DNA of 64,000 bases. It comes from Rhodobacterales bacterium LSUCC0031. GTDB taxonomy: Bacteria > Pseudomonadota > Alphaproteobacteria > Rhodobacterales > Rhodobacteraceae. This document shows positions 1 through 64,000 of this stretch, piece after piece. How positions within the stretch are numbered: position 1 is the first letter of the stretch; each line of letters opens with the position of its first letter. The stretch is taken from NCBI GenBank assembly GCA_015689735.1, contig WVSP01000003.1, positions 310,001 to 374,000 of the forward strand, written 5' to 3'. The translations under genes and the position numbers were made by a program. Below the pieces are notes generated by a model. The model was not told the origin of the DNA. It searched no databases and saw only the letters and a program-made list of their open reading frames with translations.

Positions 1-1
1 G

Positions 2-295
2 GCGCGCGGCGCGATGGCCGCCGATGGGCAGCTTTGCGCGGTCACGGCCCCTGCCCCGATCGTCTTGGCCCATGATGGCTTGCCGCTCTTTGATGCAGCA
101 GGCGCGCCCGTCACCCTCGATTGGGGCGTATGCCTCGATTGCCTCAGCGTCGCGACGGCCCTGCTTGCCAATGCCACTGGCCCCCTGCGGCCCATGGAGG
201 TGGCACCGCTTGATTTCTTGGCCGGTCCCGCCCTTTGGTCGCCCATGCGCGCAGCGCCCGGCGGTCAGGCAAGGGCGCCCCCTTTGGCAGGCTGA
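2..295 (+). CDS. Hypothetical protein, DUF2946-like (5' end outside window)
   Basis: The reading frame is open from the window edge to a stop at 293-295. An ATG at 14 exists, but nothing shows it is the real start, so I treat the gene as 5'-truncated. The product is Ala/Pro-rich, about 95 residues visible, with one CxxC pair (VCLDCLS). It lies 49 nt upstream of a PCuAC copper chaperone. From memory, small DUF2946 proteins with such a Cys pair often precede copper-handling genes in Rhodobacterales, so a metal-related role is possible. The assignment is inference from context and is weak; a search with the full-length gene would settle it. Confidence 0.5.
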   Translation, partial: ARGAMAADGQLCAVTAPAPIVLAHDGLPLFDAAGAPVTLDWGVCLDCLSVATALLANATGPLRPMEVAPLDFLAGPALWSPMRAAPGGQARAPPLAG

Positions 296-344
296 TCCCC
301 CTGACCTGACACAAGACCAATTCCTTTCGGACGGAGACAAATCC

Positions 345-848
345 ATGTCCATCAAAACGACCCTTTTCGCGGGGCTTCTGGCCCTGTTGCCCGGCTTTGC
401 CAGCGCCCATATCGTGATCGAAGATGCCTATGCCCGCGTCAGCAGTGCCATGGCCCAATCCGGCGCCGTCTTCATGACGATCTATAACCACAATGACTTC
501 GCCGAAGTGCTGACCGGCGCCAGTTCCGATGTTGCCGTGCGCGTCGAGTTGCACACCCATCTCCAAGATAGCGCCGGCGTGATGCGCATGGTCGAAATCG
601 AAGGCGGTATTCCCATGGCCGCCGATGAAACCGTGTTGCTGCAACGCGGTGGGCTGCATGTGATGCTGTTGGGCCTCACGCGGACGCTCGCACATGGTGA
701 CAGCTTTTCGCTGACGCTGGAATTCCAGAATTCCGATCCGATCACCATCGAGGTGCCGGTCGATTTGGAACGCGGCGCAGACCATGGCGCGGCAGGCGGG
801 CAGATGGATCATGGCAACCACGGCGCGGGCCATCATCACGGCGGCTAA
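345..848 (+). CDS. Periplasmic copper chaperone PCuAC
   Basis: This 167-residue exported protein has a signal peptide (residues 1-21, cleavage after FASA) and a PCuAC fold. The expected Met/His copper ligands are visible: Met44, His70, Met80/Met82 in VMRM, and His105/Met107 in LHVML. A His/Met-rich tail (about residues 147-167, ending GHHHGG) may bind further metal. PCuAC proteins deliver Cu(I) to the CuA/CuB centres of cytochrome oxidases in the periplasm. ATG 345 was chosen because GGAG (333-336) precedes it and it gives a clean signal peptide; the frame is open further upstream without one. It probably shares a transcript with the preceding DUF2946-like gene. Confidence 0.9.
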   Translation: MSIKTTLFAGLLALLPGFASAHIVIEDAYARVSSAMAQSGAVFMTIYNHNDFAEVLTGASSDVAVRVELHTHLQDSAGVMRMVEIEGGIPMAADETVLLQRGGLHVMLLGLTRTLAHGDSFSLTLEFQNSDPITIEVPVDLERGADHGAAGGQMDHGNHGAGHHHGG

Positions 849-862
849 TCCGCAAAACAGCC

Positions 863-891
863 GCGACCCGGGCATGTCCCGCCCGGGTCGC
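863..891. terminator. GC-rich hairpin after the PCuAC gene
   Basis: Perfect 11-bp arms (863-873 and 881-891, arm GCGACCCGGGC) enclose a 7-nt loop, 15 nt after the stop codon. There is no T-tract, so it could be an intrinsic terminator of the T-poor kind common in high-GC genomes, or a 3'-end stabilising hairpin. Confidence 0.55.
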
Positions 892-1050
892 AGCAAGGAT
901 GGAGCGGCCCGTGATGCGCCGATTTTGGGCCGGGCCGCGCCATGGGCGATCCTTTGATCCGGCGCGCATGCTGCATTCGCGCACAGCCCCTTTCCCCATC
1001 GGCTGGGTTAAGCTATCTCCCCCTGCAACCAGTCCCTTAGCAGGCCGTCC

Positions 1051-2850
1051 ATGACCGAGCTTTCGCGCATCCGTAATTTCTCCATCGTCGCCCATATCGA
1101 CCACGGCAAATCCACGCTGGCTGACCGGCTGATCCAGATGACCGGCACCGTGGCCGAGCGCGACATGCAAGAGCAGTTGCTCGACAGCATGGATATCGAG
1201 CGCGAGCGCGGCATCACCATCAAGGCCAACACAGTGCGCATCGAATACCCCGCGCGCGATGGGCATACCTATATCCTGAACCTGATCGACACCCCCGGCC
1301 ATGTCGATTTCGCCTACGAGGTCAGCCGCTCGATGCAGGCGGTCGAAGGCTCGCTTCTGGTCGTCGATGCCTCTCAAGGGGTCGAGGCGCAGACGCTCGC
1401 CAATGTCTATCAAGCCATCGATGCCGACCATGAAATCGTCCCGGTCCTCAACAAGATCGACCTGCCTGCGGCCGAACCCGACCGGGTCAAGGAACAGATC
1501 GAGGATGTGATCGGCATCGACGCCTCTGACGCCGTGCCGATCTCGGCCAAGACGGGCCTTGGCATCCCCGAGGTGCTCGAGGCGATCGTCACCCGCCTTC
1601 CCGCCCCCAAGGGCGACCGCGACGCGCCCCTCAAGGCGATGCTGGTCGATAGCTATTACGACCCCTATCTCGGCGTGGTTGTCCTGATCCGTGTCATCGA
1701 CGGCGTGGTGAAAAAGGGCGACCGCATTCGCATGATGAAAACCGGCGGCGCCTACCAGATCGACCGCTTGGGCGTCTTCAAACCAACCATGCAGGATATC
1801 GCGGAACTCGGCCCTGGCGAAATCGGCTATTTCACCGCCCAGATCAAACTGGTGCGCGACACCCGCGTGGGCGATACCGTCACCCATGAGAAAAGGCCCT
1901 GCACCACGGCCTTGCCGGGCTTCAAGCCATCGATCCCCGTGGTGTTCTGCGGCCTATTCCCCGTCGATGCCAATGATTTCGAGGATCTGCGCGACGCGAT
2001 GGAGAAACTCGCGCTCAACGACGCCTCCTTCACCTTCGAAATGGAGACATCGGCCGCCCTTGGCTTCGGCTTCCGCTGCGGCTTCCTGGGGCTGTTGCAT
2101 CTGGAGGTGATCCGCGACCGGCTGGAACGCGAATATGACATCGACCTGATCACCACCGCGCCAAGCGTGATCTACAATGTCCACATGCGCGACGGCACCA
2201 TGATGGCGCTGCACAACCCCGCCGACATGCCCGACCTGACCCATGTCGACCATATCGAAGAGCCGCGCATCAAGGCGACGATCCTTGTCCCCGACGAATA
2301 CCTTGGCGATGTGCTGAAGCTTTGCCAGGACCGGCGCGGCGAACAGCTTGACCTGACCTATGCGGGCAGCCGCGCCATGGTCGTCTATGATCTGCCGCTA
2401 AACGAGGTTGTGTTCGATTTCTACGACAGGCTGAAATCGGTGACCAAGGGCTATGCCAGCTTCGACTACCAGATGATCGGCTACCGCGAGGACTATCTGG
2501 TCAAGATGTCGATCCTCGTCAATGACGAACCCGTCGATGCGCTCTCGATGATGGTACACCGCGACCGGGCCGAGGGGCGTGGCCGCCAGCTGGTCGAAAA
2601 GCTCAAAGAGCTGATCCCGCGCCACATGTTCAAGATCCCGATCCAAGCCGCCATCGGCGGCCGCGTGATCGCGCGCGAAACGCTCTCGGCCATGCGCAAG
2701 GACGTGACGGCCAAGTGCTACGGCGGGGATGCCACGCGCAAGCGCAAGCTGTTGGACAAGCAGAAAGCGGGCAAGAAGAAGATGCGCCAGTTCGGGAAGG
2801 TCGAAATTCCGCAATCGGCGTTCATCAATGCGTTGAAGATGGATGGGTGA
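1051..2850 (+). CDS. lepA: Elongation factor 4 (LepA), ribosome-associated GTPase
   Basis: This is a full-length 599-residue translational GTPase, the normal size for LepA. The G1 motif AHIDHGKS is at residues 14-21, followed by the G3 DTPGH and G4 NKID motifs, EF-G-like domains, and the LepA-specific C-terminal domain with the [20 protein letters not shown] segment (about residues 555-575) that contacts the ribosome. LepA acts at the ribosome and influences back-translocation or 30S maturation. It stands alone, with 202 nt to the upstream gene. Nothing is unusual in the sequence. Confidence 0.97.
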
Positions 2851-2910
2851 GGGTGGGCCTTAAGGCGCACCGCATCCATCATTCGTAAGCCTGCGCAGAG
2901 ATTTGGTCGA

Positions 2911-2969
2911 GTGGGTGAAACCCACCGTTCCCTGCCGCCAACGGCTCAACTGCGTGGGGTAAAGCCCCA
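2911..2969. repeat. Two short inverted repeats downstream of lepA
   Basis: The first hairpin has arms GTGGGT (2911-2916) and ACCCAC (2920-2925) around GAA. The second has arms TGGGG (2955-2959) and CCCCA (2965-2969). They resemble the GGTGGGC hairpins found after rpoD in this window. No T-tract follows. They could terminate lepA or be short interspersed palindromes. The rest of 2851-3020 shows no gene. Confidence 0.45.
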
Positions 2970-3020
2970 TCCTAAGCAATACGCATGTCTCACGAGTTGG
3001 CGATGAATTGTCCATGCGTT

Positions 3021-3503
3021 TCAATTTCCATTAGTCCTTCCCTTCACAAACAGCCCGACAGCACCGAGAGCAGCGGCCCCTAGGAATAGCCCCGGAACAA
3101 TTTCGCTTTCCAATATCAATGCGCTGATTAACGCACTCACCACAAGTAACGCGAAGGCCCCGGCACCTAGCCACATGCCTAAATTCCGATCAGATTTTTC
3201 GGCATCCAAAACCCGCCTATCCATATCTTCGTGGTGCTTTTGGCGACTTTCTGCCATGGCAATGATGCGTTCCGCAGCACCTGGGCTGGTCTCTTCATAG
3301 CCACGTAAGTGCCGTGGGTGCGGCAAGGGGCCAGAAAAACTTTCGCTGATCATCAAACGGGTCAACCGCTCTACGATGACCTCACGTTGCTTTTGCGGAA
3401 CGTTACTCCCGATCACGCGGTCAATTTCGATCGCCAAATCGTCAGTTTGGCCTTGTTCAGTGGGTAACTGATCTGACTTTTTGGCGCTTATTGGCTTCGT
3501 CAA
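3021..3503 (-). CDS. DUF2335 family membrane protein
   Basis: This 160-residue protein has a hydrophilic N-terminal half with the motif SGPLPHPRHLRGYEETSPG, typical of DUF2335, then AAERIIAMAESRQKH and two transmembrane segments (about residues 111-131 and 136-153). DUF2335 proteins are of unknown function and often sit in accessory or phage-like regions. The start is TTG at 3503, preceded by GAGGG on the minus strand and lying inside the 3' end of the upstream ORF, which suggests translational coupling. The stretch is visibly less GC-rich than its neighbours, as expected for acquired DNA. Confidence 0.75.
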   Translation of the reverse strand: MTKPISAKKSDQLPTEQGQTDDLAIEIDRVIGSNVPQKQREVIVERLTRLMISESFSGPLPHPRHLRGYEETSPGAAERIIAMAESRQKHHEDMDRRVLDAEKSDRNLGMWLGAGAFALLVVSALISALILESEIVPGLFLGAAALGAVGLFVKGRTNGN

Positions 3504-3687
3504 CTAGTACACCCTCAGCCGTCATGGCTGCATGAAGATCATTACCAACTTCTTGCCAAGCAATCGCTAAGCCATCGTAGTGACGATATGCATAACGATG
3601 GCGCCGCCCCAAAAACAAACCAAATGGAGATGCGAAACCATCCGCAAACCCAGTTCTAAGCCCTCTTTTCCGGCTCCAACTTTTCAC
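3457..3687 (-). CDS. Small conserved-looking protein overlapping the DUF2335 gene
   Basis: The product is about 76 residues and basic, with a pattern (GLRTGFADGFASPFG, then YDGLAIAWQEVGNDLHAAM) that looks like a real protein rather than a shadow. I chose GTG 3687 because GGAG lies six nt before it; the frame also permits TTG at 3711 (84 residues). Its last 47 nt overlap the DUF2335 start, so the two are probably co-translated partners. No function can be given. Composition is lower in GC, like the DUF2335 gene. Confidence 0.5.
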   Translation of the reverse strand: MKSWSRKRGLRTGFADGFASPFGLFLGRRHRYAYRHYDGLAIAWQEVGNDLHAAMTAEGVLVDEANKRQKVRSVTH

Positions 3688-3871
3688 GCGCGCCTCCAGA
3701 CTACCCTTCAACGTTACACATAGATCAGGGTGACATGCAAGATTGACAAGGTGGCAGCATACTCACTCAACGTAAATCATTAGTGAACAACAGCTGGTAG
3801 CAAATTGAGGTTCTACCCCATCATCCCCCGCCCGCCGCCATTGCGCGTGGGTTTCACACACCCTACCCTTC

Positions 3872-4144
3872 CTACGCCCCCCGCACCGCCTCGGGATGGT
3901 CCGCCAGAAACCCCCTGAGCAGCGCGAAGAGCCGCCGGGCCTCGGCCAGATCATCGGCGTGCAGCGCCGTGCGGATGTCATCGCAGAGCATCCGGTTCAG
4001 CGCTTGTGGCCCGCCGTGCTGGTGCATCAGCCGTTCGATCTCGGCTACGGCAGCTTCTTCGGTGATGTGTTCATGGGCGGCGACCTGCGCGATCTCGGCC
4101 CGCGTCAGGCTGCACATGTCCTCCATATCTTCGAGCGAGATCAT
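3872..4144 (-). CDS. Hypothetical 90-residue protein, helical
   Basis: ATG 4144 is preceded by a purine-rich AAAGGGGG ribosome-binding site, and the frame has normal high-GC codon use. The product is mostly helical (LTRAEIAQVAAHEHITEEAAVAEIERLM, then DDLAEARRLFALLRGFLADHP), acidic, with no signal peptide or membrane segment. I do not recognise a named family; similar short proteins occur in Rhodobacterales. It is monocistronic, and three 11-bp direct repeats lie 79-111 nt upstream of its start. Confidence 0.7.
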   Translation of the reverse strand: MISLEDMEDMCSLTRAEIAQVAAHEHITEEAAVAEIERLMHQHGGPQALNRMLCDDIRTALHADDLAEARRLFALLRGFLADHPEAVRGA

Positions 4145-5115
4145 CTTGCCCCCTTTTGTTGCGCGACCATCAACCTTGCACAGGTGCCGTGTAGGCGGGT
4201 TGACGGGGCGCAAGCGGGCGTATGTACGGGATGTGTACGGGCTGTGTACGCCCTGTGATGACCAAAATCCTTTCGCAGTTGCAGAAAAACGTCACGAAAT
4301 CGTCAAATGCCATGCACGCTGCCAAGCCGCTGATCTGCGGCGCGGAATCGCCCCGCACTCACCGGAAATCCACGAAACGCTCCACAAGAAAGTTTCATGC
4401 TGCATTGCTTCATGCTTGCACGACTCAGGGCTGTTTGAGACCGTTTCCCTACCGCCAAGGGAGACCGAAGCGGGACGCGACACGGCCCACGGCCAAAGGC
4501 AAAACGCGGCAGGATGTGCAATCTTGCGCGCCGAGCTGGTCAGCCGGGCAGACCGGGGTTGATCTGGGTAAATGATCTTTTGATCAGGGACTTAGGTCGA
4601 TTAACGGGGATGCGAGGCGGGAAGCGTGCTGGATTTCCCCAGCCTTCGGGCGGGAAATGCGGTGGCCCGGTTGGGCGGTCTTTGACCGTGCGATGCGGGA
4701 AGGTAGCCGGGGCCTTTGGGTCACGGATACCGGGATCGGGCGGTCGCAAGATCGGTCGGTTTTCATAGGGCAAGGCAGCCTTTGGGCCGCCCGTCCGAGA
4801 GAAGGCGTCAGGCAATGCGAAGACCGCGTCTCAGCACCTGACGTCTTCATCTTTTCCACCATGCTGCATCGCAGAAAGCCAAGGGGCGAGGCCGACCCAA
4901 AGGTCAACCCCGCCCCAGCAATGCGACCGCGTCGTACGCACCTGTGCCACTGCATCTAGGGCGTCCATCGGCGGGCTGCAACCATATCTGGACATCGTGA
5001 CGTGCAAGGCCGCATTTCCTTGCAAAGACGCAACATGTTGTGTGCAGTTGCGCAGATCGTCAATCCCCCGAAGTCATGCTATCATAGACCCCGACAACCA
5101 GTGAACGAGGTCACC
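4145..5115. other. 971-nt stretch without a convincing gene
   Basis: Between the 90-residue gene and the cytochrome b561 gene I find no reading frame with credible start, codon use or protein-like composition. Open frames exist on both strands (for example 4222-4575 plus, 4540-4815 minus) but their products are rich in Pro, Arg and Gly and look like by-products of GC content. The stretch holds the 11-bp triple repeat, a TGATC/GATCA inverted repeat near 4574, a CGGTC-TTT-GACCG hairpin near 4680, and several GCGGGAA repeats between 4618 and 4700. It may be gene debris or hold a non-coding RNA. Confidence 0.5.
4223..4255. repeat. Three tandem 11-bp repeats (TGTACGGG-type)
   Basis: Three adjacent 11-bp units run TGTACGGGATG, TGTACGGGCTG and TGTACGCCCTG, sharing TGTACG and a final TG. 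The 11-bp spacing is about one helical turn, so three copies would face the same side of the helix. They lie upstream of the minus-strand gene starting at 4144 and could be a regulator-binding array. No regulator is identifiable. Confidence 0.5.
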
Positions 5116-5607
5116 ATGGCACAAACACAAGGATATAGCAGGCTTCAGATCACCCTTCACTGGGTCGTCGCGGTGCTGGTTGTCTTGCAGATCGTCCTAC
5201 ATGAAGGGATCGCAGATGCCTATGATATCGCGGAAGAAACTGGTGTTTATGCCATGTCTGCGCCGGTCATCGGGCATATCATTGGCGGCGCGTTGATCCT
5301 GCTATTGGCCTGTTGGCGGCTGATCTTGCGTCACGAGCGCGGCGCGCCAACTCCGCCCGCGGGCGAGCCCGAGATCTTCCGCAGAGCCGGTCATGCCGCC
5401 CATTTGGCGCTTTATGGGCTGCTTATCACGTTGCCCGTGACGGGCGCGCTTGCGTGGGGCGGGCGGATGGAAGCCGCAGCCGATGCGCATGTACTTCTCA
5501 AGAACCTGCTCATCTTGTTGGTGTTCGCCCATATCGGCGCGGTAGCCGTGCATCAGCTGGTCTGGAAGACCGGGCTTATCAGGCGCATGATGCGGGCGCA
5601 GGATTAA
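5116..5607 (+). CDS. Cytochrome b561 (CybB-like)
   Basis: This 163-residue integral membrane di-heme cytochrome b has four hydrophobic helices and conserved His residues for heme: His in LHWVVAVLV near the N-terminus, HIIGG, HAAHLALYG and HIGAVAVHQ. It passes electrons between quinol and soluble partners in the inner membrane. ATG 5116 was chosen because the family begins just before YSRLQITLHW and AACGAGG precedes it; the frame is open upstream from 5002. It converges on the hydrolase gene, and the two stop codons overlap at 5604-5607. Confidence 0.9.
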   Translation: MAQTQGYSRLQITLHWVVAVLVVLQIVLHEGIADAYDIAEETGVYAMSAPVIGHIIGGALILLLACWRLILRHERGAPTPPAGEPEIFRRAGHAAHLALYGLLITLPVTGALAWGGRMEAAADAHVLLKNLLILLVFAHIGAVAVHQLVWKTGLIRRMMRAQD

Positions 5608-6380
5608 GCGGCGAAAAAGGCGGCGATCGTCGCTTCGAATTCGCGCGGGCGGTCGGCATGCAGCCAATGGCCCGCGCCTGGGATCTTGGCGAATTGCGCC
5701 TTGGGAAACAACGCCTTGATCGTCGGGCGATGGTCTGGCTGAACGTAGTCGGACAGCGCCCCCGAAAGCATCAGCGTCAGCCCCTCATAGTGGCCCGCAA
5801 GATCGGGCCAGCCCAAGATCGCCGGCATGAAACGTTCCAGCGTGTCGAGGTTCAGCCGCCAGGCCCGCCCCTTTACATCCAGCGATTGCAGCAAGAAAGC
5901 GCGCACGCCGTCGGCGTCGACATGGGCAGCCAATTGCATATCGGCATCGCGCCGCGTCGCGACCAGCGACAGATCAACCGCGCGCATCGCATCGATCAGA
6001 TGTTGCTGGGTATGGCCATAGGCCACGGGCGCGATATCGGCCACGATCAAGCGGCGCACAAGGGCGGGGTGCATCAGCGCCAGCGCCATTGCGGCCTTGC
6101 CGCCCATCGAATGGCCCAGCACATCGGCCTGCCCGCCATGTGCCGCGATGACCCCAGCGAGGTCATCGGCCAGATCGGGGTAGCTGTGGCTGTCGGTCCA
6201 CGGGCTGTCGCCGTGATTGCGCATATCGACGGTGAGCACCCGCCGCCCCTGCCCTTCGGACAGGCGCCGCGCGATCACGCCCCAATTGCGCGCCGACCCG
6301 AACAGGCCATGCGCAATCAATATGGGCGGGCGGGTGTGGTCTTCACCCATGACGATGGTGTTCAGCATGGGAGAAGTCAT
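5604..6380 (-). CDS. Alpha/beta hydrolase, YbfF-like esterase
   Basis: The product is 258 residues. The nucleophile elbow GHSMG puts the catalytic Ser at 91, the oxyanion-hole HGLFGSARNW lies at residues 24-33, and the catalytic His is in GAGHWLHADRP near the C-terminus. The layout matches the YbfF family of small acyl/thioesterases; the physiological substrate cannot be read from sequence. ATG 6380 is the first good start; no strong ribosome-binding site is visible, and ATG 6368 is an alternative. It lies downstream of the pirin gene on the same strand. Confidence 0.87.
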   Translation of the reverse strand: MTSPMLNTIVMGEDHTRPPILIAHGLFGSARNWGVIARRLSEGQGRRVLTVDMRNHGDSPWTDSHSYPDLADDLAGVIAAHGGQADVLGHSMGGKAAMALALMHPALVRRLIVADIAPVAYGHTQQHLIDAMRAVDLSLVATRRDADMQLAAHVDADGVRAFLLQSLDVKGRAWRLNLDTLERFMPAILGWPDLAGHYEGLTLMLSGALSDYVQPDHRPTIKALFPKAQFAKIPGAGHWLHADRPREFEATIAAFFAA

Positions 6381-6434
6381 AAGGCAAAGCACCGGCGCGG
6401 CGCTAGCCCCACCGCTGCGGGGCTGGCGCTGGCG

Positions 6435-7346
6435 TCAATGCGCGGGCTTGATGAAGGTGCCGTTGCGCAGGTCGCGCATGGCTTGCTGCAATTCTTCTTG
6501 GGTGTTCATCACGATGGGACCGTGCCAAGCGACGGGCTCTTCGATCGGCGCGCCGGAGATGAGCAGGAAACGCACACCATTGGGGCCAGCTTGCACCGTC
6601 ACCTCGTCACCCGTGCCGAAACGCACCAGCGTGCGGTCGCCCGACAAGTCCCGGATATTGACCTCCTGGCCCATCACCTCTTTCTCGAGCAGCACCCCTT
6701 GCGGGCGCGAGGCATCGGCAAAGGCTGCCTGACCCTCGAAAACATAGGCAAAAGCGCGGCGATAGGTGTCGATCCGGAACGTCTTTTTCACGCCCGGCGG
6801 CATGGAGATATCGAGATATTGCGGATCGGCGGCGATCCCGTCGACCGGGCCGCGCTTGCCCCAGAATTCGCCGGTGATCACACGCACATGGGTGCCGTCA
6901 TCATCGGTCACTTCGGGAATATCGGCGCCCTGAATGTCCTGATAGCGCGGCGCGGTCATCTTTTGGTTGCTTGGCAAGTTGCCCCAAAGTTGGAAGCCAT
7001 GCATCTGCCCCTTGGCGTTTCCAAGCGGCATCTCTTGATGCAGAATGCCTGAGCCAGCAGTCATCCACTGCACCGACCCCGGGCCAAGGCGGCCATGATT
7101 TCCCAGGCTGTCGGAATGTTCGACCGTGCCTGCCAGCACATAGGTGATGGTCTCGATCCCGCGATGAGGGTGCCATGGGAACCCGTCGCGAAAGAACATC
7201 GGGTCGTCATTGCGAAAATCGTCAAAGAGCAGGAAAGGGTCCAGCTCGGTCGGGTCTTGGAATCCGAAAGCGCGGTGCAGATGCACCCCTGCCCCCTCCA
7301 TCGTGGGTTTGGCGCGGCGGGTTTCCAGAACGGGACGGATCGACAT
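6435..7346 (-). CDS. Pirin family protein (cupin)
   Basis: The product is 303 residues, the normal pirin length, with the metal-site residues visible: His59 and His61 in HPHRGIETITY, and His103 and Glu105 in GILHQEM. Bacterial pirins are Fe(II)/metal-binding bicupins; some have quercetinase activity and others act as redox sensors, so the role here is open. ATG 7346 has AGGAG ten nt upstream and matches the family N-terminus; the longer open frame to 7607 lacks support. It is followed on the same strand by the alpha/beta hydrolase, with a 54-nt gap. Confidence 0.92.
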   Translation of the reverse strand: MSIRPVLETRRAKPTMEGAGVHLHRAFGFQDPTELDPFLLFDDFRNDDPMFFRDGFPWHPHRGIETITYVLAGTVEHSDSLGNHGRLGPGSVQWMTAGSGILHQEMPLGNAKGQMHGFQLWGNLPSNQKMTAPRYQDIQGADIPEVTDDDGTHVRVITGEFWGKRGPVDGIAADPQYLDISMPPGVKKTFRIDTYRRAFAYVFEGQAAFADASRPQGVLLEKEVMGQEVNIRDLSGDRTLVRFGTGDEVTVQAGPNGVRFLLISGAPIEEPVAWHGPIVMNTQEELQQAMRDLRNGTFIKPAH

Positions 7347-7500
7347 GGTCTTGGCACTCCTGTTTGGCTTTGTACCTGATGTAGCGGTCGCAGGGCGCGC
7401 GGCAAAGGGGCGCGCGCACACCGTGACTGTGCAGCGATGCGCAAGTCTCGCCAAATCCTGCGCGACGGGGTATGGGGCAAGCAACAATGCGCGAGTGAAA

Positions 7501-8025
7501 ATGCCCAAACGCAAAACCCACGACCCAAACGAGGTTCTAGCCACCATCGACCCACACCCGGTGCGCCGTGTCTTCACCACCGGCGTGGTAGGGATGCTGG
7601 GCTTCATCCTGGTCTATATCGCCGCGGCGACCCCGCCTGCCGATATCGGCTGGTTAGCCTTTCTGGTGATCCTTGGGCTGGGGTCGCTTTACCTGTCATG
7701 GCGGGTCTGGGGGGCCACGGCGGTCACGCTGGAGTTGACGCGAACCGAATTGCGCGAAGTGGGCGGGCGTGTCTTGTTCGCGCTAGACGAGGTCGAGAGC
7801 GTGGACCGCTCGCTTTTCGCCTTCAAACCCGCAGGCGGGTTCTTGGTGCGGCTGAAGGCCCCCACCACCCGCGGCCGGGTCTATGCGCCTGCGCTGTGGT
7901 GGCGGGCGGGGCGCCGCGTGGCGGTGGGTGGCGCCACGGCGGCCAGCCAAGCCAAGCCGGTGGCCGATCTGATCAAGATCATCGTGGCCGAGCTGAAGGG
8001 CGAGATCCCGAAAGGCCGGGGCTGA
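7501..8025 (+). CDS. Hypothetical two-helix membrane protein
   Basis: The product is 174 residues, with a basic N-terminus, two membrane helices (about residues 23-43 and 49-65) and a soluble C-terminal domain with a PH-like beta pattern (VTLELTRTELREVGGRVLFALDEVESVDRS). I know similar unnamed proteins from Rhodobacterales but no function. ATG 7501 was chosen; GTG 7495 is in frame just upstream. It is divergent from pirin and converges on gdhA, with only eight nt between the ends. Confidence 0.75.
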   Translation: MPKRKTHDPNEVLATIDPHPVRRVFTTGVVGMLGFILVYIAAATPPADIGWLAFLVILGLGSLYLSWRVWGATAVTLELTRTELREVGGRVLFALDEVESVDRSLFAFKPAGGFLVRLKAPTTRGRVYAPALWWRAGRRVAVGGATAASQAKPVADLIKIIVAELKGEIPKGRG

Positions 8026-8033
8026 TCCACGGA

Positions 8034-9467
8034 TCAAATCCCCTTGGCCTGGTAGGCCTCGGCCACGCGGCCGATCGAGACGAGGAACCCCGCGGTGCGC
8101 AGATCGCTGACGCCGTCATGTTCCCACCAGACCTGCCGCATGGATTGGTAGGCCGCGCGCATCGTGTCGTCGAGGCCTGAGCGCACCAGTTCCAACTCGC
8201 CCGCGCCGCGCAGGTATTTTTCCTTGAACCCCGGCGAGAGCGTCCAATTGATCGAACTGTCGCGGCTGATGCGCTCAAGCTCATCGACCAAGAGCTGGTG
8301 GCGCGACTCCTCCTGACGGCGTTGCATGCGGCCAAAGCGGATATGGGAGAGGTTCTTGACCCATTCGAAATAGCTCACCGTCACACCACCCGCATTGGCG
8401 TAGAGATCGGGGATGATCACTGTGCCTTTCTTGCGCAAGATCTCGTCCGCGCCTGCGGTGATCGGGCCATTGGCCGCCTCGATAATCAGGGGCGCCTTGA
8501 TCGCTTCGGCATTGTGGAGGTTGATCACCCCCTCCATCGCAGCAGGGATGAGGATATCGCACTCGGCCTGCAAGTGCGGCGGGCCATCGGCGTGATAAGT
8601 GCCAATCGGGCAATCCTTGACCCCGCCATGGGTGACGATCCAATCGCGCAGCGCCGCGATATCGAGACCATGTTCATTCACCACCGCGCCATCATGCTCG
8701 ATCACATGGGTGACCTTGCAGCCATCCTCGGTCGAGAGGAACAGGGCCGCGTGATAGCCGACATTGCCCAAGCCCTGCACGATCACGCGCTTGCCCTCGA
8801 GCGTGCCGGACAAGCCCGCCTTGGCGGTATCCTCGGGATAGCGGAAAAACTCGCGCAGGGCGTATTGCACACCGCGGCCGGTCGCCTCGACCCGGCCTTC
8901 GATCCCACCGGCATGAATGGGTTTACCAGTCACACAGGCCCGCCCGTTGATGTCGGTCGTGTTCATCCGCGCATATTGGTCAGCGATGATCGCCATTTCG
9001 CGCGGACCCGTTCCCATATCGGGGGCAGGCACGTTTTGCGCGGGGTTGATCAGGTCGCGTTTGATCAACTCGTAGGCGAAACGTCGGGTGATCTTGTCGA
9101 TTTCCTCGGCGTCGTATTCGCGGGGATCGATGCACAAACCGCCCTTTGAGCCGCCAAAGGGCGCCTCGACCAAGGCGCATTTATAGGTCATCAGTGCGGC
9201 CAGCGCCTCCACCTCGTCCTGATTGACGGCGAGTGCATAGCGGATGCCGCCCTTGACGGGTTCCATATGCTCGGAATGGACCGATCGGTAGCCGGTAAAG
9301 GTACGGATCTCACCCCTGAGCCGCACCCCGAAGCGCACGATATAGGTGGCGTTACAGACCCGGATTTTCTCGGCCAAGCCCGGCGGCAGGTCCATCAGTG
9401 CAGCCGCGCGGTTGAACATCAGATCGACGGATTGGCGAAAGCTTGGCTCGCCCGGTTGCACCTGCAT
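8034..9467 (-). CDS. gdhA: Glu/Leu/Phe/Val family glutamate dehydrogenase
   Basis: The product is 477 residues. The catalytic region PVKGGIRY and the following KCALVEAPFGGSKGG loop hold the substrate-binding Lys residues, and VIVQGLGNVG is the Rossmann dinucleotide motif. It deaminates glutamate to 2-oxoglutarate (or the reverse) in the cytosol. The GLGNVG motif fits either NAD or NADP, so cofactor is not decided. ATG 9467 is preceded by GGAGGGG; the frame is open to 9542 without a better site. Linked in role to the downstream amine-oxidising sox genes only by general nitrogen metabolism. Confidence 0.93.
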   Translation of the reverse strand: MQVQPGEPSFRQSVDLMFNRAAALMDLPPGLAEKIRVCNATYIVRFGVRLRGEIRTFTGYRSVHSEHMEPVKGGIRYALAVNQDEVEALAALMTYKCALVEAPFGGSKGGLCIDPREYDAEEIDKITRRFAYELIKRDLINPAQNVPAPDMGTGPREMAIIADQYARMNTTDINGRACVTGKPIHAGGIEGRVEATGRGVQYALREFFRYPEDTAKAGLSGTLEGKRVIVQGLGNVGYHAALFLSTEDGCKVTHVIEHDGAVVNEHGLDIAALRDWIVTHGGVKDCPIGTYHADGPPHLQAECDILIPAAMEGVINLHNAEAIKAPLIIEAANGPITAGADEILRKKGTVIIPDLYANAGGVTVSYFEWVKNLSHIRFGRMQRRQEESRHQLLVDELERISRDSSINWTLSPGFKEKYLRGAGELELVRSGLDDTMRAAYQSMRQVWWEHDGVSDLRTAGFLVSIGRVAEAYQAKGI

Positions 9468-9677
9468 CACTGGCCCCTCCCCGCATGAGCGGCATGCCCA
9501 ATCGCTCGCCCGCACAAAGCCATGGTCCAGCGCCAAACTCAACCCCCGGGAGAGCGGACCGTGAAATTCCCCCAGCTTGGCGCGATTGGGTCACATTCTT
9601 GCCCTGCTTGGCAGGCATGGCGGTGCAGGGTCATAACGACCTGAAACCTGCGCCGTTCATGACCAGGAGGGTCAATA

Positions 9678-11306
9678 TTGCGCCTTGCCCGAGCAAAAAG
9701 CCGCCTGTCATGCGCCACAGTGCAAGGGCTAGCGCGCTTTGTGACCCGCCAAGACGGGACAATCACCGTTTTCGTCGCGATGATCTTTGTGCTGATGGTG
9801 GGCGTCGGCGGTATCGCGCTGGACCTGATGCGCTTCGAAGCGCAGCGGTCGCAGTTGCAATCCACCCTGGATCGCGCGGTTCTGGCGGCAGCCTCTCTCA
9901 ATCAGCAGCGCGATCCCGAGGGTGTTGTGCGCAACTACTTTGAAACCGCGGGCTTCGAAAATTATCGCTTGAGTGTCGATGTCGAGCGCAGCATCAATTT
10001 CCGCCGTGTCGCCGTAGAGGCCGAAGTCGATGTTCAAACGCTTTTTATGAAGCTTTTTGGCCAAAGGGTGCTGACGTCATTTGCAAGCGGTGCCGCTGAA
10101 GAGCGCATTCCAAAGGTTGAGGTCTCGCTCGTTCTGGATATCTCTGGATCGATGATGTTTTTCGATCGTATGACCAATCTCAAACCAGCCGCCCGCGCAT
10201 TTGTGACGAGTATTTTGGAAGCAAACGAAAACCCGAATAATAATCAACTCGTTTCGCTCTCTATTGTTCCCTATAGCGGTCATGTGAACATGGGTACAAC
10301 GATCGGATCCGTTTTCACCCTGACGGATGAACATTCTTACTCGCGTTGCGCCCGATTTGATTGGTCGCATTTCACGGTATCAGGTATTGATCCATCAGTT
10401 CCATTGCAGAGGATGGCGCATCTAGATTGGGCAGATAATAGAATAAACGCACCCGATCCAGTAGAGGGTCGCTACACATGCCAACGCGATAATGCAGCTG
10501 CAATCCTGCCTTGGTCTAATGACGAGGCCGCCTTGCATGCGCTTATCGAGAGTTTACAGGCAGATGGAACCACTGCAATCGATGCGGGTATGCGTTGGGG
10601 CGTGGCGCTCCTTGACCCAATGGCAGTTCCGGCACTGAACACTTTAGTCAGCCGTGGTATGGTGCATTCCGATTTCACAAATCGTCCAGCGGCCTATGAT
10701 GACCTTGAGACCATCAAGGTCGTTGTTCTCATGACCGATGGCGAGAATGCCCCACAGTATGATGTCGCCCCTCGGTACCGAAGCGGACCAAGTCGATTTT
10801 GGCGTGACCCCGACGATGGTAGTTTGTCGGTCCACTACCCCGAATGGAACCAATATTGGCACGAAGATACGGCACAGTGGGCAACCACCCCCGATGGCGG
10901 GCCTAACAACAACGCAGTGCGATTAGATTATGCCGACTTTTGGAATCATATTCCTGCGGCACTCGTGCGCTTTCGGCTGTTCAACTGGCCTGCTTGGGCT
11001 GGACTAGAACTTTCGCGCGCTTGGCATGTTTTTTACAGCGGGGTCGAGTTCGATTTTTGGAACATCGTGAACATGTATGTGGATGGACATACAGGTGATC
11101 AACGCTTGCGACAGATTTGTGATGTTGCACGTCAAAACGACATCGTGGTTTTCTCGATTGCGTTTCAAGCGCCGCCACAAGGGCAAGCAGTCATGCGTTA
11201 CTGCGCAACCACGGACGCACATTATTATCCAGTCCAAAGCGCCAATATCTCGGATGCTTTCACTTCGATTGCACGCACGATAAGTCAATTAAGACTAGTG
11301 CAATAG
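9678..11306 (+). CDS. TadG-like protein with von Willebrand A domain
   Basis: The product is 542 residues. An N-terminal TadG/TadE-type membrane anchor (about residues 27-49, GTITVFVAMIFVLMVGVGG) is followed by the pseudopilin-like DRAVLAAASL segment and a VWA domain with the MIDAS motif DISGS (near residue 156) and a later MTDGENAP. Such proteins are secreted or envelope-tethered parts of Flp/Tad systems. The start is TTG 9678, seven nt after a perfect AGGAGG (9665-9670). The body of the gene has noticeably lower GC than its neighbours. It heads a three-gene cluster with two TadE-like genes; no Tad ATPase or secretin is nearby. Confidence 0.88.
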   Translation: MRLARAKSRLSCATVQGLARFVTRQDGTITVFVAMIFVLMVGVGGIALDLMRFEAQRSQLQSTLDRAVLAAASLNQQRDPEGVVRNYFETAGFENYRLSVDVERSINFRRVAVEAEVDVQTLFMKLFGQRVLTSFASGAAEERIPKVEVSLVLDISGSMMFFDRMTNLKPAARAFVTSILEANENPNNNQLVSLSIVPYSGHVNMGTTIGSVFTLTDEHSYSRCARFDWSHFTVSGIDPSVPLQRMAHLDWADNRINAPDPVEGRYTCQRDNAAAILPWSNDEAALHALIESLQADGTTAIDAGMRWGVALLDPMAVPALNTLVSRGMVHSDFTNRPAAYDDLETIKVVVLMTDGENAPQYDVAPRYRSGPSRFWRDPDDGSLSVHYPEWNQYWHEDTAQWATTPDGGPNNNAVRLDYADFWNHIPAALVRFRLFNWPAWAGLELSRAWHVFYSGVEFDFWNIVNMYVDGHTGDQRLRQICDVARQNDIVVFSIAFQAPPQGQAVMRYCATTDAHYYPVQSANISDAFTSIARTISQLRLVQ

Positions 11307-11316
11307 GGGAAAAAAT

Positions 11317-11880
11317 ATGCTTGTCCCTTTTCCATCCATTCGTCATTTCATCAAGGATGAAGGGGCGACAGTTACGTTAGAATTCGTAATCTTATTTCCT
11401 GTTATAATCATGGTTTTTGTCGCCACTTTTGAAACTGGCATGATATTATCACGCCAAGTTTTGCTAGAACGTTCGGTTGATGAGGCAGCACGCCTTTTGC
11501 GACTATCGCGCGTCATTGTGGACCCAGCTACAGGTGTCCGTCGCACACCTCATGCCGGTGATATTAAGTCCGCCATTTGCGACAATACCAATGCGATTGC
11601 GAATTGCGAGGCGGTCTTGATCGTCGAATTGACCGTGATCGACCGCGCAACCTACGCGATGCCTGCACAGACCGCACCTTGCGTGGCGCGCGATGATCCA
11701 AGCACCATCCCCCTCAGCCAATTCGACCAAGGCATGGGCAACCAGTTAGTCCTGTTGCGCAGCTGCGCCGTCGTTGATCGTATTTTGCCGACTTCAGGCT
11801 TTGGGCTGAACCTCGCGCGTGACAACACGGGCGGCTTGCACATCGTGACCGCCTCGATCTTCGTGAACGAACCGGATTGA
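11317..11880 (+). CDS. TadE-like pilus assembly protein
   Basis: The product is 187 residues, with an N-terminal TadE signature: a charged leader ending DEGATVTLEF, then a hydrophobic helix (about residues 24-42) and ERSVDEAARLLRLSR. The Gly-x-x-x-x-Glu arrangement resembles prepilin processing sites. The C-terminal part is a periplasmic domain with four Cys. ATG 11317 follows AGGGG by six nt, and only 10 nt separate it from the TadG stop, so the genes are cotranscribed. Its 5' end is AT-rich like the TadG gene. Confidence 0.85.
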   Translation: MLVPFPSIRHFIKDEGATVTLEFVILFPVIIMVFVATFETGMILSRQVLLERSVDEAARLLRLSRVIVDPATGVRRTPHAGDIKSAICDNTNAIANCEAVLIVELTVIDRATYAMPAQTAPCVARDDPSTIPLSQFDQGMGNQLVLLRSCAVVDRILPTSGFGLNLARDNTGGLHIVTASIFVNEPD

Positions 11881-11892
11881 GGGGTAAACCAG

Positions 11893-12426
11893 ATGCTATA
11901 TAGCCTTTTGCGCCATTTTCGGTCTGACACGCGCGGAGCCGCAGTCATCGAGACCGTGATCATCATGCCAGTGCTGATTTGGGTTTATATCGGCAGCTTT
12001 GTGTTCTTCGACGCATTTCGTACCTATAGCAGCGCCGTCCGGGCGACCTACGCGATTGCTGATGTCATCTCGCGGCAGACCAGCACCTTGAGCGCTTTTG
12101 ACATGGAGGGGTTTGCACGCGTCTTTAATGCGATCGTGCGCAACGATGGGGATGTGCGCATGCGAATGACCCAGATCTACTATGACGCCCATACCAACGA
12201 CCTCTATGTCGATTGGTCCTATGCCACCAATGGCGAGGCACGCCTGTTTACCCCGAACCTCGACGATTTCGTTGGGCTTTTGCCAAATATGACCCATGCC
12301 GAGCGCCTGATCTTGGTCGAGTCTTTTGTGCCTTATCGCACCAGCTTGGGTTTCGAGGGCGAGATGATGACCTTTCGCAATTTCACCTTTACCCGCCCCC
12401 GTAGCGGGCAGGTGCCGTTTAGCTGA
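11893..12426 (+). CDS. TadE/TadG-like membrane-anchored protein
   Basis: The product is 177 residues, with a short basic leader, DTRGAAVIET just before a membrane helix (about residues 22-42) and a periplasmic remainder. The GAAVIETVII segment is the usual start of TadE-like pseudopilins. It follows the previous TadE gene by 12 nt, completing the three-gene unit. Together the three would form envelope or surface structures if an ATPase and secretin are encoded elsewhere. Function beyond that is inference. Confidence 0.82.
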   Translation: MLYSLLRHFRSDTRGAAVIETVIIMPVLIWVYIGSFVFFDAFRTYSSAVRATYAIADVISRQTSTLSAFDMEGFARVFNAIVRNDGDVRMRMTQIYYDAHTNDLYVDWSYATNGEARLFTPNLDDFVGLLPNMTHAERLILVESFVPYRTSLGFEGEMMTFRNFTFTRPRSGQVPFS

Positions 12427-12457
12427 CCGCAGCCCCCCGATGTCGCGGTGAGGCGGT

Positions 12458-12498
12458 CGCGCGCGGGATAATCCATGTCGCGCGCGGGCTTTTCTTTC
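12458..12498 (+). terminator. Probable intrinsic terminator after the TadE cluster
   Basis: Two CGCGCGCG arms (12458-12465 and 12479-12486) can pair around a 13-nt loop and are followed by a pyrimidine/T-rich stretch (12489-12498). It ends the TadG/TadE unit and separates it from soxB. Confidence 0.6.
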
Positions 12499-12542
12499 GG
12501 TTCCTGACAACCGATAGTGCCGCGAACGACACGGGGAAGAGC

Positions 12543-13796
12543 ATGCGCTATTCTGGTTTGCAGGTGCTTGCACAGGGGTTGACCGGCAATCGCGGCTGGC
12601 GGCCCGCATGGCGCGATCCCGCGCCCAAGGACGAATACGACATTGTCATCATCGGTGGCGGCGGCCATGGGCTATCGACGGCCTATTACCTTGCCCGCGA
12701 TCACGGGCTGACCAACATCGCCGTCTTGGAAAAGGGCTATCTGGGCGGCGGCAGCGTGGGACGCAACACCACCATCGTGCGGGCCAATTACTTCCTCGAG
12801 GGCAATTCGCAGTTCTATTCCCATTCGCTCAAGCTCTGGGAAGCGCTCGAGGCCGATCTCAACTACAACGTGATGCATTCGCAGCGGGGGCTGATCAACC
12901 TGTTCCATTCCGACGGGCAGCGCGACGCCTTCGTGCGGCGGGGCAACATGATGATCAACCAAGGCGATGATGCGATCCTTTTGGACCGCGAGGGGGTGCG
13001 CAAGCTTCTGCCCTATCTCGATTTCGAACAGACCCGCTTTCCGATCTACGGCGGGCTTTACCATCCGCGCGGCGGCACGGCGCGCCATGATGCGGTGGCA
13101 TGGGGCTATGCGCGGGGCGCGGACCGGCGCGGTGTCGACCTGATCCAGAATTGCGAGGTAACGGGGATCGACATCGCGGGTGGCCGTGTGACCGGCGTGC
13201 AGACCACGCGCGGCGCGATCAGGGCCAAGAAAGTGGGCATTGTCGTGGCGGGGCGTTCAAGTCAGGTGGCCGCGATGGCGGGTATGCGCCTGCCGATCGA
13301 GAGCCATGTGCTGCAAGCCTTTGTCACCGAGGGGCTGAAGCCCGTGATCGACCATGTGATCAGCTATGGCATGGGCCACTTCTACATCAGCCAATCCGAC
13401 AAGGGCGGGCTGGTCTTTGGCGGCGATCTGGATTTCTACGCCTCATACGCGGCGCGCGGCAACCTGCCCATGGTCGAGCATGTGGCCGAGGCGGGGATGA
13501 CGCTCATGCCGATGATCGGCAAGGCGCGCACCCTGCGCAGTTGGGGGGGCATCATGGACATGTCGCCCGACGGCTCGCCCATTATCGACCGCACCCATAT
13601 CGAGGGGCTCTATCTCAACTGTGGCTGGTGCTATGGCGGCTTCAAGGCGGTGCCGGGATCGGGCAACTGCTTTGCACATCTGATGGCCACCGACCGTCAC
13701 CACCCTGCTGCCGAACGCTACCGGCTCGACCGCTTCGCCACAGGTTACGGCCTGATGGATGAAGAAGGCACCGGCAGCCAGCACAACCTGCACTAA
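12543..13796 (+). CDS. soxB: Sarcosine oxidase subunit beta
   Basis: The product is 417 residues, the normal size for the FAD/FMN-carrying beta subunit of heterotetrameric sarcosine oxidase. The dinucleotide-binding motif DIVIIGGGGHGLSTAYYLA lies near residues 32-50, and GRNTTIVRANYF follows. The complex oxidatively demethylates sarcosine to glycine, passing the C1 unit to tetrahydrofolate and making H2O2. ATG 12543 follows GGGGAAGAGC. It opens the soxBDAG operon in canonical order, with 14 nt to soxD. Confidence 0.96.
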   Translation: MRYSGLQVLAQGLTGNRGWRPAWRDPAPKDEYDIVIIGGGGHGLSTAYYLARDHGLTNIAVLEKGYLGGGSVGRNTTIVRANYFLEGNSQFYSHSLKLWEALEADLNYNVMHSQRGLINLFHSDGQRDAFVRRGNMMINQGDDAILLDREGVRKLLPYLDFEQTRFPIYGGLYHPRGGTARHDAVAWGYARGADRRGVDLIQNCEVTGIDIAGGRVTGVQTTRGAIRAKKVGIVVAGRSSQVAAMAGMRLPIESHVLQAFVTEGLKPVIDHVISYGMGHFYISQSDKGGLVFGGDLDFYASYAARGNLPMVEHVAEAGMTLMPMIGKARTLRSWGGIMDMSPDGSPIIDRTHIEGLYLNCGWCYGGFKAVPGSGNCFAHLMATDRHHPAAERYRLDRFATGYGLMDEEGTGSQHNLH

Positions 13797-13810
13797 AGGG
13801 CCAAGACGCG

Positions 13811-14080
13811 ATGCAAATCCCCTGCCCCCTCTGTGGCCTGCGCGACAGCCGCGAATTCACCTGCAAGGGCCATGCTGTGACGCTCGACCGCCCCGCAGCC
13901 GATGCTCCGCCCGAAGAGTGGCACGATTACATCCACCTGCGCGACAACCCCGCAGGGCCGACGCGCGAACTGTGGTATCACGGCGGCGGCTGCGGCGCGT
14001 GGCTGATCGTGACACGCGACACCGCCACCCATGCAGTCCATGGCGCGACACTGGCATCGGAGGCGCGCCATGCGGGTTGA
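13811..14080 (+). CDS. soxD: Sarcosine oxidase subunit delta
   Basis: The product is 89 residues and carries the zinc site of the small delta subunit: CPLC at residues 5-8 and the His/Cys pair in WYHGGGCGAW. The delta subunit sits between the alpha and beta chains and has a structural role. Its 3' end overlaps soxA by 11 nt, so translation is coupled. Confidence 0.95.
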   Translation: MQIPCPLCGLRDSREFTCKGHAVTLDRPAADAPPEEWHDYIHLRDNPAGPTRELWYHGGGCGAWLIVTRDTATHAVHGATLASEARHAG

Positions 14081-17003
14081 GGGGCGCGGGCTGATCGACC
14101 GAAACACGCCGGTCAAGTTCCAATTCGACGGGCGGCAGGTCACGGGCTACGCGGGCGACACCGTCGCCTCGGCGCTGTTGGCCAAGGGCGTCAAGCTGAT
14201 GGGGCGGTCCTTCAAGTACCACCGCCCGCGCGGGGTGATGACCGCCGGATCGGAAGAACCCAATGCCTTGATGGAAATCGGCACGGGCGACGCGGCGATC
14301 CCCAACACCCGCGCCACGGTACAGGAGATTTTCGACGGGCTGGTGGCGCAGAGCCAGAACCATATCGGCCCGCTGGATCGCGACCTGATGGCGATCAATG
14401 ACCTGCTTTGGCCGTTCTTGGGCGCGGGTTTCTACTACAAGACCTTCATGTGGCCGCGCGCATTCTGGGAAAAGCTCTATGAGCCTGTGATCCGCCGCGC
14501 CGCGGGGCTTGGTCGGATGACGCGCGCGGCTAGCCCCGAGCGGCACGAAAAGGCCTTTGCCTTTTGCGATGTGCTGGTGATCGGTGGCGGCCCTGCCGGG
14601 ATGATGGCAGCGCTGACGGCGGCCAAGGGTGGCGCCGATGTCATCTTGGCCGAGGAAAGCGCCCATCTCGGCGGGCGGCTCTTGTCGGATAGCCAACAGA
14701 TCGACGGGATCGATGCGTCTTTCTGGATCACCGATATGCGCAAGGCGCTGGCCGCGACAGGACGAGTGCGCGTGATGACGCGCACGACAGTGACAGGGGC
14801 TTATGACGGTGGCAGCTATGGAGCGCTCGAGCGGGTCGCGCGCCATCTGCCCAGCATGCCCGATCTCCCGCCGGAATGTTTCTGGCGCATCCGCGCCAAG
14901 CAAGCGATCCTTGCAGCGGGCGCGCATGAACGCCATATCGCCTTCCCGATGAATGACCGCCCCGGCATCATGCTGGCGGGGGCGGTGCGCAGCTACTTGA
15001 ACCGCTATGGCGTGGCCGCAGGGCGCAATGTGACGGTCTTCGCCACCAATGACGATGCCCACCGCACCGCGCTTGAGTTGCAAAGCGCAGGCGTGAAGGT
15101 GGCCGCCGTCATCGACAGCCGCGTCGATGCGCAGGCGCAGGGCGATTACCGCCTGATCGCCGGCGCACAGGTAATCGGCACCAAGGGGCGCCATGGCCTG
15201 CGCGAGATCGCCTATCGCCGCGGAAGCCGCACCGATACTTTGATCACCGATTGCCTCGCCGTCTCGGGCGGGTGGAACCCGGCGGTGCATTTGACCTGCC
15301 ATTTGGGCGCGCGGCCCCTTTGGGACGCGGAGCGCCAGATGTTCCTGCCTCGCCCCGATGCCGTGCCGGGCATGACGGCGGCGGGCGCCTGCAACGGCGC
15401 GATGTCCACAGATGCTTGTCTGCGCGAGGGGCTTGCGGCAGCGAAGGTCGCGCTCAAGGCGCTGGGGCTTGCGACACCGCGCGGGTTGAAACCGCCCATG
15501 GCCGATGACCGTGCAGGGGCGTGCGAGACCTTGTGGCATGTGCCGGGCAAGGGGCGGGCATGGCTTGATTTCGCCAATGACGTCACCACCAAGGATGTCG
15601 CCCAATCCGCACAAGAGGGCTTTCGTTCGGTCGAGCATATGAAACGCTACACGACCCAAGGCATGGCCCCCGACCAAGGCAAGAGCTCCAACATCGCGGC
15701 GCTGGCCTATCTGGCCGACACCACCGGGCGCGGTATCGCCGAGACAGGCACGACAACCTATCGCCCACCCTTTAGCCCCGTCAGCCTTGGCGCGATGGGA
15801 GCCTTTGCCCAAGGGCATGGCTTTGCCCCCGAGCGCCACATGACCAGCCATGCGGCACTCACCGCGCGCGGGGTGCCGATGATCGAGGCAGGGCTGTGGT
15901 ATCGCCCCAGCTATGTGCCGATCCCCGGTGAGACGACATGGCGCGAGGCGTGCGACCGCGAGGTCGGCATGGTGCGAAACGCCGTCGGCGTCGTCGAGGT
16001 CTCGACCTTGGGCAAGATTGACATCCAGGGGCCGGACGCGGGGGCCTTCCTCGATTTCGTCTATACCAACACCTTCTCGACCCTGCCCGTAGGGCGGGTG
16101 CGCTATGGCTTGATGCTGCGCGAGGATGGGCATGTCATGGATGACGGCACAACCGCGCGGCTAGGCGAGCATCATTATGTCATGACCACCACCACCGCCG
16201 CTGCGGGTCAGGTGATGGCACATCTGGAACTGGTAGCCCAAGGGCTACGCCCTGATTTCGATGTGCGGCTGATCTCGGTCACCGAGGCTTGGGCGCAGTT
16301 TTCCGTAGCTGGCCCCTTGGCCCGCGATCTGATCAACACCGTTCTCGACCAACCGATCGATGATGCAGGCTTTCCGTTCATGGCGTGTGGCACGGTCAAA
16401 GTGCAGGGGGTTCCAGGGCGGCTCTTTCGCATCTCGTTCTCGGGGGAACAAGCGTATGAGATCGCGGTCCCTGCGCGTTTCGGCGCGGCGCTCTACCGCG
16501 ATCTGGTCGCCCGCGCCGAGACGATGGGGGGCGGTGCCTATGGGATGGAAGCGCTCAATGTCTTGCGCATTGAAAAGGGCTTTATCACCCATGCTGAGAT
16601 CCATGGCCGGACCACCGCCTATGACATCGGGATGGGCCGCATGCTGTCGCCGAAGAAAGATTTTATCGGCAAGGCGGCGGCCCAGCGCCCCGGCTTGATT
16701 GATCCGGGCCGCGAGCGCCTTGTGGGGTTGCAGCCCGTGGCCGCAGCTGGGGTACTCAGCGCAGGTGCGCGGCTTTTCTCAGCCGGTGATCCGCAGACCC
16801 GTGTGCATGATCAAGGCTATGTCACCTCGGTCGGGTATTCGCCCAGCTTGGGGCATATGATCGGCTTGGGCTTCTTGCGCCACGGCCCCGAGCGTATCGG
16901 CCAAAAGGTCGTGATGGTCGATCACCTGCGCGGCCTGCGTGTGCCGGTCAAGGTGGTCGATCCGGTGTTCTTTGACCCCGAGGGAGGGCGCGCGCGTGGC
17001 TGA
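14070..17003 (+). CDS. soxA: Sarcosine oxidase subunit alpha
   Basis: The product is 977 residues. An N-terminal ferredoxin-like/Sox segment (FQFDGRQVTGYAGDTVASALLAKGV, RSFKYHRPRG) is followed by the NAD-binding domain with DVLVIGGGPAGMMAA (near residues 168-182) and a C-terminal GcvT-like folate domain (about residues 600-975). The last binds tetrahydrofolate and collects formaldehyde as methylene-THF. ATG 14070 has GGAGG six nt upstream; the frame is open further upstream inside soxD. Full length, with no sign of damage. Confidence 0.96.
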   Translation: MRVEGRGLIDRNTPVKFQFDGRQVTGYAGDTVASALLAKGVKLMGRSFKYHRPRGVMTAGSEEPNALMEIGTGDAAIPNTRATVQEIFDGLVAQSQNHIGPLDRDLMAINDLLWPFLGAGFYYKTFMWPRAFWEKLYEPVIRRAAGLGRMTRAASPERHEKAFAFCDVLVIGGGPAGMMAALTAAKGGADVILAEESAHLGGRLLSDSQQIDGIDASFWITDMRKALAATGRVRVMTRTTVTGAYDGGSYGALERVARHLPSMPDLPPECFWRIRAKQAILAAGAHERHIAFPMNDRPGIMLAGAVRSYLNRYGVAAGRNVTVFATNDDAHRTALELQSAGVKVAAVIDSRVDAQAQGDYRLIAGAQVIGTKGRHGLREIAYRRGSRTDTLITDCLAVSGGWNPAVHLTCHLGARPLWDAERQMFLPRPDAVPGMTAAGACNGAMSTDACLREGLAAAKVALKALGLATPRGLKPPMADDRAGACETLWHVPGKGRAWLDFANDVTTKDVAQSAQEGFRSVEHMKRYTTQGMAPDQGKSSNIAALAYLADTTGRGIAETGTTTYRPPFSPVSLGAMGAFAQGHGFAPERHMTSHAALTARGVPMIEAGLWYRPSYVPIPGETTWREACDREVGMVRNAVGVVEVSTLGKIDIQGPDAGAFLDFVYTNTFSTLPVGRVRYGLMLREDGHVMDDGTTARLGEHHYVMTTTTAAAGQVMAHLELVAQGLRPDFDVRLISVTEAWAQFSVAGPLARDLINTVLDQPIDDAGFPFMACGTVKVQGVPGRLFRISFSGEQAYEIAVPARFGAALYRDLVARAETMGGGAYGMEALNVLRIEKGFITHAEIHGRTTAYDIGMGRMLSPKKDFIGKAAAQRPGLIDPGRERLVGLQPVAAAGVLSAGARLFSAGDPQTRVHDQGYVTSVGYSPSLGHMIGLGFLRHGPERIGQKVVMVDHLRGLRVPVKVVDPVFFDPEGGRARG

Positions 17004-17547
17004 ACTGATCCCGACCCCGCCCGCCCAAGGGCTGACACCCGTGAGCTTGCCTGATGTGGTGCTCGATGCCGCGCCCTTGATCCCGATCTGGTCGATCGCG
17101 CCTTATCAGGGACAGGCCGACCGCGTTGGGGCCTTGCTGGAAACACACCTTGGTCTTGGCTTCCCTGCCGCCGGCATGACCTTTTCCAACGGCACGGTCA
17201 GCATCGCTTGGTCGGGCTATGAGCAAGCCTTTTTGATGGGTGCGGCGCCTGATGCATCGCTATCGGCGCATGCGGCGCTGACCGATCAATCCGATGCTTG
17301 GGCGCGACTAGTCTTGTCCGGCCCGTTGGCGCGCACAGTTTTGGCGCGGCTAGTACCGCTCGACCTGTCGCCTGCGGCCTTTCCCGTGGGCGCAGCTGCA
17401 CGCAGCATGCTTGGTCACATGAACATGCTGATCACGCAGCCCGAGGCGGGGGTCTTCACGCTGATGATCTACAGGTCCATGACGGCCACAGCAGTGCATG
17501 AGCTGTCGCAGGTCATGGCGATGGTCAGCGCGCGCGCGGCCCTCTGA
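16996..17547 (+). CDS. soxG: Sarcosine oxidase subunit gamma
   Basis: The product is 183 residues, starting at GTG 16996 behind a strong GGGAGG and overlapping soxA by eight nt. The gamma subunit has a GcvT-related fold and helps shape the folate cavity. The sequence matches the position, size and hydrophobic pattern of soxG (SGPLARTVLARLVPLDL; MLITQPEAGVFTLMIYRSM). It ends the operon; the next gene faces it with a two-nt gap. No folate enzymes follow, unlike some sox operons. Confidence 0.92.
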   Translation: MAELIPTPPAQGLTPVSLPDVVLDAAPLIPIWSIAPYQGQADRVGALLETHLGLGFPAAGMTFSNGTVSIAWSGYEQAFLMGAAPDASLSAHAALTDQSDAWARLVLSGPLARTVLARLVPLDLSPAAFPVGAAARSMLGHMNMLITQPEAGVFTLMIYRSMTATAVHELSQVMAMVSARAAL

Positions 17548-17549
17548 GT

Positions 17550-17981
17550 TCACGCATCGGGATGGGGCGCGACACCCCGCATGGCCAGTGCCTTGGCGAT
17601 GATTGCCACCATGTCGCGGGCCAAGACCGGATCGTCATAGCGCGCATCCGCGGCGCGCTGCACCCAGATGCGATGGGCATTGCGCAGCTGCGCATCGCTG
17701 CGCTGCGCGGGGTCGAGATGCCGCACGAGTCGCACACGGGTTTGCACCGCATCAAAGCGCGCGATTGGGCGCGCCATCAATTCCGCTACGGCCAAATCGA
17801 CCGGATCGGCGACAATGGGCGCAGGCGCGGCACGGCCGCCACCCATGGCAAAGAACATGAGCACCACCGCCAAAGCGATGACGGCCAAAATGGCAAATAC
17901 TGCCTGTGTCGCCACCGCGCCGCTTTGGCAGGCGGCAAAACAGCGGGCGCGCGTGAAAATCTGTGATCTGGTCAAAGACAT
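17550..17981 (-). CDS. Hypothetical single-pass membrane protein
   Basis: The product is 143 residues, with one strong membrane helix (about residues 24-46, VATQAVFAILAVIALAVVLMFFAM) and a helical cytosolic or periplasmic tail rich in Arg and Ala. It is divergent from dnaG and convergent with soxG. I do not recognise a family. The clean single helix and correct codon bias argue that it is real. Confidence 0.65.
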   Translation of the reverse strand: MSLTRSQIFTRARCFAACQSGAVATQAVFAILAVIALAVVLMFFAMGGGRAAPAPIVADPVDLAVAELMARPIARFDAVQTRVRLVRHLDPAQRSDAQLRNAHRIWVQRAADARYDDPVLARDMVAIIAKALAMRGVAPHPDA

Positions 17982-18106
17982 AGGCGAGGGATGCCAGAAA
18001 ACTGCGGCAAGATTGGGACGAAACCACGAAAGCTTGGCGAATTCATCCCCAGCATTTCGCTCAGGGCGGACTGGACAGCGCGCTTGTGCCTCCCGATATT
18101 GATATT

Positions 18107-20062
18107 ATGAGTCTGCCCCCCGGTTTCCTCGATGAACTGCGCAACCGCATCTCGATCACCCAGGTGGTCGGGCGCAAAGTGATCTGGGACAACCGCAAAT
18201 CTAATCAGGCCAAAGGCGACATGTGGGCGCCCTGCCCTTTCCATCAGGAAAAATCGGCATCCTTCCATGTCGATGACCGAAAAGGGTTCTATTACTGCTT
18301 CGGCTGCCACGCCAAGGGCGACGCAATTTCCTTTGTGCAAAACACCGAGAATATGGGCTTCATGGAGGCGATCGCGCTCTTGGCGCGCGAGGCAGGCATG
18401 CAAATGCCCGAACGCGACCCGGAAGCGGCCAAACAGGCCGATCAGGCCCAACGCCTTGCCGCCGCGACCGAGGCTGCTGTGGGCTTTTTCAGGCTCCAGC
18501 TTCAGACCGCCGCAGCGGCGCCGGCGCGCGCCTATCTTGAAAAGCGCGGTTTGGATGCAGCCACCATCGCGCGTTTCGAGATCGGCTTTGCCCCACCGGC
18601 CCGCCAAGCGGCCTTTGGCGCGCTGACGGGCAAGGGGATCGCCGAAGACGACCTGATCACAGCCGGGATTGCTAGCCGCCCCGATGATGGTGGCGCGCCT
18701 TATGATGCGTTTCGCGATCGGATCATGTTTCCCATCCGCGACGCGCGTGGGCGCTGCATCGGTTTTGGCGGGCGCGCCATGGCCGCCGATGCGCGCGCCA
18801 AGTACCTCAATTCCCGCGAGACGCCGCTCTTTGACAAGGGACGCGCGCTATATAACCACGGCCCAGCGCGCGAAGCGGCAGGCAAGAGCCAGCGCTTGAT
18901 TGTGGCCGAAGGCTACATGGATGTCATCGCACTGGTCAAAGCGGGCTTTGAGGCGGCCGTCGCCCCGCTTGGCACCGCCGTGACCGAGGATCAGCTGCGC
19001 CTGATGTGGCGCATGGCCGATGAGCCGATCATCGCGCTCGATGGCGACAAGGCCGGTATCCGCGCGGCGATGCGCCTGGTCGATCTGGCGCTGCCGATGC
19101 TAGCACCGGGCAAAAGCCTTCGGTTTTGTATCCTGCCGGAGGGGCAAGATCCTGACGACCTGTTAAAGGCACGCGGGACAGAGGCGATGCAATCGCTGCT
19201 TGATGGGGCCGAACCCTTGGTGCGCATGCTGTGGCGGCGCGAGACCGAGGGGCAGATCTTTGACAGCCCCGAACGGCGTGCGGCCCTCGATCAACGCCTG
19301 CGTGCCTGCATCGGACGCATCCCCGACCAAGGCTTGCGCCGCCACTATGGCGAGGCTTTGGCCGATCTGCGCCGGGCGCTCTTTCGCCCACCCCAGCAAG
19401 GGCAAGGGCAAGGGTCGCGCCAAGGTCGCCGCGCATGGCAATCGCGCGGCTTTGCAGAGGCACCGACACCCTTGGCCGAAACGCGCAACTCGGCCCTCGG
19501 CTCAGGGGCGCTTGGGGCCGACGATCTGCGTGTGACGCTGATCTTGGCCACGCTGTGCCGCTATCCCGCGCTGATTGCAGCCTTCGAGGACGATCTAGCG
19601 CGGCTTGCGCCCTCCAGCCCCGCCTATGGCGCGCTCATCGACCTGTTGTTGTCAACGCGTGCAACCGACGCCGATGGGATCGCCGCCGAATGTGCGCAGA
19701 CCGGCCTTGGTGATATTCATGCGAATTTGAACACGATGCCACATCTTCGGATCACACCGATTCTGAGCGGTCCAGCCGAGCCGGAAAAAGCGCGGCTCTG
19801 CCTGACCGAAGAATTCGCGAAATACCACGCCAGCCGCGCGCTGGCCGCCGAGATGGCCGAGGCGCTTGAAGATCTTGAAAAGTTGCCCGAAGGTGATTCG
19901 CGCCTTGTGCGCAGGCTTAATCACGCCGTACAGACACGGCACCGTGCCGGACGCGGCACGACCGCTCATGCCAATGGGACAGTCAATGAAGACACAGCCG
20001 CATTGTCCAAAGGCTTGCAAGCCTTGATAGAGGCGCGCGTCTGGGAGAAGAAAAGCCGCTGA
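18107..20062 (+). CDS. dnaG: DNA primase
   Basis: The product is 651 residues. The CHC2 zinc finger has Cys43, His46, Cys64 and Cys67; the Toprim core shows [11 protein letters not shown] and ALDGDKAG; the C-terminal helical domain binds DnaB helicase. It makes RNA primers at the replication fork. I prefer ATG 18107 ([11 protein letters not shown], the family start) over the in-frame GTG 18086. A low-complexity linker rich in Gln/Gly/Arg (around 19395-19445) separates catalytic and helicase-binding parts. rpoD follows 109 nt downstream, the usual dnaG-rpoD pairing. Confidence 0.97.
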
Positions 20063-20069
20063 TCCACCT

Positions 20070-20090
20070 ATGCGAATCAGTGATTCGCAT
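20070..20090. promoter_or_regulatory. Perfect 21-bp palindrome with two GANTC sites, upstream of rpoD
   Basis: Arm ATGCGAATCA (20070-20079), centre G, and its exact complement (20081-20090) lie between dnaG and rpoD. Each arm holds a GANTC site (20074-20078 GAATC and 20082-20086 GATTC), the target of the cell-cycle methylase CcrM in alphaproteobacteria. It could be a dimer-binding operator for rpoD or a terminator of dnaG; there is no T-tract. Confidence 0.55.
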
Positions 20091-20171
20091 TACATAACTT
20101 GCAGTAGCAAAGAATTGGCTGTCGCAAAGGCTGCCGTTTTGCCGCCACACGACGCCGAAGGACACCCGCCC

Positions 20172-22172
<2,001 letters not shown>

Positions 22173-22223
22173 GGTGGGCATTTTGCCCACCACAGCACAG
22201 CGCGGTGGGCGGGATTGCCCACC
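22173..22223. repeat. Two GGTGGGC/GCCCACC hairpins after rpoD
   Basis: Hairpin one: arms GGTGGGC (22173-22179) and GCCCACC (22185-22191) with loop ATTTT, starting inside the rpoD stop codon. Hairpin two: the same arms at 22204-22210 and 22217-22223 with loop GGGATT. The identical arms but different loops suggest a short interspersed palindrome family that may also end rpoD transcripts. Confidence 0.6.
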
Positions 22224-22238
22224 CGCAGGGAAAAGATA

Positions 22239-22460
22239 GTGCGCCGCCTTCTCGATGCTCTGCCGCTTTGGATGCTGGTTGTGGCTTGCCTCACGCTTGG
22301 CCTCGCCCCCTTTACCCCCGAGCCGCATATCTGGGAAAAGCTCAAGATGCTGGCGGCGGGGGAACTGGTGCGGCCGCTCGACATCTTCGACCTACTCCTG
22401 CACGGGCTGCCGTGGCTATTGCTGATCGCCAAGCTGAGCATCGGCCGCCGTGCTGTGTAG
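22239..22460 (+). CDS. Small two-helix membrane protein
   Basis: The product is 73 residues, with two membrane helices (WMLVVACLTLGLAPF and IFDLLLHGLPWLLLIAKL) joined by TPEPHIWEKLKMLAAGELVRP. Similar small Rhodobacterales proteins are often labelled RND transporter in databases, but this one is far too small to be a pump, and its role is unknown. I chose GTG 22239, which has AGGGA upstream; TTG 22215 is in frame but lies inside a hairpin. Its stop codon lies inside the shared terminator with meaB. Confidence 0.7.
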   Translation: MRRLLDALPLWMLVVACLTLGLAPFTPEPHIWEKLKMLAAGELVRPLDIFDLLLHGLPWLLLIAKLSIGRRAV

Positions 22461-22477
22461 GGCGCACCCTACCTTTT
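22457..22477. terminator. Bidirectional terminator sharing both stop codons
   Basis: Arms GTAGGG (22457-22462) and CCCTAC (22467-22472) enclose CGCA and are followed by CTTTT. The plus-strand gene stops with TAG at 22458-22460 and meaB stops with TAG at 22469-22471 on the other strand, so one palindrome supplies stop codons and a terminator to both convergent genes. Confidence 0.65.
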
Positions 22478-23461
22478 CAACCGATCCAGCATCTCGGCCG
22501 CCGCCGCGTCTGGGGTCATCTCACCTGCGGCCACCTGTGCGGCCATCTCGGCCATCGCCGCCTTGACCGCCGGATCGGCGCGTAGCCGCGCCAAAAGCCC
22601 CTCGCGCACCTCTTGGTCGAACCAATGCGCGGCCTGTTCGGCGCGGCGGCGGTCCCACCAACCCTGATCCTTGCGCCAGCGCGCCAAGGCCTGCATCTCA
22701 ACCCAAGCCTGCGCAATCCCGTCGCCTGTCACGGCCGAAACCGGCAGCGCCTTGGGAAAACCCTCGGGGTCTTGCGGGCGTTTTCGCAACAAGCGCAGCG
22801 CGCCTGCATAATCGGCGACGGTCCGCGTCGCGGCCGCTTTCAGATCGCCATCGGCCTTGTTCACAAGGATCAGATCGGCCATTTCCATGATCCCGCGCTT
22901 GACGCCCTGCAACTCGTCCCCGCCAGCGGGTGCCAGAAGCAGCACGAACAGATCGCAGATCTCGGCCACCATCGTCTCGGATTGGCCGACGCCCACCGTC
23001 TCGATCAGCACCACGTCGAACCCCGCCGCCTCGCACAAGGCCACAGCCTCGCGCGTGCGGCGCGCGACGCCACCCAAATGGCTGGAGGACGGCGAGGGGC
23101 GGATAAAGGCCGCGGCTTCGCGGCTGAGCAGTTCCATCCGCGTCTTGTCACCCAAGATCGAGCCGCCCGACCGCGCCGAGGAGGGATCAACCGCCAGCAC
23201 CGCGACCCTAAGGCCCGCGCCAACCAGCGCCATGCCGAACGCCTCGATGAAGGTGGATTTGCCAACCCCCGGTGTGCCCGACAACCCGATGCGCAACGCT
23301 TGGCGGTCATGGCCGCGCAAGGCCTCGATCAGGGCGGTGGCCTGTGTACGGTGGTCAGCCCGCGTACTTTCGACCAGCGTGACCGCGCGCGCCAAGGCCC
23401 GGCGTTCGCCCGCCAAGATGCGGGGGGCCAAATCGTCGCCATCGTCTCGCTGTGCCGTCAT
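22469..23461 (-). CDS. meaB: Methylmalonyl-CoA mutase-associated GTPase MeaB
   Basis: The product is 330 residues, a G3E-family P-loop GTPase. Walker A is GTPGVGKST (near residues 61-69), followed by [27 protein letters not shown] and the NKAD base-recognition motif. MeaB guards acyl-CoA mutases by gating adenosylcobalamin loading and removing damaged cofactor. The partner in this window is likely ethylmalonyl-CoA mutase at the right edge. It is divergent from hrpB; no mutase gene is adjacent, as is common in this order. Confidence 0.94.
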
Positions 23462-23612
23462 GGCGTGGCCGCCCTTTCCTGCCCGATCACGCTATCTGCC
23501 CCCGCAAGGCGCGGCCTGTCCAGTACAAGCGGCAGGCTTTGGTGTTGACGCTTGCACCAAGGCTGGCCCATCTGGCCGTGAATCAGTGCAGCAAACGGGA
23601 CCCCGACGCATC

Positions 23613-26021
23613 TTGGCCCTGCCCATCGACGATATCTTGCCTGCGCTTTGCGCGGCCTTGGCGGCCGATGGGCGCGCAGTGCTGCAAGCGCCCCCCGGCG
23701 CGGGCAAGACGACAGGCGTGCCGCTGGCGCTGTTGGGCCAGGTCAATGGCCGCATCGTGATGCTGGAGCCGCGGCGCTTGGCTGCGCGCGCCGCCGCCGA
23801 GCGGATGGCCGAGATGCTGGGCGAACCCGTGGGCCAAACCGTGGGCTACCGCATCCGCGGCGAAAGCGTCGTTGGCCCCGCCACGCGGATCGAGGTGGTG
23901 ACCGAGGGCATCCTGACGCGGATGCTGCAAGATGCGCCCGATCTGCCCGGTGTGGGCTGTGTGATCTTTGACGAGTTTCACGAACGCTCGCTCAATGCCG
24001 ATCTGGGCCTTGCGCTGGCATGGGAGGTGCGCGGCGCATTGCGCCCCGATCTCGCCATCGTGGTGATGTCGGCGACGCTCGATGCCGCCCCTGCCGCCGC
24101 GATGCTGGGCGATGCGCCGCTTTTGACATCGGAGGGGCGCGCCTATCCGGTCGAGACCCGCCACCTCGACGCGCCCCCGCCCAAGGAGAGGCGGCTCGAG
24201 GATGGGGTGGCCGATCTGGTCTTGCGCGCGCTGTCGGAGGCACCGGGAGGGTGTCTGGTATTCCTGCCCGGCGAGGGGGAAATTCGCCGGGTGGCCACCC
24301 GACTGGCGGGCCGGTTGCCCGCCGATGTGGCCTTGCACATGCTTTACGGCGCGATGCCCTTTGCCGATCAGCGCGCGGCGATCGCGCCCGCTGCCACCGG
24401 GCGCAAGCTGGTGTTGGCGACCGCCATCGCCGAGACCTCGCTCACCATTCAGGATGTGCGCATCGTCGTCGATGCGGGCCGCGCGCGGCGGGCGCGATTC
24501 GACACGGGATCGGGCATGTCGCGGCTGGTGACCGAACCCGTCAGCCGGGCCGAGGCCGATCAGCGACGCGGGCGCGCAGGCCGGGTCGCCCCAGGCATCT
24601 GCTACCGGATGTGGACCAAGGGGGCCGAGGGCGCGCTGCCCGCCTTTCCCCCACCCGAGATCGCGGCGGCCGATCTGGCAGGCTTGGCGCTGGAACTCGC
24701 CCTTTGGGGCGGGGCCGATGGATTGGCCTTTCTCACGCCGCCACCCGAGGGTGCGCTGGCCGAGGCGCGCGGGGTTCTGTGCGATCTCGGCGCCTTGGAC
24801 GGTTTGGGCCGGATCACCGACCATGGCCGGGCGCTCGCGCGCCTGCCCTTGCATCCAAGGCTGGCGCACCTGGTGCTGCGCGGTGGGGGTGGCGCGGCGC
24901 GCGTGGCCGCGCTTCTTGCCGCACGCGATCCCCTGCGCGACCGCGGCACCGATCTGGCCTTGCGCTTGCGCGCGTTGGACGATCCGGGCGGGATGGCGGC
25001 CGATCGGGGCGCTGTCGCGCAAATCCGGGACGAGGCAAAGCGTCTCAAGCGGTACGAGGGCGGCGGTGCCTTGAGCCTTGGGGCGCAGGCGGCGCTGGCC
25101 TATCCCGACCGGGTTGGCCTGCGCCGCGCAGGGGATGCGCCGCGCTATGTGCTGTCGGGCGGCAAGGGGGCCGTCATGCCCGAGGGCGACGCCTTGGCCG
25201 CTCAGCGCCTGATCGTGGCCACTGATCTGGATGGCGACCCGCGCGAGGCGCGCATCCGTCAGGCCGTTGCCTTGACCGAGGCGGAGTTGCGCGCCGTTCA
25301 CGGCGATCGCATCGCGTGGCGCAGCCAGTGTGCATGGTCCAAGCGCCTCCGCCGGGTCGAAGCACGGCGGCAGGAATGTTTCGGCGCGCTGGTCCTCGAT
25401 GACCGCGCATGGGCCGAGGCTCCGGCTGAGGCGGTGCTGGCGGCCCTTCTCGAGGGCATCCGCGATCTGGGGATCGACGCCTTGGGCTGGAGCGCGCGGT
25501 CGCGGCTTTTGCGCGCGCGGATTGCGGTCGCGGGTGTGGTCGATGTCGACGACGGCGCGCTGCTCGACGGATTGGAGGATTGGGCCGCGCCCTATTTGGC
25601 GGGCGCGCGCACTGCTGCCGACCTGGGCCGTTTCGATCCGCATGACGCGCTGATCGGCTGGCTTGGCCATGCTGCCATGCAAGAGGTTGACCGCCTCGCC
25701 CCGGCTGCATGGCATAGCCCGCTTGGTCGTGCGATCCCCATCGATTATGCAGGGGATGTGCCGCAGGTCGCGTTGCGCTTGCAGGAGGTGTTCGGGACCA
25801 CAACCCATCCTTGTGTCGGGCCTGACCGCGTCGCGCTGAAAATGGTGCTCTTGTCGCCTGCCGGTCGCCCTGTGCAGGTGACGACCGATTTGCCGGGCTT
25901 CTGGGCGGGGAGTTACGCCGACGTGCGCAAGGAGATGCGCGCGCGCTACCCCCGTCATCCGTGGCCCGAAGACCCACGCGCGGCCGATCCGACCTTGCGG
26001 GCAAAGCCGCGCGGCGGATAG
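23613..26021 (+). CDS. hrpB: ATP-dependent helicase HrpB
   Basis: The product is about 802 residues, a DEAH-box helicase. Walker A reads APPGAGKTT (near residue 24), followed by DEFHER (DEXH), SATLD (motif III), AETSLTI and QRRGRAGR (motif VI), then the HrpB-type C-terminal region ending near DVRKEMRARYPRHPWPEDP. The biological role of bacterial HrpB is poorly defined, probably RNA-related. The best start is TTG 23613, which fits the family N-terminus; GTG 23586 is also possible. Neither has a clear ribosome-binding site. A repeat element with two hairpins follows its stop. Confidence 0.93.
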   Translation: MALPIDDILPALCAALAADGRAVLQAPPGAGKTTGVPLALLGQVNGRIVMLEPRRLAARAAAERMAEMLGEPVGQTVGYRIRGESVVGPATRIEVVTEGILTRMLQDAPDLPGVGCVIFDEFHERSLNADLGLALAWEVRGALRPDLAIVVMSATLDAAPAAAMLGDAPLLTSEGRAYPVETRHLDAPPPKERRLEDGVADLVLRALSEAPGGCLVFLPGEGEIRRVATRLAGRLPADVALHMLYGAMPFADQRAAIAPAATGRKLVLATAIAETSLTIQDVRIVVDAGRARRARFDTGSGMSRLVTEPVSRAEADQRRGRAGRVAPGICYRMWTKGAEGALPAFPPPEIAAADLAGLALELALWGGADGLAFLTPPPEGALAEARGVLCDLGALDGLGRITDHGRALARLPLHPRLAHLVLRGGGGAARVAALLAARDPLRDRGTDLALRLRALDDPGGMAADRGAVAQIRDEAKRLKRYEGGGALSLGAQAALAYPDRVGLRRAGDAPRYVLSGGKGAVMPEGDALAAQRLIVATDLDGDPREARIRQAVALTEAELRAVHGDRIAWRSQCAWSKRLRRVEARRQECFGALVLDDRAWAEAPAEAVLAALLEGIRDLGIDALGWSARSRLLRARIAVAGVVDVDDGALLDGLEDWAAPYLAGARTAADLGRFDPHDALIGWLGHAAMQEVDRLAPAAWHSPLGRAIPIDYAGDVPQVALRLQEVFGTTTHPCVGPDRVALKMVLLSPAGRPVQVTTDLPGFWAGSYADVRKEMRARYPRHPWPEDPRAADPTLRAKPRGG

Positions 26022-26029
26022 GCAGGCAT

Positions 26030-26086
26030 GGGGGCGCTGCCCCCGCCCGTTCCGGGCTCCCCCGGGATATTTTTAAAACGAAGAAG
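26030..26086 (+). repeat. Dispersed double-hairpin element, copy A
   Basis: Hairpin one: GGGGGC/GCCCCC with loop GCT (26030-26044). Hairpin two: GCCCG/CGGGC with a 3-nt loop (26045-26057). Then C5, the core GGGATATTTTT and AAAACGAAGAAG. It lies just after hrpB and just before the selD fusion, and its last AAGGA may serve as that gene's ribosome-binding site. Other copies: 34043-34104, 53185-53249 and, on the minus strand, 48867-48934. Confidence 0.7.
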
Positions 26087-26094
26087 GACAAGAC

Positions 26095-28227
26095 ATGCAG
26101 GACGGGTCGGTTCCCATCGTCAAGGAGCTGGTGCTGGTGGGCGGCGGGCATGCCCATGCGCTGGTCTTGAAGCGATGGGGAATGAGGCCCGTACCGGGGG
26201 CGCGGCTGACACTGATCAACCCCGGCCCCAGCGCGCCCTATACCGGCATGCTGCCTGGCCATATCGCCGGGCATTACGGGCGGGATGCGCTGGAGATCGA
26301 TCTTGTACGGCTGGCGCGGTTTGCAGGCGCGCGGCTGATCTTGGGGGCCGTGGACGCGATCGACCCGATGGCGCAGCGGGTCAGCGTGCCGGGGCGCGCG
26401 CCGATCGCCTATGACCTGTTGTCCATCGATATCGGGATCACCAGCGACATGGCCGATCTGCCGGGTTTCGCTGCGCATGGGGTGGCGGCCAAGCCCCTTG
26501 GGCCTTTTGCTGATCGCTGGGCGGCCTTTTGCACAGGCGATGGTCCGGCGCGGATCGCGGTGATCGGGGGAGGCATTGCAGGGGTGGAGCTGGCGTTGGC
26601 GTGCGCACATCGGATGCGCGCCTTGAGCCGACCAGCCGAGATCACCGTGATCGACCGTGGCGCAATCCTCGGGCGCTGGTCGGGTCGCAAAGGGGCGCTG
26701 GCTGCGATGGCCGCCTTTGGGGTCGGCTGTGTCACCGGGAGGGAAACGATCGCCATCACCGCTGACGCCGTCCATTTGGAGGATGGGCGGCAGATCGTCT
26801 CGGATTTCACGATCGGGGCAGCGGGCGCCATACCGCATGGCTGGCTTGGGCGATGCGGCATGGCGATGGAAGCAGGCTACATGGTGGTCGATGACCAGCT
26901 CAGATCGGTCAGCCACCCGAACATCTACGGCGCGGGCGATTGTGTGCATCTCTCGGCCAGCCCGCGGCCCAAGGCGGGTGTCTTTGCCGTGCGTGCGGCA
27001 CCTGTGCTGGCGTGGAACCTGCGCGCCGATCTGACGGGCGCCCAGCGCCGCCGCTTTCATCCGCAACGCGATTTCCTCAAGCTGATGTCGCTGGGCGGCA
27101 AGGAGGCCTTGGCCGAGAAGGCGGGATGGACATGGGCAAGCCCCGCCATGTGGTACTGGAAGGACCGCATCGACCGCCGTTTCATGGACAAGCTGCACGA
27201 TTTGCCCAAGATGGCGCAGCCTGCCGCGCCACGTGGTGCTGCGCGCGGCGTTGTGCAAGAGATGGCCGGCCCTGCCCCCTGTGGCGGGTGCGGGGCCAAG
27301 CTGGGCGCCGGAGCGCTGACGGGCATCTTGGGCGGCAAGCCCGGCGATGACGCGGCGGTGTTGGTGACGGGGGGCGCGGGCCAGGTGATCTCGACCGACC
27401 ACCTGCGCGCCTTCGCGCTTGACCCCGTGCTGGTTGCCCGCGCCGCCGCGATCCATGCGCTGGGCGATATCTGGGCGATGGGGGCCACACCGCAAGCCGC
27501 GGTTGCAAGCGTGATCTTGCCGCGGATGGCAGCGCGGTTGCAGGGCGCGTGGCTTGACGAGGTGATGACCGCCGCGCGCGGCACATTCGAAGCCGCAGGG
27601 GCCGAAATCGTCGGCGGTCACTCCACCATGGGCGCGGAGTTGACATTGGGCTTTACCGTCACCGGGCTGTTGTCGGGGCGGGCCATTACCTTGGCCGGGG
27701 CAAAGCCCGACGATGCGTTGATCCTGACTCGGGCGATCGGCACAGGCGTGGTGCTTGCCGCCGAGATGCAGCTGCGCGCCAAGGGGGCCGAGGTCGCAGC
27801 CTGTTGGGCGCAGATGACAACGCCGCAAGGCGATGCCGCCGCGATCCTTGCGCCCCATGCTCATGCCATGACGGATGTGACCGGGTTCGGACTGGCCGGG
27901 CATCTGGGCAATATCTGCGCGGCCTCCGGCGTGGGCGCAGCGGTCGATCTTGCGCGCCTGCCGCTGTTGCCCGGTGCCTTGCGGCTGTCGGAGATCGGGA
28001 TCCGCTCGACGCTTTGGGCGCAGAACCGGCTGGCGCTGGCGAGCCTGGTCGCGCTGGAGGAGACACCGCTTGCGGCGCTGATCTTCGATCCGCAAACGGC
28101 CGGGGGGTTGCTGGCGGCGGTTCCATCGGATCGGGGTGATGATCTTGTCAGGCAACTGCGCGCGGCTGGCCATGATGCGGCGCTGATCGGGAAGGTCACC
28201 GCCACATCGGATATGGTCTTTGCCTGA
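26095..28227 (+). CDS. selD: Fused NDH-2-like oxidoreductase / selenide, water dikinase
   Basis: The product is 710 residues. The N-terminal part (about 1-370) is a pyridine nucleotide-disulfide oxidoreductase of the NDH-2 type, with an FAD motif LVLVGGGHAHAL and a second dinucleotide motif IAVIGGGIAGVE. The C-terminal part (about 390-710) is SelD: CGGCGAKLG holds catalytic Cys399 and Lys402, matching Cys17 and Lys20 of E. coli SelD, and ATP-binding motifs follow. SelD makes selenophosphate from selenide and ATP; the fused domain may help supply reduced selenium. Such fusions are known in Proteobacteria. No selA or selB is near; an orphan molybdenum hydroxylase follows 116 nt downstream. Confidence 0.9.
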   Translation: MQDGSVPIVKELVLVGGGHAHALVLKRWGMRPVPGARLTLINPGPSAPYTGMLPGHIAGHYGRDALEIDLVRLARFAGARLILGAVDAIDPMAQRVSVPGRAPIAYDLLSIDIGITSDMADLPGFAAHGVAAKPLGPFADRWAAFCTGDGPARIAVIGGGIAGVELALACAHRMRALSRPAEITVIDRGAILGRWSGRKGALAAMAAFGVGCVTGRETIAITADAVHLEDGRQIVSDFTIGAAGAIPHGWLGRCGMAMEAGYMVVDDQLRSVSHPNIYGAGDCVHLSASPRPKAGVFAVRAAPVLAWNLRADLTGAQRRRFHPQRDFLKLMSLGGKEALAEKAGWTWASPAMWYWKDRIDRRFMDKLHDLPKMAQPAAPRGAARGVVQEMAGPAPCGGCGAKLGAGALTGILGGKPGDDAAVLVTGGAGQVISTDHLRAFALDPVLVARAAAIHALGDIWAMGATPQAAVASVILPRMAARLQGAWLDEVMTAARGTFEAAGAEIVGGHSTMGAELTLGFTVTGLLSGRAITLAGAKPDDALILTRAIGTGVVLAAEMQLRAKGAEVAACWAQMTTPQGDAAAILAPHAHAMTDVTGFGLAGHLGNICAASGVGAAVDLARLPLLPGALRLSEIGIRSTLWAQNRLALASLVALEETPLAALIFDPQTAGGLLAAVPSDRGDDLVRQLRAAGHDAALIGKVTATSDMVFA

Positions 28228-28343
28228 CGGGATCACATCGGGCCTGAGGGAAAATCGGTCCCGCGGACTGGACAGTGCCGCCCTGACCCTTACTGTCTGA
28301 CCGCGTGGACGACCGAACGACTGAACGACCAAGGAGCAAGACG

Positions 28344-30641
28344 ATGCGAAAATTCGGCACTAGCCAGCCGATCACACGGCTGGAAGATCAGCGCTTCCTG
28401 ACGGGGCAAGGCCGCTATGTCGATGACCTTGCACCGTCGCGCGCCCTCCATGGTTACGTATTTCGCAGCCCCGAGGCGCACGGCAGGATCACAACATTGG
28501 ACGTGTCCGATGCACGTAACGCGCCGGGTGTGCATCTGGTCTTGAGCGCCGCTGATCTGGCCGCTGCGGGCCTGAAGAACGCGATGCGCTTTGCGGTTGT
28601 CGCAACCGCCGAAAGCGCGCCCGCGGCCAAACCCGACCGTCCGATCCTGACCGCCGACAAGGTGCGTTTCGTGGGCGATCCCGTGGCCTTTGTCGTGGCC
28701 GACAGCCTTGCCGCGGCCAAGGATGCGGCCGAGTTGATCACGCTCGAGATCGACGCCGAACCCGTCAAGCTTGATCTTGCGCCCGGTGGGCCGACCGTTC
28801 ACGCCGAAGCGCCCGACAATATCTGCTATGATTTCACCATGGGCGATGCGGCCGCGACCCAAACGGCGTTGGATACTGCCGCCCATGTATTCACCCATCG
28901 CAGCCATGACAACCGGATCATCGTCAATAGCCTCGAGCCGCGGGGCTGTTACGCCGAGATGGCGGATGGCAAGTTGCATCTGGCCTTTAACGGGCAGGGC
29001 GTCTGGGGGGCCAAGGGCGATCTGATGCGCCTGTTCGGCCTTAAGGAGACCGAGGTGCGCGTGACCAACCCCGATGTCGGAGGCGGCTTCGGGATGAAGG
29101 CGATGGGCTACCCTGAGCATTTCCTTGTCGCCCATGCCTGCCGCGTGCTGGGCCGGCCCGTGCGCTGGATGTCGGAGCGGACTGAGGCGATGCTTTCCGA
29201 CAATGCAGGCCGCGATCTGGATGTCACGATCACCTTGGGTTTCGATGCGGATCTCAAGATGGTCGCTTTTCACACCGACAGTATTTCCAACCTCGGGGCC
29301 TATGTCTCGCAATTTGGGCAGAACATCCAATCCTCGCTTTATTCCAAGGTCTTGACCGGCACCTATGATGTACAGACCTATTTCTTTCGCAATCGCGGGG
29401 TGTTTACCAATACCACGCAAGTAGATGCCTATCGCGGCGCAGGCCGCCCCGAGGCCATCTATGCGCTCGAGCGCGCGATGGATTTCGCGGCGCGCGAACT
29501 CGGCGTGGATCCGCTGGAGTTGCGGCGGCGCAATTTCATCCCGGCGGCGGCCTTCCCCTACCGCAGCGCCACGGGCGAGTTGTACGATGTGGGCGATTTC
29601 CACCGGGTGCTGGCGCGCGCCGAGGAAGCCGCCGATCTGGCCGGTTTCCCCGCGCGCAAGGCCGCGTCACAGGCCAAGGGGCGGCTGCGCGGGCTTGGCA
29701 CCTGTTACTACATCGAAAGCATCCTTGGCGATCCGCAGGAGACCGCGACGATCGAACTGACCGAAACGGGCGCCAAGGTCTATGTCGGCACCCAGTCGAA
29801 CGGGCAAGGCCATGAAACCGTCTATGCGCAACTGTTGCATGACCAGACCGGCCTGCCGCTCGATGTGATCGAGATCGTGCAAGGCGACAGCGACCAGATC
29901 GCCAAGGGCGGCGGTACGGGCGGGTCACGCTCGGTCACGGTGCAAGGCATGGCGATGCGCGCCACGGGCGAGACGCTGATCGGCGGGCTTTGCGCCTTTC
30001 TCGACGACGCGATGGATCAGCGCGACACGGCCTTTGACGCGGAGGAGGGTGTGTTCCGCGCCCCCGGATCGAACGTGGTCATCACCCTGCTCGAGGCTGC
30101 GGGCCGCGCCAAAGCGGCCGGTCGCGGCGACCTGATCAAGGTCACGGAAACCCGCACCCTGCCCGGTCGGTCCTACCCCAATGGCTGCCATATCACCGAG
30201 GTCGAGATCGACCCAGAAACCGGCACCACCCATGTTGACCGCTACACTGTCGTCGATGATTTCGGCAACCTGATGAACCCCCGACTGGCCGAAGGGCAGG
30301 TGCATGGCGGCGTGGTGCAAGGGATCGGGCAAGCGCTGAGCGAGCATGTCGTCTATGACGAGACCGGCCAGCTTTTGACCGCGAGCTTTATGGATTACGG
30401 CATGCCGCGGGCCGATGACACGCCCTTTATCGCCTTTTACACCGAGCCCGTGCCATCGACGGCCAACCCCTTGGGCATGAAGGGCTGCGGCGAGGCCGGC
30501 ACCGTCGGCGCGCTGGCCGCGGTGGCCAATGCGGTGCAGGACGCGCTTTGGCCCTTGGGCATCCGGCAGGTCGACATGCCCTTCACCCCGTCCCGCGTTT
30601 GGGGGATGGTGCAGCATGGCACCGCGAGCGTGGCCGCCTGA
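28344..30641 (+). CDS. Xanthine dehydrogenase-family molybdenum hydroxylase, large subunit
   Basis: The product is 765 residues, a CoxL/CutL-like large subunit carrying the Mo-pyranopterin site. The active-site loop reads AYRGAGR, the form II type, not the AYxCSFR of true CO dehydrogenases. GGGFGMK, QGQGHETVYAQ and GCGEAGT are further cofactor motifs. The substrate cannot be read from sequence. The usual FAD (CoxM) and 2Fe-2S (CoxS) partners are not next to it, so the gene is orphan here. ATG 28344 has AAGGAG eight nt upstream; the longer frame from 28305 lacks one. Confidence 0.92.
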   Translation: MRKFGTSQPITRLEDQRFLTGQGRYVDDLAPSRALHGYVFRSPEAHGRITTLDVSDARNAPGVHLVLSAADLAAAGLKNAMRFAVVATAESAPAAKPDRPILTADKVRFVGDPVAFVVADSLAAAKDAAELITLEIDAEPVKLDLAPGGPTVHAEAPDNICYDFTMGDAAATQTALDTAAHVFTHRSHDNRIIVNSLEPRGCYAEMADGKLHLAFNGQGVWGAKGDLMRLFGLKETEVRVTNPDVGGGFGMKAMGYPEHFLVAHACRVLGRPVRWMSERTEAMLSDNAGRDLDVTITLGFDADLKMVAFHTDSISNLGAYVSQFGQNIQSSLYSKVLTGTYDVQTYFFRNRGVFTNTTQVDAYRGAGRPEAIYALERAMDFAARELGVDPLELRRRNFIPAAAFPYRSATGELYDVGDFHRVLARAEEAADLAGFPARKAASQAKGRLRGLGTCYYIESILGDPQETATIELTETGAKVYVGTQSNGQGHETVYAQLLHDQTGLPLDVIEIVQGDSDQIAKGGGTGGSRSVTVQGMAMRATGETLIGGLCAFLDDAMDQRDTAFDAEEGVFRAPGSNVVITLLEAAGRAKAAGRGDLIKVTETRTLPGRSYPNGCHITEVEIDPETGTTHVDRYTVVDDFGNLMNPRLAEGQVHGGVVQGIGQALSEHVVYDETGQLLTASFMDYGMPRADDTPFIAFYTEPVPSTANPLGMKGCGEAGTVGALAAVANAVQDALWPLGIRQVDMPFTPSRVWGMVQHGTASVAA

Positions 30642-31695
30642 GCGACTGAGACGATGGTTCGGGGGCCATGCCAGCCCCTTGCCAACACGCTATGCCAAAC
30701 GCGCCGTGACAACCCATGTCGTGCTGCTTGACGGCACGATGTCACAGCTTACCCATGGGCAAGAGACGAATATCGGTCTGACCTACCAGTTATTGCGCGA
30801 GGTTTCGGCCAAGGCACATCTCTCGATCCATTACGCGCCGGGTGTGCAATGGCAAAGCTGGCGCCACACCCATGAGGTGATTGTGGGCATCGGGTTGAAC
30901 CGGCAAATCCAGCGCGCCTATCTGCATCTGGCGCGCCATTACCGGCCGGGTGATCGGGTCATGCTGATGGGCTATTCGCGCGGCGCACATGCGGTCCGCG
31001 CATTGGCGGGGATGATCGACAAGATGGGCCTGCTCAGGCCTGCGCATCTCGATCCAACCACGCGGCGGCGGCTCTATACTCTGTACCGCACCGAACCCGA
31101 TGGGGCGGCCGCGCGCGCGATGAAAGCAAGCCTCTGCCACCCGCCTTGCCCGATCGCATTCTTGGGGGCTTACGATACGGTCAGCACGCGCAACATGCAC
31201 ACGCCGCTGATTTGGCGGCTTTTGCCAACACCGCATTCCTTTCACGACGACCGATTGGGCCAAGGCATCCAAATGGCCCGCCAAGCCCTCGCGCTCGAGG
31301 AGACACGGGTGGCCTATCACCCGTTGATCTGGAAAAGCGATCCGGGGGATGCGGCCAGTGGACGGGTGCAGCAGATGTGGTTTCGCGGCAGTCATGGCGA
31401 TGTGGGCGGGCAATTGGGCGGCCTGGGCTGGGCGCGACCCTTGGCCAATATCCCGCTCGTCTGGATGCTGTCAGAGGCCGAGACCGCAGGGCTTGCGCTG
31501 CCATTGCATTGGCGCAACCGCTTTGTCACCGATGCGGGCGCACAAGGTATCGGCATGAACCGTGGCGTGGGCCTGTTTTTCGTGCTGCGCCGACGGCGGC
31601 CCTTGGGGCAAGACCCCTCGGAAATGGTGCATCCCAGCGCCATGATGGCCGCGAAGATGTATGGTTTCCCGGCCCGGTCGGCCCATCCAGCCTAA
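30616..31695 (+). CDS. DUF2235 family hydrolase (T6SS phospholipase-like domain)
   Basis: The product is about 359 residues and shows the DUF2235/Tle1 alpha/beta-hydrolase layout: VVLLDGTM near the N-terminus, the nucleophile motif GYSRGAHAVR, and RGSHGDVGG in the C-terminal part with a catalytic His. Family members include type VI secretion phospholipases, but many housekeeping homologues are known and no T6SS gene is near. The start is uncertain: ATG 30616 overlaps the hydroxylase gene by 26 nt and gives a basic N-terminus. Confidence 0.82.
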   Translation: MAPRAWPPERLRRWFGGHASPLPTRYAKRAVTTHVVLLDGTMSQLTHGQETNIGLTYQLLREVSAKAHLSIHYAPGVQWQSWRHTHEVIVGIGLNRQIQRAYLHLARHYRPGDRVMLMGYSRGAHAVRALAGMIDKMGLLRPAHLDPTTRRRLYTLYRTEPDGAAARAMKASLCHPPCPIAFLGAYDTVSTRNMHTPLIWRLLPTPHSFHDDRLGQGIQMARQALALEETRVAYHPLIWKSDPGDAASGRVQQMWFRGSHGDVGGQLGGLGWARPLANIPLVWMLSEAETAGLALPLHWRNRFVTDAGAQGIGMNRGVGLFFVLRRRRPLGQDPSEMVHPSAMMAAKMYGFPARSAHPA

Positions 31696-31722
31696 CGCTG
31701 TACCACCAGGTCGGATCTATCG

Positions 31723-32502
31723 TTAGCCAAAGACATCAAACGGATAGCCAACCCCGGTCAGGAACAGCCCGTCGGGGGGCGCCACCGGCCCACAGGCCGC
31801 GCGATCACACGCAGCAAGGGCGTGGGCCACATCTTCGGGCGCCCAAGCGCCTGCACCGACGCGCTCCAGCGTGCCGACGATCGAGCGTACCTGGTTGTGC
31901 AGGAATGAGCGCGCGCGCAGGCAAAAGGCGATTTCGCGCCCATTGGGGGTGGCACTCTCCGCGATCGTGATTTCATCGAGGGATTTCACAGGGCTCGCCG
32001 CCTGGCAAAGCGCTGCCCGGAAGGTGGTGAAGTCGTGCCGCCCCACGAGATGCGCCGCCCCGGCCTGCATCGCCGCAACATCGAGATGATGGCGCAGATG
32101 CCAGGCCTGCCCGCGCTGGTGGACCAAAGGCGCGCGGCGGCAGATCACGCGGTAGGTATAGCGCCGCTCGATCGCCGAGAACCGCGCATGCCAGTCATCG
32201 GCCACCCGCGCGCAGGCCACGACAGCGACGGGCGCAGGCTTGAGATGCCAATTCAGCGCCTCGGACAGGCGAAAGGGGTCCCAGTCGCGGGCCATGTCGC
32301 ATTGGGCGACCTGCCCGGTCGCATGGACACCCGCATCGGTACGCCCGGCGGCGGCGACCGATGGCACACCCTCCTCGAGCGCGGCCAAGGCCACCTCGAG
32401 CGCACCTTGCACGGTGGGCAGACCGGATTGCCGCTGCCACCCGGCAAAGGGCGCACCGTCATATTCGATTTTCAGCGCATAGCGGGGCATGACGCGGGAC
32501 AT
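31723..32502 (-). CDS. truA: tRNA pseudouridine(38-40) synthase
   Basis: The product is 255-259 residues. The catalytic Asp lies in GRTDAGVHA, preceded by [12 protein letters not shown] and followed by [12 protein letters not shown], all typical of TruA, which converts U38-U40 in the anticodon stem of tRNAs. ATG 32502 has GAGGGGGA nine nt upstream; ATG 32490 (MPRYALK) matches the common family start. Divergent from ycjX. Confidence 0.94.
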
Positions 32503-32611
32503 AGGCGCGAATCCCCCTCGCCGCCAAGGGGCAAATGGCACGCCGCTGCCCTCTCGCATTGGACGTCCATCGTGCTTACTGTCAGTGTCAGGAAGTGAAA
32601 GGTACAGCGAT

Positions 32612-34024
32612 TTGGTCATCCAGACGATCACGGACAGGCTGGGCCATCAGGTGGCGGAGATGACGCAAGCGGTGAGCGGGCTGTTTGCGGCGCCGACGAT
32701 CCGGCTGGGCGTGACCGGGCTGAGCCGGGCAGGAAAGACCGTCTTCATCACCTCGCTGGTGGCCAATCTGTTGGAGCGGGGGCGCATGCCGGGGCTTGAG
32801 GCCGCGCGCTTGGGCCGGATCGAGGCGGCCTATCTGCAACCCCAGCCCGACGATACCGTGCCGCGGTTCGCGTTCGAGAACCATCTCGCCGCCTTGACCG
32901 GGCCACACCCTTATTGGCCTGAAAACACCCGCGCCGTGTCGGAATTGCGGCTCTCGTTGCGGGTCAGGCCGGGCGGTGTCCTGGCGGGGCTTGCAGGGCC
33001 GCGCATCGTGCATCTCGATATCGTTGATTACCCGGGGGAATGGCTGCTTGACCTGGGATTGCTGGATCAAAGCTATGCATCCTGGTCGCGCGAGGCGCTG
33101 GCCCTTGCGGCCGCGCGGCCCGCGGCAGAGGCCTATCTGAGGCTCATGGCCGAGATCGCGCCCGATGAACCACACGACGAGCCGCGGCTTGCAGCACTTG
33201 CCAAGGCATGGGCAAGCTATCTGCGCGCAGCCCAAGAGGCCGGATTTGCCGATTGTACGCCGGGGCGGTTCTTGCTGCCCGGTGATCTGGAGGGAAGCCC
33301 CGCCCTGACCTTTGCACCGTTGCCGCCCGGACCCACACCGCGCGGGTCGCTGGCGCGTGAATGTGCGCGCCGTTTCGCGGCCTACCAGACGCAGGTCGTC
33401 AAACCCTTCTTTCGCGCCCATTTCGCGCGGATCGACCGGCAGATCGTGCTGGTCGATGTGCTGGCGGCCATCCATGCAGGGCCTGAAGCACTCGCCGATC
33501 TGCGCCGCGCAATGGCAGGCGTCTTGTCTGCATTCCGGCCCGGGCGAAACGCGGTCTTGGCGGGCTTGCTGGGCAAAAAGCGGGTGGACAAGATCCTTTT
33601 TGCCGCAACCAAGGCCGATCATCTGCACCATGGCCAGCATGATCGGCTGGCCGCGCTCATGGGAGCGCTGGTCAGCGAGGCGCGCAGGCGCGCCGAATTC
33701 GCAGGCGCGCGCACCCATGCCATGGCGCTGGCCGCCTTGCGCAGCACGGTCGAGGAACGCCGGATGGTCGATGGGGTGATGCGCGACCTGGTACGCGGCA
33801 CCTTGCAGGAGACGGGCGCGCAGGTCGCGCTCGCTCCCGGTGATCTGCCCGCTGACGCAACGACCTTTCTCTCCGCAGTCGCGGCCGGCGGTAAGCCTTG
33901 GACCGATGGGGAATACGCGGTGATGCGCTTTGCCCCGGCCCCGCTGACGCTGCGCGCAGGCGAAGGACCGCCACATATCCGGCTTGATCGCGCGGCGGAA
34001 TTTCTTTTGGGAGACAAGCTGTGA
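32612..34024 (+). CDS. ycjX: YcjX-like P-loop protein (DUF463)
   Basis: The product is about 470 residues. A P-loop [15 protein letters not shown] (near residues 34-48), [15 protein letters not shown] and AATKADH give a GTPase-like nucleotide-binding core. YcjX family proteins are linked in other bacteria to stress or envelope functions, but their biochemistry is unclear. TTG 32612 was chosen as start; GAAAGG precedes it. The next gene is its usual partner, a DUF697/YcjF-like membrane protein, separated by a repeat element. Confidence 0.88.
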
Positions 34025-34042
34025 GCCATGTTTCAGCCAAGT

Positions 34043-34104
34043 GGGGGGCGCTGCCCCCCGGCGCCCTCGGCGCCGCCCCCCGGGATATTTTTGAAACGAA
34101 GAAG
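34043..34104 (+). repeat. Dispersed double-hairpin element, copy B
   Basis: Hairpin one: GGGGGGC/GCCCCCC with loop GCT (34043-34059). Hairpin two: GGCGCC/GGCGCC with loop CTC (34060-34074). Then GCCCCCC, core GGGATATTTTTGAAACGAAG and AAG. It sits 18 nt after the ycjX stop and 14 nt before the DUF697 start. Confidence 0.72.
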
Positions 34105-34118
34105 CAAGGGGCCGTGCG

Positions 34119-35156
34119 ATGACGACCCGCAAAGGCCCCGTGCTGATCGAAATCACGGAAGCTGCGCCGGTTTTGCCGCATGAGGCCCTCGTGCCGCCCG
34201 ATGGCGCGGCCTTGCCGGAGGGGCGCGCCATGCTTTTGGCCGCGCGTTTGGCCGCGAGGCGGCCCAGCCGTTTGGCACGTTTGTTCTGGCAATCGGCGGT
34301 TGGGTTGATCACGCTCTTGGCGGGGATCGCGGCATGGGATGCCATCGCGGCACTTGTGACCCTGCGCCCGGTGCTCGGTTGGGTGGCAACAGGGCTTGCG
34401 GGGATCGTCTTTGTGAGCCTTGCGGGGCTCGCGCTGCGCGAGGCCTTGGCGTTTCGCCGGCTTGGGCGGCTGGACCGGCTCCGCGCAGCGGCACAATCGG
34501 CGCAGGCGACAGGTGATCTGGGCGCGGCACGGCAGGTCATAGCGGCGCTTGATGCGCTTTATCGTGACCGCGCCGAATTGGCCGGCCCGCGCGCTGCGCT
34601 GACGCGCCAACGCGACGATGTGTTCGATGTTGCGGCCCTTTTTGCCTTGGCCGAGGCACAGCTGATCGCCCCGCTTGATGCGGCGGCGCGCGTTGAAATC
34701 GAGGCCACGGCCCGCCAGGTCGCCACCGTCACCGCGCTGGTGCCGATTGCGCTTGCCGATGTGCTGGCCGCGCTGACCGGAAATATGCGGATGATCCGAC
34801 GCATCGCCGAGATCTATGGCGGGCGATCCGGCCCCTTGGGGACATGGCGGCTGACGCGGGCGGTGCTGACGCATTTGGTGGCAACCGGGGCGGTGGCGAT
34901 CGGGGATGATCTGATCGGTTCGATCGCCGGTGGTTCGGTCTTGTCCAAGATTTCGCGCCGTTTCGGTGAAGGGGTGGTCAATGGCGCATTGACCGCACGG
35001 GTAGGGATCGCCGCGATGGAGGTCTGTCGGCCGCTTCCCTTTGGTCCGGGGCAGAAGCCGGGGGTCGGCGCGCTCATTCGCCGGGCGCTTGCAGGACTTT
35101 TCGGGCAGGCCAAGGCGTCGCCCACACGTGACATCGACCAAGGCGCAGGGCAATAA
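34119..35156 (+). CDS. DUF697 / YcjF-like membrane protein (TIGR01620 type)
   Basis: The product is 345 residues, with two adjacent membrane helices (about residues 59-77 and 85-104), a helical middle part (LREALAFRRLGRLDRLRAAAQSAQ) and a C-terminal DUF697-type domain (AALTGNMRMIRRIAEIYGGR, GSVLSKISRRFGEGVVNGALTARVG). It pairs with ycjX in many Proteobacteria, so the two likely act together at the inner membrane. Function is unknown. Confidence 0.85.
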   Translation: MTTRKGPVLIEITEAAPVLPHEALVPPDGAALPEGRAMLLAARLAARRPSRLARLFWQSAVGLITLLAGIAAWDAIAALVTLRPVLGWVATGLAGIVFVSLAGLALREALAFRRLGRLDRLRAAAQSAQATGDLGAARQVIAALDALYRDRAELAGPRAALTRQRDDVFDVAALFALAEAQLIAPLDAAARVEIEATARQVATVTALVPIALADVLAALTGNMRMIRRIAEIYGGRSGPLGTWRLTRAVLTHLVATGAVAIGDDLIGSIAGGSVLSKISRRFGEGVVNGALTARVGIAAMEVCRPLPFGPGQKPGVGALIRRALAGLFGQAKASPTRDIDQGAGQ

Positions 35157-35162
35157 TCGGGG

Positions 35163-36074
35163 ATGCACCAGCCCCAGAAAGACCGCCCCCTCCTTGGCAT
35201 CGTCTTGATGCTTGGCTTTTGTCTGCTCATCCCGTTCTCGGATGCGCTGGCCAAGATGCTGGGCGACCACTTCCCGCTTTGGCAGCTGATCTTTGCACGG
35301 TTCATGGCCCAGACGTTGATGTTCGTGCCGCTTGCCATGATGCGGGGCCAAGCAATCCTGGCGAAGGGACGGGTGCTTGTGCTGGCGATGTTGCGCACCA
35401 TGCTTCAGATTTGCGGCATCGCGATGATGTTCAGCGCGCTGCGCTTCCTGCCCTTGGCCGATGCGGTGGCGATCGCCTTTGTCATGCCCTTCATCATGTT
35501 GATCCTTGGTCACTATATCCTTGGCGAAGAGGTCGGTCCGCGGCGCATGATGGCTTGCACAATCGGATTTGTCGGCACGCTGATGGTGGTGCAGCCCAGC
35601 TTTTCCGCCGTAGGCTGGCCTGCCTTGCTGCCACTTGGCGTGGCGCTGATCTTTGCGCTGTTCATGCTGGTCACGCGCCTGATCGCGAAGGAAATCGCGC
35701 CCGTGGCCCTGCAAGGCTTGGGTGGCATCATCGGCCTGACGATCCTTGGTCTGCTGTGGCTTTTGCCCAATCCGGGCGGGACGCCACCGATGATTGGCTG
35801 GGCCACGCCTCCCGATCGGGCCGCGCTTTGGCTTTTGGTGGCCTTGGGGATCACCGGCTCGCTGGGGCATTTGTTGATGAGTTGGTCGCTGCGCTTTGCG
35901 CCTGCGGCTACCTTGGCACCGATGCAATATCTTGAAATCCCGATGGCAGCCTTGGTCGGCTTGGTTCTGTTTGCCGAGTTTCCCAATGGTTTGGCGCTGG
36001 CCGGCATCGCAGTGACCATAGCGTCTGGGCTTTACATCGTTGCCCGCGAGCGGCGGCTGAGCCAGGCCGATTGA
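35163..36074 (+). CDS. DMT-family transporter, EamA type
   Basis: The product is 303 residues, with ten predicted membrane helices in two EamA repeats (RFMAQTLMFVPLAMM in the first, PLGVALIFALFMLVTRL in the second). Family members export amino acids or other metabolites; the substrate here is unknown. It starts six nt after the DUF697 stop, so it may be in the same transcript. Full length. Confidence 0.9.
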   Translation: MHQPQKDRPLLGIVLMLGFCLLIPFSDALAKMLGDHFPLWQLIFARFMAQTLMFVPLAMMRGQAILAKGRVLVLAMLRTMLQICGIAMMFSALRFLPLADAVAIAFVMPFIMLILGHYILGEEVGPRRMMACTIGFVGTLMVVQPSFSAVGWPALLPLGVALIFALFMLVTRLIAKEIAPVALQGLGGIIGLTILGLLWLLPNPGGTPPMIGWATPPDRAALWLLVALGITGSLGHLLMSWSLRFAPAATLAPMQYLEIPMAALVGLVLFAEFPNGLALAGIAVTIASGLYIVARERRLSQAD

Positions 36075-36118
36075 GCGCGCGCAAAACCGGCGCGTGGCCA
36101 TGGCGCTAGCATGGGGCC

Positions 36119-36832
36119 ATGTCACGCCCCAACGAGCACAGCACAGCCGAGATTGCCGCCCGGATTGCCGCGCCTGCGGGACGGGGCGATCTGCGCGATG
36201 TGGTCTATGGCGCCATCGACGGCGCGGTGACAACATTTGCCATCGTGGCAGGGGTTGCAGGGGCGGATCTGCCGACGCAGGTGATCCTTGCCTTGGGGGT
36301 GGCGAACCTTTTGGCCGATGGCTTCTCGATGGCGGCCGGCAATTACGCCGGCACCAAAGCCGAAGCCGAGGACACGCAACGCCTGGCCGGGATCGAACGC
36401 CGCGAATTGGTACGAAACCGCGCTGGCGAGCGCGCGGAAATCCATGAGATCCTGCGCCAAAAGGGCTTGCATGGGGCTGTGCTGGACCAGGCCACGGACC
36501 AGATCATGCAAGACACGAAGGCAGCCATTTCGCTGATGCTGACCGATGAATACGGGCTGGCCCCGGTCGTACCGCGCCCCTTGCGGGCGGCGGGGGCGAC
36601 ATTTTCGGCTTTCGTCGTCGCCGGTGCCGTGCCGCTTGCACCATTCGCCTTTGGCGTTGAGCAGGCCTTTGGATTGGCCACCACGATGACATTATGCGTT
36701 TTTTTTGCCATCGGCGCGGCGAAGAGCCTGTGGTCCGAGGCACCATGGTGGAAGGCGGGGATCGAGACCTTGCTCATCGGCGGTGCGGCAGCCCTTGTCG
36801 CTTATGGTGTGGGGTGGCTTTTTGCAGCCTGA
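36119..36832 (+). CDS. VIT1/CCC1-family transporter
   Basis: The product is 237 residues with the VIT pattern: DVVYGAIDGAVTTFAIVAGVAGADL, then NLLADGFSMAAGNYAGTKAE, a soluble helical insert (ERRELVRNRAGERAEIHEIL), and three further helices to the C-terminus. These proteins move Fe(II) or Mn(II) across membranes, and the Asp/Gly/Met residues of the first helices form the path. Role in metal efflux is inference from family. Confidence 0.88.
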   Translation: MSRPNEHSTAEIAARIAAPAGRGDLRDVVYGAIDGAVTTFAIVAGVAGADLPTQVILALGVANLLADGFSMAAGNYAGTKAEAEDTQRLAGIERRELVRNRAGERAEIHEILRQKGLHGAVLDQATDQIMQDTKAAISLMLTDEYGLAPVVPRPLRAAGATFSAFVVAGAVPLAPFAFGVEQAFGLATTMTLCVFFAIGAAKSLWSEAPWWKAGIETLLIGGAAALVAYGVGWLFAA

Positions 36833-37012
36833 GCCCTCTTTACCCGGCGGGGGCTGCGGCCTATACCGCCAGCCATGACGCATATCGTGGTTCAGATCAT
36901 TCGAATTACGGGCCCGGCGCTCTGATCAACTGAGCCGCCGGGATCGAGGTGCTTGAGCCATCGCACCGCCGCCGTTATTGCCCCATTAGCCGACAGATAG
37001 GGAGCGCCCGAG

Positions 37013-39988
37013 ATGTGCGCCGATACGCCGAACGTGGACTACAAGGACACGCTGAACCTACCAAAGACCGAATTTCCGATGCGCGCAGGGTTGCCGCAGC
37101 GCGAGCCGGGCTGGCTGGCCCGCTGGGAAGAGATCGGGGTTTATGAAAAGCTGCGCGCCAAGGCCAAGGATGGATCGCGCAAACCCTTCACGCTGCATGA
37201 TGGCCCCCCCTATGCGAATGGGCATCTGCATATCGGACATGCGCTGAACAAGATCTTGAAAGACATGGTCGTGCGCAGCCAGCAAATGTCGGGCTTTGAC
37301 GCGCGCTATATCCCTGGCTGGGATTGTCACGGCCTGCCGATCGAATGGAAGATCGAGGAAGCCTATCGCGCCAAGGGGCAAGACAAGGACAAGATCGACG
37401 TGGTCGATTTCCGTCAGGAATGCCGCCGTTTCGCTGAAGGTTGGATCGATATCCAGCGCGCGGAGTTCAAGCGTCTTGGTGTGACAGGGACATGGGACAA
37501 ACCCTATCTCACGATGGATTTCCACGCCGAGCGCGTGATCGCCGAGGAATTCCAGAAATTCCTGATGAACGGCGCGCTTTATCAAGGCTCCAAGCCCGTG
37601 ATGTGGTCGCCTGTCGAAAAGACCGCGCTGGCCGAGGCCGAGGTGGAATATCACGACCGCCAGACTGATGCTGTCTGGGTGCCATTCCGCGTCGTACCTG
37701 CAAGCGAAAAGATGGCGCTCTTGGACGCCGAGCCCACGGCCTTTAACGATGCGCTGCACGGGATGGCCGCCAGCGATCTTGACACCGCCAAGGTGGTGAT
37801 CTGGACCACGACACCGTGGACCTTGCCGCAAAACCGCGCGATCTGTTTTGGCCCCGAGATCGGCTATGGTCTCTACGAGATCACGGGCCGCCCCGAGGAA
37901 TGCTGGGCGCGGATCGGCGACCGCTACCTGATCGCCGACAAGCTGGCCGATGATGCGCTTGGGGCCATGCGGCTTGAGCCGTCGATGTATCGCCGCCTAC
38001 GCGATGTCGCAGCGGATGAATTGTCCACGCTCACTTGCGCGCATCCCTTGCGCGGCGCGGATGGTGCCAATGGCGAATGGGATTTCGACGTGCCGCTGCT
38101 GCCCGGCGATCATGTGACCGATGATGCAGGCACGGGCTTTGTCCATACCGCGCCCAGCCATGGCGACGACGATTTCGAGATTGGGCGCAAGCATGGCCTG
38201 CCCATGACCTACAACATTCTTGATGATTCCAGCTATCGCGCGGACCTGCCGTTTTTTGCGGGCGAGCGGATCATCAAGGAGGATGGCAAGCCCGGCGGCG
38301 CCAACAAGGCGGTGATCGACAAGCTGGTCGCGGTCGGCGGGCTTTTGGCGCGCCGCCGCATCACGATTTCCGACGCGCATAGCTGGCGCTCCAAGGCGCC
38401 TGTGATCCGTCTGAACCGCCCGCAGTGGTTCGCGGCCATCGACAAGCCCTTGGGCGATGGAATGGACACTTATGGCGAAACGATCCGCCAACGCGCGCTG
38501 ACCTCGATCGACCAACTGGTGGACTGGACGCCCAAGACGGGCCGCAACCGGCTGTATGCGATGATCGAGGCGCGCCCCGATTGGGTGCTGTCGCGCCAGC
38601 GCGCATGGGGCGTGCCGCTGACCTGTTTCACGAAAAAGGGCGCGCAACCCACCGACCCCGATTTCCTGCTGCGTGATCCGGCGGTGAACGCCCGCATCCT
38701 CGATGCCTTCGAGGCCGAAGGGGCCGATGCATGGTACAAGCCCGGCGCCAAGGCGCGTTTCTTGGGCAACGCCTATGACCCGGATAAGTGGGAGCAAGTC
38801 TTCGACATTCTCGATGTGTGGTTCGATTCAGGCTCGACACATGCCTTTGTCTTGCGCGACCGCGAGGATGGCTCGGCGGACGGGATCGCCGATCTTTACC
38901 TCGAAGGCACCGACCAGCATCGGGGATGGTTCCATTCCTCGATGCTGCAAGCCTGCGGCACGATTGGGCGCGCGCCTTATCGCGGGGTGCTGACGCATGG
39001 CTTCACGCTTGATGAAAAGGGCATGAAGATGTCCAAATCCATCGGCAACACCGTCGCGCCGCAAGAGGTGATCGACCAATATGGTGCCGATATCCTGCGG
39101 CTTTGGGTGGCGCAGTCCGATTACACCGTCGATCTACGCATCGGGCCGGAAATCCTGAAAGGGGTGGCCGACAGCTACCGCCGCTTGCGCAATACCATGC
39201 GGTTCCTTCTGGGATCGCTCGGTGATGTAACAGCGGCCGACCGGGTGGACCCGCGCGAGATGCCCGAGCTGGAGCGCTGGGTGCTGCACCGCCTGTCCGA
39301 ACTCGACGAGGTGGTGCGCAAGGGCTACGCGGCCTATGATTTCCAAGGCGTGTTCCAAGCACTGTTCAACTTCGCCACCACCGATCTGTCGGCCTTCTAC
39401 TTCGATATCCGCAAGGATGCGCTTTATTGCGACGGCGACACCCCGCGCCGCCGTGCCGCGCGGACCGTGCTCGAAATGCTGTTCGAACGGCTGACCACAT
39501 GGCTGGCCCCTGTTCTGGTCTTTACGATGGAAGAGGTCTGGCTCGAGCGGCATCCGGGTGCCGACAGCTCGGTTCATCTCCAAGATTTCCCCGAGACGCC
39601 CGCTGATTGGCGCGATGACGCGCTTGCCGCGAAATGGGCCGATATTCGCCGCGTGCGCCGCGTGGTGACGGCGGCGCTGGAAATCCAGCGTCAGGACAAG
39701 GTGATCGGCGCAAGCCTTGAGGCGGCACCGATGTTGCAAGTGGCTGACCCTACGCTGGCCGCGATGCTGCAAGCGCTTGATATCGCGGATCTGTGCATCA
39801 CCAGCGATCTGCACGTGATGGAAGGTGAACCACAGGCCGATGCCTTCCGCCTCGACGATCCGGGGATCGGCGTTATCTTCCACAAGGCGGATGGCGAGAA
39901 ATGCCAGCGCTGCTGGAAGATCCTGCCCGATGTGGGCCACCACGCGCATCCGGGCGTTTGCGGGCGCTGCGACGCGGCGCTGGGATGA
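37013..39988 (+). CDS. ileS: Isoleucyl-tRNA synthetase
   Basis: The product is 991 residues, a class I synthetase. The HIGH motif is at residues 73-76 (in [15 protein letters not shown]), KMSKS at 672-676, with an editing domain between them. The C-terminus has the Cys4-type zinc motif [12 protein letters not shown] and CGRCDAALG. It charges tRNA-Ile in the cytosol. ATG 37013 follows GGGAGCGCCCGAG. The 180-nt region upstream shows no T-box, as expected outside Firmicutes. Confidence 0.97.
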
Positions 39989-40100
39989 AACAAGGGGCGG
40001 CCCATCGGGTCGCCCTTTCACATTTTCGCACACAGGCCTGTGACTTGGGTTTCCACCCACATCGGCCTAGCTTGCAACCAAGATCAACAGGAGGCCCATC

Positions 40101-40964
40101 ATGTCGCAAGCCGAGAACTACACCCCGCCCAAGGTCTGGATCTGGGACAAGGAGAATGGCGGCAAATGGGCCGGGCTGAACCGCCCGATCGCGGGTGCGA
40201 CCCATGACAAGGATTTGCCCGTGGGCCGCCACCCGTTCCAGCTTTACTCCATGGGGACGCCCAATGGGGTGAAGGTGACCGTAATGTTCGAGGAATTGCT
40301 GGCCGCAGGCCATGCCGCCGAATATGACGCCTGGCTCATCCGTATCGGTGATGGCGACCAGTTCGGCAGCGGGTTCACGGCGGTGAACCCCAATTCAAAG
40401 ATCCCCGCGCTGATGGACCACTCTGGCCCTGCCCCCGTGCGAGTCTTCGAGTCGGGTGCCATCTTGATGCATCTGGCTGAAAAGTTCGGCGCCTTCTTGG
40501 GCGCGCCCGAGGATCGGCCAGAGCTTTTGTCATGGCTGATGTGGCAGATGGGCAGCGCGCCTTACCTTGGTGGTGGCTTCGGGCATTTCTACGCTTACGC
40601 GCCCTTTCCGATGGAATACCCGATCAACCGCTTCGCAATGGAGGCCAAGCGCCAGATGGATGTGCTCAACCGCCATCTGGAGGGGCGCGAATGGATGCTG
40701 GGCGATCAGATGACCATCGCCGATATCGCGATCTGCCCATGGTATGGGCGGCTGGCGCTGGGCGAGGCCTATGAGGCAGGCGAATTCCTGTCGGTGCATG
40801 AATACCCCAATGTCATCGCATGGGCCGAGCGCTTCTTTGCCCGCCCCGCCGTGGCGCGGGGGCGGATGGTCAACAAGACATTCGGCCCGCTGGAAACACA
40901 GCTATGGGAACGCCACGCGGCGGGCGATTTCGACACAAACACGCAAGATAAGCTGCAAGGCTGA
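40101..40964 (+). CDS. yghU: Glutathione-dependent disulfide-bond oxidoreductase, YghU type
   Basis: The product is 287 residues, a GST-fold protein of the nu class. The thioredoxin-like domain carries QLYSMGTPNGVKVTVMFEELL (about residues 48-67) with the Thr/Asn active-site region, and the C-terminal helical domain follows PEDRPELLSWLMWQMG. E. coli YghU reduces disulfides using two glutathiones. ATG 40101 has a perfect AGGAGG six nt upstream. It converges on ygfZ, and a triple palindrome lies in the gap. Confidence 0.93.
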   Translation: MSQAENYTPPKVWIWDKENGGKWAGLNRPIAGATHDKDLPVGRHPFQLYSMGTPNGVKVTVMFEELLAAGHAAEYDAWLIRIGDGDQFGSGFTAVNPNSKIPALMDHSGPAPVRVFESGAILMHLAEKFGAFLGAPEDRPELLSWLMWQMGSAPYLGGGFGHFYAYAPFPMEYPINRFAMEAKRQMDVLNRHLEGREWMLGDQMTIADIAICPWYGRLALGEAYEAGEFLSVHEYPNVIAWAERFFARPAVARGRMVNKTFGPLETQLWERHAAGDFDTNTQDKLQG

Positions 40965-40972
40965 GGCGGAGA

Positions 40973-41033
40973 GCGAAAAACTCCAGTTTTTCGCATGGGA
41001 AAACTGGAGTTTTCCCCTCACGTTTTCCGTGAG
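40973..41033. terminator. Triple-palindrome array, copy 1 (between yghU and ygfZ)
   Basis: Three consecutive inverted repeats: 40973-40994 with arm GCGAAAAACT and centre CC; two nt (AT); 40997-41016 with arm GGGAAAACT and centre GG; then 41017-41033 with arm CTCACG. Each has A/T runs flanking, so each could terminate transcription from either side. The same architecture and spacing recur at 61855-61924. Confidence 0.65.
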
Positions 41034-41084
41034 GAAAACGCCCAGCTTCCAAAATTCGATCAACTCACAGGCCTATCCACAGCC

Positions 41085-41840
41085 TTACGATTGTTTCCAT
41101 GTCACTTTCGCATCACCCGCTTGCATCACACCCTCGGCCCGATCAAAGCGCAGATAGGCGATGGCGCGCCCGCCCGATTGCGTGAAAAGGCGGCCCACAG
41201 GCTTGTCGCCTGCCATGATCTCGGTGCCGACCGGCGCCGCGCCGTCAATGGCAACTGAGACCAGACCTTTGCGCAGTTCGGTCTTGTGCTTCATCCGCGC
41301 CGTGACCTCTTGGCCGACATAGCAGCCCTTGCGGTGATCGACGCCTGACAACCGATCGAATCCACATTCGAGAATGTAACTGTCATCGGGGATTAGCTCG
41401 ATCCCCGTCTCTGGGATACAGGCGGCCACGCGCAACGCGTCCCAATCGATGCCTGGCGTACCCCCCGCCATCCCGTAACCGCGCCATCCAAGACTGACAT
41501 CGCGCGGATCGATAAAACCACCCTCGGGCGCATCACCCAGGCCGCGCACCACCGACATGCCGCACTCCTCGATCGCCACATTCGCGCGCAGCCGATACAT
41601 CATCAAACGCCGCGCAAGCCCTTGGGCCAGATCGGTTTTCACGTCGAGCAAGATATCCTCGCCCCGGTTGAGCAGGAAGAAATCGGCCAGGTATTTCCCC
41701 TGCGGGCTGAGCAGCGCGCTGTAACGCAAGCCGTCGCCCGGCGCGCCCACATCGCGGGTGACCAGCCCATGCAGGAATTTCACCCGGTCCGCGCCACCGA
41801 TCCGCAGCACCGTCCGATCCGTCGCCACTTCGCCCTGCAT
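41085..41840 (-). CDS. ygfZ: YgfZ/GcvT-fold folate-binding iron-sulfur protein
   Basis: The product is about 251 residues. The signature KGCYVGQEVTARM near the C-terminal third is the YgfZ Cys motif. The protein supports assembly of certain Fe-S enzymes using folate. I chose ATG 41840 (MQGEVATDRTVLRI) because GGAGG precedes it by five nt; ATG 41855 would add five residues without a good site. Divergent from the aminotransferase gene. Confidence 0.9.
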   Translation of the reverse strand: MQGEVATDRTVLRIGGADRVKFLHGLVTRDVGAPGDGLRYSALLSPQGKYLADFFLLNRGEDILLDVKTDLAQGLARRLMMYRLRANVAIEECGMSVVRGLGDAPEGGFIDPRDVSLGWRGYGMAGGTPGIDWDALRVAACIPETGIELIPDDSYILECGFDRLSGVDHRKGCYVGQEVTARMKHKTELRKGLVSVAIDGAAPVGTEIMAGDKPVGRLFTQSGGRAIAYLRFDRAEGVMQAGDAKVTWKQS

Positions 41841-41968
41841 CACATCCTCCGCCATGATCCAACACACAGCTAATCGCAACTGCGTCCCGCGCCAAGGTCA
41901 GGGCTGCGATTGACCCTGCCAAGGGCGCGCTCTACCACTTGGCGACCCGTGTCGAAGGAACCCCCAAG

Positions 41969-43165
41969 ATGAGCCTTGCCAATGGCCGCCACTACCTTGC
42001 TATCCCCGGCCCCTCGGTCATGCCTGACCGCGTGCTTCAGGCGATGCATCGCCCCGCGCCCAATATCTATACAGGCGAACTGGTCGATCTGACCCATAGC
42101 CTTGTCCCAGATCTCAAGGCGGTGGCGCGCACGAGCCATCATGTGGCGATGTATATCGCCAATGGTCATGGCGTCTGGGAGGCGGCGCTCGCCAACACGC
42201 TCTCGCGCGGCGACAAGATCCTGATCTTGGCTACCGGGCGCTTCTGCCTTGGCTGGGGCGAAATGGCGGCCGCCATGCATGTCGATTGCGAGATCATCGA
42301 CTTCGGCCAGCAAAGCGATATCGACATGACCCGCGTGGCCGAGGCGCTGGCCGCCGACAAGGATCACAAGATCAAGGCGGTTCTGGCGGTGCAGGTCGAT
42401 ACCTCGACCAGCGTGCGCAACGATATTCTGGCCTTGCGCAAAACACTCGATGCAGCGGCGCATCCGGCGCTGCTTTTTTCCGACAACATCGCCTGCCTTG
42501 GCTGCGACGCGTTCCACATGGATGATTGGGGCGTCGATGTAATGGTGACGGGCAGCCAAAAGGGGCTGATGACGCCGCCCGGCATGGGGTTCGTCTTTTT
42601 CAACGACAAGGCCGACCGCGCCCGCGACCGGGCCGATCTTGCGACATCCTATTGGGATTGGCGCCCGCGCATGGCGCCTGATGAATACTACAAATTCTTC
42701 AACGGCACGGCACCCACCCATCACCTTTATGGCCTGCGCGCGGCGCTCGACATGATCAAGGAAGAGGGGATCGAGAATGTCTGGCACCGCCATGCGACAC
42801 TGGCGCGCGCGGTCTGGGCGGCGCTTGATACATGGGGCGCGGGCGGGCCTGTGCGCGCCAATATCGCCGATCCCGCCAAGCGCAGCCATGCGGTGACGAC
42901 CGCCAATTTCGGCGCGGGAAATGGCCAACGCCTGCGCGACTGGATGACAGCCAATGCCGGTGTGACGCTCGGCATCCCCTTGGGCGGGGTCGAGGGCGTC
43001 GGTGGCCGGAAAGAGGATTTCCTGCGCATCGGCCATATGGGCCATGTGAACGCCCATATGGTGCTGGGCGTCTTGGGGAACCTTCAGGCAGGGATGGCCG
43101 CGCTTCAGATTCCGCATGGTGCAGGTGGGCTCGAGGCGGCGGTCAGGGTTATCGCGGAGGGCTGA
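41969..43165 (+). CDS. Class V aminotransferase, serine-glyoxylate type
   Basis: The product is 398 residues, a PLP enzyme. The catalytic Lys lies in TGSQKGLMTPPG, and the N-terminus YLAIPGPSVMPDRVLQAM fits the SgaA/BhcA-type group that transfers amino groups to glyoxylate. True BhcA genes sit in a bhcABCD cluster, which is absent here, so the serine-glyoxylate reading is preferred. It may serve glycine/serine turnover linked to C1 or sarcosine metabolism; this is inference. ATG 41969 has AAGGAA upstream. Confidence 0.87.
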   Translation: MSLANGRHYLAIPGPSVMPDRVLQAMHRPAPNIYTGELVDLTHSLVPDLKAVARTSHHVAMYIANGHGVWEAALANTLSRGDKILILATGRFCLGWGEMAAAMHVDCEIIDFGQQSDIDMTRVAEALAADKDHKIKAVLAVQVDTSTSVRNDILALRKTLDAAAHPALLFSDNIACLGCDAFHMDDWGVDVMVTGSQKGLMTPPGMGFVFFNDKADRARDRADLATSYWDWRPRMAPDEYYKFFNGTAPTHHLYGLRAALDMIKEEGIENVWHRHATLARAVWAALDTWGAGGPVRANIADPAKRSHAVTTANFGAGNGQRLRDWMTANAGVTLGIPLGGVEGVGGRKEDFLRIGHMGHVNAHMVLGVLGNLQAGMAALQIPHGAGGLEAAVRVIAEG

Positions 43166-43171
43166 TGCGCC

Positions 43172-43573
43172 TTAGAACCCGTTCTTCGCCAGCCAATCGC
43201 GCATCCACGCGATCTCGGTCTCTTGGGCGGCGATGATCTGCGCGGCCAGCGCGCGCACCTCGGGGTCGGTGCCATGCGCCAGCACGACGCGGGCCATGGC
43301 GACCGCCCCCTCGTGATGGGGGATCATGCCGCGAATGAAATCGGCGTCCGCATTGCCTGAATAGGTTATGTTCATCTCGCTGTGCATGGCGTCATTGACC
43401 GCGCGAAAGGCATCCTCGGCCGGGCCGGTCGAGGCTCTGGCCATCGCATCATGACCTGCATGAGCACCATGCACACCACCATGTTGAGAATGATCGATCT
43501 GCGCGACGCCTACCCCGGCGGCGATGACAATCAATGCGGCGGCAGCGAGGCCAAGCTTTACGGTGCGGTTCAT
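43172..43573 (-). CDS. DUF305 family exported protein
   Basis: The product is 133 residues, with a signal peptide (residues 1-21, [20 protein letters not shown]), a His-rich linker ([17 protein letters not shown]) and the DUF305 core [23 protein letters not shown]305 proteins are periplasmic and often found with copper-resistance genes; the His/Met content suggests metal binding. ATG 43573 has AGGAG nine nt upstream. It ends seven nt from the aminotransferase stop in convergent orientation. Confidence 0.88.
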
Positions 43574-43628
43574 GGTTTCGTTCTCCTGTTTCATGCGCCA
43601 TGCCTGCTTCCAGCAACAGGAAGGCAAT

Positions 43629-44744
43629 TCACGAAGCCGTGAGGGATGCCTCGGCCAATGCGGCGGGCAAGGCGGCGGCAAAAGCCGCCAGATCGGCAGA
43701 CGTGCCGGCCGATACGCGGATGCAGCGGTCTTGCGGCGGCATGAAGGGCATGCGCACGAAGATGCCGCGCGAAACCAGCCCCGTCAGAACCGCGCGGGCG
43801 AAGGCCCCGTCGCGCCCGCAATCAATGGCCACGAAATTGGTGGCCGAGGGCAGCGGCACCAGCCCATTGTCGCGGGCGATGGCGGCAATGCTGTCACGCG
43901 CCGCTGCGATACGGGCAACCGTCGCGCGCAGGTGATCTTGATCGGCAAGGGCCGCAAGGGCCGCCGCCTGCGCCACGCGGCCCATGCCGAAATGGTGGCG
44001 GATCTTGTTGAAGGCATTCGCAAAATCGGTATGCGCCAGCCCATAACCCACGCGCATCCCGGCCAGCCCATAGGCTTTGGAGAATGTGCGCAAGCGGATG
44101 ACCCGCGGATGGGTCATGTCGAGCGGCGGAATGGCACCCGCGGGGGCTGTATCGGCATAAGCCTCGTCCAGCGCCAGAACGGCACCATCGGGCAGGGCAT
44201 CAATCATCGCCTGCACGGTCGCCGCATCGTGCCAGCTTCCCATCGGATTGTCGGGATTAGCGAAATAGACGAGCTTTGCATCAACCTCCCGCGCCTTTGC
44301 CAAAAGCGCCTCGGGGTCTTCGTGGTCGCCCGCATATGGCACCTTGTGCAGCACGCCGCCGAACCCCGTCACATGGTAGTTGAAGGTCGGATAAGCTCCG
44401 TCCGACGTCACCACACCATCGCCCGGCGCGATCAGGAGGCGGACGAGATACCCCAACAGCCCATCGATCCCCTCGCCCACCACGACATTCCCGCGCGCCA
44501 CGCCGTGATGCGAAGCGATCGCTTCGCGCAGATCATGCACTTCGGGGTCGCCATACATCCACGCCTCATGCGCCATGCGCTCCATCGCAGCGACAGCACG
44601 GGGGCTAGGCCCAAAGACGCTTTCATTGGCCCCGATCCGCGCGACAAAGGCAGATCCACGCGCGCGCTCCTGCGCCTCGGGACCGACGAAGGGGACCGAC
44701 GCGGGAAGCGTATCAACAAGGGCGGTATAACGGGGCTTTGTCAT
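43629..44744 (-). CDS. Pyridoxal-phosphate aminotransferase, HisC-like
   Basis: The product is 371 residues, class I/II fold. The PLP Lys lies in [15 protein letters not shown], and NPDNPMGSW and DEAYAD match histidinol-phosphate or aromatic aminotransferase relatives. The true substrate may be histidinol phosphate or another amino acid; no his genes adjoin. It is divergent from lldD and shares the 137-nt regulatory gap with it. DUF305 follows on the same strand. Confidence 0.85.
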
Positions 44745-44826
44745 GAGTGATTTGAAAAGCCGAAATCTTTATCCAACGCAAGGGCCGAGCGAGGGGCCGA
44801 AACTGACGCATTGCCCAAGCGCGCTG

Positions 44827-44853
44827 GGATTGGTAGCAAAATCTGACCAATCC
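44827..44853. promoter_or_regulatory. Inverted repeat between the HisC-like gene and lldD
   Basis: Arms GGATTGGT (44827-44834) and ACCAATCC (44846-44853) are separated by 11 nt and lie 29 nt upstream of the lldD ATG. The TTGGT/ACCAA halves recall GntR-family (LldR/PdhR) operators, though with a wider spacer. A regulator-binding site for lactate control is plausible, not shown. Confidence 0.45.
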
Positions 44854-44881
44854 AGACCCGCCGAGAAAAGGGACAGCACCC

Positions 44882-46045
44882 ATGCCCGTCATCACCGAAA
44901 TCGAAGACCTCAAGCGCATCTACAAGCGCCGCGTCCCAAAGATGTTCTATGATTACGCCGAAACGGGCAGCTGGACGCAACAGACCTTCAACGACAATTG
45001 CTCGGATTTCGACGAGATCCGCCTGCGCCAGCGCATCGCGGTCGATATGGCAGGGCGCTCGACCGCGTCCAAGATGGTTGGCCAAGACGTCGCCATGCCC
45101 GTGGCGCTGGCCCCGGTGGGGCTGTGCGGCATGCAATCGGCCGATGGCGAGATAAAGGCCGCCCGCGCCGCCGAGAAATTCGGCGTGCCCTTCACCCTCT
45201 CGACCATGTCGATCTGTTCCATCGAGGATGTGGCAAGCCACACCAGCGCACCTTTCTGGTTCCAGGTCTATACGCTCAAAGACGATGACTTCATGAAGCG
45301 GCTGTTCGCCCGCGCCAAGGATGCGAAATGTTCCGCGCTCGTCATCACCGTTGACCTTCAGATCATGGGCCAGCGCCACAAGGATCTGAAAAACGGGCTT
45401 TCCGCGCCGCCGAAACTGACGCCGTCCTCGATCCTCAACCTTGCGACCAAGGTGCCATGGGGGCTCGAGATGTTGCAGACCAAGCGGCGCTTCTTCGGCA
45501 ATATCGTGGGCCATGCCAAGGGCGTGACCGATCCTACATCGCTCGGCAGCTGGACGGCCGAGGCCTTCGATCCCTCGCTCGACTGGGCGCGCATCCGCGA
45601 ATTCCGCAGCTGGTGGGATGGCCCCGTGATCCTCAAGGGCATTCTTGACCCCGAGGATGCGAAGAAAGCCCTCGATGTGGGGGCCGATGCCATCGTCGTC
45701 TCGAACCACGGCGGGCGCCAGCTTGACGGTGCGCTGTCGTCGATCCGCATGCTGCCCCAGATCATGGACGCCGTGGGCGATAAGATCGAAGTACATCTCG
45801 ATAGCGGCATCCGGTCGGGCCAGGATGTGCTGAAAGCACTGGCCTTGGGCGCCAAAGGGACGATGATCGGGCGGGCCTTCGTCTATGGTCTGGGCGCGAT
45901 GGGCGAGGCGGGCGTGACCAAGGCCTTGCAAGTGATCCACAAGGAACTCGACACCACCATGGCGCTTTGCGGCGAACGCAATGTTGCCGATCTTGGCCGT
46001 CACAACCTTTTGCTGCCAAAGGATTTTGCAACCCGTTGGACGTGA
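44882..46045 (+). CDS. lldD: FMN-dependent L-lactate dehydrogenase
   Basis: The product is 387 residues, an alpha-hydroxy-acid oxidase fold. SNHGGRQLDGALSS holds the catalytic His and a substrate-binding Arg, and LDSGIRSGQDVLKALALGAKGTMIGRAF is the FMN phosphate region. It oxidises L-lactate to pyruvate and feeds electrons to the respiratory chain at the inner membrane. An inverted repeat just upstream may be its operator. Full length, ATG with AAGGGA upstream. Confidence 0.92.
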   Translation: MPVITEIEDLKRIYKRRVPKMFYDYAETGSWTQQTFNDNCSDFDEIRLRQRIAVDMAGRSTASKMVGQDVAMPVALAPVGLCGMQSADGEIKAARAAEKFGVPFTLSTMSICSIEDVASHTSAPFWFQVYTLKDDDFMKRLFARAKDAKCSALVITVDLQIMGQRHKDLKNGLSAPPKLTPSSILNLATKVPWGLEMLQTKRRFFGNIVGHAKGVTDPTSLGSWTAEAFDPSLDWARIREFRSWWDGPVILKGILDPEDAKKALDVGADAIVVSNHGGRQLDGALSSIRMLPQIMDAVGDKIEVHLDSGIRSGQDVLKALALGAKGTMIGRAFVYGLGAMGEAGVTKALQVIHKELDTTMALCGERNVADLGRHNLLLPKDFATRWT

Positions 46046-46209
46046 TCACACTCGGCGAATGGCGTTAACCATTTGTTTAAAATTGTTTGTTTCCCGTCGC
46101 GATCTTGCGCGACGCGCGCACCCATGACTATGTCGCGGGCCTGCGAAGTAGATGGCGCAAAATGCCCCGAAAGCGGGAGGATCCCGGTCACAACCCCTAC
46201 GGAACCGGG

Positions 46210-46539
46210 ATGACATATGATGCCGACACCAACGCGCTTTTCGAACGCGTGCTTGAAACCTTGAACATGGCCGCGGGTGACGCTGCGATGTTCGAAAACC
46301 TTTTGGCCGGTTTTCCGGCCGAGACCCGTGCCATGGCGCTGATCCACATGTTGCTGATGGCCAATGCTAGCTTGGCCAGCACCTTTGCCCCCGGCGACCT
46401 TGCTCAACGCGACAGCGCCTTGGCCGGACGCGCTGCGCTAACCCTCGCGCGGATCGCCGACAGGCGCGAGGCCGAGAGTGACACAGAGTTTCGCCCCGTG
46501 CGGCTGGGCGACATGGGCCTTGCGTCACACCCGGGCTGA
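46210..46539 (+). CDS. Hypothetical 109-residue protein
   Basis: The helical product has the core LFERVLETLNMAAGDAAMFENLLAGFPAETRAMALIHMLLMANASL and a charged C-terminus. No family is recognised. ATG 46210 follows CGGGA; ATG 46162 is an in-frame alternative. It stands alone between lldD and the helicase gene. Codon use fits a real gene, but support is moderate. Confidence 0.55.
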   Translation: MTYDADTNALFERVLETLNMAAGDAAMFENLLAGFPAETRAMALIHMLLMANASLASTFAPGDLAQRDSALAGRAALTLARIADRREAESDTEFRPVRLGDMGLASHPG

Positions 46540-46596
46540 CGCCACCGTTGGCGTTTGCCCCTCGCCCCCGGTCGCGCACCAAGCTAGGGTCGCACC

Positions 46597-48132
46597 ATGA
46601 GCGCCCCTATCAGCACCATCGCCTTTTCCGACGATCAGGCCCAAGCCCATGACAGCATCGCCGCAGCCTTGCGCGGGGTGGGCGTTGATCTCGACAATGA
46701 CACGCTCAGCCCTGCTGCCGATGGCATGGGCCGCGTGATGGCCGTGGTCGGCAAGGCCGGGTCGGGCAAGACGCTTTTGCTGGCCGAGCTTGTACGCGCG
46801 CTGCAAACCTCAGGCGTTGACATCATCTCGGGCGATTGGGAAGGGCGACGGCGCAAGGATCGGCGCACGGCCGCTGTCCTTGCCCCCACCAACAAGGCGG
46901 CCTCAGTCCTGCGCAACCGCGGGGTGCCTGCCACGACGATCCACCGCATCCTCTATACCCCCGTCTATGACCCTGAATACGAAAAAGTCGCCGAATGGCT
47001 GGCCGGCCAAGGCGAGCGCCCCGTCATCGACGCGCTGAGCGATGGCGCGATGGACCGCGCGAAACAGGTCTATGAGGCCACCACCTCGGTCCCCGCCGCG
47101 CTCGCCTCGGCGGGCTTGCGCGGATCGGATTTCATCATCGGCTGGAAGCGGCGTGAAGACCCGCTGGACATCGGGCTCATCGACGAAAGCTCCATGCTCG
47201 ACGACCGCCAATTCGACGATCTTCGCGAGATTTTCCCTTTTCTCGTATTGTTCGGCGACCCGGCGCAGCTTGCGCCTGTGAACCAGTCGGGCCAGATGGT
47301 CTTTGACAAGATCAAGGGTGAGAACCGCCTCGATCTGGCGCGCATCCACCGCCAAGATGCCGATAATCCGATCCTCGATCTGGCCCATGCGCTGGGCGAT
47401 CCTGATCTGGGCTTCGACGATTTCGAGCGCATGGTCCACGCCGCCGCCCGCCGCGACCCGAGGGTCGAAATCGCCGCGCGCGTCGATGCCGATCTGATGG
47501 CACGCTCCCCAGTGCTGGTCTGGCGCAACGCCACTCGTATCCGCCTGATTACCGCCTTTCGCGCCGCCCATGATGCGCCCGAAGATGAATTGATCCCAGG
47601 CGAGCCCTTGATCTGCGACGGCATCGAATTGCCGCTCAAGCACCGCAAACGCCGCATCGACCTCGAGGCGCGTGGCCTGATCAAGGGCGCGCCCGTGATC
47701 TATCTCGGCCCCGGATCGAAACCGGGCTTTTCGCGGTTGCATGTGCTGGGGGCGGAAAGCCCACGCTTTTCGGCGGCCTCCATCGTCAAGATCGAAAAGC
47801 CCGACGAGGAGGAACCTTTCATCCCCTATGCCGCGCGGATGGGGGCGGCCTTTCTGCATGGGGCGGCGGTGACGATCCATAAGGCCCAAGGCAGCCAATG
47901 GCCCGCCGTTCAGGTTTTTGCCCCCGATCTTTATGCCGCTGCCCGCGCCGGCCGGATCGAGGCAGGACAGGCGCTGTGGAAACGGCTGGCCTATGTCGCC
48001 ATCACCCGGGCCGAGGAGAAACTGATCTGGGTCACCCGCTACGCGCTGGCCCGCCCGAAAGAGGCATTGGGCATCACCGATCTGCCCGCCACCGCAAGCG
48101 CTCTGATGCTGGAAGGAACCGAAGAGCCATGA
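46597..48132 (+). CDS. ATP-dependent DNA helicase, RecD2/Dda-like
   Basis: The product is 511 residues, superfamily 1B. Walker A is VVGKAGSGKTLLLAEL (residues 50-65), Walker B LIDESSML, then FGDPAQLAPV (motif III) and, near the C-terminus, VTIHKAQGSQWPAVQVF and YVAITRAEEKLIWV (motifs V and VI). It lacks RecD's N-terminal domain and is close in size to the phage Dda type. Role is likely DNA repair or replication restart. It overlaps the SDR gene by four nt (ATGA). Confidence 0.87.
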   Translation: MSAPISTIAFSDDQAQAHDSIAAALRGVGVDLDNDTLSPAADGMGRVMAVVGKAGSGKTLLLAELVRALQTSGVDIISGDWEGRRRKDRRTAAVLAPTNKAASVLRNRGVPATTIHRILYTPVYDPEYEKVAEWLAGQGERPVIDALSDGAMDRAKQVYEATTSVPAALASAGLRGSDFIIGWKRREDPLDIGLIDESSMLDDRQFDDLREIFPFLVLFGDPAQLAPVNQSGQMVFDKIKGENRLDLARIHRQDADNPILDLAHALGDPDLGFDDFERMVHAAARRDPRVEIAARVDADLMARSPVLVWRNATRIRLITAFRAAHDAPEDELIPGEPLICDGIELPLKHRKRRIDLEARGLIKGAPVIYLGPGSKPGFSRLHVLGAESPRFSAASIVKIEKPDEEEPFIPYAARMGAAFLHGAAVTIHKAQGSQWPAVQVFAPDLYAAARAGRIEAGQALWKRLAYVAITRAEEKLIWVTRYALARPKEALGITDLPATASALMLEGTEEP

Positions 48133-48863
48133 GAAAGACCGTCATCGTCACAGGCGCCAGCGCCGGGATCGGCGCCGCCGTCGCCCAGCGCATGCTCACC
48201 GCGGGCTGGACCGTGGGCCTGGCCGCCCGCCGCGCCGACAAGCTGGCGCAAATCGCGGCCCCTTTCGGCCCGAACGCCGTGATCATGCCCCTCGATGTCA
48301 CCGACGCCGAAGCAGTCGCTTTGGCCTTCACTCAATTCACGACCGATCACGGCAGGCTCGATGTCCTTTTCAACAATGCGGGCATCTTCACTCCCACGGC
48401 CCCCATCGACGAGATCGCGCTTGATGATTGGCACAACGCCGTCGCGGTCAACCTGACCGGCATGTTCATCTGCGCGCGCGCGGCCTTTGGGCTGATGCGC
48501 CGCCAATCCCCGCAAGGGGGGCGCATCATCAACAACGGCTCGGTTTCGGCCCATGCGCCGCGTGCAGGTGCCGCCCCCTACACGGCGACCAAGCACGCGA
48601 TCACCGGTCTGACGAAACAGATCGCGCTTGATGGCCGACCCTATGATATCGCCTGCGGCCAGATCGATATCGGCAATGCCGAGACCGACCTCTTGCGCGA
48701 TGCCGCCCATCAGGCGATGGCGCGCGGCGATGCGCCCCCTGAAGTGATGGATGTCGCCGATGTCGCCGAAAGCGTCCATCACATGGCCAGCCTGCCACCT
48801 TCGGCCAATATCCTCTTCCAGACCATCATGGCCACGAAAATGCCCTTGGTGGGGCGCGGCTAA
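48129..48863 (+). CDS. Short-chain dehydrogenase/reductase
   Basis: The product is 244 residues with TGASAGIG (cofactor site), NNAG and the catalytic Ser-Tyr-Lys set NGSVS ... YTATK. The second strand AARRADKL suggests NADP preference. Substrate unknown. ATG 48129 overlaps the helicase stop codon, so translation is coupled, although no functional link is evident. Confidence 0.88.
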   Translation: MRKTVIVTGASAGIGAAVAQRMLTAGWTVGLAARRADKLAQIAAPFGPNAVIMPLDVTDAEAVALAFTQFTTDHGRLDVLFNNAGIFTPTAPIDEIALDDWHNAVAVNLTGMFICARAAFGLMRRQSPQGGRIINNGSVSAHAPRAGAAPYTATKHAITGLTKQIALDGRPYDIACGQIDIGNAETDLLRDAAHQAMARGDAPPEVMDVADVAESVHHMASLPPSANILFQTIMATKMPLVGRG

Positions 48864-48866
48864 GCT

Positions 48867-48934
48867 CTCATCTTTGCTTCACAAATACTCTGGGGGGAGG
48901 CTGCGCAAACGCAGCCGGGGGGCAAAGCCTCCCC
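48867..48934 (-). repeat. Dispersed double-hairpin element, copy D (degenerate, minus strand)
   Basis: Read on the minus strand: hairpin one GGGGAGGC/GCCCCCC around TTT, hairpin two GGCTGCG/CGCAGCC, then TCCCCCC and the core AGAGTATTTGTGAAGCAAAG. It lies downstream of the TIGR02186 gene on that strand and in the convergent gap with the SDR gene, so it may act as terminator. Confidence 0.55.
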
Positions 48935-48965
48935 AAACAAGAACAACGGGGCAACGCCCCACCGT

Positions 48966-49727
48966 TTAGCTGCGGATGTAGCGAAACACCGCCGAGGCCA
49001 TCCAGCCCGCTGCAATCGCAATCACCAGCGACAAGATCCCGTAGATCAAGGGCCGCTCATGGGCGAGGGTGTAGATCCACCGCTCCAAGCCCACCTTGCG
49101 CACCGGGATGATCTGCTCATGCAAATCGACGACCGCCCCCCCGCGCGTCAGAATGATCCGCGTCAGGTAATCACCTTCGGTCAGATTGGCCGGCAGACGG
49201 ATCGCGGTATCAAACAGCGTGTCCTCGCGAAAACGCACCGCCCCTTCATTCAATTGATAGGCCCCATCCTGACTGCGGATGCGGATCAGGGCCGCGTTGA
49301 AAAGGGGTTGATCGACCCGCCCCGTCCCCACCGCGCGGATCGCTTGATCGAGCGTGATCCGATGGCGCAGATCCTCGGTCTGCGACAGGGCCTGGGCCAA
49401 AGGCGCGGTTGTGGATACTGCATAGAAACTGGGGGCTGCATCGATCAGCGAGGCATCGGCATTGACCCATATCCCGAAACGCCGCTCCTTGCGGCGAATG
49501 GTGACGGGCTGGCTTGGCCCTTGCACGGTCACGATCACCTCAAGCGGGGCAGAGCCCGGCGGCGGTGCGGCACGCTGCACCGCGCCATAGATCAAGATCT
49601 CGGACCCTGCGAAATTCGTGGTGATCGCGATCGCCTCCTGGCTGAGGCCCGCCACGACGCGTTCGGCCTGCGCCGACCCTGCCAAGAGCGCGACCAACGC
49701 GCAAAGCGACAACAGCCGCCCGCTCAA
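48966..49727 (-). CDS. TIGR02186 family membrane-anchored protein
   Basis: The product is 253 residues, with a signal peptide (residues 1-21), a periplasmic domain (EAIAITTNFAGSEILIYGAVQ) and one C-terminal helix (YGILSLVIAIAAGWMASAVF). The family is alphaproteobacterial and nearly always next to a TSUP permease, as here; the two overlap at TTGA (TTG start, TGA stop of the permease). Together they probably export sulfite or related sulfur anions, by inference from TauE/SafE relatives. Confidence 0.85.
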   Translation of the reverse strand: MSGRLLSLCALVALLAGSAQAERVVAGLSQEAIAITTNFAGSEILIYGAVQRAAPPPGSAPLEVIVTVQGPSQPVTIRRKERRFGIWVNADASLIDAAPSFYAVSTTAPLAQALSQTEDLRHRITLDQAIRAVGTGRVDQPLFNAALIRIRSQDGAYQLNEGAVRFREDTLFDTAIRLPANLTEGDYLTRIILTRGGAVVDLHEQIIPVRKVGLERWIYTLAHERPLIYGILSLVIAIAAGWMASAVFRYIRS

Positions 49728-50650
49728 TGTCCTGCCCCGTCAAAGACGATGACGTAAAGCTCATCGGGCGTCAGCAACAGATCGAGGGCCAGCTTGCCAC
49801 AGACCATCAACACCATGATCGACAGCAAGATGCGCAGCTGTTCGGCCTTGAGCTTCACACCGATCGCCGCACCTATCTGCGCCCCGATCACGCCACCGAC
49901 CAGCAACAGAACCGCCAAGACCATATCGACCGTGTAGGTGGTGGTGGCATGCATCAAGGTGGCAAAGCCGGTCACGAAGATGATCTGAAAGAGCGATGTG
50001 CCGACCACCACCTTGGTCGGCATGCCAAGCAGGTAGATCATCGCAGGCACCATGATGAAACCGCCGCCGACCCCCATGATCGCGGCCAGGACACCGACGA
50101 AAACACCCACCACAAGCGGCGGGATCACCGAAATATAAAGCCCCGAGGTCCGAAACCGCATCTTCAAGGGCAGTGCGTGGATCCAGCCGCGATGCCTGCG
50201 TGGTAGCGGCACGCTGCCCGCTGGACGGCGCGCACGCCGGATCGCGCGCAGGCTTTCGAAGAACATCAGCCCTCCGATGATGCCCAGGAACACGACATAG
50301 CACAGCTTGACCAGCAGATCGACCTGACCAATCGCCGTCAAGGCCGCGAAGATCTGCACACCGACAGCCGCCCCGATCAAGCCGCCGAGCAACAAGACCG
50401 TTCCCATTCGGAGGTCGACCGTCTTGCGCTTGAGATGGGCCAACACGCCCGAGAAGGACGAGGCGACGATCTGGTTGGCCTCCGTCGCGACAGCGACGGC
50501 AGGCGGGATACCGATGAAGAACAACAGCGGCGTCATCAAGAAACCGCCACCGACCCCGAACATGCCCGACAAGACGCCGACGATCCCACCCAACCCAAGC
50601 AGCAAGAATGCATTGACGCTGACTTCGGCGATAGGGAGGTAGATTTGCAT
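49724..50650 (-). CDS. TSUP (TauE/SafE) family sulfite/anion permease
   Basis: The product is 308 residues, with about eight membrane helices and two family repeats (GVLSGMFGVGGGFLMTPLLFF and GVLAAIMGVGGGFIMVPAMIYL). TSUP proteins move sulfite, sulfoacetate or organosulfonates. It is translationally coupled to the TIGR02186 gene. Its start is ATG 50650; no strong ribosome-binding site is visible. Confidence 0.9.
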   Translation of the reverse strand: MQIYLPIAEVSVNAFLLLGLGGIVGVLSGMFGVGGGFLMTPLLFFIGIPPAVAVATEANQIVASSFSGVLAHLKRKTVDLRMGTVLLLGGLIGAAVGVQIFAALTAIGQVDLLVKLCYVVFLGIIGGLMFFESLRAIRRARRPAGSVPLPRRHRGWIHALPLKMRFRTSGLYISVIPPLVVGVFVGVLAAIMGVGGGFIMVPAMIYLLGMPTKVVVGTSLFQIIFVTGFATLMHATTTYTVDMVLAVLLLVGGVIGAQIGAAIGVKLKAEQLRILLSIMVLMVCGKLALDLLLTPDELYVIVFDGAGH

Positions 50651-50683
50651 GACGTTACGGCCGATTGCCCGTTATTCGCGTCA

Positions 50684-50710
50684 GCCTTAGCGCGCCCTGC
50701 GCGCCAAGGC
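50684..50710 (-). terminator. GC-rich hairpin after ornithine decarboxylase
   Basis: Arms GCCTT-GCGCGC and GCGCGC-AAGGC pair (one mismatch) around CCT, 60-86 nt after the decarboxylase stop on the minus strand and before the TSUP start. No T-tract. Could separate the two transcripts. Confidence 0.4.
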
Positions 50711-50769
50711 CAGACGTGAGATCGCCCGCCCCCTGCGACGGATCGGAACAGTGCAGCGCGGTCGTGGTG

Positions 50770-51939
50770 TCAGATCACCATCACGTCAAGCGGCGGAAAG
50801 CCGTTGAAGCCGACCGAGGAATAGGACGAGGTATAAGCCCCGCAATTGCGGATGATCACCTTGTCGCCGGATTTCAGCGCCAAGGGCAGCGCGACGGGAC
50901 GCTTTTCGTAAAGCACATCGGCGCTGTCGCAGGACGGACCAGCCAGGATGCAAGGGCCTGTCGCCTCACCATCATGGGGGGTGACGAACTGGTAGCGGAT
51001 TGCCTCGTCCATCGTCTCGGCCAGACCCGAGAATTTGCCGATATCGAGATAGACCCAGCGATGCAGATCATCGGCGGATTTGCGCGCGACAAGCAGCACC
51101 TCGGCGGCGATCATGCCGGCCTCGGCCACCATGCCGCGTCCGGGTTCAGCCATGATGCGAATGCCCGCCGGAAAACGTGCATTGACCTGTGCCATCACTG
51201 CCTCGGCATAGGTGGTGGGATGCGGGATCGCCTCGCCGTAAAAAGCCGGGAAGCCGCCCCCGATATTGAGCAAGTCGAGATCAAAGCCCGCTTCGGTTGC
51301 AGCAGCCCATACCGCTGCGACCTGGTCAAGCGTATCGCCCCACATCATCGGGTCGCGGGTCTGACTTCCGACATGGAAGCTCAGGCCGACAGGGCGCAAG
51401 CCGAGATCGCGCGCCTGTGCCATCAAGGCCAGCGCGGTATCGCGGGTCGTGCCGAATTTGCGCGTCAGCGGCCAATCGGCCCCAGAGGCTTCGACGAGCA
51501 GGCGAATATAGACCTCGGCACCCGGTGCGTGGGCTGCGATCTTTTCGATCTCCTCGCTGGCATCGGCCGCGAAAAGGGTGATCCCCATGGCATGCGCATG
51601 GGCGATATCGGCTACCCGCTTGATCGTGTTGCCGTAAGAGATATCGGCAGGCTTTGCGCCATGGCGCAGGCACAATTCGATTTCCCCGCGCGAGGCGGCA
51701 TCGAATTTCGAGCCAAGGGCCACCAGGCGCGCAATGATCTCATCGGCAGGGTTCGCCTTGACCGCGTAGTGGATGACGGCATGGCCAAGACCCGCAGCCA
51801 AAGCACGATACTGCGCATCAACGCGATCGATCTCGATCACCAGCGTGGGACGCGCGAAATGGTTTTCGGCAATGAATGCTTCAAGGCGCGCGGATGGAAC
51901 AGGAAAAGAGGCCGAGAAATCGGCAATCGTAGCGTTCAT
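50770..51939 (-). CDS. Ornithine/lysine decarboxylase, group IV (alanine racemase fold)
   Basis: The product is 389 residues, a fold-type III PLP decarboxylase. The PLP Lys lies in HYAVKANP, with HVGSQ, NIGGGFP, EPGRGMVAE and GPSCDSADVLYE (active-site Cys-Asp) as further motifs. It makes putrescine from ornithine (or cadaverine from lysine) in the cytosol. ATG 51939 has GGAG six nt upstream. A long leader with an Arg-rich upstream ORF precedes it, as in known polyamine-controlled decarboxylases. Confidence 0.93.
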   Translation of the reverse strand: MNATIADFSASFPVPSARLEAFIAENHFARPTLVIEIDRVDAQYRALAAGLGHAVIHYAVKANPADEIIARLVALGSKFDAASRGEIELCLRHGAKPADISYGNTIKRVADIAHAHAMGITLFAADASEEIEKIAAHAPGAEVYIRLLVEASGADWPLTRKFGTTRDTALALMAQARDLGLRPVGLSFHVGSQTRDPMMWGDTLDQVAAVWAAATEAGFDLDLLNIGGGFPAFYGEAIPHPTTYAEAVMAQVNARFPAGIRIMAEPGRGMVAEAGMIAAEVLLVARKSADDLHRWVYLDIGKFSGLAETMDEAIRYQFVTPHDGEATGPCILAGPSCDSADVLYEKRPVALPLALKSGDKVIIRNCGAYTSSYSSVGFNGFPPLDVMVI

Positions 51940-52136
51940 GGTCATCTCCGACAGACCGGGGGCAATTGCCCCGCGAAATTCCAAGGGAGACGTTACCGTC
52001 GCTACGTAACTGCGATGGTTATCCCGGTTTCCCGTCTTACCACCCGTGACAGAGGCGCGTGCGTTGGCGTCTTGCGCGGCGATATGGGGCCGTTTTTTTC
52101 TCCATGCAAGATAATTTTTGATGACAAGAAAAAATT
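51940..52136 (-). ncRNA. Candidate speF-type leader RNA of the decarboxylase gene
   Basis: The minus-strand leader contains a 23-codon upstream ORF (52037-52105), a GTTAC/GTAAC hairpin, and a perfect GGGGCAATTGCCCC palindrome (51959-51972) just before the ribosome-binding site. A conserved cis-regulatory RNA named speF is known upstream of ornithine decarboxylases in alphaproteobacteria, and leader peptides sense ornithine in enterobacteria. I infer the same class here; a covariance-model search would decide. Confidence 0.55.
52037..52105 (-). CDS. Arg-rich 22-residue leader peptide upstream of ornithine decarboxylase
   Basis: ATG 52105 to TAA 52037 encodes a basic peptide starting MEKKTAPYRR, then ARRQRTRL and ending CHGW, with seven Arg and two Lys in 22 residues. 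The position about 100 nt upstream of the decarboxylase start and the Arg-rich make-up recall regulatory leader peptides such as SpeFL, although the sequence is not SpeFL itself. No strong ribosome-binding site precedes it; translation from a short or leaderless 5' end is possible. Existence of the peptide is inferred. Confidence 0.5.
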   Translation of the reverse strand: MEKKTAPYRRARRQRTRLCHGW

Positions 52137-52197
52137 TTCAGCTTTGCGGGAGCGCCCCCATCGGCACCGGGGTTTCACGCGGTCTTCGGCACCCGCT

Positions 52198-53061
52198 TCA
52201 GACCCCGTGGCTCCGGTCGTAGCGATTGGCCGGTGCAGGCTGATACCCCGGTGTCAACGCGCAGTCGAACACCTCGACCAGAAGCGGGAAACACTGCACG
52301 AGATCGGATGAATGGAGGCTGCCGCAATCACCCCCCGGACAGGCCGACAAGCCCCCCAAGAGATCAATTTCCGCCAGAAGATCAAGATGATCGCCGGGAC
52401 GCACGGGCGAAGCTTTCATGAAATACTGCCCCGTGTCGCGGGTAAAGCCCGTGCACATGAAGACGTTGAGCACATCATGGATATGCCGCTCGGCCTCGGC
52501 CACGGGCAGGCCCATCTCGGCGGCAAGCGCGCGTGTCAGATTCGAATGGCAGCAATGATGGTAGTGATCGCCCCCCGACAAAAGACAGTGGGTATAGGGA
52601 TCGCAGCGCGTGCCGATCACATCATGCACCGCGCCGCCATAAGCGTCGATGCCATACCAATCCAAGCTATCGGCCACCACGCTGGCCATGGGCCGCAAAT
52701 GGGGCAAGCTGGACCAGAGCCGATCGCCGGTGGTCACATGGGTGCCGTGCAGCGCGCGGGTCTTGCCTGAAAAGAATCGCTCTGACAGGTCATGGAGGTT
52801 CCAGATGTTCAGATCGCCAACCTGCGGGCCATCGATGCAGCGAATGCGAATGACTTGGCCCGCGCGGGCGCGAAAGCAGCGCGCCTGACGCGGGGGGACC
52901 AGTACGGTATCGCGCAACACAAGCGCACGGCGCGCGCCATCGATCACCGCCTCGGGCAGCGCAGGGAGGGTTGCAACCGGGTAGCAAATGACAGGCGCAA
53001 TGGCCGCGCGCGCGGCACCATCGGCGGGTGGGGGCGTTTCCTTGGGTCGGCGGTTGGGCAT
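52198..53061 (-). CDS. DUF1989 / urea carboxylase-associated family protein
   Basis: The product is 287 residues with DUF1989 core motifs: PPRQARCFRARAGQVIRI, DGPQVGDLNIWNLHDLSERF, DVIGTRCDPYTHCLLSGGD and HHCCHSNLTRAL, where Cys/His residues may bind metal. Paired relatives act as carboxyguanidine deiminase in guanidine breakdown, but here a single gene stands without urea carboxylase, so its substrate is unknown. It precedes the decarboxylase on the same strand; amine or guanidino metabolism is a reasonable guess. Confidence 0.85.
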   Translation of the reverse strand: MPNRRPKETPPPADGAARAAIAPVICYPVATLPALPEAVIDGARRALVLRDTVLVPPRQARCFRARAGQVIRIRCIDGPQVGDLNIWNLHDLSERFFSGKTRALHGTHVTTGDRLWSSLPHLRPMASVVADSLDWYGIDAYGGAVHDVIGTRCDPYTHCLLSGGDHYHHCCHSNLTRALAAEMGLPVAEAERHIHDVLNVFMCTGFTRDTGQYFMKASPVRPGDHLDLLAEIDLLGGLSACPGGDCGSLHSSDLVQCFPLLVEVFDCALTPGYQPAPANRYDRSHGV

Positions 53062-53184
53062 CGGTCATTTCCACTTAGAATATCACAAGAAGCAGCGTCG
53101 CATCGCAAGCATAGGAGGTTGACCCTGACGGCGCAAAGCCTGCCGTGCCATCCCAAGATCGGGGAATGGGTGCCGTCGCAAAGC

Positions 53185-53249
53185 ATGGGGGGCTTTGCCC
53201 CCCATATGCGCGTCCCGCGCCCCCCCAGGATATTTTGGAAACAGAGAAG
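53185..53249 (+). repeat. Dispersed double-hairpin element, copy C
   Basis: Hairpin one: GGGGGGC/GCCCCCC with loop TTT, extended by AT pairs (53185-53205). Hairpin two: GCGCG/CGCGC with loop TCC (53208-53220). Then CCCCCC and core AGGATATTTTGGAAACAG with AGAAG. Unlike copies A, B and D it does not follow a gene end: it lies between divergent genes. The remaining 276-nt gap shows no gene. Confidence 0.68.
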
Positions 53250-53337
53250 CAGAGAGAGATGCACAGGCCCCGTGCGCAGACGCATGAGGACAAGCTGCCT
53301 GCGTCCGATCATATTGCACCGTCAAAGGAGACAGATC

Positions 53338-53826
53338 ATGACCCCATCACTCCCCCTGCCCCAAGGCGCCCGGATCGGGCATGTGCATTTGAAAGTATCG
53401 GACCTGGCGCAATCCATCGCCTTTTATCGCGATGCGCTTGGCCTCGAGTTGCAACAGCTCTACGGCGATCAGGCGGCCTTCTTGTCCTTTGATGGCTACC
53501 ACCACCATCTGGGGCTAAACACATGGCACAGTGCCGGTGGCCCACGCCCTGCCCCCGACGCCACCGGGCTTTATCATACCGCGTTTCTCTTTCCCGATCG
53601 GATAGCGCTTGCCCAAGCGCTGCGCCGCGCGCTCGCGGCTGGGGTGCAGATTGAAGGGGCGGCCGATCACGGTGTTTCGGAAGCGATCTATTTCAGCGAC
53701 CCCGATGGCAACGGGATCGAAATCTACCGGGACCGTGCGCCACAAGACTGGCCGCGCGACCGCGATGGGCAAATAGCGATGGTCAATATGCGCTTGGATT
53801 TGGAGGAGCTTTTGCTTTTGGCATGA
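53338..53826 (+). CDS. VOC family (glyoxalase/dioxygenase-like) protein
   Basis: The product is 162 residues. GHVHLKVSDLAQSIAFYRDALGLE is the classic first strand-helix unit with metal-ligand His, and YFSDPDGNGIEIYRD carries the Glu ligand. It matches CatE-like or glyoxalase-like single-domain VOC proteins; the reaction is unknown. ATG 53338 has AAAGGAG seven nt upstream. A perfect CTCGGCAT/ATGCCGAG hairpin (53835-53854) follows the stop. Confidence 0.87.
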   Translation: MTPSLPLPQGARIGHVHLKVSDLAQSIAFYRDALGLELQQLYGDQAAFLSFDGYHHHLGLNTWHSAGGPRPAPDATGLYHTAFLFPDRIALAQALRRALAAGVQIEGAADHGVSEAIYFSDPDGNGIEIYRDRAPQDWPRDRDGQIAMVNMRLDLEELLLLA

Positions 53827-53834
53827 GCGAACCC

Positions 53835-53854
53835 CTCGGCATCAGCATGCCGAG
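53835..53854. terminator. Hairpin after the VOC gene
   Basis: Perfect 8-bp arms CTCGGCAT and ATGCCGAG enclose CAGC, nine nt after the stop. It lacks a T-tract but is well placed to end the VOC transcript before the stress-protein gene. Confidence 0.5.
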
Positions 53855-53932
53855 CCGCGTGGCGCATACCCTATCTTGTGGACAGCCAAGCGCACACACG
53901 GCATGCTGGGACGCCGAAACAGGAAAACTCCG

Positions 53933-54388
53933 ATGCGCAAATTCCTCGTGGTGCTTGATGACACCCGCGAATGTCTCAACGCGATGCGTTTTGCCGCGAT
54001 GCGGGCTGCCCATACGCAAGGTGGGGTCGAAATTCTGTCTGTGATCCCGCCCGATGAGTTCAATCATTGGATCGGCGTGGCCGAGGTCATGCGCGCCGAG
54101 GCCCGCGAACGGATCGAGGCACATTTCAACGTCTTCGCCAAATGGATGCGCGACAAGCAGGGGGTCGATCCTTCGCTGGTGATCCGTGAGGGTGAGCCGG
54201 TCGCCGAAATCCTTGCCCATATCCGCCAATCGCCCGAGGTGGGTGTGTTGGTCTTGGGCGCAGGCGCCGGAAAATCCGGGCCTGGACCTCTGGTCACCGC
54301 GATGGTCAAACAGGCAGGAACGCTGCCCGTGCCGATCACCATCGTGCCGGTGGAATTGAGCAAGGAGCAGCTGGAACAGATCACCTGA
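53933..54388 (+). CDS. Universal stress protein (UspA family)
   Basis: The product is 151 residues: FLVVLDDTRECLNAMRFAAMRAAHTQGGVEILSV at the N-terminus and VGVLVLGAGAGKSGPGPLVTAMV with the G-x2-G-x9-G-like nucleotide-binding loop. USPs bind ATP or are redox/stress-related; a specific role cannot be read. ATG 53933 has AGGAA upstream. Single gene. Confidence 0.88.
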   Translation: MRKFLVVLDDTRECLNAMRFAAMRAAHTQGGVEILSVIPPDEFNHWIGVAEVMRAEARERIEAHFNVFAKWMRDKQGVDPSLVIREGEPVAEILAHIRQSPEVGVLVLGAGAGKSGPGPLVTAMVKQAGTLPVPITIVPVELSKEQLEQIT

Positions 54389-54456
54389 GGCGGCGGGCTC
54401 CTGTCGCCATGGCGATGCCAAGCGCGGATCGGCCAAGTTTAGAACGGTTCCAAAAC

Positions 54457-54485
54457 TTGACTCTTGCGCCATCTCCCCGCATATC
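54457..54485 (+). promoter_or_regulatory. Sigma-70-type promoter upstream of nfu
   Basis: -35 TTGACT (54457-54462), 17-nt spacer, -10 CATATC (54480-54485), 27 nt before the nfu ATG. A GAAC-G-GTTC inverted repeat (54442-54450) lies just upstream of the -35 and could be a regulator site. Confidence 0.55.
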
Positions 54486-54512
54486 TGATGAAAGCGATAA
54501 GGAACGCGCCCC

Positions 54513-55076
54513 ATGTTCATCCAGACCGAATCCACCCCCAACCCGGCCACGCTGAAATTCCTGCCCGGACAAACCGTTCTGGAGTTGGGGACCGCCGATT
54601 TTCCAAGCGCGGCAGCCGCAGAAAAATCGCCTTTGGCGGCGCGCATCTTCGCGGTTGCAGGCGTGACAGGTGTGTTTTTCGGCACTGATTTCGTGACCGT
54701 GACCAAGGCCGAGGATACGGCCTGGGAACATATCAAGCCTGCGATCCTTGGCGCAATCATGGAGCATTATCAATCCGGCGCGCCGGTGATGGATGGCGAG
54801 CACAAAGCCGCCGGCGGCCATGCCGAGCATTCAGGCGAGGATGCCGAGATCGTTGGCCAGATCAAGTCGCTGCTCGATACGCGCGTGCGGCCGGCCGTGG
54901 CGCAAGATGGTGGCGACATCACTTTTCACGGCTTTGACCGCGGCGTGGTCTATCTGCATATGCAAGGCGCTTGTGCTGGCTGCCCCTCCTCGACGCTGAC
55001 GCTGAAGATGGGGATCGAGAACCTGTTGCGCCACTACATCCCCGAGGTGGTCGAGGTGCGCCCCGTAAACCTGTGA
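54513..55076 (+). CDS. nfuA: NifU-family iron-sulfur scaffold (Nfu)
   Basis: The product is 187 residues: an N-terminal Nfu_N domain (MFIQTESTPNPATLKFLPGQ) and a C-terminal NifU domain with the cluster-binding CAGC motif (CAGCPSSTLTLKMGIE). It carries Fe-S clusters to target enzymes. Its TGA overlaps the tsaB ATG by one nt. Start ATG 54513 has AAGGAACG upstream. The gene name follows the E. coli function, though domain layout is the alphaproteobacterial type. Confidence 0.92.
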   Translation: MFIQTESTPNPATLKFLPGQTVLELGTADFPSAAAAEKSPLAARIFAVAGVTGVFFGTDFVTVTKAEDTAWEHIKPAILGAIMEHYQSGAPVMDGEHKAAGGHAEHSGEDAEIVGQIKSLLDTRVRPAVAQDGGDITFHGFDRGVVYLHMQGACAGCPSSTLTLKMGIENLLRHYIPEVVEVRPVNL

Positions 55077-55738
55077 TGTCAACCTCTGCGCCGCTCATCC
55101 TGGCCTTTGACACATCGGCCGCGCATTGCGCGGCCGCTTTGCTATCAGGCGACCACGTGCTGGCAGCAGCCCATGAGGATATGGCCAAGGGACAGGCCGA
55201 ACGCCTGATGGGGCTGATCGCCGAAGTCATGGCGGCGGCTGGTGCCGATCTGACCCAACTGGACGCGATCGGTGTCGGCATCGGCCCGGGCAATTTCACC
55301 GGCATTCGCATTTCCGTCGCCGCCGCGCGCGGTTTGGCCTTGGCGCTAGGCATACGCGCTGTTGGTGTTTCGCGCCTTGAGGCCTTGGCGGGGGATACCC
55401 CCCGCCCATTGCTCGCGACCATCGATGCAAGGCGGGGTCATGTCTATCTGCAACGCTTTGGTCTGGGCCTTGATCGCGGCCCCGCCCTTGTCGCACAAAG
55501 CGATTGCAGCGATTGGACAGCCCCCGACCTGCGCGTCTGCGGGGATTGCGCCGATGCGATTGCCACGCAGCTTGGCGCGGCAATCGAAATGGCACCGGCC
55601 AACCCGGCCCCGGCCATCGCGCGCATCGCGGCACGGCGCTTTCGCGACCCTGGCCTGCCGCGCCCGGCGCCGCTTTACCTGCGCAGCCCCGATGCAGCGC
55701 CCGCACGCGAGAGCGGGCCAGTCATGTTGCCCAGATGA
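55076..55738 (+). CDS. tsaB: tRNA t6A threonylcarbamoyl transferase subunit TsaB
   Basis: The product is 220 residues. LILAFDTSAAHCAAALL is the ASKHA ATPase strand; GVGIGPGNFTGIRISVAAARGLALAL is the signature helix region. TsaB forms a complex with TsaD and TsaE to make t6A37 in ANN-decoding tRNAs. It overlaps nfu by one nt and rimI by four nt, so nfu-tsaB-rimI is one operon. Confidence 0.94.
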   Translation: MSTSAPLILAFDTSAAHCAAALLSGDHVLAAAHEDMAKGQAERLMGLIAEVMAAAGADLTQLDAIGVGIGPGNFTGIRISVAAARGLALALGIRAVGVSRLEALAGDTPRPLLATIDARRGHVYLQRFGLGLDRGPALVAQSDCSDWTAPDLRVCGDCADAIATQLGAAIEMAPANPAPAIARIAARRFRDPGLPRPAPLYLRSPDAAPARESGPVMLPR

Positions 55739-56157
55739 CGCCCGCGCGCATGGCCGACATTCACGCCGCGGCCTTTGCCGGTCACGGTCAGGTCTGGTCA
55801 GCCCAAGACATTGCAGCGCTTCTATGCCGAAACATCATTCATCCTGTCTGCCTTGGGCAAGTGGGCTTTGCACTTGTACAAATCCTGCCGCCCGAGGCCG
55901 AGTTGCTGACCATCGCGATCACACCCACGGCACAGGGCAAGGGGCATGGTCGCGCGCTCTTGGCCGCGGTGCTTGCCAAGGCCGAAAGCGCCGGGGCGAG
56001 GCGGATTTTCCTTGAGGTTGCCGCCGACAACACCGCAGCCTTGGCGCTTTATAAAAATGCGCTGTTCACCCAAACGGGGCGGCGGCGCGGCTATTATCGG
56101 CGCGGCGAGGGCGCGCCCGTCGATGCCTTTACGCTTGGCCGTGATCTGGGCGCTTAA
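55735..56157 (+). CDS. rimI: Ribosomal-protein N-acetyltransferase RimI-like (GNAT)
   Basis: The product is 140 residues. The acetyl-CoA loop reads TAQGKGHGRALL, followed by GARRIFLEVAADNTAALALYKN and FTQTGRRRGYYRRG, the RimI pattern. It acetylates the ribosomal protein S18 N-terminus in E. coli. tsaB-rimI adjacency is common. ATG 55735 overlaps the tsaB stop (ATGA). Confidence 0.92.
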   Translation: MTPARMADIHAAAFAGHGQVWSAQDIAALLCRNIIHPVCLGQVGFALVQILPPEAELLTIAITPTAQGKGHGRALLAAVLAKAESAGARRIFLEVAADNTAALALYKNALFTQTGRRRGYYRRGEGAPVDAFTLGRDLGA

Positions 56158-56227
56158 AAACGCGGCAGCATATGGAAAAGTTGACCTCAGGGCAGTGTCT
56201 TCGCTGCAAGATTTCGACAGAATCGAG

Positions 56228-56257
56228 TTGACCGCATGGCCCGCCTGCGCGCTTAAT
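56228..56257 (+). promoter_or_regulatory. Candidate promoter of the BMP importer operon
   Basis: -35 TTGACC (56228-56233), 18-nt spacer, -10 CTTAAT (56252-56257). The -10 lies inside a CCTGCGC/GCGCAGG inverted repeat (56244-56265), and a CGCGGCAC/GTGCCGCG hairpin (56300-56322) lies in the 5' leader before the ATG at 56348. Repressor binding or leader structure is possible. Confidence 0.45.
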
Positions 56258-56347
56258 TGCGCAGGGGATATCGTCTCATCCTTAGCAACATGCGCGATGC
56301 GCGGCACCTTGCTTGTGCCGCGATCCGATCCAATCGGGAGTAAGAAC

Positions 56348-57346
56348 ATGACCATGAAAACCACGCTGATGGGCGCCGCAGCGGCACTCGCCATGACCGC
56401 CACGGGCGCGCTGGCCGATGGCCCGGCGATCATTTTCGACCTTGGTGGCAAATTCGACCGCTCGTTCAACGAGGCGGCGTTTAACGGGGCCGAGCTTTGG
56501 GCCTCCGAGACCGGCGGTACCTACCGCGAGATCGAGTTGACCTCGGATGCGCAGCGCGAACAGGCGATGCGCCGTCTGGCCGAAGCGGGTGCCAACCCGA
56601 TCGTCATGGCGGGCTTCAGCCAAGCAACCCCACTTTCGGTCGTTGCCCCCGATTATCCCGAAACGACATTTGTGATCATCGATGGCGTCGTCGATGCGCC
56701 CAATGTCCGCTCGGTCATCTTCTCCGAGCATGAAGGCTCGTATCTGGTCGGCATGCTGGCCGCGATGGCGTCGGAAACCGGCACCGTCAGCTTTGTCGGC
56801 GGCATGGATATTCCGCTGATCTCGCGCTTTGCATGCGGCTATGCCCAAGGTGCAGCGGCGGTGAACCCCGATATCACCGTGATCGCGAACATGACCGGCA
56901 CCACTCCTTCGGCGTGGAACGACCCGGTGCGCGGCGGTGAATTGACCCGTGGCCAGATTGCCCAAGGCTCGGATGTTGTGTTTGCTGCCGCCGGCGGCAC
57001 GGGTCTGGGTGTGCTGCAAGTTGCCGCCGATGAAGGCATCTTCTCGATCGGCGTGGACAGCAACCAAAACTACCTGCACCCCGGTTCGGTGTTGACCTCG
57101 ATGCTCAAGCGCGTCGATGTGGCCGTGCATGACGCCTTCACCACCGGCGCCGAAGTGGCGACCGGCATCCATGTCTTCGGCCTTGCCGAAGAAGGCGTGG
57201 GCTACGCGCTCGACGAGAACAACGCCGAGTTGATCACCGCAGAGATGCAGGCCGCCGTGGATACCGCGCGCGCCGCAATCATCGCGGGCGACATCAAGGT
57301 CCATAACTTCACCGAAGACGGCACCTGCCCCGTGCAGATGCAGTAA
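56348..57346 (+). CDS. BMP-family nucleoside-binding protein of an ABC importer
   Basis: The product is 332 residues, with a signal peptide (residues 1-24, ending TGALA), then ADGPAIIFDLGGKFDRSFNEAAFNGAELW, the Bmp/PnrA start. There is no lipobox Cys, so it is a soluble periplasmic binding protein. Relatives bind purine nucleosides, which agrees with the phosphorylase at the operon end. ATG 56348 has GGGAG upstream; ATG 56354 is an alternative. Confidence 0.92.
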   Translation: MTMKTTLMGAAAALAMTATGALADGPAIIFDLGGKFDRSFNEAAFNGAELWASETGGTYREIELTSDAQREQAMRRLAEAGANPIVMAGFSQATPLSVVAPDYPETTFVIIDGVVDAPNVRSVIFSEHEGSYLVGMLAAMASETGTVSFVGGMDIPLISRFACGYAQGAAAVNPDITVIANMTGTTPSAWNDPVRGGELTRGQIAQGSDVVFAAAGGTGLGVLQVAADEGIFSIGVDSNQNYLHPGSVLTSMLKRVDVAVHDAFTTGAEVATGIHVFGLAEEGVGYALDENNAELITAEMQAAVDTARAAIIAGDIKVHNFTEDGTCPVQMQ

Positions 57347-57368
57347 TCCATCGGTAACAATACCGGCG

Positions 57369-57399
57369 CGGGCCGTGGTGCGATCAACACCGCGGCCCG
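57369..57399 (+). terminator. Long hairpin between binding-protein and ATPase genes
   Basis: Arms CGGGCCGTGGTG and CACCGCGGCCCG pair over 12 bp (one G-U) around CGATCAA. In ABC operons such hairpins protect the upstream binding-protein mRNA and lower expression of later genes. No T-tract follows. Confidence 0.55.
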
Positions 57400-57435
57400 T
57401 TCCGCATCGGACGCATCTTGGGAGCTTGCGATCAG

Positions 57436-58968
57436 ATGAGTGACGCACCCGCCATCGAACTAAGGGGCATTTCCAAGGCATTCGGCCCGGTGCAGGCCAA
57501 TCGCGATATCTCTCTCTCGGTCGCGCGCGGCACGATCCACGGGATCGTGGGCGAAAACGGCGCAGGCAAATCCACGCTGATGTCGATCCTTTACGGTTTC
57601 TACAAGGCAGACCGGGGCGAAATCTGGATCAACGGCGCCCCGACCCAAATCCCCGACAGCCAGGCCGCGATCCGCGCGGGCATCGGGATGGTGCATCAGC
57701 ATTTCAAGTTGGTCGAGAATTTCACCGTCCTGGAAAACGTCATCCTGGGCGCCGAGGATGGCGCGATGCTGCGCCCGTCGCTGGCCAAGGCGCGCAAACT
57801 GTTGGGCGATCTTTCCGAAGAATACGGACTGAAAGTCGATCCCGATGCCGTGATCGAAGACCTTTCCGTCGGCCACCAGCAGCGGGTCGAGATCCTCAAA
57901 CAGCTTTACCGCCACGCCGATATCCTGATCCTCGACGAGCCAACCGGCGTGCTGACCCCCGCCGAGGCCGATCAACTCTTCCGGATCCTCGAACGGCTGC
58001 GCGCCGAGGGCAAGACGATCATCCTGATCACCCACAAGCTGCGCGAGATCATGGAGATCACCGACACCGTCAGCGTGATGCGGCGCGGCGAGATGACCAA
58101 TACCGTCAAGACGGCCGAGACATCGCCCGCAGAACTGGCCGAGATGATGGTGGGCCGTAAGGTTCTGTTGCAGGTCGATAAAACCCAAGCCCAACCCGGC
58201 GAGGTGGTGCTGAAAGTCGAAAACCTGCGCGTCCTGCGCGGCGGGGTCGAGCGGCTGAAAGGTGTCTCCTTCGAGATCCGCCGCGGCGAGATCCTCGGCA
58301 TTGCCGGCGTCGCAGGCAATGGGCAGACCGAATTGCTCGAAGTGCTGGGCGGCATGATCACCGCGCAAGGCGGCACGGTGCAGCTCTTTGGTGCGCCGCT
58401 CGACATCACGGGGCGCATGGCAAATGGCCAGACACGCCGCGCGATGGGCATCGGCCATGTTCCCGAGGACCGCCAGACCGAGGGGCTGATCATGCCCTTC
58501 GAGGCATGGGAAAACGTGGCATTTGGCTATCACGCCGATCCGAAATTCCGCGCGGGCGCCTTGATGGACAATGCCGCGATCAAGGCGGACTGCGCCGACA
58601 AGATGGCGCGCTACGATGTGCGCCCCCCAAATCCGCGCCTGCCTGCGCGCAATTTCTCGGGCGGCAACCAGCAAAAGATCGTCGTCGCCCGCGAGATGGA
58701 CCGCGCCCCCGACCTGCTTTTGGTTGGCCAACCCACCCGCGGCGTCGATATTGGCGCGATCGAGTTCATTCACAAACAGATCATCGCCCTGCGCGACCAG
58801 GGCAAGGCGATCTTGCTCGTGAGCGTCGAGTTGGACGAGATCATGGGCCTGTCGGATCGCATCGCAGTGATGTTCGACGGGCAGATCATGGGCGAGCGCC
58901 TGCCGCAAGACACCGATCAAAACGCGCTTGGCCTTTTGATGGCAGGCGTGACCGAGGGGGCAGCCTGA
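57436..58968 (+). CDS. ABC importer ATPase, two NBDs (nucleoside type)
   Basis: The product is 510 residues with two nucleotide-binding domains. First: Walker A GENGAGKST (near residue 38), signature LSVGHQQ, Walker B LILDEPT. Second: GVAGNGQTELL in place of a standard Walker A, signature FSGGNQQK, and LLVGQPTRG. The degenerate second site is normal for RbsA/YufO-type ATPases. It powers the importer with the two permeases that follow. ATG 57436 has GGGAG upstream. Confidence 0.93.
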   Translation: MSDAPAIELRGISKAFGPVQANRDISLSVARGTIHGIVGENGAGKSTLMSILYGFYKADRGEIWINGAPTQIPDSQAAIRAGIGMVHQHFKLVENFTVLENVILGAEDGAMLRPSLAKARKLLGDLSEEYGLKVDPDAVIEDLSVGHQQRVEILKQLYRHADILILDEPTGVLTPAEADQLFRILERLRAEGKTIILITHKLREIMEITDTVSVMRRGEMTNTVKTAETSPAELAEMMVGRKVLLQVDKTQAQPGEVVLKVENLRVLRGGVERLKGVSFEIRRGEILGIAGVAGNGQTELLEVLGGMITAQGGTVQLFGAPLDITGRMANGQTRRAMGIGHVPEDRQTEGLIMPFEAWENVAFGYHADPKFRAGALMDNAAIKADCADKMARYDVRPPNPRLPARNFSGGNQQKIVVAREMDRAPDLLLVGQPTRGVDIGAIEFIHKQIIALRDQGKAILLVSVELDEIMGLSDRIAVMFDGQIMGERLPQDTDQNALGLLMAGVTEGAA

Positions 58969-60083
58969 TGGACAAGATGCCGAAATGGGCCGATGTCGTC
59001 CTGATCCCGCTGATCAGCGTGGTGCTTGCCCTCTTGGTGTCGGGGCTAGTCGTGGCGATCATCGGCGAAAGCCCGTGGCGCGCGATGCAAATCATGGTGC
59101 GAGGCGCTTTTGGCTCGGCCTATGGCTGGGGCTACACGCTCTATTACGCGACGAATTTCATCTTCACGGGCCTAGCGGTTGCGGTCGCCTTTCATGCCCG
59201 GCTTTTCAATATCGGGGGCGAGGGGCAGGCCGCCTTGGGCGGGCTTGGCGTGGCGGTCATCTTGCTGGCCGTCGATTGGCCGCATTGGTCGCTGGCCTTG
59301 GCCGCCGCGATGGGCTTTGCCATGCTTTTCGCCGCCGCATGGGCCGCACTGCCCGCCTATCTACAAGCCAAGCGCGGAAGCCACATCGTGATCACCACGA
59401 TCATGTTCAACTACATCGCCTCGGCCTTGCTGGTTTACCTTTTGGTCAATGTCTTCCGAGTCGAAGGGTCGATGTCGCCCGAAAGCGCCAGTTTCGCCGC
59501 AGCCACCCATCTGCCCAGTGCCGCCGACTTCGCAGGCGGGCTTGGCTTTCGGGGGTCAACGCCGCTCAACATCTCGATCTTTCTCGCGCTGATTGCCTGT
59601 GTCTTGGTCTGGTTGTTGATCTGGCGCACGCGGCTTGGCTACGAAATCCGCGCCTTTGGCCATTCGGAAACTGCGGCCGTCTATGCGGGTATCAACCCCA
59701 CCAAGATCATCATGATCACCATGCTGATCTCGGGTGCGCTGGCCGGCATGATGGCGATCAATGTCGTCATGGGCGAGGCCGAGCGCTTGGTCCTCGATTT
59801 CGTCGAAGGGGCTGGTTTCGTGGGCATCGCGGTGGCGCTGATGGGTCGCTCGCACCCGGTTGGGGTCGTCTTGGCAGCCCTCCTTTTCGGCGCGCTCTAC
59901 CAAGGCGGGGCCGAACTGCAATTCGAAATGCCCGCAATCAGCCGCGAGATGATCGTCGTGATCCAGGCGCTTGTGATCCTGTTCACAGGCGCACTCGACA
60001 ACATGGTGCGCATGCCGGTGCAACAGATCTTCCTGTCGCTGCGCCGCCGGGCGGCGCAAGCCCAGAACAGTCCGGAGGCATGA
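58968..60083 (+). CDS. ABC importer permease 1 (nucleoside type)
   Basis: The product is 371 residues, about nine to ten membrane helices, starting MDKMPKWADVVLIPLISVVLALL. FNIGGEGQAALGG is the conserved permease motif of the YufP/NupB family, and GHSETAAVYAGINPTKI is the coupling region. Start and previous stop overlap at TGATG. Works as a heterodimer with the next permease. Confidence 0.92.
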   Translation: MDKMPKWADVVLIPLISVVLALLVSGLVVAIIGESPWRAMQIMVRGAFGSAYGWGYTLYYATNFIFTGLAVAVAFHARLFNIGGEGQAALGGLGVAVILLAVDWPHWSLALAAAMGFAMLFAAAWAALPAYLQAKRGSHIVITTIMFNYIASALLVYLLVNVFRVEGSMSPESASFAAATHLPSAADFAGGLGFRGSTPLNISIFLALIACVLVWLLIWRTRLGYEIRAFGHSETAAVYAGINPTKIIMITMLISGALAGMMAINVVMGEAERLVLDFVEGAGFVGIAVALMGRSHPVGVVLAALLFGALYQGGAELQFEMPAISREMIVVIQALVILFTGALDNMVRMPVQQIFLSLRRRAAQAQNSPEA

Positions 60084-60087
60084 GGCG

Positions 60088-61065
60088 ATGGATTTCCTGA
60101 CGATCCTGCAAATCCTCGACTCGACCGTGCGGCTGGCCACGCCCCTCCTCTTGGCCTGCCTTGCCGGGCTTTGGTCGGAACGCGCGGGGATTTTCGACAT
60201 CGGGCTTGAGGGCAAGATGCTGATCGCGGCCTTTTTCGCCGCCGCCATCGCCTATACTTCGGGTTCTGTCTGGGTGGGGCTTTTCGCGGGGATCGCCGCT
60301 TCGATGGTGCTGGCGGTGCTGCATGGTTTGGCCTCGATCACCTTTCGCGGCAATCAGTTGATCTCGGGCGTCGCGATCAATTTCCTGGCCGCGGGGCTGG
60401 CAGTCGTGATCGCCCAAACGTGGTTTGCCCAAGGCGGGCGCACCCCACAGCTGCCATCCGAGGCGCGTTTCGCCAATATCGAGTTGCCCGGGGCGGCCAC
60501 CCGCATCCGCGACATCGCCCAGCAAGGGCCGCTGGGGCAAATCTATTCCGAGCTGATCTCGGGCCATTCCATCCTTGTCTATCTGGCGTTGGCTTGCGTG
60601 CCGCTCACATGGTGGGTGCTTTACCGCACCCGCTTTGGCCTGCGGCTGCGCGCGGTGGGCGAAAATCCTGCGGCAGTCGATACAGCTGGCATCTCTGTCA
60701 TGGGTCTGCGCTTTGCCGCCGTGATGATCGCGGGCGTCTTGTGCGGGATCGCCGGGGCATATCTGTCAACCGCGCTGTCGTCGGGCTTCGTCAAGGATAT
60801 GAGCGCGGGCCGCGGCTTCATCGCGCTGGCAGCGCTCATCTTTGCCAAGTGGCGGCCATGGTATGCGCTCTCGGCCTGCCTGCTCTTTGGCTTCTTCGAT
60901 GCGGTGGGCAACCGCTACCAGAACATCCAGCTGGGCGATTTCATCGTGCCGGTGCAGTTCATGCAAGCCCTGCCTTATATTCTTGTCGTGATCGTGCTGG
61001 CGGGGCTGGTGGGCAAGGCCATTCCGCCACGCGCGGGGGGGGAGCCGTATGTCAAGGAACGCTGA
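60088..61065 (+). CDS. ABC importer permease 2 (nucleoside type)
   Basis: The product is 325 residues, eight or more helices, starting MDFLTILQILDSTVRLATPLLLACLAGLWSER. GIFDIGLEGKMLIAAFF is the motif equivalent to permease 1, and RAVGENPAAVDTAGISV the coupling helix. Four nt follow the previous stop; it overlaps the phosphorylase gene by 17 nt, so all five genes are one operon. Confidence 0.92.
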   Translation: MDFLTILQILDSTVRLATPLLLACLAGLWSERAGIFDIGLEGKMLIAAFFAAAIAYTSGSVWVGLFAGIAASMVLAVLHGLASITFRGNQLISGVAINFLAAGLAVVIAQTWFAQGGRTPQLPSEARFANIELPGAATRIRDIAQQGPLGQIYSELISGHSILVYLALACVPLTWWVLYRTRFGLRLRAVGENPAAVDTAGISVMGLRFAAVMIAGVLCGIAGAYLSTALSSGFVKDMSAGRGFIALAALIFAKWRPWYALSACLLFGFFDAVGNRYQNIQLGDFIVPVQFMQALPYILVVIVLAGLVGKAIPPRAGGEPYVKER

Positions 61066-61849
61066 AGAACTGGCCGACATCATCCGTGCGCGCGCGGGTT
61101 CGGCACCGCCTGACTATGGCATGGTGCTGGGATCGGGCCTTGGCCATATCGCCGATCAGGTCGATGGTGTGGCGATCGACTATGCCGATCTACCGGGCTT
61201 TCCCCATGCGGGCGTGTCGGGACATAACCCCAAGCTCGTGATCGGCGATCTGGAGGGAACCCGCGTTGCCATCTTCGGGGGCCGCGCGCATTACTATGAA
61301 AGCGGGCGCGGCGATGCGATGCGTCTGCCACTCGAGGTGCTGAAGGCCTTGGGGGGCGAACGTCTGATCCTGACAAATGCCGCGGGGTCGATGCACCCAG
61401 ATCTCGACCCCGGCGATTTGATGCTGCTTAGTGACCACATCAATTTCTCAGGGCTCAACCCGCTCATCGGCGAGAAAACCGATGCCCGCTTCGTGCCGAT
61501 GACCGAGGCCCATGATCCCGCCCTGCGCGCCGCATTAAAGGCGGCGGCAAAGGCCGAGGGCATTGCCCTGATGGAAGGGGTCTATGCGTGGTATTCAGGC
61601 CCCTCGTTTGAGACACCCGCCGAAATTCGTGCGATCCGCATCTTGGGCGCCGATGCCGTCGGCATGTCCACCGTGCCGGAGGTCATCCTTGCGCGGTTTC
61701 TTGGGCTACGGGTGGCGGCAATCTCGACCATCACCAACAAGGCGGCGGGGCTGTCGGACGAGCAGATCAGCCATGAACATACCAAGGCGATGGCGCCCTT
61801 GGGCGCGGCCAAGCTTGAGCGGATCGTCAAGCGCTTGCTGCGGGGCTGA
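61049..61849 (+). CDS. Purine-nucleoside phosphorylase, trimeric (class II type)
   Basis: The product is 266 residues of the PNP/MTAP family: GSGLG phosphate loop, GGRAHYYESG, TNAAGSMHPDLDPGDLMLLSDHIN and STVPEVILARFLGL. It splits purine nucleosides with phosphate into base and ribose-1-phosphate, feeding imported nucleosides into salvage. It is the last gene of the BMP operon, overlapping permease 2. A different phosphorylase, DeoD, faces it beyond a triple palindrome. Confidence 0.93.
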   Translation: MSRNAEELADIIRARAGSAPPDYGMVLGSGLGHIADQVDGVAIDYADLPGFPHAGVSGHNPKLVIGDLEGTRVAIFGGRAHYYESGRGDAMRLPLEVLKALGGERLILTNAAGSMHPDLDPGDLMLLSDHINFSGLNPLIGEKTDARFVPMTEAHDPALRAALKAAAKAEGIALMEGVYAWYSGPSFETPAEIRAIRILGADAVGMSTVPEVILARFLGLRVAAISTITNKAAGLSDEQISHEHTKAMAPLGAAKLERIVKRLLRG

Positions 61850-61854
61850 GGGGG

Positions 61855-61924
61855 GCGGAAAACCCGGGTTTTCCGCATGGGAAATCTCGAGATTTCCCGG
61901 CCGAAAAACGCGCGTTTTTCGGCC
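61855..61924. terminator. Triple-palindrome array, copy 2 (between two PNP genes)
   Basis: Three perfect palindromes in a row: 61855-61876 (arm GCGGAAAACCC), two nt AT, 61879-61898 (GGGAAATCTCGAGATTTCCC), and 61899-61924 (arm GGCCGAAAAACGC). The overlap with the ends of two convergent genes and the A/T runs suit bidirectional termination. Layout is the same as copy 1 at 40973. Confidence 0.7.
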
Positions 61925-61927
61925 CCG

Positions 61928-62632
61928 TCAGGCGAAGGCAGCTTCCAGCGCGATCTCGACCATATCGCTGAAACTCGACTGGCGGTCGGCCGAAGGCAAT
62001 TCGTCCTTGGTCACCAGGTGATCGGAAATCGTCAGCACCGCCAGCGCGCGCACCCCATAGCGGGCGGCCAGCGTATAAAGCTCGGCCGCCTCCATCTCGA
62101 CGGCAAGCACGCCATGGCGCATCAGTTGCGCACTCAGATCATCGCGCTCGTCATAAAATACATCCGAGGAATAAATGCCCCCCACATGGGTCGGCACCCC
62201 CCGCACCATGGCCGCGCGATAAGCCGCCGCCAATAGCTGGTAATCAGCGCAAGGGGCAAAATTCAATTCCCGGAAAATCCCGCGCGACGGTGTCGAAAGC
62301 GACGAACACCCCATCGCCAAAACAATATCGCGCAATTTCACCCGCTCTTGCATCGCACCCGCCGACCCAATGCGGATGAGCGTCTTGGCCCCGTAATCGC
62401 GGATCAATTCATTGGCGTAGATGGCCAAGCTGGGCATGCCCATGCCCGAACCGTGGATGGTGACGCGGTGACCGCGCCACGTTCCAGTATAGCCCAACAT
62501 GCCCCTGACCCGATTAATGCAAACAGGATCGGCGAGAAATGTCTGGGCCGCCCATTCGGCGCGCAGCGGATCGCCCGGCATCAGAACCGTTTCGGCGATC
62601 TCGCCAGGCTTTGCGCCGATATGGACGGTCAT
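61928..62632 (-). CDS. deoD: Purine-nucleoside phosphorylase DeoD (hexameric type)
   Basis: The product is 234 residues: [27 protein letters not shown] is the DeoD start, [26 protein letters not shown] the phosphate region, and [12 protein letters not shown] with [17 protein letters not shown] the substrate site. It accepts a wide range of purine nucleosides. It starts only four nt after the H-NS gene's stop, with no good ribosome-binding site, so it may depend on coupled translation. Confidence 0.94.
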
Positions 62633-62636
62633 TTGA

Positions 62637-62954
62637 TCAGATCGCCATGGTCTCGAGCGATTTGCCCGCGCCAAGCGCGTCCTTGATCCATGCAGGCTGA
62701 CGGCCACGTCCCGACCAAGTCTGCGACGGATCGGCCGGGTTGGCATATTTGGCAACGCCCTTTGACGCGGGCTTGCCGGCAACCTTGCCGCTCATCAATT
62801 CCTCGAGCGTAAACCCATGCTCTTTCGCAGTTGCGCGCACCGCGGCAAGCGCATCGGCCCGCTTCTTCTTTTCATAGCCCTTAATCGCAGCTTCGACTTC
62901 TTTATGATACGCCTGAAGCTCTGCAAGGCTCATGTTATCGATCGACTTTGTCAT
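62637..62954 (-). CDS. H-NS family nucleoid protein (HvrA-like)
   Basis: The product is 105 residues: an N-terminal coiled-coil part ([27 protein letters not shown]) and the C-terminal DNA-binding motif [13 protein letters not shown] typical of H-NS/HvrA/TrbR. In Rhodobacter, HvrA modulates photosynthesis and nitrogen genes; the target here is unknown. ATG 62954 has AAGG eight nt upstream; an upstream ATG at 62972 is possible. It leads a two-gene unit with deoD. Confidence 0.9.
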
Positions 62955-62987
62955 ATTGTGACCTTTCGCCATAATTACACTGTGCAA

Positions 62988-63016
62988 GATATGGCGCATC
63001 GATTTTTAGAACGCAA
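62988..63016 (-). promoter_or_regulatory. Candidate promoter of the H-NS-deoD unit
   Basis: On the minus strand: -35 TTGCGT (63016-63011), 17-nt spacer, -10 CATATC (62993-62988), about 34 nt before the H-NS ATG. The surrounding 98-nt gap is AT-richer than neighbours, as is common upstream of H-NS genes. Confidence 0.4.
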
Positions 63017-63052
63017 GCGGGCTGTCATTAAAGGCAGGCAGATTTTATTACC

Positions 63053-64000
63053 TTATTGCGCCGCGTATTCCTTTGGTTCTGCCAAGGCAATAATGTCCAA
63101 CATTATGGTATTCAATTCGAAATCTTTGGGTGTATAAACCCGTGAAACGCCAAAAGATTTCAGCTTTTCAGCGTCTTCATCGGGAATGATCCCACCAACC
63201 ATGACCGGCACATCGCCCAATCCGGCAGCACGCAATCGGGTCATCACATCGGCAATCAGCGGCACATGGCTACCAGACAAAATCGATAGTCCGATGACAT
63301 GGGCGCCCTGCGCTTGGGCCGCGGCCACGATCTCGTCAGGGGTGAGGCGTATGCCCTCATAGATGATGTCCATCCCGCAATCGCGGGCGCGAAAGGCGAT
63401 CTGTTCGGCACCGTTGGAATGGCCATCAAGGCCAGGCTTGCCCACAAGGAAAGACAAACGCCGCCCCAAGCGGTCGCTTACAGCATCGACGGCGGCCCGG
63501 ATATCATCCAGCCCCTCAGTCTTGTTTGAAACGGATTTCGACACACCTGTCGGCCCGCGGTATTCCCCGTGAACCGCGCGCATCACCCCTGCCCATTCGC
63601 CGGTCGTGACCCCAGCCTTGGCCGCAAGGATCGAGGCTGGCATGATGTTTTCCCCTGCCATAGCAGCACTGCGCAGGGCATCGAGTGCCGCCTTGACCGC
63701 GTCGGCGTCGCGGCTTGCGCGCCATGCGTGCAACCGGGCAATCTGGTCGGCCTCGACAGCCGGGTCAACGACCATGATCCCCCCATCCGCACCCAAAAGC
63801 GGCGAAGGCTCGCTGGCGGTATATTTGTTCACACCAACCACGACCGTTTCGCCGCGCTCGATCCGATTGACGCGGTCGGCATTGGCCTCGACCAAGCGCG
63901 CTTTCATGTAATCAATCGCGGCAATCGCGCCGCCCATCGTCTCGAGATTTGCCAATTCGGCACGCGCACCGGCCTTCAGTTCGGCGACCTTTGCATCGAT
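63053..64000 (-). CDS. ecm: Ethylmalonyl-CoA mutase, C-terminal part (runs off window)
   Basis: 315 residues are visible; the frame is open to the window edge, so the gene is 5'-truncated by the window. The B12-binding domain shows the DxHxxG motif in GLDGHSNGAEQIAFRARDCG, and IGLSILSGSHVPL and VMVGGIIPDED complete the cobalamin site. The GHSNGAEQIA form fits ethylmalonyl-CoA mutase better than methylmalonyl-CoA mutase, which reads GHDRGAKVIA. The enzyme converts ethylmalonyl-CoA to methylsuccinyl-CoA in the ethylmalonyl-CoA pathway. MeaB at 22469 is its likely chaperone. Confidence 0.92.
   Translation of the reverse strand: MDAKVAELKAGARAELANLETMGGAIAAIDYMKARLVEANADRVNRIERGETVVVGVNKYTASEPSPLLGADGGIMVVDPAVEADQIARLHAWRASRDADAVKAALDALRSAAMAGENIMPASILAAKAGVTTGEWAGVMRAVHGEYRGPTGVSKSVSNKTEGLDDIRAAVDAVSDRLGRRLSFLVGKPGLDGHSNGAEQIAFRARDCGMDIIYEGIRLTPDEIVAAAQAQGAHVIGLSILSGSHVPLIADVMTRLRAAGLGDVPVMVGGIIPDEDAEKLKSFGVSRVYTPKDFELNTIMLDIIALAEPKEYAAQ

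Follow-up and report, generated by a model that had tools for sequence, protein, structure and literature searches.

The ornithine decarboxylase (ODC) gene of Rhodobacterales bacterium LSUCC0031 is preceded by a conserved RNA, real as a sequence element, that probably acts in cis as a two-state leader controlling the start of ODC translation. The case for this leader is built from its conservation, complementarity, covariation and gene context, each read at the level of sequence, in the 64,000-nucleotide stretch analysed here (the window) and in its relatives. For the control of putrescine and homospermidine synthesis in alphaproteobacteria the analysis offers two folds whose bases are named and which can be tested; if the model is true, the early codons of the enzyme are constrained by the switch in their own mRNA. 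The original prediction for this region was of a leader that hides the ODC ribosome-binding site under the direction of an Arg-rich peptide. A conserved regulatory region is there and hiding of the ribosome-binding site is its likely output, but the peptide falls away as the cause.

On the minus strand the window carries, in order, a DUF1989 gene (53061-52198), the leader, the ODC gene (51939-50770) and a TauE-type exporter gene (Table 1). The ODC assignment is based on Pfam PF02784 (1.4e-50) and PF00278, and the best PDB match is 2plj, a lysine/ornithine decarboxylase (1.9e-57); a search of the protein against NCBIfam gave no family above its cut-off. The nearest named ODC relatives, among the best 80 of 252 loci in an ODC protein search, are from Roseicyclus.

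Table 1. Features of the ODC leader and its surroundings, in window coordinates.
Feature	Position	Strand	Basis
Predicted promoter, -35 box TTGCAT	52104..52109	-	Alignment; counts of CTTG position
Predicted promoter, -10 box CATATC, 17-nt spacer	52081..52086	-	Sequence and alignment; putative
Reported 22-codon ORF, judged not to be a gene	52037..52105	-	ATG in -35 box; 2/168 leaders; frozen codon positions
5' conserved block: box A AGACGCC, then CGCACGCGCC, TCTG	52050..52072	-	At least 99% identity per position, 80 leaders
Variable hairpin separating the two conserved blocks	52014..52045	-	Spacing and folding of distinct segments
3' conserved core GTTACGTAGCGACGGTAACGTCTCC	51986..52010	-	Alignment; can pair with the 5' block or with SD/early ODC codons
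Box B GGTAACGTCTCC, 3' half of core	51997-51986	-	Alignment
Hairpin with the reported palindrome, box B-SD interval	51957..51974	-	Folding compared with shuffles
SD region GGAGATGACC	51940..51949	-	Complementary to GGU..CGUCUCC of box B (10 bp)
CGCTACG, ODC codons 2-4	51928..51934	-	Pairs with CGTAGCG 52006-52000 in the predicted SD-hidden fold
Fold-III ornithine decarboxylase, regulated gene	50770..51939	-	Pfam PF02784 1.4e-50; PDB 2plj

In the leader AGACGCCAACGCACGCGCCTCTG is followed by a variable hairpin, then by GTTACGTAGCGACGGTAACGTCTCC, then by another variable hairpin and last by GGAGATGACC-ATG. Every one of positions 1-23 of AGACGCCAACGCACGCGCCTCTG reaches at least 99% identity among 80 ODC leaders (the window and 79 others) and the bases immediately 5' are variable; this nucleotide conservation is far above chance. 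The 79 Rhodobacteraceae loci were taken from the ODC protein search (best 80 of 252) and then placed by R1, a covariance model built from 18 leaders, which matches directly upstream of ODC in all 79 named loci that have upstream DNA (the 80th, L147, has none). Across 295 genomes of the family R1 gave 96 matches, one per genome and every one preceding ODC (91 verified by tblastn, 5 by position), while the other 199 genomes gave no R1 match. Among the first 30 loci the block accompanies the 22 closest ODCs (L001-L022) and is absent from the five most distant (L026-L030). The second conserved core, GCGACGGTAACGTCTCC, is complementary to the AGACGCCAACGCACGCGCCTCTG block or, alternatively, to the Shine-Dalgarno (SD) region and the first ODC codons, and the distance from TCTG to GCGACG ranges from 17 to 75 nt in 169 leaders. 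We found no description of the Rhodobacteraceae ODC leader in the open-access literature searched, and the ODC and polyamine terms searched for are absent from PMC11109978 and PMC10043782; PMC3766115, PMC5596092 and PMC13293326 served as background.

Ahead of the conserved block lies a predicted promoter, TTGCAT-N17-CATATC, whose position is maintained across the family. In 146 of 169 leaders the tetramer CTTG lies between -44 and -28 relative to the block, as against 5.6% of 1740 control windows, and in 122 it stands 38 or 39 nt ahead of it. Transcription is predicted to start near 52074.

Folding of the first variable hairpin falls more than 1 sd below mononucleotide shuffles in 82 of 150 distinct segments. 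The palindrome GGGGCAATTGCCCC reported earlier is present inside 51974-51957, where it forms a local hairpin in the interval between box B and the SD; its letters vary and its pairing tends to persist; of 131 distinct segments, 99 fold more than 1 sd below shuffles. A GTTAC/GTAAC hairpin, also part of the original prediction, exists in the window as sequence (52010-52006 / 51996-51992), but it is not maintained in relatives (GTTTAC, GTTCAC, TTTATG and others), and because relatives break it we rejected it as a conserved element. The folding energy of the whole leader is ordinary (z -0.95).

Under the proposed mechanism transcription would begin at or just ahead of AGACGCC, and the RNA made first would fold on itself through two helices, P1 and P2, leaving the SD accessible (ON). 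The alternative is a fold in which box B, GGUAACGUCUCC, would pair with GGAGAUGACC and the core CGUAGCG with ODC codons 2-4, burying the SD and the start codon (OFF). Both folds would use box B, and each would exclude the other. We infer that both form in the cell and act on translation, and that one of them is favoured by a signal from the polyamine pathway, either a metabolite or a protein.

The evidence for the OFF fold begins with box B, which is complementary to both box A and the SD. Its pairing with the SD is preserved with different letters: CGUCUCC/GGAGAUG in the window, UACUUCC/GGAGGUA in L245, UCCUUUUUGG/CCGAGAGGGA and, with one mismatch, CGUAUCCACC/GGAGGGUAUG (L271). Over 32 leaders, with SD and start choices made by hand and seven Rhodobacteraceae leaders hand-picked for divergence, the mean energy of box B with its own SD is -13.95 kcal/mol compared with -11.95 (sd 0.44) for permuted partners (0/5000, uncorrected for relatedness), the permuted mean reflecting that the CU-rich stretch pairs somewhat with any SD; 30 distinct pairs likewise gave 0/5000 permutations, again uncorrected for relatedness. 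In Rhodobacteraceae the core also pairs with the early ODC codons, at -13.4 in its own leader and -11.6 (sd 0.18) when permuted (0/2000; 143 distinct of 170 leaders, uncorrected for relatedness). Where the core reads GCAGCG the early codons hold CTGCA in 11 of 26 leaders and a TACG-type pattern in 2, and where it reads GTAGCG the counts are 3 of 117 for CTGCA and 53 for the TACG-type pattern. The CGCTACG:CGTAGCG pairing is part of the minimum-energy fold of the window leader, and in 86 of 90 leaders the unforced minimum and the SD-hidden fold are at most 1 kcal/mol apart. An anti-SD common to two folds that exclude each other, the arrangement looked for in a translational riboswitch, is thus present as judged from sequence and the energy model.

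The SD region of the window also holds an additional ATG (ATGACCATG, 51945-51937), 6 nt upstream of the ODC ATG and in frame with it. Among 169 leaders the ATG within the SD region is in frame with ODC in 125 and out of frame in 30, and it is likely retained for its pairing with box B.

For the ON fold, P1 pairs box A AGACG with CGUCU and P2 pairs CG-n2-CGY with RCG-n-CG. In an alignment of 46 class leaders the cells of P1 and P2 together are paired in 89.0%, compared with 82.6% in shuffles and 16-57% when the helices are slid. P2 cells are paired in 99.6%, in a register picked after inspection of the data over the RNAalifold core register and the Rfam ar45 register, and favoured because of the changes at pairs 22:132 and 16:137. 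P1 is paired in 78%, a figure lowered because P1 is misaligned in the ar45 rows, and shows double changes at 4 of its 5 pairs. Cells with a double change number 29 against 9.3 in shuffles (0/500), while further pair types (10 against 8.9, reached by 156/500 shuffles) are not significant. At pair 22:132 the 30 leaders from other families have U-A and the 16 of the family have C-G, without exception, and this change may be a single event; pair 16:137 is C-G in 44 leaders, U-A in one (L217) and unpaired in one. Within Rhodobacteraceae no double change in P1 or P2 was seen among 77 distinct rows, and since both helices are nearly constant there, their support comes from the comparison between families. 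P1 is computed to be less stable than the SD-hidden fold by a median of 9.8 kcal/mol (1.4-17.9, n 90), and P1 with P2 by 12.0 kcal/mol (2.7-20.7, n 89). Because of this deficit the ON fold would have to be trapped during transcription or stabilised by a bound factor, and it is the less certain half of the model.

The element extends to other families of the class. R2, a class-wide model whose training set includes ar45 and other-family leaders, gave 59 matches in 47 of 240 class genomes; of the 240, 82 have a close ODC. By hand compilation, 35 of the 59 matches precede ODC, 15 a paralogous fold-III decarboxylase (one of the 15 was scanned by Pfam) and 2 homospermidine synthase; the others precede a glutamine amidotransferase (1) or unassigned genes (2) or lie at contig ends (4). 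The downstream gene shares the strand of the match in all 38 cases checked. Homospermidine synthase was identified by its match to PDB 4plp (6.4e-145); at L324 the element heads an hss-odc pair, and at L330 the homospermidine synthase match is partial, at a contig end. A phylum-wide set gave R2 matches in 10 of 200 genomes. A single genome among the 10 is from outside the class; its match (L321, E 1.1e-4) is weak, adjoins no recognised gene and was taken as chance.

Some of these contexts deserve separate mention. At L326 the beginning of a homospermidine synthase match (3e-5) comes after the paralogous decarboxylase, and we note as a side observation that the contexts of L316, L324 and L326 suggest a polyamine regulon. 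At L295 a strong R2 copy (E 3.2e-17) stands ahead of a class-I glutamine amidotransferase gene.

Leaders of ODC in other families carry GACGC..CGCACGTGCC..TGGCCC ... GGTTATGCAACGACG..GCGTCCTTTTTGG (26 by pattern), and a cmscan of 16 such or similar loci returned a single match, chrB-b in L230, outside the leader. In the 46-leader alignment these leaders bridge the Rhodobacteraceae element and the Rfam family ar45 (RF02347, 'Alphaproteobacterial sRNA ar45'), which resembles our element in standing at the start of an ODC leader, in an identical order of parts, and in sharing CGCACGYGCC and a G-Y-A-R-CGACGG core. R1, whose training leaders include no ar45, recovers the ar45 site weakly: at 4 of 8 loci the site is within the best 9 matches (E 0.12-0.33), and a fifth locus gives it at E 1.8. 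The two differ in that P1 is GCCC/GGGC in ar45 and GACG/CGUC in Rhodobacteraceae, and in that the Rhodobacteraceae leader has no U-run and its box B can pair directly with the ODC SD. The RF02347 model itself gave no match in the window, in the genome that holds the window or, at E<=1, in five divergent loci. The ar45 "sRNA" of Rfam appears to be one member of this leader RNA family.

The original prediction had also pointed to speF (RF00518), which like our element is an alphaproteobacterial ODC leader. RF00518 matches neither the window nor its genome, with nothing at E<=10 in 51850-52260, and an Rfam scan of the window together with a lenient scan of the leader found nothing related. Across the class speF occurs at E<=0.001 in 8 of 240 genomes (6 over the cut-off), and ar45 occurs in the same 8 genomes immediately 5' of it (L031-L038, L039-L046); the two look like halves of one ODC leader, of which the speF part is missing from the Rhodobacteraceae leader. 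According to Corbino 2005 (PMC1273637) the conservation of speF begins near a putative transcript start, and PMC2573895 places smrC45 and speF at a single S. meliloti locus. On this comparison the widespread domain would be ar45, the part adjoining speF, and not speF itself, and an RNA catalogued as an sRNA would belong to a leader.

As to what the leader would sense, it is a real possibility, short of a probability, that the same leader answers to a protein instead of a small molecule, Hfq or an RNA-binding protein regulated by polyamines being examples. This would fit the near-invariant letters, which go beyond what pairing explains, and the negative in-line probing of Agrobacterium tumefaciens leader RNA (-400 to +3, a span that may not include the whole of ar45), which according to PMC1273637 bound none of six metabolites. 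Also possible, and put forward tentatively, is that this is a hitherto unrecognised regulatory RNA of alphaproteobacterial polyamine synthesis, a new riboswitch class for a polyamine-pathway metabolite. It would serve ODC, the paralogous decarboxylase and homospermidine synthase, Rfam would hold a fragment of it filed as an sRNA, and its OFF helix would reach the first codons and so shape the N-terminal extension of Rhodobacteraceae ODC.

It is rather unlikely that the conserved domain is mainly a separate, terminated sRNA acting in trans, as ar45 has been described, with its placement ahead of ODC secondary. Rfam does file the relative as an sRNA, and ar45 copies terminate in GGGCUUUUU. PMC7717549 treats ar45 and speF as separate RNAs in Bartonella, with Bbar45 expressed independently of BbspeF, and has S. 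meliloti ar45 co-immunoprecipitating with Hfq. Against this, the window copy has no U-run after CGUCU, the sequence past P1 being CUCCCUU, box B matches the gene that follows in its SD and early codons, and 52 of the 59 class matches precede ODC, its paralogue or homospermidine synthase. P1 was also considered as a terminator in the window leader and ruled out, there being no U-run.

That the element is the published odc1 motif is improbable. As described (Brewer 2021, PMC8632094), odc1 is likewise an alphaproteobacterial ODC leader with the ribosome-binding site in one stem arm, modelled with a pseudoknot, and has a UUG start and an 11-codon uORF, its UUG two nt upstream. The ODC here starts with ATG, and the UUG start and 11-codon uORF 2 nt upstream are not seen in Rhodobacteraceae leaders, a distinction drawn from the published description of odc1. 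Among 169 leaders the ATG of GGAGATG is separated from the next ATG by 3 nt in 125, by 4 nt in 28 and by 5 nt in 2, and with this varying spacing no uORF frame is kept.

The peptide of the original prediction, said to have 22 residues with seven Arg and two Lys, has an ORF in the window from the ATG at 52105 to the TAA at 52037, with the two Lys as reported but six Arg (MEKKTAPYRRARRQRTRLCHGW*). Its ATG (52105-52103) overlaps the TTGCAT -35 box (52109-52104) and lies about 30 nt ahead of the predicted transcript start. Of 168 other leaders, 2 (L059, L146) have an equivalent in-frame ATG, open to the conserved block, and 16 have any in-frame open ATG within -39..-21; the nearest in-frame start, in 41 of 169 leaders, is an ATG at -12 inside a -10 box CATATG. 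The stop also drifts, its most frequent distance being common to just 22 of 169 leaders, and the Arg codons, being part of the RNA block AGACGCCAACGCACGCGCCTCTG, do not vary at any of their three positions. With its start in a predicted promoter, its ATG and stop unconserved and every codon position frozen, a 22-residue peptide that stalls the ribosome and remodels the leader is very unlikely, despite the ORF in the window and the uORFs of other families described below, and the region upstream of ODC most likely encodes no regulatory peptide. The original prediction held that homologous leaders without the ORF and without covariation would count against peptide and RNA alike; the leaders do lack the ORF, which tells against the peptide, while the covariation described above leaves the RNA standing. 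The SpeFL leader peptide of enterobacteria lies upstream of ornithine decarboxylase, and the Rhodobacteraceae leaders differ from it in having no conserved, transcribed leader ORF.

In Rhodobacteraceae leaders the first start codon opens ODC itself. For 25 leaders from other families we picked the first start codon by eye; it lies 52-82 nt past the CGACG core and opens a uORF in 20 and ODC in 5 (L222, L223, L235, L257 and L261, of which L257 was counted as a fusion, since its frame continues into the ODC seen in L315). These uORFs differ from the ORF of the window in sequence and in place. Several end alike, in NPLSS, PSSI, KTSI or MTSI (L229, L230, L231, L250, L247, L263, L266, L286), and such uORFs outside Rhodobacteraceae are a candidate arrest peptide for polyamine control. 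A more divergent type of ODC leader was seen in L023, L244 and L246, with CGCACC ... CACGTGCCCGCTGG or similar ... GAGGT[TA]ACGGTGCG; in L244 its 5' strand holds a possible partner for the SD (CGCACACCC / GGGATGTGCG).
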